Assembly (NCBI GenBank): GCA_032622095.1
Contig: CP136068.1
Location: forward strand, 56,008,025 to 56,072,024
Length of the DNA stretch: 64,000 nucleotides
DNA from: Siphonodentalium dalli
Taxonomy: Eukaryota; Mollusca; Scaphopoda; Gadilida; Siphonodentaliidae
Direction: 5' to 3'
Below are positions 1-64,000 of this stretch, piece after piece; position 1 is the stretch's first letter; the number at the start of each line of letters is the position of its first letter. Both the position numbers and the translations under genes were made by a program. The notes beneath the pieces were generated by a model that was not told where the DNA came from, did no database searches, and saw nothing but the letters and a program-made list of their open reading frames with translations.

Positions 1-660
1 CACACACGTGGTTTTCACTCGACCGAAGTTGAATTAAGAATCGCAAAGTTGGTTCAAACGATATAATTATTCAGAAAATGGCAACAAGAAATAGATCTTT
101 GGTTTGTTCAGGAGGATTTGGAAACATTAGAAGACAATTTCAGTACTGATACCAGCACGTTGTAATACCTGGGTACCGGTATGTCATTGAAAATGGAATA
201 ATTATTTGCACCCCCAGCCGGGATTGAAATGGATTATTCCATATTAAACTGCACTTAGCGATATAAACTATATTTGCAACATCGTCGGATTCTGAGAATA
301 CCGTAAACCCAGTGTATTTCAAATCTTGTATATGCACCCAATAATATACTTACCAGTAGATATCATATTCCACCGGTTCAAATCCTGCACGCATATAATT
401 ATACAGTCGACATAAATTTCGACTCAGTATATCATATAAATTCATCTGATATTATAATTATTACGGAGATGTTTACGTCGACTGATAATTATAGGCCTAT
501 TTTAGCATTGCGCGAATATGGTTTCTATTTATGGGGAGGTTATTTCCTCAGCGAAGCGGAAATGGCCGAGTCGCTGAGAATGGACGTAACATGTTACATG
601 TCTTTCTCCGTTGTGTCTGGTATATATATAAACAATATACACGAAGAAACGACGATTTAT
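1..660. other. No recognised gene or repeat
   Basis: AT-rich sequence with only short random open frames. I see no splice-flanked coding signal, terminal repeats or tandem structure. It is probably intron or intergenic DNA. Confidence 0.5.
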
Positions 661-663
661 TAA

Positions 664-895
664 AAGCTCCTACGAAAATTCACGGGATCGGAGTTTTCCA
701 AAACATACCGCACTTGAAGAACGGGAACTCCGATATAAAACTCCGATTGAATCGGATGATTTTACCGACGACACAGCGAAAAATCTCCGACGGAATCGGA
801 GTTTTATACCGATACAAAAACTCCGATTGCCATCGGTATCGGAGATCGGAAATATCCATCGGAAACTCCGTCGGAATTGGACAAGCTCCCTTATA
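664..895. repeat. Cluster of ATCGGAGT/ACTCCGAT motifs, candidate MITE
   Basis: About eight copies of ATCGGAGT-like motifs occur in both orientations within 230 bp (around 689, 727, 739, 794, 818, 834-850 and 860). Dense subterminal motifs of this kind are typical of short DNA transposon derivatives, where transposase binds. I could not find a convincing terminal inverted repeat or target duplication, so boundaries are approximate. Confidence 0.4.
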
Positions 896-1335
896 CATCT
901 AGCTGCGTTGGTCTATGGCTTATACATGTATAACTATTATGGTCATGCCTCATATAAAATATAAGCAACGACTTTTCAACTCTCGCTTTGAATTCCCGAT
1001 ATCTGAACTGGTGGAGGATAATTGTACCCATATGGAAACTAAATTTGTAGCACATTCTGGTTAGGCTCACATTAACACCATAAAAAACGAGTTTAGTTCA
1101 AACTACCATAATATCAGTGCATTTTTGGCAACAGACACCACTCATATAAGTAAGAATTATATGGTACTGTTTTCAGCCAGCTCAACACTAATAACAACTG
1201 TTATCATTGTTTTCAACATAAAAGTGCTATTTGGTGTAGTTTAGTTTGTTAAAGCAACCATAATATCAGTCATATGTGCATTTTTATATTTTGGGTGTGT
1301 CCCTAGCAACCGTCACCACCTGTAAGTAAATAAAA
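896..1335. other. Unassigned DNA with a dispersed repeat flank
   Basis: No coding signal. The part from about 1220 (TAGTTTGTTA followed by ATAATATCAGTCATATG and CCTAGCAACCGT) recurs at about 2490-2600. The A-family element that follows therefore seems to be inserted between two copies of this repeat. Confidence 0.45.
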
Positions 1336-2441
1336 GGTCGCAGACCACATGTCCCCCGACTCGAGTTGTAAACTTCATGATTGGATTTGTTAGAAGGATA
1401 CTATTTGCAACAATGTTATACAGTATATAGATGTTGCAAACCACCGCAAAATTTCTTGGACAAAACAACCCGATGAACAAACGCATGCAAACGCGAAAAA
1501 AATGATATTTTTGTATTAGCTATATAGATGTTGCAAATCACCAACATGTTAGGAAAAATATCCCAGAGTTTCAAATCTCTACATTTAAAACTGTAGGAGG
1601 AGTTGATTACACCATGAAGGTACCCAATCTCATCCAAAAGGCAAATATGTTCCAAATTTTCTAAGTCGAAAACCCCCCAAAAATATGGAATAAATGATAT
1701 TTTTTATTAGCTATATAGATGTTGCAAATCACCAACATGTTAGGAACAATATCCCAGAGTTTCAAATCTCTACATTTAAAACTGTAGGAGGAGTTGATTA
1801 CACCATGAAGGTACCCAATCTCATCCAAAAGGCAAAAATGTTCCAAATTTTCTAAGTCGAAAACCCCCCCAAAAATATGGAAAAAATTAGATTTTTGATT
1901 AGCTATATAGATGTTGCAACTCACCAACATGTTAGGAACAATATCCCAGAGTTTCAAATCTCTACATTTAAAACGGTAGGAGGAGTTGATTACACCATGA
2001 AGGTACCCAATCTCATCCAAAAGGCAAAAATGTTCCAAATTTTCTAAGTCGAAAACCCCCCCAAAAATATGGAAAAAATTATATTTTTGATTAGCTTTAT
2101 AGATGTTGCAAATCACCAACATGTTAGGAACAATATCCCAGAGTTTCAAATCTCTACATTTAAAACTGTAGGAGGAGTTGATTACACCATGAAGGTACCC
2201 AATCTCATCCAAAAGGCAAAAATGTTCCAAATTTTCTAAGTTGAAAACCCCCCCACCAACATGTTAGGAACAATATCCAAGAGTTTCAAATCTCTACGTT
2301 TAAAACTGTAGGAGGAGTTGATTACACCATGAAGGTACCCAATCTCGGACGCACGGACGGCTCGACGCACAGACGGACAGACGGACGGACGGACGAGGGT
2401 CATTTCTATAGTTCTCCGACGGAAACGTCGGGGGACAAAAA
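1336..2441 (+). mobile_element. HINE-like element, family A, copy 1
   Basis: The 5' end carries GTCCCCCGAC (about 1350) and the 3' end GTCGGGGGACAAAAA (2427-2441), exact reverse complements over ten bases. Between them lie five core units of about 190 bp, the last shorter; the shared motif GTTGATTACACCATGAAGG recurs near 1602, 1792, 1985, 2177 and 2317. A GACG/GACA microsatellite follows at about 2350-2395. The order core array, tetranucleotide microsatellite, 3' terminus matches pearl/Helentron-associated elements of bivalves. The open frame across the units on the minus strand is a by-product of the repeat period. Confidence 0.75.
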
Positions 2442-4819
2442 TATGGCAGTTTGTCAGTCAGGTCAAAACTGACAACATTTTTTTCACCATAAAAATGCTA
2501 CATGACATAATTTAGTTTGTTAGAACTCACATAATATCAGTCATATGCATTAATTCGATGCCGGGTAGTTGCCTAGCAACCGTTGCTAAGAAGAGCCTAT
2601 TGCGAATGTCGCCACATGTGAAAATGAGCAGTAGTGTATAAGAAACATATGTGCCAAGTGTCATGCTTTTATCACCTTTTTCACAGTTGTGGTGTTTTCT
2701 ACAACAACCGCTTGGACTAGCAGAACAGCAAAATGTGATGAGATCCAGTTTAGGGGGTAGGGTTGTGTTTTTACAAGTATTGGCCACTTATCATAGGTAT
2801 AGTCGCTAATTCCGCATATTATATTGAAGGAGTGATGTATGTGCAGTTTTTAAAACAAATTGCTCGTGCCTACGTAATGAGTAGCCCGGGAAATTTGACA
2901 TCGACTACGACAGTTTGTCTGAAAAAAATCATCATTTTTTGGGGTCATTAAGTTATTTTTGTCCATATCTGCGAAATTCATTAAAATCCCCCCTTTCAAT
3001 TGGTGTATCTGGTTCGAGAATTGTGTTTTGAACAATACTGAGTACATTTGGTATATGTTTCGGCTGAAAAATTGATATAGCATCCAATTATTCACATGAT
3101 TGTGAAAAATATAAAAGTTTGTTTTTTTATATGGAAAAAATGGTTTAACACACCATGACCGATTATCAAAGTTTGAGGATGTTTCTTAACATTGCATTTT
3201 GAAATTCACAACATATGTGTGTTATTAGTCACATTACTACAAGTGATGAAACAGGAATTTTTTTTTATAAAGTGACATTTGATGGTAAAATGGCTGATAA
3301 TTAGAAATTCTAGACTGAGCGAACTGCCCAGGAAAGAAAATACAAAAACATGTTGAGTGTTAAACCATCATGGTATGATATCTCTACAGCACACACAGGA
3401 CCCTAAAATCTCTGAAAAAGTTATCGGTTTTGTAGAATCAGCCATTTGAATTTCTCGAATGGTGGTTTGTTTGCTTAATTGGTGTTTTACGTCACTTTAA
3501 GCACAAGCTCACATCATGATGTAACAGAGGCACAAAGTCAGACAATGACGATCAATTTATGTCTCTGTTCCACTTTAACTCTTTCAACACCGCAGCCCGC
3601 TTTAGCGGGCACGGCGTAATTTACGTTCAACACCGCTGCACGCTTTAGCGGGCAGAGAATAATTTTCGGGAATAACAGGCAATAATATCACGTTTGCGGG
3701 GATATACTAATGATTTTTTGACTGGCGACTTAGATATCATTTGGTTGATATTCTGTATCAATACTAATTTACAGTTGAACACGTAGACCTGACAAATACG
3801 GCCACAATGAGATATTCCCGACCTAAATATATACAGTTAATGTATGACGTCACAATTGCTATTGTGGGGTTTCCCTGGGTTTTCCCCAAAAATGCTGACG
3901 AAACTGCCAACAGGTGTGGTTTTTTAAATCAGATACACATGTTTGATTAAGTTTGTTATTGTTTATGATAAACACATTGCGATAACACATGTTTATGAAA
4001 TAAAGAAGATTGTTGCCCTTTCTAACGACGTTTTCTGTGGTAACCGTCTAGTGTCTCCTATTTTCGACGCAATGTTACGAAATTCACTGTGCCGTGCAAT
4101 AGTGCGACTTCAATAATAATTGCTGCGAGTGCATGTTGTAAGCATGATATTGACATGCATAAACATTTTGGGAATGCAATGAGATCATTGCTAGTTGTGT
4201 TTGAAAGTTATTCATAATTGCTTAGCATTATTACAGTTGAATACATGTGAGCCTAAATCCGGGAAAATTGGTCTATCTCGGTTAAATAACGCCTTCTTGG
4301 GCATACACTTGGTCTGTTCTCATCATTATGCTCATTGTACGCCTTCTAATTTCATTCTTAATCACCACATATGCTAAATCTATGACAAGTGATGGATATA
4401 GTGCTAACTATTTGAATGTGAGTTTGGTCAATATACTTATGTGGTGAAATATTGCAAATAACGTTAACTGTAACAGTAAATATTGAGTTCAAATGTATTT
4501 ACACAACCTGGTACATATGGCATGTGTTACCATGGTGATATAATCACAATTATATGACATCATCCATCGGCAGTTAGTTCAAATTGATGGACAGTTGTCA
4601 CTGGTCATGACAATATATGGGTGTCCATACCTACCTCATATATAAATACTAGTATGAATGCCCCACATGTGAGACAATGAATTTCCATATAAACTGCTGC
4701 AAACCCGGTGTCCTGGACATGCCTAACCCACTAGACAAGTACTACCATGCATACTCCCCGGAAACCCCACAGGGCTCTTGAATGGTGCGGAAAAATGTAA
4801 ATAAGGAGGTAAATCAATG
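2442..4819. other. Mostly unassigned DNA with small dispersed repeats
   Basis: No exon was recognised. Three repeats are visible. A TTTAGCGGGC-containing unit occurs twice near 3590-3655, just after a TTAACTCTTTC at 3575 that resembles a piggyBac-like end without a visible partner. A segment at about 3700-3850 is related to 55135-55285. The start (2490-2600) repeats part of 1220-1330. Confidence 0.4.
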
Positions 4820-4963
4820 AACAAGACAGTCAAAGACTGTGGGGTCGCTCACCAGACTGCAAAGACTGATGAGACTGGGACTCTGGAGACCACAATAGTC
4901 AGAACTTTTCATAATCACTTTAAAAGAAGTAGATCTAAACACGATATGTGGCTAGAGAGGCTT

Positions 4964-5029
4964 CAGTAGTGTACAGTGGGTAATTTCAAGGTGAATATCC
5001 ACCTTGAAATTACCCACTGTACACTACTG
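4964..5029. repeat. Perfect 30-bp hairpin inside family P
   Basis: Arms 4964-4993 and 5000-5029 are exact reverse complements around a 6-nt loop. The corresponding site in the copy at 47010 has several arm mismatches, and the copy at 30640 has lost the left arm. Confidence 0.9.
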
Positions 5030-5640
5030 ATCACCCCCCTCCTCCAGCTCAACAAGTCCCCGACCGACCGGGCTCCAGACTCCCAAGTCTTGGGTTGGAA
5101 TTTCACAACCGACATCTCAAACTTTCTCAATTTTTGGAAATTTCCAATCTCACAAGCGCCTTTTTATAAAAACCATTTAGACATGTTTGACGCCCAATTA
5201 TCCATGGACCCAAAACACCATACATGTATGTCAGATTAATCAGTTAGGTAGTTCGAAGGTAGATGTTTTAATGAATTTGGTATTTCAATGATTTTTTAAA
5301 CACAAAAGCCCCGTCATTTCTTAACAGGTTGACCTGATGTTAACAAATCCGAATATCAGTCACTAAAGGATCCTCCATACTATATGTAAACTAAATAGTC
5401 CAACCTCTCTTGAGAAGACAATTTAAGAATTACTATAGAGACATACAGTTATGTCCCTGGTCCCACCCTATTTAACCTGGTGACCACATCTGAATAAATT
5501 TGAATACCAGAGACCAAAGAACCCTTCATACTAAATATCAGTAAAATAGACCTGATGGTCCTTGTGGTGGAAGCATGTTAAAATTTGTGGCTATTTCGGT
5601 CGAACAGTTTAACCCGATGTAGGAAAATATGGACTGTTAC

Positions 5641-6837
5641 CAGGGTTGTCAATAGGTACTGGTACCGGTACCGGAACTGGCGGTAATCAGGAATTAAATC
5701 GGTACCGGTTCTGATGTCGAGTACAGACGGTTCCCGGTACTGATTGTTGATTTCTATTAATATACATCTTAACAAATATAAAGGGTTAATTAAGCAGCTC
5801 AACATCGCGCCAAACAAAACTGCGATTGGTCATCGTGATATCGTTAGCACATTCAAACGTCAAACGCACAGTATGCTGCCTTGTCACTAAATTGACAGAA
5901 TGCATGCATTGTGTAGGCGCTTGTGATAACTGTATTTCTTGGATGTGGCTGGAATGCCGCCGGATGCAATTCTGCATGTTCCGTTTCGCGGTATCAATTT
6001 ATGACACATGCATCATTTGAGAGGAGTCTGTTGAGCACCAACAAGGTCACAAGGCGCTAAAGTACCAAACACCCAAATTACCATCGATGTATATATATAT
6101 GATGACATGGATGTTGACACTGTATAAGTCGAATGACAGGATATTTGTGAGTTGTGAGGCTTGTGAGTCGTGACATGGAGGCATGGGCAACCAGGGAAGA
6201 GTTACCAGAGTATCATGACGTAATGATTCTTATGATCACATGAGTGACATCTATTGAGTTTTATTTTCCCTTGTTTTAACTTTTATTGTGATATTAAGTT
6301 AATGTCACAGACACAGATTGTATTTGACAATTTTCTCTCTAAATCTATTTCAAATTTTCGAACTAGCCAACTACAACCAGGCTTTATACTGGTAACGACT
6401 TTGGTTTCATTGGGTGACATCATTTATGAAATTACAACATGCGAGTAATATGGCCGATTAGTGAGTTCTCTAATTAATTACCACGCAAATAAAATGGTGT
6501 ACCGTATATCCATATAAGCCGACCCAGTAGTCAAACATACATGTCTACATTCGTTCCACTCTGTATTCCGTCTTTTAAAAAATCCTCCCTTTGCGACTTG
6601 CCGAAAACCGCCGCAGACAACAACTTAATCGTAAATGTCGTTGCGATTTTTATTTTCGTTGTTTGACTAAACCTCGAACTTAACGAATAATTGATGATGG
6701 AACCTCACAAAACAAAAGTTATTTGCCATATAAAAGTCAACTCAATGAGTACCGATAACGACCCGGTTTGCGGTACTGAACATCAGTACGGAACCGGTAC
6801 CGAAAGTTGTGGTACCGTCGGTACTTTGACAACCCTG
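5641..6837. mobile_element. Non-autonomous hAT element, 1.2 kb
   Basis: Terminal inverted repeats CAGGGTTGTCAA / TTGACAACCCTG are bounded by a perfect 8-bp duplication ACTGTTAC (5633-5640 and 6838-6845). The uninterrupted site is present in the related P copy at 47671-47678. Subterminal GGTACCGG motifs occur at both ends. No transposase frame survives. The 8-bp duplication and CAG-type ends are diagnostic of the hAT superfamily. Confidence 0.9.
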
Positions 6838-7508
6838 ACTGTTACTGGTTGAAAAATCATATCTACAGCCTCATTGCCCCCACCCAGGCAGCTTAGAAAT
6901 CAATAGGAATCCATATATTATTTATACCTGTACCAAACAGCATACATACAGGTAGGGTGGGTGGTTGAGAGTTAAATCTCTTATCTCTGCCCCTATTTGA
7001 ACAAATGTGAATCCCCATCTATGAGATCCATTCATCTAGAAACTTCAAACGGTAGATTTTAAGAGTTGAAGAAAACTGATTTTCCTCAAAAGTTTCCTAA
7101 AAATGACCTCACATGTACAAATCTGAACCCCACTCACCAAAGGACCCTCCATACCAAAAGCAAAATAGGCCTGATGGTTTTTGAAGAATTACTATGGTGG
7201 GAAAGAGTTATGCCCCTGGCTTCTCACCTATATGACCTGATGAACTCATTTGAACAAATCTGAATGTGAGTCAAAATATATAAACCCATTCGGTCTTTAA
7301 TATGTATGTGGAGAAGAACAAAACTGATGGACGGATGGAGACATCCCAACAGAGGGATGGATGGGAGGACAGACAGACAAATTCAATCCAATATACCCAG
7401 CCCCCCAAGTTTTCTTTGCAAATCAGGGTATAATGAGTACAACTGGATAGGTGGTGGTTAAGAATATAATAGTGGAACAGCCAAGCCTGAATATAGTGCC
7501 TGACTTCT

Positions 7509-7601
7509 GCAGAATGAGGTCCCTAAAGGGTGAATTTAGTGCTGCAATCCTGCAAGGTGGGCTAGCATCACCAAATTCACCCTCTGGGGACCTCATTATG
7601 C
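7509..7601. repeat. Foldback repeat GCAGAATGAGGTCCC...GGGACCTCATT
   Basis: An imperfect palindrome of about 93 bp: GCAGAATGAGGTCCC, then GGTGAATTTAGTG, mirrored by CACCAAATTCACCC and GGGGACCTCATTATGC. Related foldbacks lie at 14181-14272, 14474-14566, 48347-48439, 48639-48731 and, outside family P, 38732-38821. Confidence 0.8.
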
Positions 7602-8648
7602 TTAGGCCTCAACTGCTATGGGAGACATAGGAACAGATTGAAGTTCTCCAGTTAATTGGTGATGTGCACCCATTGGACACTTCAATTATCAATTTTGTCT
7701 TCAGCAAATTAGGGGATATAGCAACTGAACAGAAGGGATAAAGTAAGTAGAAATGTCAATTTAAGACCCTGTATACTTCCCTAAAGATGAGGCCTAAGCA
7801 GAATGAGGTCCCTGGAGAGTGTATTTGGTGAGACATCCCAACAGAAGGATGGATCGGAGGACAGAGAGACAGACAAATTCAATCCAATATACTGCCCAAG
7901 TTTTCTTTGCAAATCAGGGTATAATGAGTTCAACTTAGGGTCCTGCGAATATTCGATATTCGATAGCCAAATTCGATTTGAAATTTCCAACTCGAAATTT
8001 CGAATATACACTGACAAAAACGTAGGCTGTTTACGGACAAGTACACACGTCGATCTTAGCTGTTTCTGTGCCATATTATTCCCAAAAATTATGAATATAT
8101 GCAGTTTATAATACTTATTGTACATCGCGAAAGTCCGCATGATATTAAATATAAGTATAGCCAGTATTAGACACTATAGGACGACTAAATGCATCTGAAT
8201 TCTACCTTTGAACATGGTAGCCAAAAGCTCGGAGATCGCCGATGGACCAACGTCGCACGTAAATTATAATAGCGATGAGACTGAGCAACGTTGTGATTTT
8301 ACTATTTAAGTTTCATTTCCAAACAGGGGCGACAGGAAGACGGCCTATTTGGCCATGCCGCTCCTGTACACTATAATCATGTTTATTTCTGAATATTTCA
8401 CTGTCAGCATTATGTTTGTAAATATTGTACAAAATAAACAATCAATCAAAAAATCGCTAGCGTTATCCGCCGACTATACGTCTCAGATTCAGCGTTATGT
8501 AATATCGCTGAGAATGCAAACAACACGTGCTCCCGGCGTTGAAAAGTGTACGTGGGCGGTGTTTTCGTTTGATGTTGACTTTCAGTTTCGGAGCGTTCCT
8601 TAAAACTTGACAATTTGTCGTCCGTTATTCGTGTTTATTTTAAACATG

Positions 8649-8816
8649 ATAAAAGCTGCATGCAGTGCTGGAACTTACACGTGTGATGAATGTAACATGG
8701 TATATAAATCGCACTCGTCTGGGACAACGACCCATCTAAGCATCCAGCACTACATAAGGCCAAAAAAAAAACATGTCTGTTTCCGATTTCATGAGCAAAA
8801 AAATCCAGGTAGGTAG
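8649..8816 (+). pseudogene. BED-type zinc-finger relic of hAT transposase
   Basis: A short open frame (ATG at 8607 or 8649, stop at 8814-8816) contains C-x2-C (CDEC) followed after about 15 residues by GTTTHLSIQH, matching the C-x2-C...H-x4-H layout of BED fingers. BED fingers form the DNA-binding N-terminus of many hAT transposases. Its position near the left end of a hAT element fits. Nothing resembling the RNase H-like catalytic domain or the C-terminal dimerisation region follows, so this is a remnant. Confidence 0.5.
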
Positions 8817-9767
8817 GTCGGGAAATATTTTTTTTTTGGGGAATTTTTTTTTTTTCAATATCGATCTAAATAAAGTTTTGTTGCATCTATAATGTACCAT
8901 ATTCTAAAAGCAACATTAAAGTTGGTATTCTCAATACCTTTGTATCCAGTTGCTGAAGTCTCGGACAGAAAACTTGCTTTATATCCGACAATATACCCAA
9001 TTCTATCTAGATATAAATAATGATACCCGTGCCATCATCTTCACATCGCATTTTCACCTGGCCGTGTGACTCTCAGAATAAACGGAAAGCTACAGCTCAA
9101 CAATCTGAAAGTTTTGTTGCCCCGTGGTCGCCACGATTAATTGAATTAAACTGAGCATTCTGCCACCAAATCTAAAACACGAGTAGCCGTAGGCCTACAA
9201 TGCTAATATACATGTAATTACGTTTCTCTGTTGAATATCTATTTTTGTAGTACACCTAATATTAAGGCTTTTTGTTGGTAATGGAATGTCCATGCATGAT
9301 TTATAAAATGGCACAAGGTTTGTAAAAGACTCCTCCCTATTCCGAGTCCTAATTTAACCACTGAATCGATTCCAAAGCATAGGCCTCTGGCCTCAAATAC
9401 AGGAGTTTTATAACGGGGCCTGCAGAATCCGTGGAAGGAAATAGTTGGTCGATAATTATGCTTTTTAACCGCATTTATTCCCGTCTTTCAAGTTTCGATT
9501 AAATAATTGAGGCGCGTGCCAATTAAGATTGTTACAGGATCAATGTAATACACGGTTTTACACTCCGATTTGAAAGTGAAAACCCTGCAGCGCACGTGTC
9601 GGTTTGCAAGCATCGCAGTACTGTTAAAGAGATCAAAGGGTGCCGCCGAGTGAATTCATGCGACGTAATTTTTGCGTCTGTGACCAGGGTAGCCACCAGA
9701 CCTGTTAAGTTTTGAAAATGTCAATCCGGGAGATTTTTGCGGGAGGTGGGATGCCCAAATATGCTCA

Positions 9768-9798
9768 TGTTCAATTCAATTCAATTCTTTATTCTCAT
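9768..9798 (-). repeat. TTCAA-type repeat tail, possible LINE/SINE 3' end
   Basis: A short (TTCAA)n run followed by TTCTTTATTCTCATCACC. Short pentanucleotide tails of this kind occur at the 3' ends of some non-LTR retrotransposons. No coding part of such an element is visible next to it. Confidence 0.3.
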
Positions 9799-10234
9799 CA
9801 CCTTATAATAATGGTATGGAGAAAAATAATTTTTATGATGAATATTATATATATTTTGTTTCTATTTGTGTTTATTTTATAAATATATAGACCAAATTAA
9901 AATGGTAATGATTGTCCTGTTGGTAGTTGTAATAGAGCTACTGTGAGTGGGCGATACCACCGTTTATTGAAGAGAAAGAAGCCGACACTTCGTATAAACT
10001 AAGCAAAAATTCTCAGAATTCCACCTGATACAGCCAGATAAGCGCGAAACTGAAAGTATAATTCGGAATAAACTACAAAGTGGACTCGTCTAACGGTTTA
10101 TCCCCCCAAAAGGAATGCACACATTCCACCATTTATTAACTAATTTTAAGAAGCAGAAACTTTGTTTAAAATAAGTTAAAAAGTACACGAGTTACACAGG
10201 TTTCAACCGGACATGTATGCGTGAAATCGATTGT

Positions 10235-13200
10235 AAACGAGAGGCCGATCACGATCGGCAGATGTTTAACCCATACCTTGGCGACAGCGATGAGCTATTT
10301 TCATATATCCTTACCCCATCCTTTTCATGAGTGCAAAACTTTAAACAATTCACACCTTACTATTAATTCACAAGTGAAATCACACTTATTGGGCACCTTG
10401 CTCACATTAACACAATGTTAACAGACGGTGGCTTTGATTTCAACCTATTAGTGACTCCAACACAGACACATGTATGTCTTATAGAGTTATAAGGCTAATT
10501 AAGCTCAATCCATAGTCGGAGAGAAGCACCATAGCTGTTAAATATCAAATAGTTAAGAAATTAGCTAGATAAACATCATAGCAACTCAATTTATCTATTT
10601 ATTACATTGGAACATGAGACATTACATATTGTGTGTTTTTTTTATTATCATTGCTATTTTTTGGTTTTTTATATTTTGTGTCAGCTGCATATTAAAATTT
10701 AATAGCAACCTATTAATATTTCACCACTAAAAAACAATCAATACCTGATCAACTATAGAAGTGAGGGATGTATAGACCTGGATATAAAATATGATTGCTA
10801 ATGATTGGATATAAATGTTAATTTTCTTGTAAGTTGATCATTAGAAAGATATGTTTGTGAACAGTTTAAATATAATTAAAGTTAAGGTTAATATTATCAC
10901 AACCATTCGATCGATACCAAAATCTATACAGGTGAAGAATGTGTCATGATTATCACAGATGTGATTATTTATAGAGTAATCATGCAAAAAATATTTAGCT
11001 ATCACATTGTGTCAACAGGATTGGTGAAGGATGTTAATATATTTAAGCAAATAAACCAAATGACCCTCACTATGAAGGTTAGAGGTGTGTTATCATAAAC
11101 TGTGCCAGAACTATAAACATAATCAATGGAAATATTTGAGTTATCAAATTGGTTAGTAAGGGGTTAATCTTACCCAAACTAATGAACTGATAAACACAGA
11201 GTAGTCAACAAAAAGCATGTCATTGGATTTAGAAACCCATACAATAAGTCAGTCTCAAGAATCACAGCACTGTTAATATTATCCTGTAGCCCAAATGCAA
11301 TTGAGGGAATTTCAAAATAAGACATATCCTCTAATGATGAATTTCAATTGGTCATTTCTTGAAACACTGACTGAACCTGGCTCAAAGTTAAAGTGATATA
11401 TCAGATAATATGAGTCAATCGAATGGGTTAATTTAATCCCAAATCCATGCAAATTAAAAGTGGATCACCATCAACATGTACATAGAATAGGAGAATGATC
11501 AAATAAAAAACATCAGATGACCATATGATGTGTGCAGAGGGTTAATCATTTTCAATGACATCATATGATGGAACTAAGGAATGCTGTATTAATTATTTTC
11601 TAAGTTATAACAACAGTGTCTCTGTAAACCATAATGCCATGAACTGCATGGTTTCAACAGAGAACAGAACTGGAATAAAGAGTCTAACATCAATCAAAGT
11701 TTGACAGATGTTTATAAGTCTGCAGCCACAAGTGGAACTATCAGGTCACTGTGTCCAAAGCAATAAATTATCTCCTTCCAATAACACAGGTGTGTGTTGT
11801 GTCTTGTTCTATTCAAATTTAATAGTGCATGGAAAAGAGGTATGAATTATAAAGGGCCATAACCCTGTTAATATATACCGGATCAAACCCATTTTCGCAC
11901 TTGATCTGTATTTAGGGGTCAGAAATTCATATACCAAAATTGGTGTCGATCAGATGAAAAATGTTTGAGTCATCCTGGCTTGGATGAATTCTATTTAAAA
12001 ACAAGAGTGGAAAGGGTTAACTAAACAATACCAAAATCCATACAGATGAAGAACGTGCTAAGAAAGACCTAGGTAAGAAATATGAGGCAGATCAGAAGAA
12101 AATTGTTTGACTTCGATACATCGGATAGCATTTGTGAGCAGGGTTAATTATTTTCTAAACCGATCAACCAATCGATACCAAAAACTATACAGGTGAGCCA
12201 TGTGTCATCATAAACCTGCATATAAAATATGAACACAATGGGTAAAACAATACATGAGTTATGGCATCAGATAGAATATGACCAGGTATGGATGGAAAGT
12301 GTTAATCATTTCTAAACTAGAGATGGGCGGTTAACCGTGGAATCAGTTCGGTTTCGGGTGTCGGGAAAAACCGGAAATGACAACCGTGGTAAGTTGGAAA
12401 AACCCGTAGTTTCGGTTGTCACAACTTCCTGTAATCATGGCAGAGCACGACGAACAAACGAGTCCTGTGTGGAAATATTTTTCAAAGAAAGATAAGAAAT
12501 TAAGTGTGCCGCCTGTAATATATGCAGAAAGTAGTTCGCATGGTGAAATCGCGTGACGAATTAATTACGTTGCTTCCGTGTACACCTATTTTCGCCGTAG
12601 TAAACACAACTTGTCACAAGTCAGTTTATTTCTCATGATCTTTTAATCATTAAGGCCGTACAAATACTCTGAAAGGTGAATTTGATAACGAGGATACGTT
12701 ATCAAACGGTATCAATCATTGTTACCCGCATTCCCTATTAGTTTTTATCACTGTTTGGATGTTAAATCGTAAAATATATTTGTGCGCCGTTGATTAAAAA
12801 TGTTATACCGGAATCGGAGCCGGAATGAATTATACCGTTTGTCGGTAAACTGTTGAGAAATAGCACTCATTCAGGTGACTTGTATTGGATGCATGTATAG
12901 TGTGTACAGTATTATGTTCCCTAAATATGTTAATAGGCATATAGCCAGATAATGTGATTGAGAGATTCTAGTCATGTTTTATTTTCATTTTGTTTATTTC
13001 AAATTTTATTTTTCAAATCATAACTATACACATATATCTAGTCACACACATTAGTTTTATGCCAATATAAATGATCATTATATTATTTCACACTTATGAT
13101 CATATGATCCTGAATTGCAGTCAAACACAATACACAGACTCACTTGCATTCTAGCACTGCCACTCGACATGGACATTAACAATATACATGTAATAGTAAC

Positions 13201-13645
13201 AATATGATACATAATTTACAATTATAAAAGGACATGTACCTCACAAGTTATGGTAATAAAATTGGTGTGTTTTCTTTGTAATATGATGAAGCATAATTAG
13301 ATTTTGTTCACATTAGTCATTTTTATTAATAAAAACCGAAACCGAAACCGAGACTCAACTCTTTTTCCACAACCGAAACCGAAACCGAGGCAAATTTTCA
13401 CAACCGCCCATCTCTATTCTAAACCGATCAACCGATCGATACGAAAAACTATACAGGTGAGGGGTGTGTCATCATAAACATGCACATAAAATTTGAACAT
13501 GATCCGATAAAAATTACTCAAGTAGTCGAATCGGATAGCAAGTGTCTACGAACGGACGGACAGACAGACAGACGGACGGACGAACGACGGATGGTTGATC
13601 GGACGTCGGCATTATGTGTACCATACATGGTATGGGTACACATAA
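10235..13645 (+). mobile_element. HINE-like element, family H, copy 1
   Basis: Begins AACGAGAGGCCGATCACG, a 5' block shared with 32067 and 41933. It continues with ATGTTTAACCCATACC, whose near reverse complement GGTATGGGTACACAT ends the element at about 13643. The core consists of diverged units with CTATACAGGTGAGG and ATCGATACCAAAA. It ends with a GACAGACGGACG microsatellite (13553-13590) and a hairpin around ACCATACATGGTATGG. A hAT element (12318-13416) interrupts the last core units. Confidence 0.75.
12318..13416 (+). mobile_element. Non-autonomous hAT element, twin copy 1
   Basis: Ends TAGAGATGGGCGGTT / AACCGCCCATCTCTA are flanked by an 8-bp duplication TTCTAAAC (12310-12317, 13417-13424). 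It is highly similar over its full length to 56089-57193. A start at 12437 opens a short frame that in the twin encodes half of a BED finger. Here a one-base deletion near 12502 shifts the frame. Repeated ACCGAAACCGAAACCGAG tracts lie just inside the right end. Confidence 0.92.
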
Positions 13646-15541
13646 AAATCAATTTTGTTTTAAATAAAAAAAAAAATTCAAATTTTTTTCTCGGCCTAAA
13701 CAGGCTACCCTGCGACTGCTGTTGCATCTTCAAGTTTATAACAACGATTTGCAGTTGTGCATGTACATGCTAACTCTAAAAATTGCACGTGATTTTAATT
13801 CCGATAATCCGTTTAGTGGTTGTATATTTAATCGTCGTGACGACCGCATGGATGTTTTAATATTTGTTTTCTCTCGACAATTCTCAGTTGAAATAAATAG
13901 TATCAGAAAAGACAGTTGATCGCCACATTAGTTATGATGGAACTTCATGGAAGTTCATAGAACGCTTCACAAAATCGTCTAATCATTGACATTAAATGCC
14001 TAATTGAGAATGCAACACACAGGTATGATTCGATTCGATATTCGATTCGATTTCGTCGACTCGATTCGATATTCGATTCGATCAAAATCTCCAATTCGCA
14101 GGACCCTAGTTCAACTGGATAGGTGGTGGTTAAGAATATAGTAGTGGAACAGCCAAGCCTGAATATAGTGTCTGATATTTGCAGAATGAGGTCCCTATAG
14201 GGTGAATTTAGTGAAACAATCCTGCAATATGGGCTAGCATCACCAAATTCACCCTATGGGGACCTCATTCTACTTAGGCCTCAACTGCTATGGGAGACAT
14301 GGGAACAGATTGAAGTTGTCCAGTTAATTGGTGATGTGCACCCATTGGGCACCTCAATTATCCATTTTATCTTCTGCAAATTAGGGAATTAGATTATAAA
14401 CTGAACAGAAGGGAAAAAGTAAGTAGAAATGTCAATTTAAGACCCTGTATACTTCCCTGAAGATGAGGCCTAAGCAGAATGAGGTCTCTGGAGAGTGTAT
14501 TTGGTGATGCTAGCCTACTGTGCAGAGTAGCATCACTAAATTCACCCTCTGTGGACCTCATTCTGCAAATGTCAGACATACAGCATTTTGTTTTGATATG
14601 ATGTTAATGACACACACAGGGCATGAATGTTTACACCTACCTGTCAGCCAGCTAGATAACATCTGAATTGATGACTGTGTTATTAACTCTTTCTGTCTGG
14701 GGCTAATACCATACTCTATGGATGTTACAATGGTGTTAGTTTTTCTAATTCAATTTTTCTTGACTGCAGTGGGTGCAGAGGCGGCGCAGATTGGGGGGGG
14801 GGGGGGGTGGTAGTGGGGACAGGGGTGTGGAGGGGTGAGGAGGGGAAGGGGTGGAATGGGGTGTTTTGTGTCTAATAAAATACACAAAATCAGGGGTTAA
14901 AATGAAAAAAATATTTTTGTATTACTCATTTTAAATTTAGATTTTACTTTTGTTTAATTGAGTAAGGATTTAAATTTAAATGTTTTTTTTTATTATTTTT
15001 TTTTAAAGTTATGTTCCTGACACGGCCCCTATTTGACACACTGACCCCATTTGAGCAAATCTGAACCCCAGTCACCCAAGGACCCACCATACAAAATATT
15101 AGCTAAATCCGCCCAATGATTCTGGAGAAGAAGTCGTTCTAATAATTTCTAGGGAGAATAGAGTTACTTATGTCCCTGGTTCTGCCCCTATTTGACCCAG
15201 TGACCCCATTTAAACAAATCTGACCCCAAGTCACACAAGGACCTTCCATACCAAATATAAGCTAAATAGGCCTGATGGTTCTTGAAAAGAAGTTGTTTTA
15301 AGAATTACTATGGTGGGAAAGAGTTATGGCCCTAGCTTCGCAACTTTTGACTCGGTGACCTTATTTTAACAAATCGGAGTCTGAGTCAACCAGGGAACAT
15401 CCACACCAAATATGAACCCATTTGGCCTTAGGGTACTGGAGAAGAAGATGATTCTTGACGGACGGACAGACGGGCGGTACGACGGACAGACGGCTCGACG
15501 GACAAGGAGTGATGACTATAGCTCCACCGGAGACTTCGTCA

Positions 15542-15749
15542 GTCTGACGTACTCCACCATTCAAAATTTTGAATCCATAAGAATCGGAAGCTTCACTATG
15601 ATATAGAATACTCGAAGTTTCGCTGGGCCCTAGTGAGAAGAGACCTTCTATTTTTGATTTGTTTATTAACAATACAAGTAGTATTATTTTATTCTTAAAT
15701 TAATAAATTGCATAATCTTTTAATGTTAGGCTATTAAAAGTTAACGCCC
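15542..15749. other. Short unassigned stretch between repeats
   Basis: Follows the truncated P end. No structure recognised. Confidence 0.4.
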
Positions 15750-16133
15750 GCATCTATATACATGTTGCACATCTCCAATATGTGAGTAACAATAGTCTGA
15801 AGTTTCAAATATCTACAATCAAAACTGTAGGAGGAGTTGATTACATCATGAAGGTACCCTCATACAGAAAATTATAAAAAATGTTGAAATTTTCTAAGTC
15901 GAAAAGGGTTAATAACTTTGTAAAAAAATAATTTGTCTGTCATCTATATACATGTTGCGTATCTTCAATATATGGGCAACAATATTCTGAAGTTTCAAAT
16001 CTCTAGGATGAAAACTGTAGGAGGAGTTGATTACACCATGAAGGTATTCAAATGTGTGACGGACGGACGGACGGGCAGGCGGACAAACGGGCGGTCGAAT
16101 GGACGCAGCCTGTTTTTCGGGGGACAAAAAAAA
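15750..16133 (+). mobile_element. HINE-like element, family A, copy 2 (5'-truncated)
   Basis: Two core units carry CTGTAGGAGGAGTTGATTAC (about 15823 and 16014). A GACGGACGGACG microsatellite (16059-16090) and the 3' terminus TTCGGGGGACAAAAAAA (16115-16132) follow. The 5' CCCCCGAC block is absent. Confidence 0.65.
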
Positions 16134-16655
16134 TTTCCCCCTCCATACGCTGGTGATAGGGACTTATTTTTGGATCACCAGTCACATTTTTAAGAGCACC
16201 GGTTATATTTACTTCCGGTGACAAAAGCACGTGCTCTGATATTATCGTTTGTCTATTTTCTTCAATTTTGGACTAATTAAAATGGGAAAATGAGTTTTTT
16301 TTCGGTGTACATTACGACAGGGAACACAGTTATCATGCAGTGGAGTGTATATGGAGGATTAACCGAAGGAACATCTGTTGGTGAACTTTATGAGACAATA
16401 CAATGCAATTGAATAAATGATGATTTTGGCGAAATCCCGAAAATTCCAAACGATTTGAAAGACATTAAACCGAAATGTTATATCGGAAACTCGAGTAGTT
16501 TCAATGGGCAAAAAGTGTTTCCTGGTGCCAAAATATGTGATCAAATAGAAAAACAAGAGGTGGCATCAGAGATGCTGTGTCTCGTTTTCGGTGGCTTACC
16601 GCCGGTGGCTACCGCCAATTGGTGTGCATCAGTATCGGTAGACTAATTAATAGGT
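16134..16655. other. Unassigned DNA
   Basis: No repeat or exon recognised, apart from a short CACCGG...CCGGTG inverted repeat at 16199-16220. The 5' end of the G array may lie here but could not be placed. Confidence 0.4.
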
Positions 16656-17149
16656 AAAATCGAAAAATGACTAATTAAGGGCCATAACTCCATAAAATTT
16701 TATCGGGCCAGGCTGGTTTTCGAACTCGTCCGAAATATTCTTGGCAACTATGTCTATTCCAAATTTTAAACAAATCGGAGGACGTTTGTTGAAGTTATCG
16801 CGCTAACGAGCTAAAAATTCACAAAAAATGACTAATTAAGGGCCATAACTCTATCAAATTTTATTGGGCCAGGCTTGTTTTCGAACTCGTCCAGGATATT
16901 ATTGGAAGACACTTATATACCAAATTTTAGTTGAATCGGATGATGTTTGTTGAAGTTATTGCGCTAACGAGCTCAAAATTCGTACAAAATGACTACTTAA
17001 GGACCATAACTCTATAAAATTTTATCGGACCGGGCCGGTTTTCTAACTCGTCCGAGGTATTCTTGGGAGACACCTATATATCAAAATTTCAATCAAATAG
17101 GATGATGTTTGTTAAATTATCGCCATAACGAGCTGAAAATTTGTGAAAT
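16656..17149 (+). repeat. HINE-like core array, family G, left part
   Basis: Three units of about 160 bp share ATGACTAATTAAGGGCCATA and AAGTTATCGCGCTAACGAGC. The array is cut at 17149 by the F element and resumes at 24692 with the same unit phase. Confidence 0.75.
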
Positions 17150-20100
17150 GAAAGTGTCAATGACACTGTAGCTCAACTTGGAAAGGGAATAATTTAATGT
17201 ATTACAGTCAATGGAGCGATTAGGAATGTGGAAAGTTGAATGTCTAATACTAGTTTATAGACATGAAGAGACCCCAAAATGACTCGTTCCCATCTACATG
17301 TCATTATTAACATTCATGACAAATTTCATGATGATCAGACCTGTGGCCCATGCTAATTGATTAAATTTTGAAATCCAAGATGGCCACTGGCAGCCATGTT
17401 TTTTGTCCGAATGACTCGTTCCCATTTACATTCCAATTTCAACAGCCATGACAAATTTTATGATGATCAGACTAAAGGTACGACCTGTAGCCCGTGCTAA
17501 AGGATTTAGTCATACAAAGAGTAAAATCAAAGATGGCTGCTGGCGGCCATGTTTTTTGGCCGAATGACCCCAAAATGACTCGTTCCCATCTACATGTCAA
17601 TATTATCATCCATGACAAATTTCATGATGATCAGACGAACAGTACGACCTGTGGCCCGTGCTAATGGATTAAATCTTGAAATGCAAGATGGCCGCTGGCG
17701 GCCATGTTTTTTGTCCGAATGACCCCAAAATGACTCGTTCGTTCCCATCTACATTCCAATTTCAACATCCATGACAAATTTTATGATGATCAGACTAAAG
17801 GTACGACCTGTAGCCCGTGCTAAAGGATTTAGTCATACAAAGAGTAAAATCAAAGATGGCTGCTGGCGGCCATGTGTTTTGTCCGAATGACCCCAAAATG
17901 ACTCGTTCCCATCTACATTCCAATTTCAACAGCCATGACAAATTTTTATGATGATCAGACTAAAGGTACGACCTGTAGCCCGTGCTAAAGGATTTAGTCA
18001 TACAAAGAGTAAAATCAAAGATGGCTGCTGGCGGCCATGTTTTTTGTCCGAATGACCCCAAAATGACTCGTTCCCATCTACATTCCAATTTCAACAGCCA
18101 TGACAAATTTTATGATGATCAGACTAAAAGTAGGACATGTAGCCCGTGCTAAAGGATTTAGTCATACAAAGAGTAAAATCCAAGATGGCTGCTGGCGACC
18201 ATGTTTTTTGGCCGAATGACCCCAAAATTACTCTTTCCCATCTACATGTCATTGTTAATATCAATGACAAATTTTATGATGATCAGACTAAAAGTACGAG
18301 CTGCAGCCCGTGCTAAAGAATTTAGTCATACAAAGAGTAAAATCCAAGATGGCTGCTGGTGGCCATGTTTTTTGGCCGAATGACCCCAAAATTACTCATT
18401 CCCATCTACATGTCAATATTATCATCCATGACAAATTTCATGACGATCAGACGAACAGTACGACCTGTGGCCGGTGCTAATGGATTAAATTTTGAAATCC
18501 AAGATGGCCACTGGCGGCCATGTTTTTTGTCCGAATGACCCCAAAATGACTCGTTCCCATCTACATTCCAATTTCAACAGTCATGACAAATTTTATGATG
18601 ATCAGACAAAAGGTACGACCTGTAGCCTGTGCTAAAGGATTTAGTCATACAAAGAGTAAAATCCAAGATGGCTGCTGGTGGCCATGTTTTTTGGCCGAAT
18701 GACCCCAAAATGACTCGTTCCCATCTACATTCCAATTTCAACAGCCATGACAAATTTTATGATGATCAGACTAAAGGTACGACCTGTAGCCCGTGCTAAA
18801 GGATTTAGTCATACAAAGAGTAAAATCAAAGATGGCTGCTGGCGGCCATGTTTTTTGGCCGAATGAAATATTATCATCCATGACAAATTTCATGATGATC
18901 AGACGAACAGTACGACCTGTGGCCCGTGCTAATGGATTAAATCTTGAAATCCAAGATGGATGACCCCAAAATGACTCGTTCCCATCTACATTCCAATTTC
19001 AACATCCATGACAAATTTTATGATGATCAGACTAAAGGTACGACCTGTAGCCCGTGCTAAAGGATTTAGTCATACAAAGAGTAAAATCAAAGATGGCTGC
19101 TGGCGGCCATGTGTTTTGTCCGAATGACCCCAAAATGACTCGTTCCCATCTACATTCCAATTTCAACAGCCATGACAAATTTTATGATGATCAGACTAAA
19201 AGTAGGACCTGTAGCCCGTGCTAAAGGATTTAGTCATACAAAGAGTAAAATCAAAGATGGCTGCTGGCGACCATGTTTTTTGGCCGAATGACCCCAAAAT
19301 TACTCTTTCCCATCTACATGTCATGGTTAATATCCATGACAAATTTTATGATGATCAGACTAAAAGTACGAGCTGCAGCCCGTGCTAAAGAATTTAGTCA
19401 TACAAAGAGTAAAATCCAAGATGGCTGCTGGTGGCCATGTTTTTTGGCCGAATGACCCCAAAATTATTCATTCCCATCTACATGTCAATATTATCATCCA
19501 TGACAAATTTCATGACGATCAGACGAACAGTACGACCTGTGGCCGGTGCTAATGGATTAAATTTTGAAATCCAAGATGGCCACTGGCGGCCATGTTTTTT
19601 GTCCGAATGACCCCAAAATGACTCGTTCCCATCTACATTCCAATTTCAACAGTCATGACAAATTTTATGATGATCAGACTAAAGGTACGACCTGTAGCCC
19701 GTGCTAAAGGATTTAGTCATACAAAGAGTAAAATCCAAGATGGCTGCTGGCGGCCATTTTTTTTGGCCGAATGACCCCAAAATGACTCGTTCCCATGTAC
19801 ATGTCTTTATTAACATTCATGACAAATTTTATGATGATCAGACTAAAAGTACGACCTGTAGCCCGTGCTAAAGAATTTAGTCATACAAAGAGTAAACTAC
19901 AAGATGGCTGCTGGCGGCCATGTTTTTGGGCCGAATAACCCCAAAATTACTCGTTCCCATCTACATGTCAATATTAACATCCATGACAAATTTCATGATG
20001 ATCAGACAAACAGTACGGCCTGTAGCCCGTGCTAATGGATTGAATTTTGAAATCCAAGATGGCCACTGGCGGCCATGTTTTTTTTCCGAATGACCCCAAA

Positions 20101-21385
20101 ATTAATCATTCTGGTCTAAATGTTGATGTCAACAGCTATGACAAATTTCATAATGATCCGACAAAAGGTACGACCTGTAGCCTGCATTGTTGACGCCTTA
20201 GGGGTCATCTCAAAACTACTATCGGGATCCCGATAGATTTCCCGATAGGATACCGATAGTTATATATACAGTTATCGGGAAATTATCGGGAAATGACGCA
20301 ACGTTTTTCGGGAAATTATCGGAATATTTACATAGTCTATTGGGATTCTATCGGAGTTTACTTTCATTTCGGAGTATCATATTCCGAAAACAACGCATGT
20401 TGTTCGGAAAGTTTCTGTATCGGGATTACTCCGGACTTTTATCGCGATTTTATGTTTTATAGGCCTATCTTTATTATTGATTTAATAGTTTCCTAATATG
20501 AGAAATCGTTAGTATAAAGTTTTAAAGTATCAGGGGACACGTGTCGTAGAACTATTATATGTTATACTGTGGTGATCAGTGGGTGCTACGTACAATATCG
20601 GTATTTTACATGGACAATACACCCCACCCATCGGGAAATCTTCAAAATCAATAAATAAATTCACGGGGAGCATACCCAAATATGTATAGTAGGCCTTAAT
20701 GCAAGCGGCTACTTTCACTTTCTAAAAATAGAACAGATCCATCAATTGATTAAATTCTAAGATTGATTTCGGCGTTGCGGCTACTATCTTCAAAGCTTAA
20801 TTGTGTTTGTAATATGTTTAAATACATCCGACTTTTAAATATGGAGGAAATAAAGAAATACATATATTATGGCAAATGTAAAAGATTTGTATTTAATCGC
20901 GAATCGCCGACGACACAATTAATGCATGCACAATCGAGTGCAGTCTTAACACGAGATGTCGTATGTTCTATTTTTAGCCCGATTCCCGGAATTGGGGTCA
21001 TCAATATTTACGTTTCTGGGAACAACACACGTGGCATTGCAGAGTAATACGTCTCGAAGATTTCACACAGTGAACGGATTTATAAAACAATTTCAAACAT
21101 GGGACAACTCAAGCTTAAAAAAAATATCGGGCCTGTGTACACGTAGGCCTATATTCCGAATATACATAGCCTAGGCGAAATTTATATCGGAATATGTGCG
21201 ATGTCCATACAGCATTATTACAGCTTTATAACGCAATCATGGCAATTGCATTTTTGTTTACCGGCACATGCATGGAAACAACAAATCTCGCCAGTAGACA
21301 GCCGTAGAAAGAAAAATATATATCCACAGTGGGTTTAACTTTAGCCTAAGCAGGAAATTTTGCTGTTATGCCTACATTCTGCATG

Positions 21386-21400
21386 GGGGGGGGGGGGGGG
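21386..21400. repeat. Poly-G run
   Basis: A G homopolymer of about 14-15 bases inside the Harbinger-like element. A shorter one follows near 21489. Confidence 0.9.
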
Positions 21401-22805
21401 TAAATCGATCATGCACGCCATGAATATCTACTCGGTTCTCTACCCTTTAGTCAAGAGTAGGCTATAGAAATTCGAAACATGACATATGGGGGGGGGGGTG
21501 TCCTGATGTACATGTAAAGTTTTAGCAACATTTAGCAGAAATATTCCATACTTTTTCATGAATCGTAATATGGTAAATAAAGAGCGTGTGAAAATATGAA
21601 TGGAAAATTCCATGCAAATCTGCAGTGCAAAGGTTATAAATACGCGAAGTAATCATAACATTTAACTGACAATTAAATGTGTGCATGGGCTGCTTTTCAT
21701 ATTCTACATTAATTTCGTTTTCTGTAATTACTACTAATTATAATGCTGCATTGATTATTTCGATAAGTTGAACATAGCCTAATTATGTTGACAGTGTCGA
21801 ATTTCACGATTGCATCAAGGTCAAGGTAACACGATGCGATTTATTTGTAGTAGGCCTGCTCCTATATTTCGTCATTTTTTTCTTTCAAAAAGATGTCTTG
21901 CTAACTTTTATTTAGTTTACTTTCAATATTAACCATTTACCCAACAGTAATATTACCTCCAGCCAACAGAACTTTCTGGTGACGTCAAAGTTTTTGGGGA
22001 AAAACATGTATTATTACTAAATGTTATGTGGCTCCTGATTTATGAAATTATGTTCATCTGTATGGATGGGGACTGGGAGTAAAAAAAAATTCAGAGTTGT
22101 GAATCCCCCTCCCCAAGCATGAGATAGTATGGTGAATATTTAGTAGGTTTTATATTTATATTTTATAACAATAAATGTAATAAACAAACGAAAGGTAAGA
22201 TCAATGTGACTTTCAGTTTCAATTTCTCTGTCGGAAAACCATATCACGAAATTGAGTGATTTATTAATGTTTTAAGCCATGGCTACGTGGTGAAATGAAA
22301 CATAAAATAAATCATCAAGTGGCCTATCAACTCTTGGATAGTTACGTGTAAATTCAGTTACAATTGACTGCATTATTAGTCCAAACTAGTCAACATTGTG
22401 CCATCGATTACAACGCACGTGTTTTTTTGTTTACTTCAATTTACAACGCACCGGTTTTTGACCTTGACATTGCAGTCAATACATTCGCACCGCACATATC
22501 TTGTGCAATTAATAAATTAAACAATTCTTTCGTGCCTACATTGTATCTTACGATCGAGAAAGTGCTTTCTCTTAGTGAAAGTTTGAGCAATCATATTCAA
22601 TATAAAATGACAAGACAGTTCCGATAAGTAATTCGTGGTAATGCAGCACTATTCGGAATTGATTTGCGCACTTTCAATTTAAAAATAGCCGCGTTTGTCT
22701 CGTGAACTCTTGTGTTCAAATAAAAGTAACTAATGTTATACAATGTCATTTCTTTGATTTTTCACATCATGATATGGCCAATTTACTTGAGTATTTGGCA
22801 GTGTT

Positions 22806-23760
22806 AATGCGCGGAGAATAATAATTTTATTAATCAAACGAGAGAACAAAACGGCCGATCGATGCACATTTGTGTTTTATACAGTATTTTATTATTGTTG
22901 CGCTGACGTCGGCAAGGTTCCGATGTGTTTTCATCGTCATCAGCTGATCAATAAGTTCAATGGAAACACTCGATAAATGGTCAATTGATACTAACACTAA
23001 ATCTAAGATATATTATGTTTGAATTTGCAATGAATGTCATTTATTTATTACCGAATGACTAATAGTTACAGCCATGATAGATGACAGTCCCCATTGTGCG
23101 CCCCACATTCCAACACCACGTGTTCGCAGGTACAAATTTCTGCGCTCGTTATCAGTGGGCGTTTCTTGATCTTTTTTGGCGGGAGTGTTTTTTAAATAAA
23201 CCATTTGGATTGAATCGTGTGTCCATTCCTTTGTATTTTTAGATTACATTGTGGAGAATATACTCAAGATTATGTAATTGTCAATGCGCGCAGAATAATA
23301 ATGTTATTAATCAAACGAGAGAACAAAACGGCCGATGCACATTACATTTGTGCTACAGTATTTTATCATTGCTGCTATGACGTCGACAAGGTTCCGAGAT
23401 TTTTTCATCGTCATCAGCTGATCAATAAGTTCAATGACAACATTCGATAAATGGTCAATTGATACTAATACTAAATCTAAGATATATTCTGTTTGAATTT
23501 GCAATGAATGTCATTTATGAATTACCGAATGGGTAATAGATATAGCCATGATAAATGAGTCCCCATTGTGCGCCCCAATTTCCAACAACACGTGTTTACT
23601 GTTGGTACATATTTTTTGCGCACGTCATCAGTGGGGGTTTCTTAGCGGGAGTGTTTTTTAAATAAACAATTTTGATTGAATCATGTGTCCATTCCTTTGT
23701 ATTTTTCGATTATAGTGTGGAGAATATACTCAAGATTATGTATTTGTCAATGCGCTTTCA
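22806..23760. repeat. 478-bp tandem dimer
   Basis: Two successive copies (about 22806-23283 and 23284-23754) share AGAATAATAATnTTATTAATC, CATCGTCATCAGCTGATCAA and GTGTCCATTCCTTTGTATTT, with scattered substitutions and small indels. A third copy starts at 23754 with CAATGCG but is cut short. Confidence 0.85.
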
Positions 23761-24691
23761 CAACATAATTTATTTGGGTACTAATCCAGGCAATCCCCGT
23801 GCCCACAATATTGGGCTGAATTGGCGTGATGTTGGGACGTGTAACTGAAGAGAAAATCGAAAATGTTGTCGAACTTTTCGATCAAAACTTTATTTAATTC
23901 TCAAAATTGCTCACTGAGTGTATTAAAATAAAATATTATTCATATGATCTTGTGATGAATGAGGGAAAAAATCAAATCAAATGACAGTTTTATATGAGAA
24001 CATTTCTATGGCCAAAAGAGTTTTATCAAATATATATTTCAATTTTTTATCACGTTCACTTTGGAACAGTCTATTGCTAGTGTTGAAGGGATAATACCTG
24101 TATGAAACCATTTCTTTTTATGTTTCCTTCAGAGCGTTTCTAGGAGATATGTGCTGTATGAATAATATGCAAAAAGAATTCAATGGACAATTTAATAACT
24201 TGGAATCAAAACTTGAAACGTGTAGAGTTTTAATTATTTTAAACAAGCTTCCACCCCAATAAAAATATGCTTACGAAGGAGGCTGTGGACGAATCCAAAA
24301 GTAATGACAACAAATAGAACCGGAAACATAAACAAACATGCTCGATTCGTCGATTATCAAAACAGACATAGGCCTAATTGTTCTTGACTTGGAATAAATG
24401 GGTGAATTATCGGAAAGTTGGTAATACGCTACGTTACTTTCGGAAAGTTTTCGGGAAATCAGCGCGTTATCGGAATATTTAAATGCGGTATCGGAATATT
24501 TTCGGGAAATGGTGACCGCTCTATCGGAATCTATCGGGAAATTTAGAAGATAGTTTTGATTTATCGGAATCCTATCGGGATATCTATCGGGATCCCGATA
24601 GTAGTTTTGAGATGACCCCTTACGTACACACGTACGACGGACGACAAAGCCATGGCAATAGCTCAAACTTTACAAAGTAAAGTTGAGCTAA

Positions 24692-25042
24692 AAATGACTA
24701 ATTAAGGGCCATAACTCTATAAAATTTTATCGGACCTGGCCGGTTTTCGAACTTGTCCGAGATATTCTTGGGAGACACCTATATACCAAATTTCAATCAA
24801 ATCGGATAACGTTTGTTGAAGTTATCGCGCTAACAAGCTGAAAATTCAAAGGGCCATAACTCTGTAATAAATGTGCGGACGAACCCGATTTTTTGTCTGC
24901 AGCTTACGTGCATGGATATGTATTTTTTTAAATCCGTCAATAAACGGTTGAGTTATAAGCAAAACACGTCGCCCCCAGCTGCCCGCCCGTCCGCCGTCCC
25001 TCATCAAACTATAAGTCGAGTTTTGGAAAAAAACTCGACTAA
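24692..25042 (+). repeat. Family G core array, right part and 3' end
   Basis: Resumes with AAATGACTAATTAAGGGCC and ends in a hairpin AGTCGAGTTTT...AAAACTCGACT followed by AATAAA (25012-25042). The CTAA next to the 3' hairpin resembles the CTRR end of Helitron-type elements. Confidence 0.65.
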
Positions 25043-25143
25043 TAAAAATGAAGTTATTCACAAATACTTTCTTCTTCTTGAAGTTCCTCCCAATGAATTC
25101 AACCAATTATCAGAGCTGTCACTTTGACACCACATGCACAGAA

Positions 25144-27628
25144 CTTCTCAAAATAAGTGTCCCTTTTAACGCAGTCCTCTGGAGTTAACAACGCTGTCGT
25201 ACCGTCAACGCAATGTGGTCATTGCATTGATAATACGTTGTTTCAGATTTGATAAAATAGTATGTTGATATGCATTCAATCACATTGCATATATATAGAC
25301 GTCATGCAATAAACACCCGAAAACGCACGTGGGCGCACCGTGTGTTACAAATTGAAACCCCGCAGTCACAACTGTCGCATGAGGGTTCCCCGAGAATTCC
25401 CTGGAGTTTCGACCTCTTTAAACATCAACCTATGGAGCATATCGCAATTGAAAATTCAGTATCATGGTCAGACAAACTAGGACAGTTGTACCGGCAGCCG
25501 TGTATGACATGGTTCCTTTCATAAATTTAAAAGACATTTACTTTTGATGTCACATTTATCCATTTCTAATTTGAAGAGAAATGATATCAGAAAGCACAAT
25601 GTCATTTGAAATTGAATATATTCACGTGCACGTGTTAGCGCTATTGCCTCATTGAAAATGAGATCACGTTGTTGGGGTTTGTATAATGCTCATTTCCGGG
25701 CTTTAAAAAACATCATTCCGATGTGACGTCATCCAGTATAAATTACAAGTGGCAAACGCGTACAGTTAACTATGTCGCAACAATAGATACATCAAGGGAT
25801 TATGCAGCAATCATTGAATGGGGGTCACGCACATGCCCATGCAGTGAGTCAGGTCAAGGACGCGCACTGTTTGCAATATATCGTGACCTACTATCGTTCT
25901 TATATATGTCGAGTTCTCAAATACTAATAAATATTTTCTGATAAATATTTTTTTGAACATGTGGGGCAGATAATAGAATAAAGACACTGGGAGGTGGTGT
26001 GTTTAGTTCTTTATACCGGATTTTATTATCGCACTGGAGTTGTATGTAGTTTGTGTCGTCATATTTTGAATTGAATTTGAAGATTCTCTGTCTCATTGGC
26101 TTACCTGTGGTCGCGTTTATTCTGCAAAATTCCGTTGAAAACTCGCTATCCAAATATTCTAGCTGGTTTAATATGTACGTACATTCATTGCGTTTGGAAG
26201 CTTCGGGATTCACCGAAGACATGCCCCTATTGTAATTGAGTTCATTGACACCGCTGTCAATAATTCGCGGTAGGCTTTTGATCCGCGGCCTGTCAGTAAA
26301 AATGACATATCATTGGTTACCACGTCAGAGCGCTGCGTGTTTTGAAGGTGTTGAAGAACACATGGATAATGAAATATATTTTAAACAAGAGATGGACTGT
26401 CGTCCGGTGCATACCCCCTCGTGGCATACCGCCTCGTGTGGGCATATCTATAACTTATGAGGGCTATACTCAGACAGATGGACCCAAACACCAGCATTTT
26501 CATATAAACAAAGATGAGTAACTATAGAACAATAAAAACAAAACAAACATTTGAATGTGCCATTAAATGTCCTCATAGTGGTGAACATCCATACAAAATT
26601 TCATTGAGATATCCGAGCATTACTGTTCAAGTTATGAGCTGAACAGACATTGGATGGATCAAACAACCAACATTTCCAGATAAACAAAGATGAATAACTC
26701 TAGAATGGAAAAGCAGAACAGAACAATGGAACCCTCTATTGAATGTCCTCATAGTAGTGAACATCCATACCAAATTTCATTGAGATCCCAGCACAACTGT
26801 TGAAGTTACGACATGAAGAGACACCAGACGGACCAAAAAGCCAACATTTCCAGATAAACAAAGATGTATAACTCTAGAATGGAAAATCCGAACAAAACAA
26901 TGGAACCCTCTTTTTAATGTCCTCATAGTAGTGCACATCCAGACCAAATTTCATTGAGATCCCAGCACAATTGTTGAAGTTACAACATGAACAGACACCA
27001 GACGGACCAAAAAGCCAACATTTCCAGATAAACAAAGATGAAAAACTCCAGAATGGAAAATCCGAACAAAACGATGGAACCCTATTTTTAATGTCCTCAT
27101 AGTAGTGAACATCCATACCAAATTTCATTGAGATCCCAGCACAACTGTTGAAGTTATGACATGAAGAGACACCAGACAGACCAAAAATCCAACATTTCAA
27201 GATAAACAAAGATGAATAACTCTAGAATGGAAAATCGGAACAAAACGATGTAACCCTCTATTGAATACCCTCATAGTAATGAACAGCCATACAAAATTTC
27301 ATTGAGATCCGAGCACTACTGTTCAAGTTATGACATGAACAGACATCGGACAGTCGTATGGACAGACGGACGCACCGGTGCAAAACAGTATACCCCCCTT
27401 TTTTTAAAAGGGGGTATAATTATTTACATCACTGTAAATCTGTTATCAAGTTCTCATAGCCTCACAAAAATTTCGAAGATTTCATGCCGACAGCGTTATG
27501 TTGCATTGAGAAAAATCACAACCGCGTTGAAGCAACGTTACGACTGCATTGCGTTAACACGAGAACCGCGTTGATGGTCAATTCTCGACGCAGTTCCAAC
27601 GGTTGAGAGGGACACTTATTTTGAGAAG
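25144..27628. mobile_element. DNA element with CTTCTCAAAATAAGTGTCCC inverted ends
   Basis: CTTCTCAAAATAAGTGTCCC at 25144 is mirrored by GGGACACTTATTTTGAGAAG ending at 27628. AACGCAATG/CATTGCGTT motifs lie inside both ends. No target duplication could be fixed, so the superfamily is unassigned. No transposase frame was recognised. A D-family element (26383-27419) lies inside. Confidence 0.6.
26383..27419 (+). mobile_element. HINE-like element, family D, copy 1
   Basis: Starts AAACAAGAGATGGACTG and then GCATACCCCCTCG. It ends GGGGGTATAATTA after a CCCCCTTTTTTTAAAAGGGGG hairpin (about 27392-27419). Five units of about 160 bp carry AATAACTCTAGAATGGAAAA and CCAAATTTCATTGAGATCC. A short GACAGACGGACGCACC microsatellite sits before the end. 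Confidence 0.78.
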
Positions 27629-27674
27629 GTCTGTACCCACATCAGCAGCCATCAGTACAAAAGTATAGTGGTAT

Positions 27675-29493
27675 GAAAGTGTCAATGACACTGTAGCTCA
27701 ACTTGGAAAGGGAATAATTTAATGTATTACAGTCAATGGAGCGATTAGGAATGTGGAAAGTTGAATGTCTAATACTAGTTAAAAGACATGAAGAGAAAAG
27801 TAAAATCCAAGATGGCTGCTGGCGCCATGTTTTCGGCCGAATGACCCCAAAATGAGTCGTTCCCATCTACATGTCATCGTTAACATCCATGACAAATTTT
27901 ATGACAATCAGACTAAAGGTACGACCTGTAGCCCATGCTAAAGAATTTAGTCATACAAAGAGTAAAATCCAAGATGGCTGCTGGCCGCATGTTTTTAGGC
28001 CGAATGACCCCAAAATTCCTCGTTCCCATCTACATGTCAATATTAACATCCATGACAAATTTCATGATGATCAGACGAACAGTACGACCTGTGGCCCGTG
28101 CTAATGGATTGAATTTTGAAATCCAAGATGGCCACTGGTGGCCATTGTTTTTTGTCCGAATGACCCCAAAATGACTCGTTCCCATCTACATTCCAATTTC
28201 AACAGCCATGACAAATTTTATGATGATCCGACTAAAGGTACGACCTGTAGCCCGTGCTAAAGGATTTAGTCATACAAAGAGTAAAATCAAAGATGCCTGC
28301 TGGCAGCCATGTTTTTTGACCGAACGACCCCAAAATGACTCGTTCCCATCTACATGTCAATATTATCATCCATGACAAATTTCATGATGATCAGACGAAC
28401 AGTACGACATGTGGCCCGTGCTAATGGATTAAATCTTGAAATGCAAGATGGCCGCTGGCGGCCATGTTTTTTGTCCAAATGACCCCAAAATGACTCGTTC
28501 CCATCTACATTCCAATTTCAACAGCCATGACTCGTTCCCATCTACATGTTATTATCAACATTCATGACAAATTTTATGATGATCAGACTAAAGGTACGAC
28601 CTGTAGCCCGTGCTAAAGGATTTAGTCATACAAAGAGTAAAATCAAAGATGCCTGCTGGCGGCCATGTTTTTTGGCCGAATGACCCCAAAATTACTCGTT
28701 CCCATCTACATGTCAATATTAACATCCATGACAAATTTTATGATGATCAGACTAAAGGTACGACCTGTAGCCCGTGCTAAAGAATTTAGTCATACAAAGA
28801 GTAAAATCCAAGATGGCTGCTGGCCGCCATGTTTTTTGGCCGAATGACCCCAAAATTACTCGTTCCCATCTACATGTCAATATTAACATCCATGACAAAT
28901 TTCATGATGATCAGACGAACAGTACGACCTGTGGCCCGTGCTAATGGGTTGAATTTTGAAATCCAAGATGGCCGCTGGCGGCCATGTTTTTTGTCCGAAT
29001 GACCCCAAAATGACTCGTTCCCATCTACATTCCAATTTCAACAGCCATGACAAATTTTATGATGATCGGACTAAAGGTACGACCTGTAGCCGTGCTAAAG
29101 GATTTAGTCATACAAAGAGTGAAATCAAAGATGCCTGCTGGCGGCCATGTTTTTTGGCCGAATGACCCCAAAATTACTCGTTCCCATCTACATGTCAATA
29201 TTAACATCCATGACAAATTTCATGACGATCAGACAAACAGTACGCCCTGTAGCCCGTGCTAATGGATTGAATTTTGAAATGCAAGATGGCCATTGGCGGC
29301 CATGTTTTTTTACCGAATGACCCCAAAATGAATCATTCTAGTCTAAATGTTGATGTCAACAGCTATGATTTGATAATTTGATAATGATCCGATCAAAGGT
29401 ACGACCTGTAGACTGCATTGTTGACGCCTTACGCACACACGGACGACAAAGCCATGGCAATAGCTCAAACTTTACAAAGTAAAGTTGAGCTAA
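27675..29493 (+). mobile_element. HINE-like element, family F, copy 2
   Basis: Same 5' block (GAAAGTGTCAATGACACTG) and 3' end (hairpin, then AAGTTGAGCTAA at 29493) as 17150-24691, with about nine core units. The first unit joins the 5' block through a deletion near 27797. The 3' region is intact and shows the empty Harbinger site. Confidence 0.78.
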
Positions 29494-30016
29494 TAAACCG
29501 GTATATAGGATAATTATTAGGATTCTGGTGGAATACTAGAAAAATAACTTCAGTGTCACTGAGAATTGTTCCTGATAGTGGATATTCATGGGCTTTGCAG
29601 TAAATAAATATATGTAGAGCAATTTATGGCACTGCTACATTTGAATCAGCTTTCTCAGAATTCCTAATACAGTTGTCAGAAGTTTTTGTAATTTGAGTGG
29701 TGTGTGTTTCTCTACATGTGTGGTTAAATTGTACAGTTTTGATATTTGGTGGGAGACATTGAGTGGTTCTGACTTTATAAACCATATCTCTCACACTGTC
29801 ATGAATAGAACCAGACAAAACTCATGCTATGCCTTTCCTCAATATCCATTTAGAGCCATGCTTTGGGAATTGGGGCAACAGAGGTGTCAGAATATTCCCA
29901 AGTATAGAGCTATACATGTGATTACACAGAGACAAGTTGTATTACCTGGAATCATGAAAAAAGAGTATTCGATTTTGAGGTACGTTTTGAAGAATTTAAA
30001 ATAAATAATAAATATA
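29494..30016. other. Unassigned DNA with one open frame of unknown meaning
   Basis: A plus-strand open frame at 29693-30004 (103 codons) has no motif I recognise. It is followed by AT-rich sequence. I do not call it a gene. Confidence 0.35.
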
Positions 30017-31338
30017 ACAAGAGCTACGCTGGGCGTGCAAAATACGCCCTCTCTGGGGAAAATTGGCAGACGGAACCCAAATTCGAACTTGAGCTGTCTT
30101 TTCTCCTAATAAACCCACATACCAAATTTGATTGAAATCGGTTCACTCTAACTAAAGTTATCATCCGGAATTACGTCAAATAAGGGGCATACCTCCGGTG
30201 AAAATTGACGGACGGAACCCAAATTCGAACTTGAGCCGTCTTTTCTCCTAATAAACCCACATACCAAATTTGATTGAAATCGGTTCACTCTAACTAAAGT
30301 TATCATCCGGACAACAAATTTCAGGGATTTTCTAAGTCAAATTACGTCAAAAAAGGGGCCATAACTCTCGCAAAAATTATCGGATTAAAACGAAATTCGG
30401 ACTTGAGCTGTATTTCGATATATGTAATCCACAAAAAAACGGGTTTTGCGTATAAACATTCCAAAATCGAGTTATCATCCGGAAACCAAAAAACATAAGA
30501 ACAAGACAGTCAAAGACTGTGGGGTCGCTCACCAGACTGCAAAGACTGATAAAGACTGGGACTCTGGAGACCAAAACAGTGAGCACTTTTCATAATCACT
30601 TTAAAAGAAGTAGATTTAAACAGGATATGTGGCTAGAGAGACTTCAAGTATGTAGCTTGGTAAAAAACCACCTTGAAATTGCCAACTGTACACTACTGAT
30701 CACCCCCCTGCTCCAGCTCAACAAGTCCCCTCCCGACCGGGATCCAGACTCCCAAGTCTTAGGTTGGAATTTCACAACCGACACCTCAAACTTTCTCAAT
30801 TGTTGGAAATTTCCAATCTCACAAGCGCCTTTTTCTAAAACCATTTAAACATGTTTGAAGCCCAATTATCCATGGACCCAAAACACAATACATGTATGTC
30901 AGACCAATCAGTCAGGTGGTTCCAAGGTAGATGTATTAATGAATTTGGTATTTCTATGATTTTATTGGACACAAAAGTGTTAACTCCCCATAGACTGCCA
31001 TTTCTTGACAGGTTGACCTCATTTTAACAAATCTGTATCTCAGTCACTAAAGGATCTTCCTGATTCCTCCATACTATATGTAAGCTAAATAGTCCAAAAT
31101 CCCTTGAGAAGACATTTTAAGAATTACTATAGAGGCATATAGTTATGTCCCTGGTCACACCCTTTTAACCTGGTGACCCCATCTGAATAAATTTGAATCC
31201 CAGACACCAAAGAACCCTTCATACATATCATAAATATCAGTCAAATAGACCTGATGGTCCTTGTGAAGGAAGCATATTAAGTGGGAAACTGTCCTTCGCT
31301 TGGCCCCTATTTGACCAGGTGACCCCATTAACCCTTAT

Positions 31339-31430
31339 TCCAACGTATCGTCTTTTGTTGTAGCGTCCGTATCGTCTTTTGACGTCTTTTGTTGCAGCGT
31401 CCGTATCGTCTTTTGACGTCTTTAATTTTT
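31339..31430. repeat. Short minisatellite, CGTATCGTCTTTTG unit
   Basis: Three imperfect copies of a unit of about 35-36 bp containing AGCGTCCGTATCGTCTTTTG. Confidence 0.8.
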
Positions 31431-32066
31431 GCGTTTTCAACACTCGGATTTGAGACTCGAATAAAGAGTAATAATGATGATTTACATTGATTGTGTTTTG
31501 TTCTGCTGGTGGTTAAGATCATGAAGGGCACATATTAAATCCTTTCTTTCTTTGCTAGGCTTTAGATTTGCAAAATGTTTACTTAGAATACTGTTTTGGC
31601 CGACAAAAAGAAAACAAACGAAATAGAAACACGTGGTTTCGACGAAAACGAAAGTTGTTGTCAGAGACGCTTCCTTGTTGATTGCGTTATGCGTGGCCGC
31701 GAGGGTAATCTATGTAAAATATGACAACTTGAAATTGATATTTATATTGGATTATGTATTATTTCTTAAGTGGTGATTTTATATTTCCAAATAGTGCAAT
31801 ATGAACATTTTCCCCAGCCGTAATTAAATCGGCCACAGCTAAGCAAAATATCAGCGTGACAGTTGCGGAACTGGCCAATGGGATGTTTTTCGTGTCGAGT
31901 TCCATTATGATTGTCACTTCACCCGTGAAAAAAGATTTTTATAATAATATTTTTTTTAATGGACTAACATCATAATGCAGGCACGTATTTTCCACCTTGC
32001 CTTCCTAAATATTAAAAAATGTTGACATAGAGTATGTTCTCAGTCTCGTATTGGCTGACAAAATGA

Positions 32067-33386
32067 AACGAGAGGCCGATCACGATCGGCAGATGTTTAA
32101 CCCATACCTTGGCGATAGTGATCAGCTATTTTCAGTTCTGACACGAAAATCCATAAGCCATAACTCTGTTTAAAATATAAAAAAAATGGATCAAACCCAA
32201 ATTCGAAATCTATCTGTATTATGGGCTGAGAAATTCACATACAAAATTTACATACATCTCAATAAAATGAGATATATCAGATGAAAGGTATTTCTGCTAA
32301 GTATAAGGAATGTTGAGAATTAAGGGTTCATTTTAACCACAAAAATCCATACAAGTGAAAGGGATATAATAGGAGAATGATTACATGAAAAATATACAAA
32401 AGCATAAAATTGATGACAAGGGTTAACAATTTTAACTCAATAAAATTAGGTACAGGTATGTCACTGGAACACTGCATTGATATCCTAAACCAGAGAGCTG
32501 TATGGAAATACAATAAACAACAGATGGTTCTCTGTCCAATTACAGCTTCCACAGTGCCCTGACAATATGATGGCTAAAAATAACTCTAATTTCCAATAAT
32601 ACAAGTTAATCTATTCTCTTTCTCAGTGCTAACTGATATCACAGGGGTTATATATCTGCTATGGTTCTACATGATAAGCATAAAAATATCGAATCTGTTG
32701 AATCCTTAGTTAAAAAGGGCCATAACTCTGGTATAAAAAACAGGTTCTAACCCATATTCAAACTTGATCTGTATTTTGAGTTGAGAAACTCACATACCAA
32801 ATTTGGTTCCTATCAGACGATAACTGGTTGAGCTATCGAAGCATGGATGAATTCTATATCAAAGGGCCATAACTCCATTAAAAATAATCTAATCAAACCC
32901 ATATTCGAACTCGAATTGTATTTTAGATAGAGAAACTCACATACCAAATTTGGTTCTCATGAGATAATATTTTTTTTAGTTATCGTAGCATCCATGAATT
33001 CTAAGTCGAAAAAGGGCCATAACTCCGTAAAAAAAACTCGGATCAAACCCATATTCGAACTCGATCTGTATTTTGGGCTCTGAAACTCGCATACCAAATT
33101 TGTTTGAGTTATGACAGCATGCGTGAATTCGAAGTTGAAAAAGGGCCATAACTCCGTAAAAAAAACTCGGATCAAACCCATATTCGAACTCGATCTGTAT
33201 TACGGTCTGAGAAACTCATATACAAAATTTAGTTCCGATTGGATAGAAAATATTTGAGTTATCGCACCATGCGTAAAGTGTCCACGGACAGACAGACAGA
33301 CGGACGGATGGACGGACGCACGACGAGTGGTCAATCCGGACGTCGACATTATGTTTACCATACTATGGTATGGGTAAACATAAAAA
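32067..33386 (+). mobile_element. HINE-like element, family H, copy 2
   Basis: Starts AACGAGAGGCCGATCACG, then ATGTTTAACCCATACC. It ends GGTATGGGTAAACATAAAAA after a GACAGACAGACGGACGG microsatellite (33287-33320) and an ACCATACTATGGTATGG hairpin. The flanks ACAAAATGA and ACGAAACAGAAAC show a discrete insertion. Core units carry AAGGGCCATAACTCCGT and GATCAAACCCATATTCGAA. Confidence 0.75.
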
Positions 33387-36059
33387 ACGAAACAGAAACA
33401 CGTGGTTCACTGGTAGAGAATTTTCGACGAAGACGAAATTTGATCAATATTTAATGTAGGTGAACTTCTCCACAAACCAAATGTTGGGAAACATATTCAT
33501 TTAGTGTCACAATTGGTGTTTAATTTGAGAACTCGAACATTGCAATTCCAAATTGATGACTCAAAGTGGATCTTTCTGCTTTTATTGCACAAATTTACTC
33601 TGCGAAATCAGGTTATGTCGAAGCATCGGAATATTATTTCCGGTTGTAATGTAACTACGGACGCGGCCGTTGTTGTGCTATCGGCGGGATTCTGAACACA
33701 TAATTAAAACTTTTTAAAATATATTATCTACAAATTTAGTATAATAAATTGATGAGATATTACTTTTATATATCCATCTGTTCAAGATTTCAAATATACC
33801 GTGCAAAAGACCATCGACCCTGATCGATCGAGAAAGAAATCAATAAAAAAAAGTCAATATCTCCTGGTTTGACATCAAGTCAGCCCAATGCGGGTGCTTC
33901 TAAATAAAGGCGAGTTTACAGTTGACATGCAGATATCTCAAATTCATCTTGGGAAACTTCTTTGCGTGTATGCATATATAATTACCGAGTATAAAGTAAT
34001 AAGGTACTTATATCAACGCAATGTCGATAAAACAAAGAATATCCCAAGCGACACATTCGAGCACCTGCTGGCGACGTCTCAAGTTAGCCCACTGCCATTT
34101 CTAACAATTCGCGCTCGTTTTCTGTCATCTAATTAGCATCAATGGGGAAACTCCACCCCTAAACTTGAGCCAATGAAATCAGTTCAAACTTCTAATCATT
34201 GATGTCATTGGTTGTCAATGAAAACATTCTTAGAATCAACAAAAAGTGACCTTTGAACATGTGGTTTTTGCACGAAAATTTACAAACTTTCACAAAGCAA
34301 CGTGACGTAATTGATAATAATTTGCGCTTTTATCGGAAGTCTTTTTACGACTTTTGTCAAATCATGGTTTATATGATTAATGCACATCAAATATAAAGAC
34401 ATTTGGTTTAATTATTTTATTTATAATACGCTTTTTTGTTTTCAAAAATCATGAATTATTTTTTTTTCAATCAGGACACGAATCCGTGGGTAAACAAACT
34501 TAAATGACATACTCGCATAGGCATACCGTAAATTTGCATAAAATGTCATTTTTGACTCACATGTGTGATCAAATGAAGATAAACGGTTGTTTATATGCAC
34601 AATATTTAGTTCGTCTATTGGTTTATGTTTCCATTATCAATAAATAAATATACTTTATTTACCTGTGAGTTAGGATATGAGATAGGGTGGAATGCTGTTG
34701 GTTGGGGGTGGGGTTCTGGGTCATGTTGGGGGGGGGGGTGATATTTTTTGTTTGTATGTTAAATTGATCAAGGAGTTCCTGAATTTTTTATTATTTTTTG
34801 GGGAATTATGGCCCGGCTCCACCACTATTTGACCCAGTGACCCCATTTGAACAAATCTGAACCCCAGTCATTCAATGACCCCACATACCAAATATAAACT
34901 AAATCGGCTTAATGGTTATTGACAAGAAGTCGTTATAAGAATTACCAAGGAGGAATATAGTTATGGCCCTGGTTTCGCAACTGTTTGACACAGTGACCTC
35001 ATTTGAACAAATATTAATGACAGTCACCTAGGGAACATCCACCCCAAATATGATCAAAATGCAAAAATGTTATTTTTTGGTTTTTAGAGTTATGTCCCTG
35101 GCTCTGCCCTTAATTGACCCAGTGACCCAATTTGAACAAATCTGATTCCCAGTCACCCAAGGTCCCTCAGTACCAAATATAAGCTAATTCGGCCCAATAT
35201 TTTTGTAGAAGAAGTCATTGTAAGAATTACTACGAGTTATGGCCCTGGTTTCTCAACTAATTGACCGTGTGACCTCATTTGAACAAATCTGAACACCAGT
35301 CACCCAAGGACCCTCCATACCAAATATTAACTAAATCGGCACAATGGTTATGGACAAGAAGTTGTTGTAAGAATTACGGTGGAGGAATAGAATTATGGCC
35401 CTGGTTTCGCAACTATTTGACATAGTGACCTCATTTGAACAAATCTGAATGAGAGTCACCTAGGGAACATCCACACCAAATATGAACCAATTTGGTATGA
35501 TGGTTTCAGAGGAGAAGATGTTTTAAAAAAAAGTTGACGGACGGACAGACAGACGGACAGACGGACGGACGGATGAGGAGTGATGACTATAGCTCCACCG
35601 GAGACTTCGTCTCAGGTGAGCTAAAAACTGAATTTTCTGAGTCGAAAAAGGGGCATAACTCTGCCAAAAATGGTCGGACAGAACCCAAGTTCGAACTTGA
35701 CCTGTGTTTTGGTGGGAGAAAGTAATATACCAAATTTGGATTCATTCTGATAAACTATACTAAAGTTATCATCCGGACAACAAATTTCAAGGATTTTCTA
35801 AGTCAAAAAACGTCAAATAAGGGGCATAACTCCGGTGAAAATTGGCGGGCGGAACCCAAATTCGAACTTGAACTTACTTTTCGGCTAATAAACCCACATA
35901 CCAAATTTTATTAAATTTGGTTCACTCTAACTAAAGTTATCATCCGGAAACCAGGTTAACGGACGGACGGCCGGACGCACGGACGCACGGACCAATACTA
36001 TAATATGGCCGTTTTTTCAAACGGGCGTATAAAAAGTCTCCCACCCTCCCTCATATAAA

Positions 36060-38452
36060 AACAAGAGCATCGCTAGGGTGTGGCAAAATACGCCCTTTAG
36101 CCATTTCGAATTGTACTACCGCAAAATAAAATAATATTTGAGCTTACATTTGAAGAAAATCTGATATACCCCTAATTTCAATGCCAAAATGCAGTCAAAT
36201 TCTAAGTCGAAAAATGGCCGTAACTCATGTAAAAATAATTAGACAGAACCTATATTTGGCCTGTAGTTTTAGCTGGGAAATACATATACCAGCTTTGGTT
36301 CAGATCAAATAATCAAAACTGGAGTTATCGGTCGGAAACCGAAATGTTATGAAATTGGTCAAATTCTAAGTTGAATAAAAGGCCAGTAGACCTCATGTCC
36401 GCCTCTAAGCGTTGGCTTGATACGACCGTTGTTTGCGCATAAAAACCTGTCTTTAGTGCTAGTAAACCTACAAATCAAATTTAATTTCATTCAGTACACA
36501 TTTACTGAAGTTATCATCCGGAAACCTCAAATTGGCAAAAATTCTTAGTCAAAAAGGGACATAACTTAAAATTGGCGGGCGGAACCCGAATTCGAACTTG
36601 ACCTGTGTTTTGCTGGGAGAAAGACACATACCAAATTTGGTTTAAATCTGATTAACTCTACTAAAGTTATCATCCGGACACCAACTTTTGGGGTTTTATA
36701 TGTCGGGTCAGCGGACAAAAAAGGGCCATAACTCTCGCAAAAATTATCGGATTAAACAGAAATTGAGCTGTATTTTCATATATAAGTAATCCACAAAAAA
36801 ACGGGTTTTGCATATAAACAATCCAAAATCAAGTTATCATCCGGAAACCAAAAAACTTAATTTTCTATGTCGAAAAAGGGGCATAACTCTGCCAAAAATG
36901 GTCGGGCAGAACCCAAGTTCGAACTTGATCTGTGTTTTGCTGGGAGAAAGTAATATACCAAATTTGGTTTGAATCCGATTAACTCTACTAAAGTTATCAT
37001 CCGGAAACCAACTTTCAGGGGTTTTCTAAGTCAAAAAAGTGGCATAACTCTGGTGAAAATTGGCGGACGGAACCAGAATTGGAACTTGACCTGTCTTTTC
37101 TGCTAGTAAACCCACATACCAAATTTAATTTAATTTGGTTCACTCTAACTAAAGTTATCATCCGGAAACCTCGGACGGACGCACTCACGGACGTGCTGAT
37201 TATAATAGTCCTCGATATATATTTGGTCGGCGGACAAAAAGGGCCGTAACTCATGTAAATACAAGCAGTCGCAGACGGCGGTATCCCCCGCCGAAATGTG
37301 CGGTTGGGAAAGTGCATTCTCAATAATGTTTGCGTTCTCAGTATGTGCTAAACAAGAGGTGGAATTTTGTCAAAAAGCCTGGCTTGCGAACTGAACTCAT
37401 TTTAGGTACTAGCCATGTGATGTCGTCCATTTGCATCAAAAATAATAAACCAATAACTCTGCTGAAAATATCCGGCTGGACCTGGTTTGCAATCTCGTTC
37501 TAGATACTGGTCATGTGAACTCATTTTTTTGTGTGCAAATTTTAAACCCACGCAACTATTTCAAATTTGTTAATTAAAGAGATAATCCATTATCCTGTTA
37601 TTTACAGATATAACTACAAGTATTAGTGTTTAAATATGCCTGTTCATAACTTCATATATGTTCAATGTTATGTTTATAATACATGTATTGATGGATCATG
37701 TCGAAATGATAATTCCAATAAAGAAATTTGAAATTTGAATATATAGTACATATCAGATTTATGGAGGCAGGCACAGTATGAGTCCTCATTGCTTCGAATG
37801 TGCTTGCTTCAGTGAACATGAACAAATTCTCACTTTGCAAGTGGTTTGTGAACTCGTTCTAAATACTGGTCAAGTGAACTCATATACCAAATATCTTTGA
37901 AATCCGTTGACATTTGTGGAAATGAGCCCTGTGACGTCGTCTATTTGCTATTTGGTAAATTCCACAAAAATAATAAACAAAGTCCAATAACTCCGGTAAA
38001 AATATCAGGCCAGACCTGGCTTGCAAACTCATTCTAGGTAATAGTCAGGTGAACTCATATACCACAAATCTTTGAAATCTGTTAACATTTGTTCAAGTTA
38101 TGACTCTTACAAATTCGGCCTGTATCTTTAACTGGGAAATAAACATACCAACTTTGGTTCAGATCAAATAATCCAAACTGGAGTTACCGGTCGGAAACCA
38201 AAAATGTTAACAGATGGTCAAATTCTAAGTCGAAAAAGGGCAGTAACTCATGTAAAAATAATTGGACGGAACCCATATGCGAACTTGGCCTGTATCTTTA
38301 GCTGGGAATATACACATGTTCAGATCAAGTAATCCAAACTGGAGTTATCGATTGGAAACCAAAAATGTTAACAGACGGACGGACGGACAGAGACAGACAG
38401 ACGCTCCGACTGATAACATAATACGACTTTTTTTCAAAAAAAGGGCGTATAA
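36060..38452 (+). mobile_element. HINE-like element, family I, copy 2
   Basis: AACAAGAGCATCGC and AAATACGCCC at the 5' end; GACGGACGGACGGACAG microsatellite (38373-38400); 3' end TTTTTTTCAAAAAAAGGGCGTATAA. Core units are diverse, mixing AACCCAAGTTCGAACTTG types with GTGAACTCATATACCA types. Confidence 0.72.
37640..37745 (+). repeat. Possible LINE/SINE 3' tail
   Basis: AATAAAGAAATTTGAAATTTGAAT looks like a polyadenylation signal followed by a short direct-repeat tail, as at non-LTR element 3' ends, inside the I element. Confidence 0.35.
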
Positions 38453-38731
38453 TCAGACATAATTGCCTGTGAACCCAGACTTTTATTTTTAATGGCCTTA
38501 TATGTGTTTTATTATTATTTCTATCTAATTGTAATAACTTTCAACACAGTTGATGCCCCATTTAAAAATAGATCTTCTTGAGCTACATTATACAGAGAAA
38601 TGAGGAATCTGAGTCCATAAATATACCCACAGTACCAATTTAAAGGGGCATTCCAGGTCCCGGGCCGTATTCTGGCTAACACCTAATTCCGGGCATCATA
38701 CCCATGCTTGGAAATAAAGTGTCTAGTCATT

Positions 38732-38821
38732 TCATGAGGTCCCCAGAGGGCAAATTTAGTGAAGCTGTCCCACAAAGCGGGCCAGCATCAGCAAATTCAC
38801 CTTCTGGAGAACTCATTCTGC
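38732..38821. repeat. Foldback repeat of the GAGGTCCC family outside P
   Basis: CATGAGGTCCCCAGAGGG mirrored by TTCACCTTCTGGAGAACTCA, a diverged member of the foldback seen at 7509 and 48347. Confidence 0.65.
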
Positions 38822-39350
38822 TTATAATGACCAGTTTTTCATGACCATTATATTTAATGGGCCTTATTATGCAACATGAACCAACCATTAAATATAGGCT
38901 GTATTTAATGGCCATCATTTTTATGGGCACCATGCCCCCAGAAATTTAATGGTCATCAAAATTGACCTCCCAAAATTAATGCCCGTTATAATGACCCATT
39001 TTTAATGCCCATTATATTTAATGGGCCTTAATATGTAACCTTTCATTGGATTTTAAAGGGTTTTTAATGCCAATTAAACACAGAATGTTGCCATAAATTT
39101 TTAATGACCTTTAGTTCCCGCCTTCATTTAATGCCCATTACCACAGTTAACTTAATGGCCATACACATACCCATTAAACTATATTAGCTTTAATGCCCAT
39201 TAATTTTCATATAATAATGGCAATTTAATGGCTGTGAAAGGTTACATATTAAGTGGGTATTTAAATGGGTTTGTAATGGGAAAATCATGGGTTTTTTAAT
39301 GGATTTGTAATGGCATTTCATTAATGGGCATTTAATGGGTGTGCGCGCAA
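38822..39350. repeat. Dense TTTAATGGGC / GCCCATTAAA motif field
   Basis: About two dozen variants of TTTAATGGGCATT in both orientations over 530 bp. Included are a direct duplication (about 38827-38880 and 38982-39043) and an inverted TAATATGTAACCTTTCA (39030) against TGAAAGGTTACATATTA (39234). No coding frame or clear termini. Confidence 0.7.
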
Positions 39351-39359
39351 TAGTGCATG

Positions 39360-39790
39360 TTTTTAAAACAAATTTACGAAAAATTGGACAGCTCCAATCA
39401 ACAGGTCACTCCAAAGAACCATATGAAGTTTGGTGATTATCAAATGAGGGATGGTCTCTTTGTGTGTCAAAAGATTAAGTCATGCAAAGAATAAAATTCA
39501 AGATGGTTACCGGTGGCCATGTTTTTCATTGAAAATCGTTCAAATTCAATTACTCCAATCTAGAGGTGATCCCAAATTTGCTTGTGAATTTTCAAAACAT
39601 TCGGCCAATAAATGTGGCCAGCAGGGTGCTAACTCATTTAAAAATGAAATCCAAGATGGCCGCTGGCAGATTGTTTCGGATAAGTGATGTGGCCTGTAGG
39701 ATGTGCTGCACGGATATTGTGGGACACACCGTGACACGGATGACCAACCCATGGCAATAGCCTAAACTTGACCTTGTCAAATTGAGCCAA
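39360..39790 (+). mobile_element. HINE-like element, family K, copy 1 (partial)
   Basis: Core units with CAAGATGGCCGCTGGC and AAAGATTAAGTCATGCAAAGA end with CCCATGGCAATAGCC and a short hairpin AACTTGACCTTGTCAAATTG, as in copies near 51570 and 52470. No 5' terminus could be placed. Confidence 0.6.
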
Positions 39791-40065
39791 AACACATCAC
39801 CCACCCTACACACAAAAACATCCACCCACACGCACACAACAAACATCCCTCCACACAAAAATACCCCTCCACAAAAAAACATCCCACCATCCCCTCACAC
39901 AAAAACATCCCCCCACACACAAACAAACAAACATCCCTCCACACACAAACACCCCTCCACACAAAAACATCCTTCCACACAAAAACATCCCTCGCCCCAA
40001 CACACAAAAACATCCCCGCCCCCAAACAAACAGCCCTCCACACAAAACATCTCGCCAGCCCCACA
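39785..40065. repeat. ACACAAAAACATCCC minisatellite
   Basis: C- and A-only-rich imperfect repeats of about 18-21 bp (CACACAAAAACATCCCTCCA). They give long open frames on both strands that are low-complexity and not genes. Confidence 0.85.
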
Positions 40066-40991
40066 TATCGTAGTTGGCCAATAAAAATGTTGTATCTCAG
40101 GTTTTGGCAGGAAGCCGATTCTTGCAGAATTGTAAACTATGTGAAAAATGACGTATCATATGTTCGATTGGTGACCAAGAGCCAATCAAAAAGAGGCTCT
40201 GTTTTTTTTTATTGGACAATTTCTTAATTTTAAAAAAATACCATATTTTCACAGTCAACGTTCCAAGCACCAGTTATCAAAAACAAAGAATGGTATCTCT
40301 CACATACAACGTTTTGATACTGATTACTGATACAACATATTCATACTATTTAAATGTTCCAGGTTTGCGAAATATCTGTGTAATTATTCGATAATATATT
40401 ATTAAAATAACAATTAAAAGCTATGCACCAATTCCTCTACATCATCGACATTTGCAAGTTTATTTCCACCTAAAACATATACTAGTGCTGAAGACGTTGA
40501 GAAACAGTAGCTATACATATGCGTATTGCATGAGCGTAATTATGTTAGCATTATTGCCATATTTTAGTGATGTTTTTATTGCGAAAAACTTTTGTTGAGA
40601 CCAAATCGTCGTAACATTGCTTAGATTTTCTCTCAGTCATACTGCGCCACCCGAGACAAAATATCGTAGAGTGCTTCATCATTTTGACTTTATCTTTATG
40701 ATAATAAATAATATCAATTATCTTGCACATTTGGTGAATTAAAGCATGTTAAGCAAATATTATATCAGTGAATACAATATGGAAATTTGATACCACATTA
40801 ATGCAAATCAGATGTTCGTGTTTGTTCAAAATAAGTTTTTTGTCTCTCCTGAACAATTTGAAAACTCAAGAGATATCTAATTTGACAAGTGTGATCCAAT
40901 GAGATGGAATTATGCAGCAATATCTATCAAATACTCGGGAAATATCAAATGATCAAAGGCTCCAATTTGCTTGAACGCCTGCTAATCTTAC
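40066..40991 (-). other. Intron-like DNA downstream of the last NMT exon found
   Basis: AT-rich, largely free of repeats, and searched by eye for the next NMT exon without success. Confidence 0.45.
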
Positions 40992-41108
40992 CTGTCGTAT
41001 ATTTTTGCATGAGCAGGTATAGCACTAATAAATCCTACAAGTTTCTTGCTCTTTGTAGCTCTAACCCCACAATGCCAGTTTTTGTGCCATCCAGGAGGCT
41101 GTAGAGCC
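40992..41108 (-). CDS. NMT: N-myristoyltransferase, exon (third found in window)
   Basis: Read on the minus strand, the 117-bp exon follows TTATAG and ends before GTAAGA. Its first base completes the Trp codon split from the exon at 46490. It encodes ALQPPGW, WHCGVR and [12 protein letters not shown], the conserved stretch after [10 protein letters not shown] in animal glycylpeptide N-tetradecanoyltransferases. The enzyme transfers myristate from myristoyl-CoA to N-terminal glycines of cytosolic proteins. The exon ends with AG of a split codon (phase 2), just before where the EINFLC signature is expected. The next exon was not found within 41 kb. A plus-strand frame over the same place is a shadow. 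Confidence 0.93.
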
Positions 41109-41932
41109 CTATAATGACAACAAAGAACATACATGTTCATGACCATTTCGGAGACATATCCAGGCTGGTTTTCATACTGTTAACCGGTTTGGGTGCCCAA
41201 ACTCCCAAAAAACAAAAACAAACTTCTTTTTTTCTTTTCATTTCAGGTCCCAATTCATATCATAACAAAATACAAAACATTTATATATTTATATATATTG
41301 ACATAAGACATTTAAGTTTACAAAAAGATTTAAGTTTAATAGTTGGAATCATACTGTAAAGTAAAGTATGTTTAGCTTTATCTAACTTTCATATGTGAAA
41401 ACTTCAAATAGTTTGAGTTCAGATTTGTTATCATTCAGCCTTAAGACTTCAGTATTTCAAATTCAAGTGAAATTACACAATACAGTACAGGAACAGTGAC
41501 AATTTGATAAAATCAACCTGGTTATCAGGTGGATTCTCATAATACCAAACAAATAATAACATAGAGATTAGTACTGATAGTAATTACTAACATAATAGAC
41601 ATTATTTCTGCACTATATTATGTTTGTGTCTCTCACTTGAATTATAGAAAATAGCCTATTATATGAATAAATTCAGTGATATTGCTTAATATTTATGGAA
41701 ATAACATGTAATCGTGTGTTACGTGGTGTAATTTTCAAATTATGGCAGTATTTTTATAGCCCAATAGATATTCCCAGGACTATTCTCTGGTACAAGGAAA
41801 CAGGGGGTTTTTGGGCATGGAATTTCAAACTTTCCAAATGACGGGCCAACCCATGGTCAGTTTGTCCCACCATGGGTTCTATGAACCCTACATTTTAACC
41901 CTAGCGGAAACCCTGGCCATGTATATAACATA
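41109..41932 (-). other. NMT intron sequence
   Basis: Mostly unique AT-rich sequence. An inverted repeat AACCCATGG...CCATGGGTT lies at 41848-41876, and CTAGCGGAAACCCTGG at 41911 resembles a CAGGGTTTCCGC transposon end (compare 62240), without a clear partner. Confidence 0.45.
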
Positions 41933-44078
41933 GACGAGAGGCCGATCACGATCGGCAGATGTTTAACCCATACCTTGGCAATACCGATTAGCTATTTTAA
42001 TAAATTCTAACACCAACCTTTTCATGAGTGCAAAAGTTTCAACAATTCACACCTTACTATTGAGGTCACAAGTGGAATCAGACTTACTGGGCACCTTGCT
42101 CACATAAGCACAATAGGATCATGGATGTGGCATTCGATTTCAACCAGATATAGTTAAGATATTAAGTAGATAAACATCAAAGCAATTCCAATATTTGCTT
42201 ATCACATTGGAATGTGAGACATAACATATTATGTTTTTTTATTATTGTTATTTTTTTATTATGTTTTGTGTTAGCTGCATATTAAAAATTCATGGGATCA
42301 TTTAGATGGGAGAAAATGGTTGATATTTCCCATTAAAAAAACAAATAATACATGAACAACTATACAAGTGAGAGATGTATAGTCCTGGATATAAAATGAT
42401 TGATAATGATTGGATATAAAATATTTTAATGCTGAATTTTGAGATAGCTAGAGGTACTTGTATGAGATTGGTCAGATTGAAAATAGATTCATTACATTGG
42501 ATAGCATACAGTATGACCATGGAATGGGTAGGGTTAATTTTCTTCTAAGCTAAACATTGGAAAGATATAATGTATGTAAAGAGCTGATATATAATTAAAG
42601 TTATGGTTAATATCTTCAAACCAATCGATACCAAAATCTATACAGGTGAAGAATGTATCATCATTTACATGGATGCAATTATATATATAGTGATCATGTG
42701 AAAAATATCTAGTTATCACATTGTGTCAACAGGATTGGTGGAGGATGTTAATATTTTTAAGCAAATAAACCAAATGACCCTCACTATGCAGGTTAGGGTG
42801 TGTTATCATAAACTATGCCAAGAACTATAAACATAATCAATGGAAATATTTGAGTTATGAAATAGGATAATGGGGTTAATCTTACCCAAACTAATGAACT
42901 GATAAACACACAAAAACGTCTATAAAAAGGATGTCATTGGATTTAGCAAAACCCATACAATAAGCCAGTCCCTAATGTCATGAACCTATTACAACAAAGG
43001 GGTTAACTCAATATTGCACAGAAAAGCAGAACTAGCCAGAGTGTAAAAATCAATTAGTTTTGACAGGTTTTATCAACAGACTCTGCCAGAGCAATGTTAT
43101 TTATCTCTATGATATGTAGTGTCCAGTTAAACATTGCCAATAATACACTGTGTTATGTGAGATCTTCTCTTCTCACAGTGCAGACATAATTAAATTACTT
43201 TATCAGTCACTTTAATTTTAAATGGCCATAACTCTGTTAAAATATACCCGATCAAACTCAAATTCGAACCTGATCTGTAGTTCGGGGTGAGGACCATATG
43301 TACCAAATTTGGTGCTGATCAGATGAAAAATATTTAAGTCAACACAGCTTGGATGAATTCTATTTAAAAACAAGAGCAGAAAGGGTTAACTAAACGATAC
43401 CAAAAACCATACAGATAAAGAACGTGCTAAGAAAAACTTAGTTAAGAAATATGAGGCATATCAGAAGAAAATTGTTTGACTTAGATGCATCAGATAGCAT
43501 TTGTGTGCAGGGTTAATTATTATCTAAACCGATCAACCAATCGATACCAAAATACCACTATACAGGTGAGGGATGTGTCATTATAAACCTACATATCAAA
43601 TATGAACACAATCGGACAAAAAATACTTCAGTTATGGCATCTGATAGAACATGACTATGTATGGATGGAAAGTGTTAATAATTTCTTAACATATCAACCG
43701 ATTGATACCAAAAACTATACAGGTGAGGGGTGTGTCATCATAAACATGCACATAAAATTTGAACAAGATCCGATAAAAAATATTCGAGTAATCGAATCGG
43801 ATAGCAAGTGTCTATGGACAGACGGACAGACGGACGGATGAACTGTTAATATGACAGGTGGTGCCAAACGGCAAAAGGATATCTGACCGGAAGATGGTTT
43901 GATAAAAGTACTCTGGGAAACAGAAAGCGAGGCTGCGCTGTATTGTGGAAGCACTCGTGGGAAACAGACAATTTGCTTCACTCAAAAACCAGACCACTTG
44001 TAAGTACACGAACGACGTATGGTTGATCCGGACATCGGCATTAAGTGTACCATACATGGTATGGGTACACATAAAAAT
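41933..44078 (+). mobile_element. HINE-like element, family H, copy 3
   Basis: ACGAGAGGCCGATCACG and GATGTTTAACCCATACC at the 5' end; terminal GGTATGGGTACACATAAAAA at 44058-44078. The core parallels copy 1 unit by unit, including a segment matching the units around the hAT insertion there. The GACGGACAGACGG microsatellite is split at about 43842 by a foreign block of about 165 bp. Confidence 0.75.
43842..44010 (+). other. Exon-like block inserted in the microsatellite of family H copy 3
   Basis: Absent from the other H copies. Read on the plus strand it has an acceptor-like AATATGACAG (43847-43856), then 46 codons without a stop in one frame and a donor-like GTAAGTAC at about 43999. The product contains GYLTGRWFDKSTLGNRKRG and is not a protein I recognise. 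The minus strand is also open over this stretch. It could be a captured exon or chance. Confidence 0.35.
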
Positions 44079-44203
44079 GTACTCCTAAAAGGAAAATTTT
44101 CATAGATCATATGTACATGGATATTCTATTATCCTAATTTTATACAATGTTGCTTTTGATTGCAAATTAACCCTTTCTTTAATAAATGGATTCTCCTATC
44201 AGT

Positions 44204-44545
44204 TAACAAGAGCATCTCTAGGTAGTTGCAAAATACGCCCATGGTAATTTCAACAAGGGGCCATAACTCTGGTGAAAATTGGCGGGCGAACCCAAACTGA
44301 CCTGTATTTTGGACTAGTATACTCACATACCAAATTTCATTCCATTCAGTTCAGATTTACTAAATTTATTATCTTTAAACGAAAATTGAGTGCAAATTCA
44401 ACCATAACTGGTGAAAATTGGCAGGCAGAACCCAAATTTGAACTTGACCTGTATTTAGGGCTAGTAAATACACATACCAAATTTCTTTCCTTTCAGTTCA
44501 GACTTACTAAGGTTATCATCCTGAAAATTTTTAAATGGTCATAAA
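44204..44545 (+). mobile_element. HINE-like element, family I, copy 3 (truncated)
   Basis: AACAAGAGCATCTC and AAAATACGCCC at the 5' end, then two core units with GGTGAAAATTGGC and CACATACCAAATTTC. No microsatellite or 3' GGGCGTATA follows. Confidence 0.68.
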
Positions 44546-44814
44546 AAAATGTGTACATTGGATGGCCTCTTATTCATCCTGATTCATCTGGAAAATTGGA
44601 AGGTAATACTCAACAAATGCTGAATACCATTTCATAACCTGCTTTGCCAGTTGTCAAGCATGTTGCCAAACATTGCAATTATATTCTGATGAAAAATAAA
44701 CTTATTACATAAAAATAGCTTCTGTAAAAGATCAAATGAATAAAAAATACTGTGTTCTAAGATTTTCGATTTGTTAAAACTCAATCAAAATTGGCAAAAT
44801 TGCATTGGAGGATA
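44546..44814 (-). other. NMT intron sequence
   Basis: No structure recognised. Confidence 0.4.
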
Positions 44815-45282
44815 AAACAAGAGATGGAATGTCGTCTGGTGCATACCCACTTGTGGCATACCGCCTAGTGTGGGCATATATGTATCTATAACCTATTACT
44901 GATATATTCAAATAGACAGATGAATAACTCTAGAAAGGAAAATCCAAACAAAACGATGGAACCCTCTATTGAATGTCCTCATAGTAGTGAACATCCATAC
45001 AAAATTTCATAGAGATCCAAGCACAACTGTTGAAATTATGACATGAACAGACATCAGACGGACCAAAAAGCCAACATTTCCAGATAAACAAAGATGAATA
45101 ACTCTAGAATGGAAAACCCAAACAAAAATGATGGTCCCCTCTATTGAATGTCCTCATAGTAGCAAACATTCATACCAAATTTCATTGAGATCCGAAAGCA
45201 CTACTGTTCAAGTTATGACATGAACAGACATCGGACCGACAGATGGATGGACGGACAGACAGGTGCAAAACAGTATATATGA
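44815..45282 (+). mobile_element. HINE-like element, family D, copy 2 (3' end lost)
   Basis: AAACAAGAGATGGAATG and GCATACCCACTTG, two core units with AATAACTCTAGAA, then GACGGACAGACAGGTGCAAA. The 3' GGGGGTATA is missing where ATGAAGCATTCATTCCT begins. Confidence 0.7.
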
Positions 45283-45304
45283 AGCATTCATTCCTGATTT
45301 AAAT

Positions 45305-46097
45305 AAAAGGTCGGCCGACCACAGTGTCCCCCGACAACATGGCAAGTCGATGCCGCTTTGTTAAAGAAATTAAAAAAAATGTTGAAATGTTCGAAGTCGA
45401 AAGGGTTAATAATTCTGTAAAAAAAAAAAAAAATCCGTCATCCATATACATGTTGCACATCTGCAATATGTGGGTAACAATACTCTGAAGTTTCAAATAT
45501 CTACAATCAAAACTGTAGGAGGAGTTGATTACACCATGAAGGTACCCTCATACAAAAAAAATATCAAAGTCGAAAGGCCCATAACTCTGGGTAAACTCAT
45601 TGGATCAAACTCAAATTTGAACTTGACCTGTATTTTGATATGAACGACCCACAAAAAAACAGAATTTCCAATTAAACAATCCAAACTTGAGTTATCATCC
45701 GGAAAGTCGAAAAAAGTCCATAACTCAAGGAAAAATCATCGGATCAAATCTGAATTCGAACTCAGCCTGTATCTTGATATGACTGATCCACATAAAAACG
45801 GTATTTGCAATTAAAGGATAAAAACTTGAGATATCATCCGGAAACCGAAAAAGTGAGAAATTTTCTATGTAAAAAAAAAGTTGAAAAAAGGGAAATAACT
45901 CCATAAAAGAACATCGGATCAAACCCAGAATTGCAGAGCACATGTGTTCTTGGTTGAGACACTTACATACCAAGTTTCAATCAAATCGAATTATCATTAC
46001 TGGAGTTATAACTCCGGACGGACGGACAATGGGACGCACGACGGACTGAGCTGATTACAATAGTCCCCCGAAAATAAATTTTACAGGGGACAAAAAA
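45305..46097 (+). mobile_element. HINE-like element, family A, copy 3
   Basis: AGGTCGGCCGACCACAG and GTCCCCCGAC at the 5' end (45308-45336). The core begins with CTGTAGGAGGAGTTGATTAC and then changes to AACTTGAGTTATCATCCGG units. A GGACGGACGGACAATGGG stretch and the 3' end ACAGGGGACAAAAAAGGG follow. Confidence 0.68.
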
Positions 46098-46200
46098 GGG
46101 GGTGTAATTATCCATGTATGCATTGCTTGCCTGAGAACACATGTATTTATTTTTAGCCCTTCCATTACTGGAGCTTCCTGAAATTTTGCAAAAACCCTGT

Positions 46201-46270
46201 GCCAATGCATTCCTCTTATATAAGCAAGTCTCTTATAGGTAGCCTCGCATATATAAAAGAATACATTGGC
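46201..46270. repeat. Imperfect hairpin, first of a tandem pair
   Basis: Arms GCCAATGCATTCCTCTTATA and TATATAAAAGAATACATTGG pair imperfectly around a short loop. It is related in sequence to the hairpin at 46297. Confidence 0.75.
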
Positions 46271-46296
46271 CTAACAATATTTACCTTGACCTTGTA

Positions 46297-46365
46297 AGCC
46301 AGTGCATTCTCTTATATATGAGGCTCCACATGGGAGACTCACATATATAAGAGAATGCACTGGCT
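46297..46365. repeat. Hairpin with 24-bp perfect arms in an NMT intron
   Basis: 46297-46320 and 46342-46365 are exact reverse complements (AGCCAGTGCATTC...) around a 21-nt centre. It lies about 125 bp downstream, in gene direction, of the NMT exon at 46490. It could be a small foldback element or a precursor-like RNA hairpin; the sequence alone does not decide. Confidence 0.85.
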
Positions 46366-46488
46366 CAGGATCTTTAATGCTGCACCAGTGCAGCCCCATC
46401 ATGAACGGGTTAATTAATGGCCTAATTAAAATATTACAAGATAAGAAATAAGGGGAAAAAACATATAAAAATTTCAACGTATACATTA

Positions 46489-46864
<376 letters not shown>

Positions 46865-49697
46865 AACAAGACAGTCAAAGACTGTGGGGTCGCTCACCAG
46901 ACTGCAAAGACTGATGAGACTGGGACTCTGGAGACCACAATAGTCAGAACTTTTCATAAGCACTTTGAAAAAAGTAGATCTAAACACGATATGTGGCTAG
47001 AGAGGCTTCAGTAGTGTACAGTGGGTAATTTCAAGGTGAATATCCAACATGAAATTGCCCACTGTTCACTACTGATCACCCCCCTCCTCCAGCTCAACAA
47101 GTCCCCTCCCGACCGGGCTCCAGACTCCCAAGTCTTGGGTTGGAATTTCACAACCGACATCTCAAACTTTCTCAATTTTTGGAAATTTCCAATCTCACAA
47201 GCACCTTTTTATAAAACCATTTAGATATGTTTGAAGCCCATTTATCCATGGACCCAAAACAGCATACATGTATGTCAGATTAATCAGTTAGGTAGTTCCA
47301 AGGAAGATGTTTTAATGAATTTGGTATTTCAATGATTTTTTAAACACAAAATTGTTAACTCCCCATAGCCCCCGTCATTTCTTAACAGGTTGACCTGATG
47401 TTAACAAATCTGAATATCAGTCATTAAAGGATCATCCATACTATATGTAAGCTAAATAGTCCAACCTCTCTTGAGAAGACAATTTAAGAATGACTATAGA
47501 GACATACAGTTATGTCCCTGGTCCCACCCTATTTAACCTGGTGACCACATCTGAATAAATTTCAATACCAGACACCAAAGAAGCCTTCATACTAAATATC
47601 AGCAAAATAGACCTGTTAACATTTGTGGCGATTTCGGTCGAACAGTTTAACCCGAAGTAGGAAAATGTGGACTGTTACTGGTTGAAAAATCAAATCTACA
47701 GCCTCATTGCCTCCACCCAGGCAGCTTAGAAATCAATAGGAATCTATATATTATTATACCAGTATCAAACAGCATACATACAGGTAGGGTGGGTGATTGA
47801 GAGTTAAATCTCTTATCTCTGCCCTTATTTGAACAAATGTGAATCCCCATCTATGAGATCTATTCATCTAGAAATTTCAAACGTAGATTTTAAGAGTTGA
47901 AGAAAACTGATTTTCCTCAAAAGTTTCCTAAAAATGACCTCACGTGTACAAATCTGAACCCCACTCACCAAAGGACCCTCCATACCAAAAGCTAAATAGG
48001 CCTGATGGTTTCTGAAGAATTACTATGGAGGGAAAGAGTTATGGCCCTGGCTTCTCACCTATATGACCTGATGAACTCATTTGAACAAATCTGAATGTGA
48101 GTCAAAATATATAAACCATATCGGTCTTTAATATGTATGTGGAGAAGAACAAAATTGATGGACGGATGGAAACATCCCAACAGAGGGATGGACGGGAGGA
48201 CATACTGACAGACAAATTCAATCCAATATACCCCCCCCCCCCCCAAGTTTTCTTTGCAAATCAGGGTATAATGAGTACAACTGGATAGGTGGTGGTTAAG
48301 AATATAATAGTGAAACAGCCAAGCCTGAATATAGTGTCTAACTTTTGCAGAATGAGGTCACTAAAGGGTGAATTTAGTGCTGCAATCCTGTAAGGTGGGC
48401 TAGCATCACCAAATTCACCCTCTGTGGACCTCATTATGCTTAGGCCTCAACTGCCATGGGAGACATAGGAACAGATTGAAGTTGTCCAGTTAGTTGGTGA
48501 TGTGCACCCATTGGGCACTTCAATTATCAATTTTATCTTCTGACAGCAAATTAGGGAATATAGAAACTGAACAGAAGGGAAAAAGTAAGTAGAAATGTCA
48601 ATTTAAGACCTGTATACTTCCCTGAAGATGAGGCCTAAGCAGAATGAGGTCCCTGGAGAGTGTATTTGGTGATGCTAGCCTACTGTGCAGAGTAGCATCA
48701 CTAAATTCACCCTCTGGGGACCTCATTCTGCAAATGTCAGAAATATAGCATTTTGTTTTGATATGATATGTTAATGATACACACAGAGCATGACTGTTTA
48801 CACCTACCTGTCAGCCAGCTAGATAACATCTGAATTTATGACTGTTATTAACTCTTTCTGTCTGGGGCTAATACCATACTTTATGGATGTTACAAGGTGT
48901 CAGTTTTTCTAATTAATTTTTTCTTGACTGCAGTGGGTGCAGGGCGGCGCAGATTGGGGGGGGGGGTGGTAGTGGGGACAGGGGTGTAGAGGGAAAGGGT
49001 GGAATGGGGTGTTTTGTGTCTAAAAAAATACAAAAAATCAGGGGTTAAAATGAAAAAAATATTTTTGTATTGGTTCATTTTGAATTGTGATTTGTTTTTT
49101 GAATTGAGCAAGTATTTAAATTTAACAATATTTAAAAAAAAAAATTTAATTTTTTTTTTAAAGTTATGTTCCTGACACGGCCCCTATTTGACACACTGAC
49201 CCCATTTGAACAAATCTGAACCCCAGTCACACAAGGACCCACCATACAAAATATTAGCTAAATCGGCCTGATGATTCTGGAGAAGAAGTCATTCTAATAA
49301 TTACTAGGGAGAATAGAGTTATGTCCCTGATTCTGCCCCTATTTGACCCAGTGACCCCATTTGAACAAATCTGACCCCAGTCACTCAAGGACCTTCCATA
49401 CCAAATATAAGCTAAATAGGCCTGATGGTTCTTGAAAAGAAGTTGTTTTAAGAATTACTATGGCAGGAAAGAGTTATGGCCCTAGCTTCGCAACTATTTG
49501 ACTCAGTGACCTTATTTTAACAAATCTGAGTCTGAGTCAAGCAGGGAACATCCACACCAAATATGAACTCATTTGGCCTTATGATACTGGAGAAGAAGAT
49601 GATTGTTGATGGACGGACGGACGGATGGCTCGACGGACGACGGACGAGGAGTGATGACTATAGCTCCACCGGAGACTTCGTCTCAGGTGAGCTAAAA
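46865..49697 (+). mobile_element. HINE-like element, family P, copy 3 (most complete)
   Basis: Runs from AACAAGACAGTC to GTCTCAGGTGAGCTAAAAA. It contains the imperfect hairpin (47008-47075), two GAGGTCCC foldbacks (48347-48439, 48639-48731), a C14 run (48231-48244), a G run (48957), core units with GACCCCATTTGAAC, and a GGACGGACGGACGGATGG microsatellite. GCTCACC near the 5' end mirrors GGTGAGC at the 3' end. It supplies empty sites for the hAT insertions in copy 1. Confidence 0.78.
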
Positions 49698-50226
49698 AGA
49701 AAGTGTGTGGGTTAAAACATATTATATATTTTTTCCTATTTAATTTCTTTTCTTTTCCTTTTTTAATTTATTAGGATTTCTGCATGGCGACCGTCGGAAA
49801 TTCAATGAATCAAACAACTATGCTAGTTGGTTAACAAAGTAGTTATCTGTGGATACAATCTCTATTTAGTATGAAATTTCTTATTATAGATGACTAAAAC
49901 CAAACACTCCTGGTTATAAATGTTTGTGTTGCTTTAAAAAATTTGTATTTTGTTTGAATTGGGATAGAATTAGACCCATTGAGGAGTGTGTAACTGGTCA
50001 TGAATGTTGTTTCAATTAACATGAAGCATTCATTCCTAATTTGATTTTATCTTGGGCAGACTAATAGAAAGTGATCCGCATTTCTATGATGCCACATGCA
50101 CACTTGTTGCTTTGTTTTAAATTATTTTCATGGAGGTCTTTATTAAGGCTGATGCATTTGAGTCGAAGTTGGGTATGGATGATTTGGGCAATAATTAAAC
50201 TGAAAAGTTCTTTTTGAAATGATACG
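49698..50226 (-). other. Probable LINE 3' untranslated sequence and intron
   Basis: Directly downstream of the LINE stop codon on the minus strand. No tail or target duplication could be fixed. ATGAAGCATTCATTCCT at 50021 also occurs at 45281. Confidence 0.35.
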
Positions 50227-51003
50227 TTATCCTGCATCTAGTCGTGATTTGAACAATTCAAGGGATTCTGATGTTTTCAATTCTGGGCGCAAGTCATTCC
50301 ATAATACGGTTGCAGACGGTAGAAAAGAAGCCATATATGCAGAGTGATCGGAACGAGGGGCCAAAGTGTAGTTTTCTTGAAGGGATATCTTTCTGCATTG
50401 GGGTTCTCATGGTTCACCATGTAATTATAGAGGTACTGAGGAGTTGATCTATGGAACATTTTGTAAAATTGATGCAACTTGAATTTTTTTGCATCTGTCC
50501 GCTAACATTTCCCAGCTAAGATCAGAGATTATATTGCCTTTTCTAATACTTCGTGTTGCTCCTAATACTATTCTAGCCACTACGTATTGAATTTTTTCAA
50601 GACGGTCGCTCAATGTTATACCACAGCAGGGCTCAAAGTACATTTAATTTTTCGAGAATCAAATGCTGAATCAAGTTAGTCATAAAGCACTGAAAATTGA
50701 AAAGTTTCGCGAGAATCATACGAGAATCGATTTGGTGATTCTCGTCAAATGTTAAGGCCGGCACAGCTATCACATACTGGTGCAGCATATTCTAATACAG
50801 GGCAAGTAGAAGCGAAATATAATTTTTGAAGTGTATTTCGAGATAACACATGTTTATATTTCCTTACTAGTATAAGATTAATTCTTTTCCATGTCTTATC
50901 TGTAAACTCATCAATGTGTGAGGCCCATGTTCGTGAGTTATCAAAGACTACTTCTTCGACATTACCATTTGCCATTAAAAGATAAGGGTTATCTGGGGAT
51001 GTT
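50227..51003 (-). pseudogene. 5'-truncated non-LTR retrotransposon (LINE), C-terminal RT region
   Basis: Broken minus-strand frames encode the segment after the RT catalytic core in LINE ORF2: WASHIDEFTDKTWKRIN, TLQKLYFASTCPVLEYAAPV, ITLSDRLEKIQYVVARIVLG, then a C-terminal LWNDLRPELKT region ending in a stop at 50227-50229. This order is typical of invertebrate CR1/L2/Jockey-like elements. The catalytic RT residues lie upstream and are missing. There is a frameshift near 50460 and a foreign block at 50645-50747. The 5' boundary meets K-family repeat at about 51003. Confidence 0.8.
50645..50747. repeat. CGAGAATCA foldback block inside the LINE
   Basis: About 100 bp with TCGAGAATCA, CGCGAGAATCATACGAGAATCG and GTGATTCTCG, an imperfect palindrome splitting the LINE frame between PVCDSC and ITLSDR. 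A small MITE is likely; no target duplication was identified. Confidence 0.5.
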
Positions 51004-51574
51004 ATTTGCAAAGAGCAAAATTCAAGATGGCTGCTGTCGGCCATGTTTTTCAAAGAAATTTAGAAAACTTAATGAAATTTAGAAAAATTTGATGGCTCCC
51101 ACCCAGTGGTAACCTCGAAGATCTGTATGAAGTTAAAGTTTTGTGACAATTGGATGAGGGAAGTGGTCGGTAGGATGTGCCAAAGGATTTAGTCATGCAA
51201 AGAGTAAAATCCAAGATGGTTGCCAGTGGCCATGTTTTTCGTTGAAAATCATTCAAATTTGATAGCTCCCATCTGGAGGAGATCCTAAAAATGCCTGTAA
51301 AGTTACAAAAATATTTCTCTGATAAATGCGGGCTGCAGGGTGTGCTGAGATTCAAATTTGAAATCCAAGATGGCTGCTGGTGGCCATGTTTTGAACAAAT
51401 TTTGGAAATAATTTATGGCTCCCAACTAGAGGTCACCCTGAACATCCATATGAATTTTTGGTGATGATTGGATGAGGAATGTGGCCTGTAGGGTGTGCTA
51501 AAGGAAATTGTTGACGGATGGACACCAGCCCATGGCAATAGCTAAAACTTGACTTTGACAACTTGAGCTAAAAA
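51004..51574 (+). mobile_element. HINE-like element, family K, copy 2 (5' end lost)
   Basis: Core units with TTCAAGATGGCTGCTG, GGATTTAGTCATGCAAAGAG and ATGAGGAATGTGGCC. It ends CCCATGGCAATAGCTAAAACTTG...ACTTGAGCTAAAAA. The left side joins the truncated LINE. Confidence 0.68.
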
Positions 51575-52009
51575 TGGAAAAGATATATCACTTCTATAAA
51601 ATCGTTTAAATTATGGAACAATTATATATGTGAATACTATTCTCTACTTATGTGTCCAAACTTAATCAAAGAAAGATTTAAACACATTAAAAAAAAATAT
51701 CGCATAGTTTTCAGCGAAAATGTATGAACTTTTGAACAAAAATTATATGACTGTATTAAAAAATGCAGAAACTTATTATGCTACATAATCGTATATTCCT
51801 TTAAAGTTTTTAGTGGAATGAGCCTCTGCCACTTGGGAATGTCAAGAACAGTTCAGTTGGTCTGTCGCCGACATTTCTACACTGGGTCTCATTGTCCTCA
51901 CCATGGCAGGGGGCCCATTAGAGAAACATATCAAGAAATACATCTTAAAAAAACATTCAATATTCTTTAATTACAGGTACTTAGCATGAATCCACTTTTG
52001 TATATATTT
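51575..52009 (-). other. NMT intron sequence with a possible exon relic
   Basis: AT-rich flanks surround a more balanced stretch at about 51830-51925. Read on the minus strand this gives CHGEDNETQCRNVGDRPTEL then a stop, loosely like a thrombospondin type-1 repeat. No acceptor site is present. Confidence 0.3.
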
Positions 52010-52477
52010 GAAAAGTAAGCGTCCGGATGAGGGATGTGGTTTGTAGGTTGTGCTGAAGGATTTAGCTATGGTCAGAGTAAAATCCAAGATGACATGAGAT
52101 GGTCGCTGTTTTTCAATGAAATTCTGAAAATAATCAATGGCTCCCATCTATAGAGATCACCCTGAAGATTCTAATAAAGTTTGGTGATGATTGGACAAGG
52201 GATGTGGTCGGTAGGAAGTGCCAAAGGATTTAGTCATGCAAAGAGTAAAATACAAGATGGCGATGTTTTTTTTATCAAAAATCATTCAAATTCGATAGCT
52301 CCCATCAAGAGGTGATCCTAATCATGCCTGTAAATTTTCAAAACATTTCTCCGATATATCCGAGCTGCAAGGTGTGCCCATGGATTCAAATTTGAAACGT
52401 GAATGAATGCATGGACAGACGCCAACCCATTGGCAATAGCGTAAACTTGACAGAATTTGTCAAGTTGAGCTAAAAAT
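52010..52477 (+). mobile_element. HINE-like element, family K, copy 3
   Basis: Units with GGATTTAGTCATGCAAAGAG and ATAGCTCCCATCAAGAGGTG. It ends with the hairpin AACTTGACAGAATTTGTCAA / GTT (52444-52466) and GAGCTAAAAA. Confidence 0.68.
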
Positions 52478-52794
52478 GTTGAATCATGTTCCATATTCTG
52501 TGGCTGAGAAATAAAGCATTCATTCATTCAGAGAAATGATTTCTGAAAATATTTTCCTTCAAACATTTTTATATAACAATAAACCATAAATCAATCAAAA
52601 TCAACAACAATGCACAGAAGCTGTTTGCTCTACAGAAGCTGAGAATATCCTAAACGTCTCACTGTGATACTTGATCGCCACCTCCAATTCTATTCCTGTA
52701 TTTTTTAGATCTGGTAATGAAATTGTTCTATGATCAAATGACATTAGTCCCCTACACAGAAATAATGTGTTCTATTAATTAAAGTGAAACAAAC
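52478..52794 (-). other. NMT intron sequence
   Basis: Directly downstream of the NMT exon at 52795, starting with the donor GTTTGT. No other structure. Confidence 0.5.
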
Positions 52795-52919
52795 CACTAG
52801 TGTGTCGTTAAGGTCGAGCGTGTCCCATTGGAAGCCTTCTGGGAGACTGAACGGTTCCTTTCTAATTTCTTCTGGTGTTCTGTCACCTTCAATCTCTTCA
52901 TTTTCTGTTACACTCTCAT
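52795..52919 (-). CDS. NMT: N-myristoyltransferase, exon (first found in window)
   Basis: A 125-bp minus-strand exon after TTTTTGTAG, starting with two bases of a split codon. It is acidic at first ([20 protein letters not shown]), then [18 protein letters not shown], matching the EPY(T)LP-GF-WD-LDL block that precedes the catalytic domain of animal NMT1/NMT2. The last codon is GTG before the donor GTTTGT (phase 0); a donor after CTA is also possible but would fit the next exon less well. Upstream exons encoding the lysine-rich ribosome-binding N-terminus were not found up to 64000. Positions 52920-53107 upstream show nothing further. Confidence 0.92.
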
Positions 52920-53107
52920 CTACAAAAATGCAACTACACATCACAATTTGAAATGTTTTTACTAGTAGTTAGATCAACTTCCGTTGACAGCTGCATACTG
53001 GGTCACTCTCAGATAATTTTATTATGTTGATTGATTGAAAGAAATAGGAACAGTGGTTGCACTTGTACCAAGCAAAAAATTTCTTTCATTTCATGGGTTC
53101 TCTTAAC

Positions 53108-53993
53108 CAGGGACCAGCCTAGACCAGATTTTCAGGGCGAAATGACTTCGCCCTACTATAAAAATAAGGCGAAGTGGCCGTTCTATAGGGCGAAGTGAGT
53201 CTACAAAATTTAAATTGATCAGTACTACGACAGGAATCGCTAGCCTATAGAACGAAAATAGGAGAGATGACATATGTCAATTAAACTTATGAAACAATGG
53301 TTGAAATATGGAGTCATTATGTTCACTTCATGACACTAATAACTATTAATAATACCCAAACATAATTGTGAGAGGATAGCACCATTTTATATCGTAATTG
53401 TGGGAGAAAGACAGGATTTTATTTCATATTTTTCGGGTTTTTAAAAATGCCAACAATATATCAAACCGAAACGAAACGAAATCATGAACACTTTTACTGC
53501 GCTCTGTTAGTAATCCCGTTTGAAATTTTAATATGCTTCACAAATGAATTTGTTTTAAAATTTCTTTAACCAAACTCCATAGAGGGAGTGATGAATTGAC
53601 ACATTGTGAGAGGTGTGAGTTGTAATCTTCATTGTAAGGTGTGGTAATCACGGTAATCTAAAAATAACAACAACCAGATTAACACTTGAGGTCCGACGAT
53701 GTTTTCACAGGTGCCAGTAATCAGACTCCGTTGTAAACATGCTTCCAGATTATAGCAATACAGGTGTTAATTGTTTTATAACACCATGATACACCCTGAT
53801 AGTGGAGTATTGTGTGCAATCACAGTTGACAGTTGTAAATTATCATAAATTATTTGGGGCATTTTGCCGATTTTCATCAGTCAACTTTGGAATTTTCAGG
53901 GCGACTTGAACTTCGCCCGACTGCAAAAATAAGGCGAAGCGGACGGCGCTAGGGCGAAGAAGTCGCTCACGTCGCCCTCTCGGCTGGTCCCTG
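53108..53993. mobile_element. Non-autonomous hAT element, 0.9 kb
   Basis: Ends CAGGGACCAGCC / GGCTGGTCCCTG with an 8-bp duplication CTCTTAAC (53100-53107, 53994-54001). Subterminal AGGGCGAA and TTCGCCC motifs recur at both ends, and AAAATAAGGCGAAG occurs near both. No transposase frame. Confidence 0.92.
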
Positions 53994-54054
53994 CTCTTAA
54001 CTGCATGTAGTTAACTGCGGGCGTTTCAGCCAGAGGGGCAGTGGATCCCTTTAA

Positions 54055-54693
54055 CTCTTTCGCTGCCAATCTCGCATAAATGAAAGTTACCCAGTCGCTG
54101 CCAATAGCGCATTTATGCAAATTCGGAGGTGCATCTGGTATAAGGAATGCAATTCTATTTTTTTTTTGCATTACGAAGGGGGTTCGGTTATTTTCTATAG
54201 TGCTGGTGTGCGCTGACAATTTAGAACAAATACTATTGTATAAATACTGTAGTATATTTTCATAAGGGTTCACATTATTAAATTTGGAACCGAAAGGCGA
54301 CACCATCTAATATAGTTCTTTTAGTATCACAGTGGGGAATTACATGGTTTCGAGTTTATGAGTATCACACATTCAAAATGGCCGAGTCGATCGAAAACAC
54401 GATCAGAAATGAGGGAAAAAGGTAATAAACTAGGATATGACATAAACATAAATTAAAGCAAATCAAAGATAGCCACCAAGGTCACGTGACCCCTATGATG
54501 ACCTTGAATGTGTTTCCACGGTGGCTGGTGATAGTCATTGCCATATATACCCACATGTGAAGTTTCAACTAAATACATCAATAATTACCCGATAGTCATT
54601 GCATTACCCATATATACATAAAATACTTGTATTTACATCCAGAATGCTTGGCATTAGGGGGTATGTCAGTGTGGCGGGGTGACAGCAAAAGAG
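54055..54693. mobile_element. piggyBac-like MITE
   Basis: CTCTTTCGCTG / CAGCAAAAGAG ends, directly flanked by TTAA (54051-54054, 54694-54697). TTAA duplication is diagnostic of piggyBac. The 639-bp interior has no transposase frame. Confidence 0.85.
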
Positions 54694-54697
54694 TTAA

Positions 54698-55438
54698 GGG
54701 TTCCTTTTCCCCTCAGATACATTATACTGCCTGATCAACAAGCGATGCCTACAATCCTATCAATCTCGGCATAAATCCCAGTATATGAGAGAGACATGGG
54801 ATAATTAAGGTAATTCATTTGCAAGCTAATGCTCACAATCAGAGAAACATTTAAATCGAGTGCTGGGAAAATTATTCTTCAATTTCAAGAATATGCTTGT
54901 ACACAACAACTGACATTGCTTTTAGCAGTGCTTGCTTTTCCTTTTATCTAGAACGTAATGATTACATAGTCAAATAAAACATGTTGCCATCAGTGTTGCG
55001 ATCCCAGATTGTACAAAATATTTTGGTGTTGAAGAAAAGATGTTAGCTGCTGGTGGTCAATCATATTTCATCACGGATGTCGGCTTTAGTGAGCATGTCG
55101 TAATTACGGGAATATTACAATATTTCCAGGGAAATACAAATGATTTTAGCGCCTTGGATATAATTTGCATGATATTCAGTATCAATACCAATTGATTGGT
55201 GCACACAGACCTAACATGTATGGCCATAAAGAGATTTTCCCAGCCTAAATATAGACAGCCGACAGTTGTGATGTTTTGAGTCATATACGGTTTGGTTTAC
55301 ATATATTATTGTTTATCACAAATACAGAAGGACACGAGTGTGTTAATGGGTTTGCTGCTACAGAACAAGTGCTATGCCATATCAACAAACCCGTTAACAC
55401 ACGTGTCATTCTGTATCCTGTAGAATAGGAGACGATAC
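54698..55438. other. Unassigned DNA between two piggyBac-like elements
   Basis: The part 55135-55285 is related to 3700-3850 (TATCAATAC, TGGCCA, GAGAT, CCTAAATATA in the same order). A long inverted repeat pairs AACACACGTGT-type motifs around 55330-55345 and 55388-55410. No exon recognised. Confidence 0.4.
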
Positions 55439-56088
55439 TTAACCCTTTGAACCCTAGCTCCCCACAACGATCGACACCTTGACCCTGGGCTCCCAGTGGT
55501 ATCTTGACTTATTGTAGGCAGTGTTTAGGCGTATGATGTTGTTTATGTTCAAGTGATGTCACATGTCTGAAACTTTAGAGGTATGTTCCCAATGGACCAC
55601 TGATTATTTTAAGATCTTGAAACATTGCCACATGGTCACTCCCTGGCAACGGTTGCTAGGCAACTACCCGATATTGGAAGTAAAATAGAATTACAGCTTT
55701 TATCGTCGTAATTCATCCCCAAGGAAATGGCGTTTTTGAGGCAGTCAATACCCTATTATGAAATGTGAGATATATCTGGCCAGAAGAGTGAACCTAACTT
55801 GTATTTAAGGGTAGCGACGGTTGCTAAGCAAATACCCAAATGATCGAATGACACCATTGCCCTGTGTATTCAATTGTATTATGCCCCAATTTAGACATTC
55901 CACGGCATGCACATGGTGATGGTTATGTTCAAATGGTGCCACAGGTCTGAACGTTACAGGTGTGTTCCCATGGACCACTGAGTATTTTAAAGATTGGTAT
56001 ACTTTGCCAAACGATCACTCCCTGGTAACGGTTTCTATGCAACTACCCGGAATTGAAAGTAATATGCAATTATACATGTAGCTTATAG

Positions 56089-57193
56089 TAGAGATGGGCG
56101 GTTAACCGTGGAATCAGTTCGGTTTCGGTTGTCGGGAAAAACCGGAAATGACAACCGTGGTAAGTTGGAAAAACCCGTAGTTTCGGTTGTCACAACTTCC
56201 TGTAATCATGGCAGAACACGACGAACAAACGAGTCCTGTGTGGAAATATTTTTCAAAGAAAGATAAGAAATCTAAGTGTGCTGCCTGTAATATATGCAGA
56301 AAGGAGTTCGCACGGTGAAATCGCGCGACGAATTAATTACGTTGCTTCCGTGTACACCTATTTTCGCCGTAGTAAACACAACACAAATCAGTTTATTTCT
56401 CATGTTATTTTAATCATTAAGGCCGTACAAATACTCTGAAAGGTGAATCTGATAACGAGGATACGATATCAAAAGGTATCAATGATTGTTACCCACATTC
56501 CCTATTAGTTTTTATCACTGTTTGGATGTTAAATCGTCAAATATATTTGTGCGCCGTTGATTAAAAATGTTATGCCGGAATCGGAGCCGGAATAAATTAT
56601 ACCGTTTGTCGGTAAACTGTTGAGAAATAGCACTCATTCAGGTGACTTGTATTGGATGCATGTATACTGTATAGTGTGTACAATATTATGTTCCCTAAAT
56701 ATGGTAATAGGCATATAGCCAGATAATGTGATTGAGAGATTCTAGTCATGTTTTATTTTCATTTTGTTGTTTATTTCCAATTTTATTTTTCAAATCATAA
56801 CTATACACATATATCTAGTCACACACATTAGTTTTATGCCAATATAAATGATCATTATATTATTTCACACTTATGATCATATGATGCTGAATTGCAGTCA
56901 TACACAATACACAGACTCACTTGCATTCTAGCACTGCCACTCGACATGGACATTAACAATATACATGTAATAGTAACAATATGATACATAATTTAATATT
57001 ATAAAAGGACATGTACCTCACAAGTTATGGTGATACAATTGGTGTGTTTTCTTTGTAATATGATGAAGCATAATTAGATTTTGTTCACATTAGTAATTTT
57101 TATTAATAAAAACCGAAACCGAAACCGAGACTCAGCTCTTTTTCCACAACCGAAACCGAAACCGAGGCAAAATTTCACAACCGCCCATCTCTA
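56089..57193 (+). mobile_element. Non-autonomous hAT element, twin copy 2
   Basis: TAGAGATGGGCGG ends, 8-bp duplication GCTTATAG (56081-56088, 57194-57201). It is nearly collinear with 12318-13416, differing by scattered substitutions and small indels. Confidence 0.93.
56208..56318 (+). pseudogene. 36-codon BED half-finger of a hAT transposase
   Basis: ATG at 56208 and stop at 56316. The product contains SPVWKYFSKK and CAACNICRKEF, the usual start of a BED zinc finger (aromatic residues, then C-x2-C). The histidine half is missing because of the stop, so it cannot form a complete finger. It is a relic of the parent transposase N-terminus. The frame is intact here but shifted in the twin. Confidence 0.7.
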
Positions 57194-58051
57194 GCTTATA
57201 GCGTCGTAATTCCGAGCTAAGAAACTGCGTTTTCTGTGCAGTCAATACTCTATTGTGAAATTTGAGATTTATCTGGTCAGAAGAGTGAACACAACTTGTA
57301 TTTGACGCCATCAATGGTTGCTAAGCATATACTCCAAGTGATAAAATGAGTCCACCTCACTGTGCATTCAATGGCATTATGTCCCATTCTAGACATCGCC
57401 TAGGGGCATGGTGATGGTCATGCTCAAGTGGTGCCACGGCTAGGTCTTAAACTTTACAGAATTGCTCAATAATACAAGATTTGACACGTGTTTGTAATGC
57501 ACACTCGCAAGTAGATCGGACTAGATGGTATTGTGACCATGCATGCAACCCCTTTCCACAGGACTACGCTGGTGCAATGTCGAAATGTGCAACTGTATAT
57601 AATGCAAATTGATATACTATGGGGATCCTTGATGCGATTGTATCATTACGCTATAAAACCCCATACATTTATCATTGTATCATATGCGCATGCGTGAACA
57701 AATCGACTCAGATAAGTGACTGCGCCTTCTCCCATATGCCAGAACACTGATTATGTATACAAGAATAATTTAAACCAAGAAGAGGTATCGAAATGGTGTC
57801 TTTCTACAATCCTGCGAACCGCACAACAATGTATAGCGTTACGCAAATAGCTTCAAATAATGTACGTTTGTTGAATTCTGCACTATGCGCATGCGCATAT
57901 TTTCCAAACCCAACTAGTCGGCAACAAACCCATAAATATGCAGCCATGGCACTGCTGAAGTTCCTGTGGATCATTTGCATAGATATAAGTGGATATACCA
58001 ATGGTTATAACATATATAAACATGGTACATATGTTTATGACGTCACCGAAT

Positions 58052-58102
58052 GCAAAAGCGGCCAGCCGGGTATACAAACATTTTCTGGCTGGCCGCTTTT
58101 GC
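58052..58102. repeat. 16-bp perfect hairpin near piggyBac-like right end
   Basis: GCAAAAGCGGCCAGCC at 58052-58067 and GGCTGGCCGCTTTTGC at 58087-58102, with a 19-nt loop. Subterminal palindromes of this kind mark ends of many piggyBac-derived elements. Confidence 0.9.
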
Positions 58103-58126
58103 GACCAGTCGGGTTCAAAGGGTTAA

Positions 58127-58645
58127 GCACATTATGTTTTCCAGTTGTTTTTCTTAAATAATAAAGATGTATAATAGTATACACTTGTGTTAATATTGTT
58201 GTGAATTATACACATCTTAATATATTATTTGTTGTTGGATCAATCAAAGAGGTATCAAATCAATAAAATCAAAGGATGTGTTACTTATTGTTCACTCCTC
58301 TATCAGAGTAAATCCATTGGAGTAATGAGTTGGCGTTTTTGTAGGATCCTTTGATAATGCAGAAGAGTGATATATGTTCACCTGCATCCCACTGTTGTGT
58401 TTTTATAAGAATTAGCTTGATTAAGAAGTATTAGTGTAACTAAATTAACTTGTGAACTCATCATACAACCCTATTGTGTTTACAAATTAATCCCAAAATT
58501 TACAATCTTATTCAAATTGATCCCAAATGTATGTCTATCACCTGTTTCTGGTTATTACCATACGATTTTATCTTCTTAATAATATAAATAAAACAAATAT
58601 CATTATCTTTATTCAATACAAAAATATGGTATTAGTATAAAACAT
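58127..58645. other. Unassigned DNA
   Basis: AT-rich, no exon or repeat recognised. The last five bases before the copia element belong to its target duplication. Confidence 0.45.
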
Positions 58646-58650
58646 GATGG

Positions 58651-58885
58651 TGATAGGTTAGCAGAACTCACCACAAAGAATTATCATCTGGTATGATCCA
58701 CCTCGAGATCCCGCTCGCGCTGGCCTTTGACGAACGCCTTGTTCTTTATCAGTTCCATTCTCTCTCACGTATTTCTACACACACACTAAACTACACTCGC
58801 TATGACGTCACTTCCTTCCGCCTCAGAATGTACAGTACAGTCACACCCAGAAACAAATGTCCATTCACCAAAACACATCGTAACA
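58651..58885 (-). repeat. 3' LTR of the copia element
   Basis: On the minus strand it starts TGTTACGATGTG and ends CTAACCTATCA (TG...CA). It differs from the other LTR near 58702 (3-bp indel), 58715-58720, the CA run near 58785, and 58835. Confidence 0.93.
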
Positions 58886-58912
58886 CATTCCTCTTTCTTT
58901 CTTCTATTTTGT
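58886..58912 (-). promoter_or_regulatory. Polypurine tract
   Basis: AGAAGAAAGAAAGAGGAATG on the minus strand, immediately before the 3' LTR, the expected primer for plus-strand synthesis. Confidence 0.85.
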
Positions 58913-59004
58913 TTTGTTTTTTTTGTTTGTTTTCTTTATATACACAAACAATGAATTATCTACATGAAAATATTCAGTGATGATCTAAAAGTCATATTTT
59001 TCCT

Positions 59005-59514
59005 TCAAAATTGTCCACATACAAGTATCTGTAATAATTCTTTATGTGAAGCCCCCTTTTTGGTTAATGCATCTGCCAGTTGGTTCTTACTCTCTATCCA
59101 TTGAAGTTTTGAAATGTCTCCTTCATTTAGCATCTGCTTGATGTTGGAAATGTCTATTCTTAGTCTCTTTTCAGATGCTAACTTGGTTGAATTTATATTC
59201 TCCACTAGAGAACGATTATCAGTGAACACATCAATGGACATTTTGTTTTTATCCACAGTGTTGAAAAGTAATTCACTCAATATGCAGCCCAAATAATATG
59301 CTGCATCCAGTCCGTCAACCATGGCTAGTGCCTCGGCAGCTAGTGTACTCTTCACAACTCTCCGAATTTTGTTAGACTTCCAGCAAATTGGACTACATTT
59401 TTCATTATTGTCAACCAAGAATATCATATAACCACAAGAGCTAGAATATCCATCAGGAAGGTTTGCAAATGAGGCATCACAGTATAGTCTCAGTCGAAAG
59501 ATTGTTAACATCAT
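59005..59514 (-). pseudogene. copia pol, RNase H part (frame-shifted from RT)
   Basis: The frame carries YCDASFANLPDG, STLAAEALAM, FTDNRSLVENI and KNQLADALTKKG. These supply the catalytic D, E, D and D of a copia-type RNase H, which degrades the RNA template during reverse transcription. It overlaps the end of the RT frame (59477-59514) in another frame, so a small indel has separated the two. The ATG at 59514 is therefore not a natural start. The stop at 59005 is followed by about 90 bp of untranslated sequence and the purine tract. Confidence 0.88.
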
Positions 59515-61102
59515 TAAGTACCGGGAATTTTATTTCGAATGATTCCAATTTGAGATGTTTTAGAATTTTGTTGCATTTAACTAAGTGTTCAACTTTGGGT
59601 TCTTTGATAGATGTGCTGATCTCCAAAGCATCATATGCTGCATCAGGGCGTGTCTGATTAACTATCCAATTGATTTGTCCAGATGAGCTCCGCAATTGTG
59701 TTATTTCACTTTCAGTCAACGGTTCATGTTTCATAGATTTCCGTGCATTGTTTATCGGAATGAATTGTGTAGATTCTATGTATTGTTGTTGATTCATGAA
59801 TATTCCTTCATCTGAATGTCTGATATCAAGTCCAATGTATTTGAATTGAGAAGTTTGATGTCTTCCAATGTTGAAGGTTTCAGACAGAGGAATGATAACA
59901 TTTTCTTTAAATTCCTTTGTACCTGCCCAGATAAAGTCATCAACATGAATTAAGAACATTCCAGAAAGTTCCTTATTGTCATATTTGTAGAATAAGCTTG
60001 GATCAGTTACTGATTTTCGGCACCCTAGTTGTTTCATCACATCACAAACTTTGAAATACCAATTTCTCGAAGCATCATTCAGGCCATATACACATTTTTT
60101 GAGTTTCCATAACTTCCCTGATGACAGTGATATATCCGGTTTGAGATATACTTCTCGTCCAATTTCCATTCCTTGCAGAAAAGCAGCCTTCACATCAATA
60201 AAACTGCATATCCACTCTAATGATGAAGCTAATGCTAATAAGATTTTTAGAGTTTCCTTCCCTGCAGTTGGCGAATCTGTCCTATGTTCATCTTTTTCCT
60301 CAAATCCTCTAGCAACAAGTCGAGCCTTTAACTGCCTTTCCCCATTCTTGAATTTTTCTGTAACGACCCACCTTGTTGATATATATGGCTGACCAACATC
60401 ATCTACTTCTTCATACACCTTAAAGTTTTTCCAGTTGTCAAGTTCCTTCATTTTTGCAATCATAATATCTTCTTCTCGTCCATCTGTTATTACCACATTA
60501 ACTTCATCAATGTTCTGATCATCACTACATATATGTTCATCTCTGCATGTGTCAAAAATCTTCCATTCAACACTCGGATTTTCAAAATCTACACCTGACA
60601 CTTCTGAACTGTGTGAATTCATAACATTAAACCATCCTTTGTACTTTCCTGTTGTCTTTCCACCTCTGCTCACAATATCTGCCTTTTTCCATATATCATC
60701 ACTGTTGACTCTGTACAAGATACAGTCATTCAACTTTGGTAGTCCGGAGTCTTTTCCTTTGGAATTAACTGGATTATTTGTATCATCAGTCTCTTCACAC
60801 GCTGCTGTAGACTTTACACTTCTACCGGTATCATCGCTTTCACTTTCATCTTCTGGTGTCATCTGTGCAGTTGGAATTGTCATACATGTAGTTTGAACCT
60901 TCAAATTCTCCTCTTCGTTATCATTGCTTAACAGTTTAACTTCATCAGTTTTTCCATTTGAAAATTCTTGTCCAACTTTCATCATTCTACAAGACGGAAC
61001 TCGGATGTAAAGACTGCCATGTCTTAAGAAAACCACCTTGCCATCTTGACCCAACACTTTTCCAGGCCCTTTCCAGGCGCAGTGGTAGCGTGCTGGGCCC
61101 AT
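59477..61102 (-). pseudogene. copia pol, integrase C-terminus plus reverse transcriptase
   Basis: 541 codons. Residues 1-9 come from the tRNA-derived sequence, with the ATG being the complement of the CAT anticodon. Residues 10-46 (WKGPGKVLGQDGKVVFLRHG) are the integrase C-terminal domain; 50-200 are an acidic linker. RT spans about 215-450: RWVVTEKF, LKARLVARGF, DVKAAFLQG (303-311, first catalytic Asp), CVYGL (337-341) and HVDD (386-389, catalytic Asp pair). The region after 450 leads to RNase H but ends early at a frameshift. The integrase zinc finger and DDE core, protease and Gag are absent. It is probably untranslated or non-functional alone, since no natural start codon remains. Confidence 0.9.
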
Positions 61103-61142
61103 AACCCAGAGGTCCGAGGATCGTAACCTCGCTCTGCTACCA
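61076..61142 (+). other. Primer-binding region = reverse-transcribed initiator tRNA-Met (positions 9-76)
   Basis: On the plus strand this reads as tRNA-iMet from G9 to CCA. It has the anticodon stem GGG-CCCATAA-CCC with CAT at 61100-61102, T stem CGAGG/CCTCG, loop ATCGTAA, acceptor strand CTCTGCT, A73, then CCA at 61140-61142. Three T's separate it from the LTR. The 5' acceptor strand (1-7) is absent. Nuclear tRNA genes do not encode CCA, so this is a copied tRNA, not a gene. Loop position 58 (61124) is T instead of the near-universal A, and 61086 in the D loop is T where animal initiators usually have A20. Confidence 0.92.
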
Positions 61143-61145
61143 TTT

Positions 61146-61385
61146 TGATAGGTTAGCAGAACTCACCACAAAGAATTATCATCTGGTATGATCCACAGCG
61201 ACGAGATCCCGCTCGCACAGGCCTTTGACGAACGCCTTGTTCTTTATCAGTTCCATTCTCTCTCACGTATTTCTACACACACACACTAAACTACACTCGC
61301 TATGACGTCACTTCCTTCCGCCTCAGAATGTACTGTACAGTCACACCCAGAAACAAATGTCCATTCACCAAAACACATCGTAACA
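61146..61385 (-). repeat. 5' LTR of the copia element
   Basis: TGTTACGATGTG...CTAACCTATCA on the minus strand. Near-identical to 58651-58885, with an extra three bases near 61197 and an extra CA near 61278. Confidence 0.93.
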
Positions 61386-61390
61386 GATGG

Positions 61391-61489
61391 TAGGTTGGCA
61401 CCTGAAGGCTAACTGATTTTTTGCCCAGGGGTGTCCTCGTGAATAAGCCCAGTACCCACTTTTTGAGCAAAAACATGCACAAGCCCAAC

Positions 61490-61523
<34 letters not shown>

Positions 61524-61899
61524 GCTTACTGACGGGTGTATACAGTATGTCGGCAATATAAATCGAGGCACAGTGTGTGTGGTTGCTCATCTACGTGTCA
61601 TGTACGATTCATATTAGTGAGCAAATCGTGTCATACGTATACACATGTATACATTTTTGTGACGTTAAGGCATAACGCCACCTTTTTATGCCAAAATTGG
61701 AACTTCTTGTCCAAGATGGCCAGCAAAAGGGCGACCGGAAGTGGAACTTTTACGTTTTTACTAATAATATTAAAGATCAGTTTCTTAAACTGGTTGAGAA
61801 TTGTGACTTTATTTTTAAGATCAGTTTCTTTGAACTGGTTGAGAATTGTGACTTTATTTTGTATTTTTCATGTTAACTGACCATTGAAGCAATTAAACA
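61391..61899. other. Unassigned DNA with a C31 homopolymer
   Basis: 61491-61521 is an uninterrupted run of 31 C. At 61770-61860 a TAAGATCAGTTTCTT-AACTGGTTGAGAATTGTGAC unit of about 46 bp is repeated twice. No gene recognised. Confidence 0.7.
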
Positions 61900-62239
61900 T
61901 GCCAATCACAGGGTATGTATATGCATCTTTTTTGTGGATGTATTGTCATTGGTGGGAGTATATGTATACAGGGAATAGCTGCATGATCATGGATATGGTG
62001 TATGTGAATACAGCAGGTGGCTGAATTGTCATGGGTGAGGTGTATAGTGCAAGTGTACAGATGGCCGCGTGTGCGGGGTGTTGGTATATCAATTCAATGG
62101 TGAGGTGGATATGTATACCTGGAGTGACTATGACCATATACATAGGTATACATGTAGTGATTGTATGGCCAATGGTGGAGTGAACAGGTTTACCAGGAGT
62201 GATTGTATGGTCATGAATGTGGTGTATGTGTATACAACA

Positions 62240-62416
62240 CAGGGTTTCCGCCAGATAATGAGCCCGGTATGACACAGGATTAAACGGTTTTTGTTATTAT
62301 TCTTTGCGGTTGTCTGCCGGGCACACGAGCGCTATTGCGCACCTAAAATTCAAAGGACTGCTCCGGGAGTGGAGTGGATCGGTCGACGGACTGTCAGCTG
62401 GTCTAACAGAAACCCT
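62240..62416. mobile_element. Small CAGGGTTTC-ended MITE
   Basis: CAGGGTTTCCGCCAG at the left and TCTAACAGAAACCCTG at the right form imperfect inverted ends around 177 bp unlike the surrounding minisatellite. The 8-bp duplication expected of hAT is not recognisable. Confidence 0.55.
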
Positions 62417-62737
62417 GCAGCGAGTGACTGAATTGTCATCGGTGAGGTGTATATGCAAATCCAGAGTGTATGAATGGCTATGTTTGCAGGGTATTGGTAT
62501 ATCTTGAAGGGTTGTATGGCCATTGGTGAGATGTATATGAACACCTGGAGTGACTTTATGGCCATGAGTGGGGTATGTATGTATATAATGAGTGCTTATA
62601 TCGTCATGGGTGTGGTCAATATGTTTACAGGGAGTGACCGTATGGCCAATGGTGAGGTGGTGTGTGGGGTATTTGTATATCTAGAAGGACTGTATATTAT
62701 ATGTATTATCTTGGGTGATTATATGGCCATGGGTGTG

Positions 62738-63630
62738 TAGGGTTGAAACGATTAATCGACTAGTCGTAGACGCCGCTGAAATGTCAGAACGTCGACTCTG
62801 AATTTTGCCGTCGACTAGTCGGAACATAGTGTATTAGTTCCATGTATAACGTTTTCAAGATCGATTCCGGTGTTAACTGCGCGTAAGTTACGGTAAGTAT
62901 AATGTTTGGTGGCACCCGGAATTGACAGTGTTACTAGTATAGACACACACGGTGACCCGACTATTAATTGAAAGAGTGAAATTGACAACATAATGTCTCA
63001 CTCGTCGTTAGAAGTCAAAGACATCACTGCGACATGATGGCAATGATTGACGCGGCTTTATCGTTTGTCGGAGACCGCTTTGATCTAGACACTGTGTATA
63101 TTTCAATTGATCAATTGAAGGTCGCTTAAGGTGACATCATTGTTGCTACCGTATATAAATGATACTGACATTAAGAACCTGGCTATCGTATTCTACAACA
63201 TAGCCTATTCTATAGGGCGTATTTAATCGGAACATTAACATTTTATAGTGACACCGCTCGGCACCGGTTTATTGGTGATCACGTGACTAAACGAAATCTC
63301 GAACGCTGATATTAAATTTAAAACCTGTATAAATGATCGAGTTTCTAATCATTATCCACCACATGTCTAATTATATAATTACATTCAGCGTGTTGGATAA
63401 ATATCAAGATGTTTACAGTATTATTTCCCAAATAAATTGGTGTCTATGCAGGGAAATGCGCTACGCAATAGACCGTCATTGCATCAGTCATCAGTGTTCG
63501 CCATGCACGATGAATTTTCCGTACCATGTTATGTTTGAAAGTTTTGATATCGGGTACCGACTAGTCGACGCAACGCGACTTTTGGGTCTCGACTAGTCGA
63601 CTCTGAAATTCACTAATCGTTTCAACACTA
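62738..63630. mobile_element. Non-autonomous hAT element in the minisatellite, 0.9 kb
   Basis: TAGGGTTGAAACGATTA / TAATCGTTTCAACACTA ends with an 8-bp duplication TGGGTGTG (62730-62737, 63631-63638). Subterminal TCGACTAGTCGA palindromes occur at both ends. Frames inside, including 63333-63596, show no transposase motif. Confidence 0.92.
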
Positions 63631-63765
63631 TGGGTGTGGCAAATAGATATACAGGTAGTGATTGTCTGGCCAATAGTGAGGCGAATATGTATACAAGAAG
63701 TGACTGTGTGGTCATGACTGTGGTGAATAGGTAAAAAGAGTGACTACACAGTCATGGTTGATTTA

Positions 63766-64000
63766 CCAACAATTTATTAGTAGGGAATTTGTTGCTTTTA
63801 GAACAACATTTACATATTCTCATACTGTTGGTAAATATGATTGATGTGAGTGTCAGGTTAAAAATTTCCAACACTGGGCAAGCTTGTGTCCTGGTTCCCC
63901 CAAGCTCGACTACTGGATATTAGGATTTATCGCAATTTTGAGGTCAGATCTAAAACATATCTCATATTGGACAGAACCATGGTTCGCCCACTAGATTATG
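63766..64000. other. Unassigned DNA at the window end
   Basis: TTTACCAACA at 63763 is mirrored by TGTTGGTAAA at 63827, a short inverted repeat. Nothing else recognised. Confidence 0.4.

Follow-up and report, generated by a model that had tools for sequence, protein, structure and literature searches.

The window, a stretch of 64,000 nucleotides (G000:C8:56008025-56072024), lies on one of the nine contigs of a 2.23-Gb genome. The minus strand is occupied at 58651-61385 (2,735 bp) by a copia element, which reads from a 5' LTR of 240 bp (61146-61385, minus strand, TGTTACG...CTATCA) through a 3-nt AAA spacer (61143-61145, minus strand; TTT on the forward strand) into a copy of a tRNA (61142-61076), then into a truncated pol that runs from 61075 downwards, and ends in a 3' LTR of 235 bp (58651-58885, minus strand). 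The LTRs are paired, begin with TG and end with CA, and the reverse transcriptase is of the copia type (RVT_2, PF07727, E=1.8e-29), as in Ty1/copia elements. Aligned with the 5' LTR, the 3' LTR shows a small number of substitutions and two short gaps. These differences (61146-61385 against 58651-58885) are partly clustered, and they may reflect two different RNA templates as the source rather than age. One open frame (59480-61141, minus strand) passes through the tRNA copy into the truncated pol, where it encodes the end of the integrase region and then the RVT_2 reverse transcriptase; a frameshift lies near 59480, before the RNase H part. The complete order gag-PR-IN-RT-RH is thus not present, gag, protease and most of the integrase being deleted here and present upstream in relatives. 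The element is a defective derivative of a copia family and not an autonomous member of it.

On the element strand CCATC stands at both ends (61386-61390 at the 5' LTR, 58646-58650 at the 3' LTR), in line with the normal 5-bp duplication of the original prediction. Joined around one CCATC, the flanks match an interspersed repeat without a break in at least 40 of its other copies (positions 2-206 of 210, 88-94% identity), and these uninterrupted copies show the empty site of the insertion. Since the target site duplication and the uninterrupted repeat copies agree, the outer ends of the element are those of one ordinary integrase-type insertion. A long C run is found in the flank (61490-61521).

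Between the spacer and pol are 67 nt (61076-61142, forward strand, antisense to the element) that form a DNA copy of positions 9-76 of the initiator tRNA-Met, CCA included. Numbering is canonical; this initiator tRNA is without position 17, and its linear positions 14, 29 and 32 correspond to canonical 15, 30 and 33. When compared with a genomic initiator-tRNA gene to which CCA has been added, 66 of the 67 positions from G9 to A76 are identical, and the near-whole initiator tRNA that had been predicted between LTR and pol is indeed there. The span first given for it, 61076-61145, has to be shortened, as 61143-61145 is the TTT spacer, also present in relatives. The only mismatch is A58>T (61124, forward strand), at the m1A site of eukaryotic initiator tRNA. 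The primer site of the family corresponds to the 3' 18 nt of the initiator tRNA-Met, and this canonical site, the complement of tRNA 59-76, is found at 61125-61142 (minus strand) and is common to the full-length relatives. At the locus the complement does not end at position 59, as it would in an ordinary site of about 18 nt, and 49 extra tRNA bases take it on to position 9. The whole copy is contiguous with U5 and the PBS of the same element, as would be expected from read-through during strong-stop synthesis. The flanks of a tRNA gene are missing, CCA is present, and ARAGORN found no tRNA at the locus, the 5' acceptor strand being absent.

The full-length relatives were checked, as had been proposed, and they have a short 18-nt PBS followed by leader and gag. 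The order in the seven intact family members (L002-L008) is LTR-AAA-TGGTAGCAGAGCGAGGTT, leader, gag, with the end of the PBS changed in L003; where L004 was followed further, gag, a zinc knuckle and protease come before the first part of the integrase (domains named by eye). A long tRNA-like PBS might be an ancestral or functional feature of the copia lineage that extends primer pairing, and extended primer contacts are known from other elements; there is also a gag-bearing element in the L075 region (L075/L082, G000:C3:54561454 and 54561737) with six additional tRNA-like bases after its PBS (53-58, with T58). For the family at the locus this idea is refuted: the PBS amounts to only about 18 nt before the leader in seven out of seven intact relatives, none of which has the 67-nt segment, the long copy is single at the locus, and the endpoints vary between loci. 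We consider an ancestral long site to be exceedingly improbable. The base that follows the PBS is A (sense strand) in five of the seven relatives and T in L002, and as most intact relatives share it, T58 at the locus could be the family base and is not diagnostic by itself.

Where the pol of the intact relatives reads CCCTTTCCA|TTCCGAGG, continuing CCCTTTCCATTCCGAGG, that of the locus reads CCCTTTCCA|GGCGCAG. The join of pol to tRNA G9 (61075-61076) is blunt, shares no bases with the G9 side and has no microhomology. Compared with the closest relative, on C3, about 2.34 kb are lost, comprising gag, protease and most of the integrase, and the deletion of gag, protease and integrase core that had been predicted is hence confirmed. 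Further copies of the junction were looked for, as the original prediction had advised; only one was found, at the locus itself, and the tRNA copy, searched as a unit, also occurs once in 2.23 Gb, which excludes chance.

The genome holds hundreds of near-identical initiator-tRNA genes (AGCAGAGTGGCGCAG...CTCTGCTA), and 739 places match the pattern of the anticodon arm with at most two mismatches. Among the 195 gene occurrences examined in the retrieved loci, which overlap, so that the distinct genes are fewer, the sequence AGCAGAGTGGCGCAGTGGTAGCGTGCTGGGCCCATAACCCAGAGGTCCGAGGATCGAAACCTCGCTCTGCTA is followed by AAT or ATA and never by CCA, and position 58 is A in all of them. Very large tandem arrays of these genes are found at G000:C2:217638710-217810042, from C2:221653424 onward, and at C4:252312050-252470125 (L009-L068), with repeat units of about 1,028 bp that include tRNA-Gly and of about 1,330 bp that include tRNA-Gly, -Leu and -Arg.

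Further LTR-linked copies of the initiator tRNA, the one tRNA covered, were found with a pattern extending past position 58. Five copies are clean: the locus (tRNA 9-76, T58), L069 (15-76, C58), L070 (1-76, G58), L071 (30-76, A58) and the duplicate pair L076/L077, counted once (33-76, G58). Their starts at tRNA 1, 9, 15, 30 and 33 differ from locus to locus. Long read-throughs make up at least five of the 78 genome-wide occurrences of the exact 18-nt primer site. Older or more altered LTR-linked copies are L074, L075/L082, L078, L079, L080, L083 and L073. In the clean copies position 58 is changed in four out of five, against 4 of 290 other sites (p=1.1e-6, in a small sample with n=5), and when linear positions 46-57 are left unconstrained, canonical 58 is changed at six of nine independent loci against 13 of 99 for the other eleven positions (p=8e-4). 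A base other than A at 58, with T arm and acceptor otherwise perfect, is found at only three places in the genome, all of them LTR-linked and none a gene. L071 has kept A58. In L070, which reaches position 1, G9 is changed as well, and a base other than G at position 9 with positions 1-32 otherwise perfect has this single occurrence in the genome. Misincorporation at residue 58 thus recurs across events, as strong-stop read-through would have it. Both the change at position 58 and the sister events are additions to the original prediction, which had neither.

Some of these copies have peculiarities of their own. In L070 (L070:1350-1800, G000:C4:118666113-118666413) tRNA 1-76 has an inverted short LTR on one side and on the other what appears to be the 3' internal end of that LTR's family, facing the opposite way; 11 extra bases (AAAAAAAAGCA) are present as well. 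This arrangement suggests that the polymerase ran off the 5' end of the tRNA and then jumped to another template end; the LTR of L070 is split by an inverted-repeat insertion. The gag-bearing element of L075/L082 has another long tRNA copy at a distance of 283 bp, beside a related LTR end. Part of the LTR-linked tRNA copy is repeated in inverted orientation in L073 (1480-1590) and L079 (1430-1524), as would arise if the new strand folded back. The junction of L076/L077 is found twice (G000:C4:294951776 and 296140359), 1.2 Mb apart, in opposite orientation and beside a 54-bp tandem repeat, and is probably a duplicated segment.

The CCA had been put forward as proof that a tRNA molecule, not a gene, was copied. 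This argument does not hold, since the complement of tRNA 59-76, and with it that of CCA, is part of every PBS in the family. An exchange at the DNA level has to be weighed, in which an initiator-tRNA gene and an 18-nt PBS recombined or underwent gene conversion, with a later deletion to pol: there are hundreds of donor genes, positions 59-73 are common to gene and PBS, and CCA could be obtained from the PBS. A gene would however bring A58, and in four of the five clean copies the base is T, C or G; the 5' flanks of the genes are never present, the copies starting inside the tRNA (9, 15, 30, 33) or exactly at 1; and several families with unique junctions, together with the normal target duplication of L071, fit copying before integration. 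Gene conversion is thus very unlikely, if somewhat less so than an ancestral long site. What speaks for a copied, modified tRNA molecule is that 58 is changed to T, C or G in four of five clean copies while the genes have A, that the endpoints include the m1G9 site and G9 is changed in the copy that passes it, and that the pattern recurs across several copia families with an orientation always contiguous with the LTR end. In every case it is the CCA that is joined to the inner end of the LTR, at the locus with the spacer of the family. LINE-1/tRNA chimeras exist (PMC13174262), but a LINE-mediated chimera, a SINE or a tRNA pseudogene beside the LTR by coincidence would not be expected to keep to this rule, the 5-bp duplication surrounds the whole LTR element, and there is no poly(A); such a coincidence is scarcely credible.

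Two of the sister copies, L069 and L071, each come from a different copia family, with about 36-40% identity in pol to the locus, and are likewise built as LTR-tRNA-pol, with a pol that begins near the end of the integrase and contains RVT_2 domains. There are accordingly three loci with such fusions. The open frames of L069 and L071 have 506 and 507 codons, across the stretch read, and each junction is unique, while at least 16 close relatives carry the adjoining pol. The LTRs of L071 are identical at 190 of 190 positions and are enclosed by a 5-bp duplication, CCCGA; this element is young with its ends intact, and the read-through pathway is therefore not an artefact of decay. At the junction L071 has an overlap of 6 nt, and L069 is blunt like the locus, and joining driven by microhomology was rejected as a general explanation since microhomology is absent from two of the three. 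We also do not propose a shared hotspot in pol: the junctions of L069 and L071 are no more than about ten codons apart, that of the locus is about 110 codons downstream, and three events are too few. All three tRNA copies continue in frame into pol, and at the locus the anticodon yields ATG. This was not accepted as evidence of a functional fused ORF, as two of the three antisense-tRNA frames lack stops altogether and the third has none after its second codon; no amplified copies were found. An assembly chimera that joined a tRNA fragment to the element might be suspected from a junction that is single copy and known from the assembly sequence alone, yet the matching target duplication, the empty sites, the parallel independent loci of the same logic and a changed base that is absent from every gene copy make it hardly conceivable.

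Textbooks explain the 18-nt length of a primer-binding site by the stop at m1A58, for which most knowledge comes from HIV-1, both in vitro and in cells. The best explanation for the locus, which we hold with high confidence, is that this stop was read through on the attached primer and that an illegitimate second-strand transfer to pol followed. As part of this explanation the locus is a once-only, internally deleted copia provirus from a failed plus-strand transfer. Judging from the sequence, reverse transcriptase making plus-strand strong-stop DNA (U3-R-U5-spacer-PBS) would have passed m1A58 of the still-attached primer and inserted A opposite it, giving T in the tRNA-sense strand. Copying would have continued to the next block, at the locus G9, the site of m1G9, and elsewhere possibly to the end of the tRNA. 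The over-long 3' end would no longer match its normal acceptor, and synthesis would have resumed, with no microhomology, on minus-strand DNA of pol, probably where an incomplete minus strand had its 3' end, a jump by which gag, protease and most of the integrase would be dropped. The product was integrated with its 5-bp duplication in a copy of the interspersed repeat, and the same kind of read-through would account for at least four further clean copies of the initiator tRNA beside LTRs of related copia families. The original prediction, read-through past 58 to about G9 and then a jump to pol, stands as the best explanation on account of the changes at 58 and G9 and of the recurrence, and its jump is a step that we infer.

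It is a realistic, if somewhat doubtful, possibility that the order was another, with a minus strand that broke off within pol and changed template to the 3' end of the over-extended plus-strand strong-stop DNA. The blunt joins of template ends at the locus and in L069 fit this order, and L071 has its 6-nt overlap. The sequence outcome is identical and cannot separate it from the preferred order, and both require read-through of m1A58. The order of the template jumps, and a minus strand that ended at the pol junction, are thus what we infer for the preferred read-through and transfer, and the blunt joins agree with a jump from one strand end to another.

Human initiator tRNA carries m1G9, m2G10, m2G26, t6A37, m7G46, D47, m5C48 and m1A58 (PMC7293042), and m1A58 and m1G9 are assumed for the initiator tRNA of this animal by analogy with it. 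m1A causes both arrest and misincorporation, with a mismatch that varies with the 3' neighbour (PMC4787781). The change at position 58 is read here as a mark of tRNA modification; a function of the tRNA copy at the locus is not demonstrated. Plus-strand strong-stop DNA of HIV-1 terminates at m1A58, and an unmethylated primer is copied further (PMC13191261). The P1/P5 products, which extend into tRNA-Lys3, share with our locus the attached-primer template, the stop residue and the over-extended product, and the over-extended ends, like those proposed for the locus, fail to support normal second-strand transfer (PMC13191261). The HIV-1 products come from experiments in vitro and in cells, whereas here they are inherited copia integrations with initiator tRNA, rescued by illegitimate transfer to pol. 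Plus-strand synthesis writes tRNA sequence into the provirus also in PBS inheritance of HIV/SIV, but this is limited to the 18 PBS bases and does not include most of a tRNA (PMC4549124). In tRNA/LINE-1 chimeric insertions a tRNA is fused to a retroelement during reverse transcription as well, although by a target-primed LINE mechanism, mostly with tRNA halves and with no link to a primer-binding site (PMC13174262). Helenus TRIM elements also combine an LTR element with tRNA-like sequence, but have it inside the LTR (PMC10886601), whereas at the locus the primer copy is next to the PBS and outside both LTRs. With Ty1/copia elements the locus shares TG...CA LTRs, a 5-bp duplication, an 18-nt initiator-tRNA PBS and RVT_2; its intact relatives have gag and protease, and it differs in being without gag, protease and most of the integrase and in its 49 additional tRNA bases.

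The locus is a form of a known kind of reverse-transcription error, met here as a recurring, inherited record, and we found no report of such inherited copies in a literature of which older subscription papers were incompletely covered. The copies are inherited failures of the m1A58 stop, and indicate that bypass happens in the germ line, with T, G and C as errors. They also show the next stop of the polymerase, and the rescue of an unusable over-long end by a jump to pol. It is quite probable that read-through of m1A58 combined with illegitimate second-strand transfer is a recurrent route to internally deleted copia elements in this genome, and that the copies are a heritable record, readable in the sequence, of tRNA modification and of misreading by reverse transcriptase in past germ lines. 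The same search can be applied to any genome and any primer tRNA, and genomes could then be read as a fossil record both of tRNA modifications and of errors in plus-strand transfer. The pathway would also explain concretely how deleted, non-autonomous LTR elements arise; the copy at the locus is itself a dead-end derivative.
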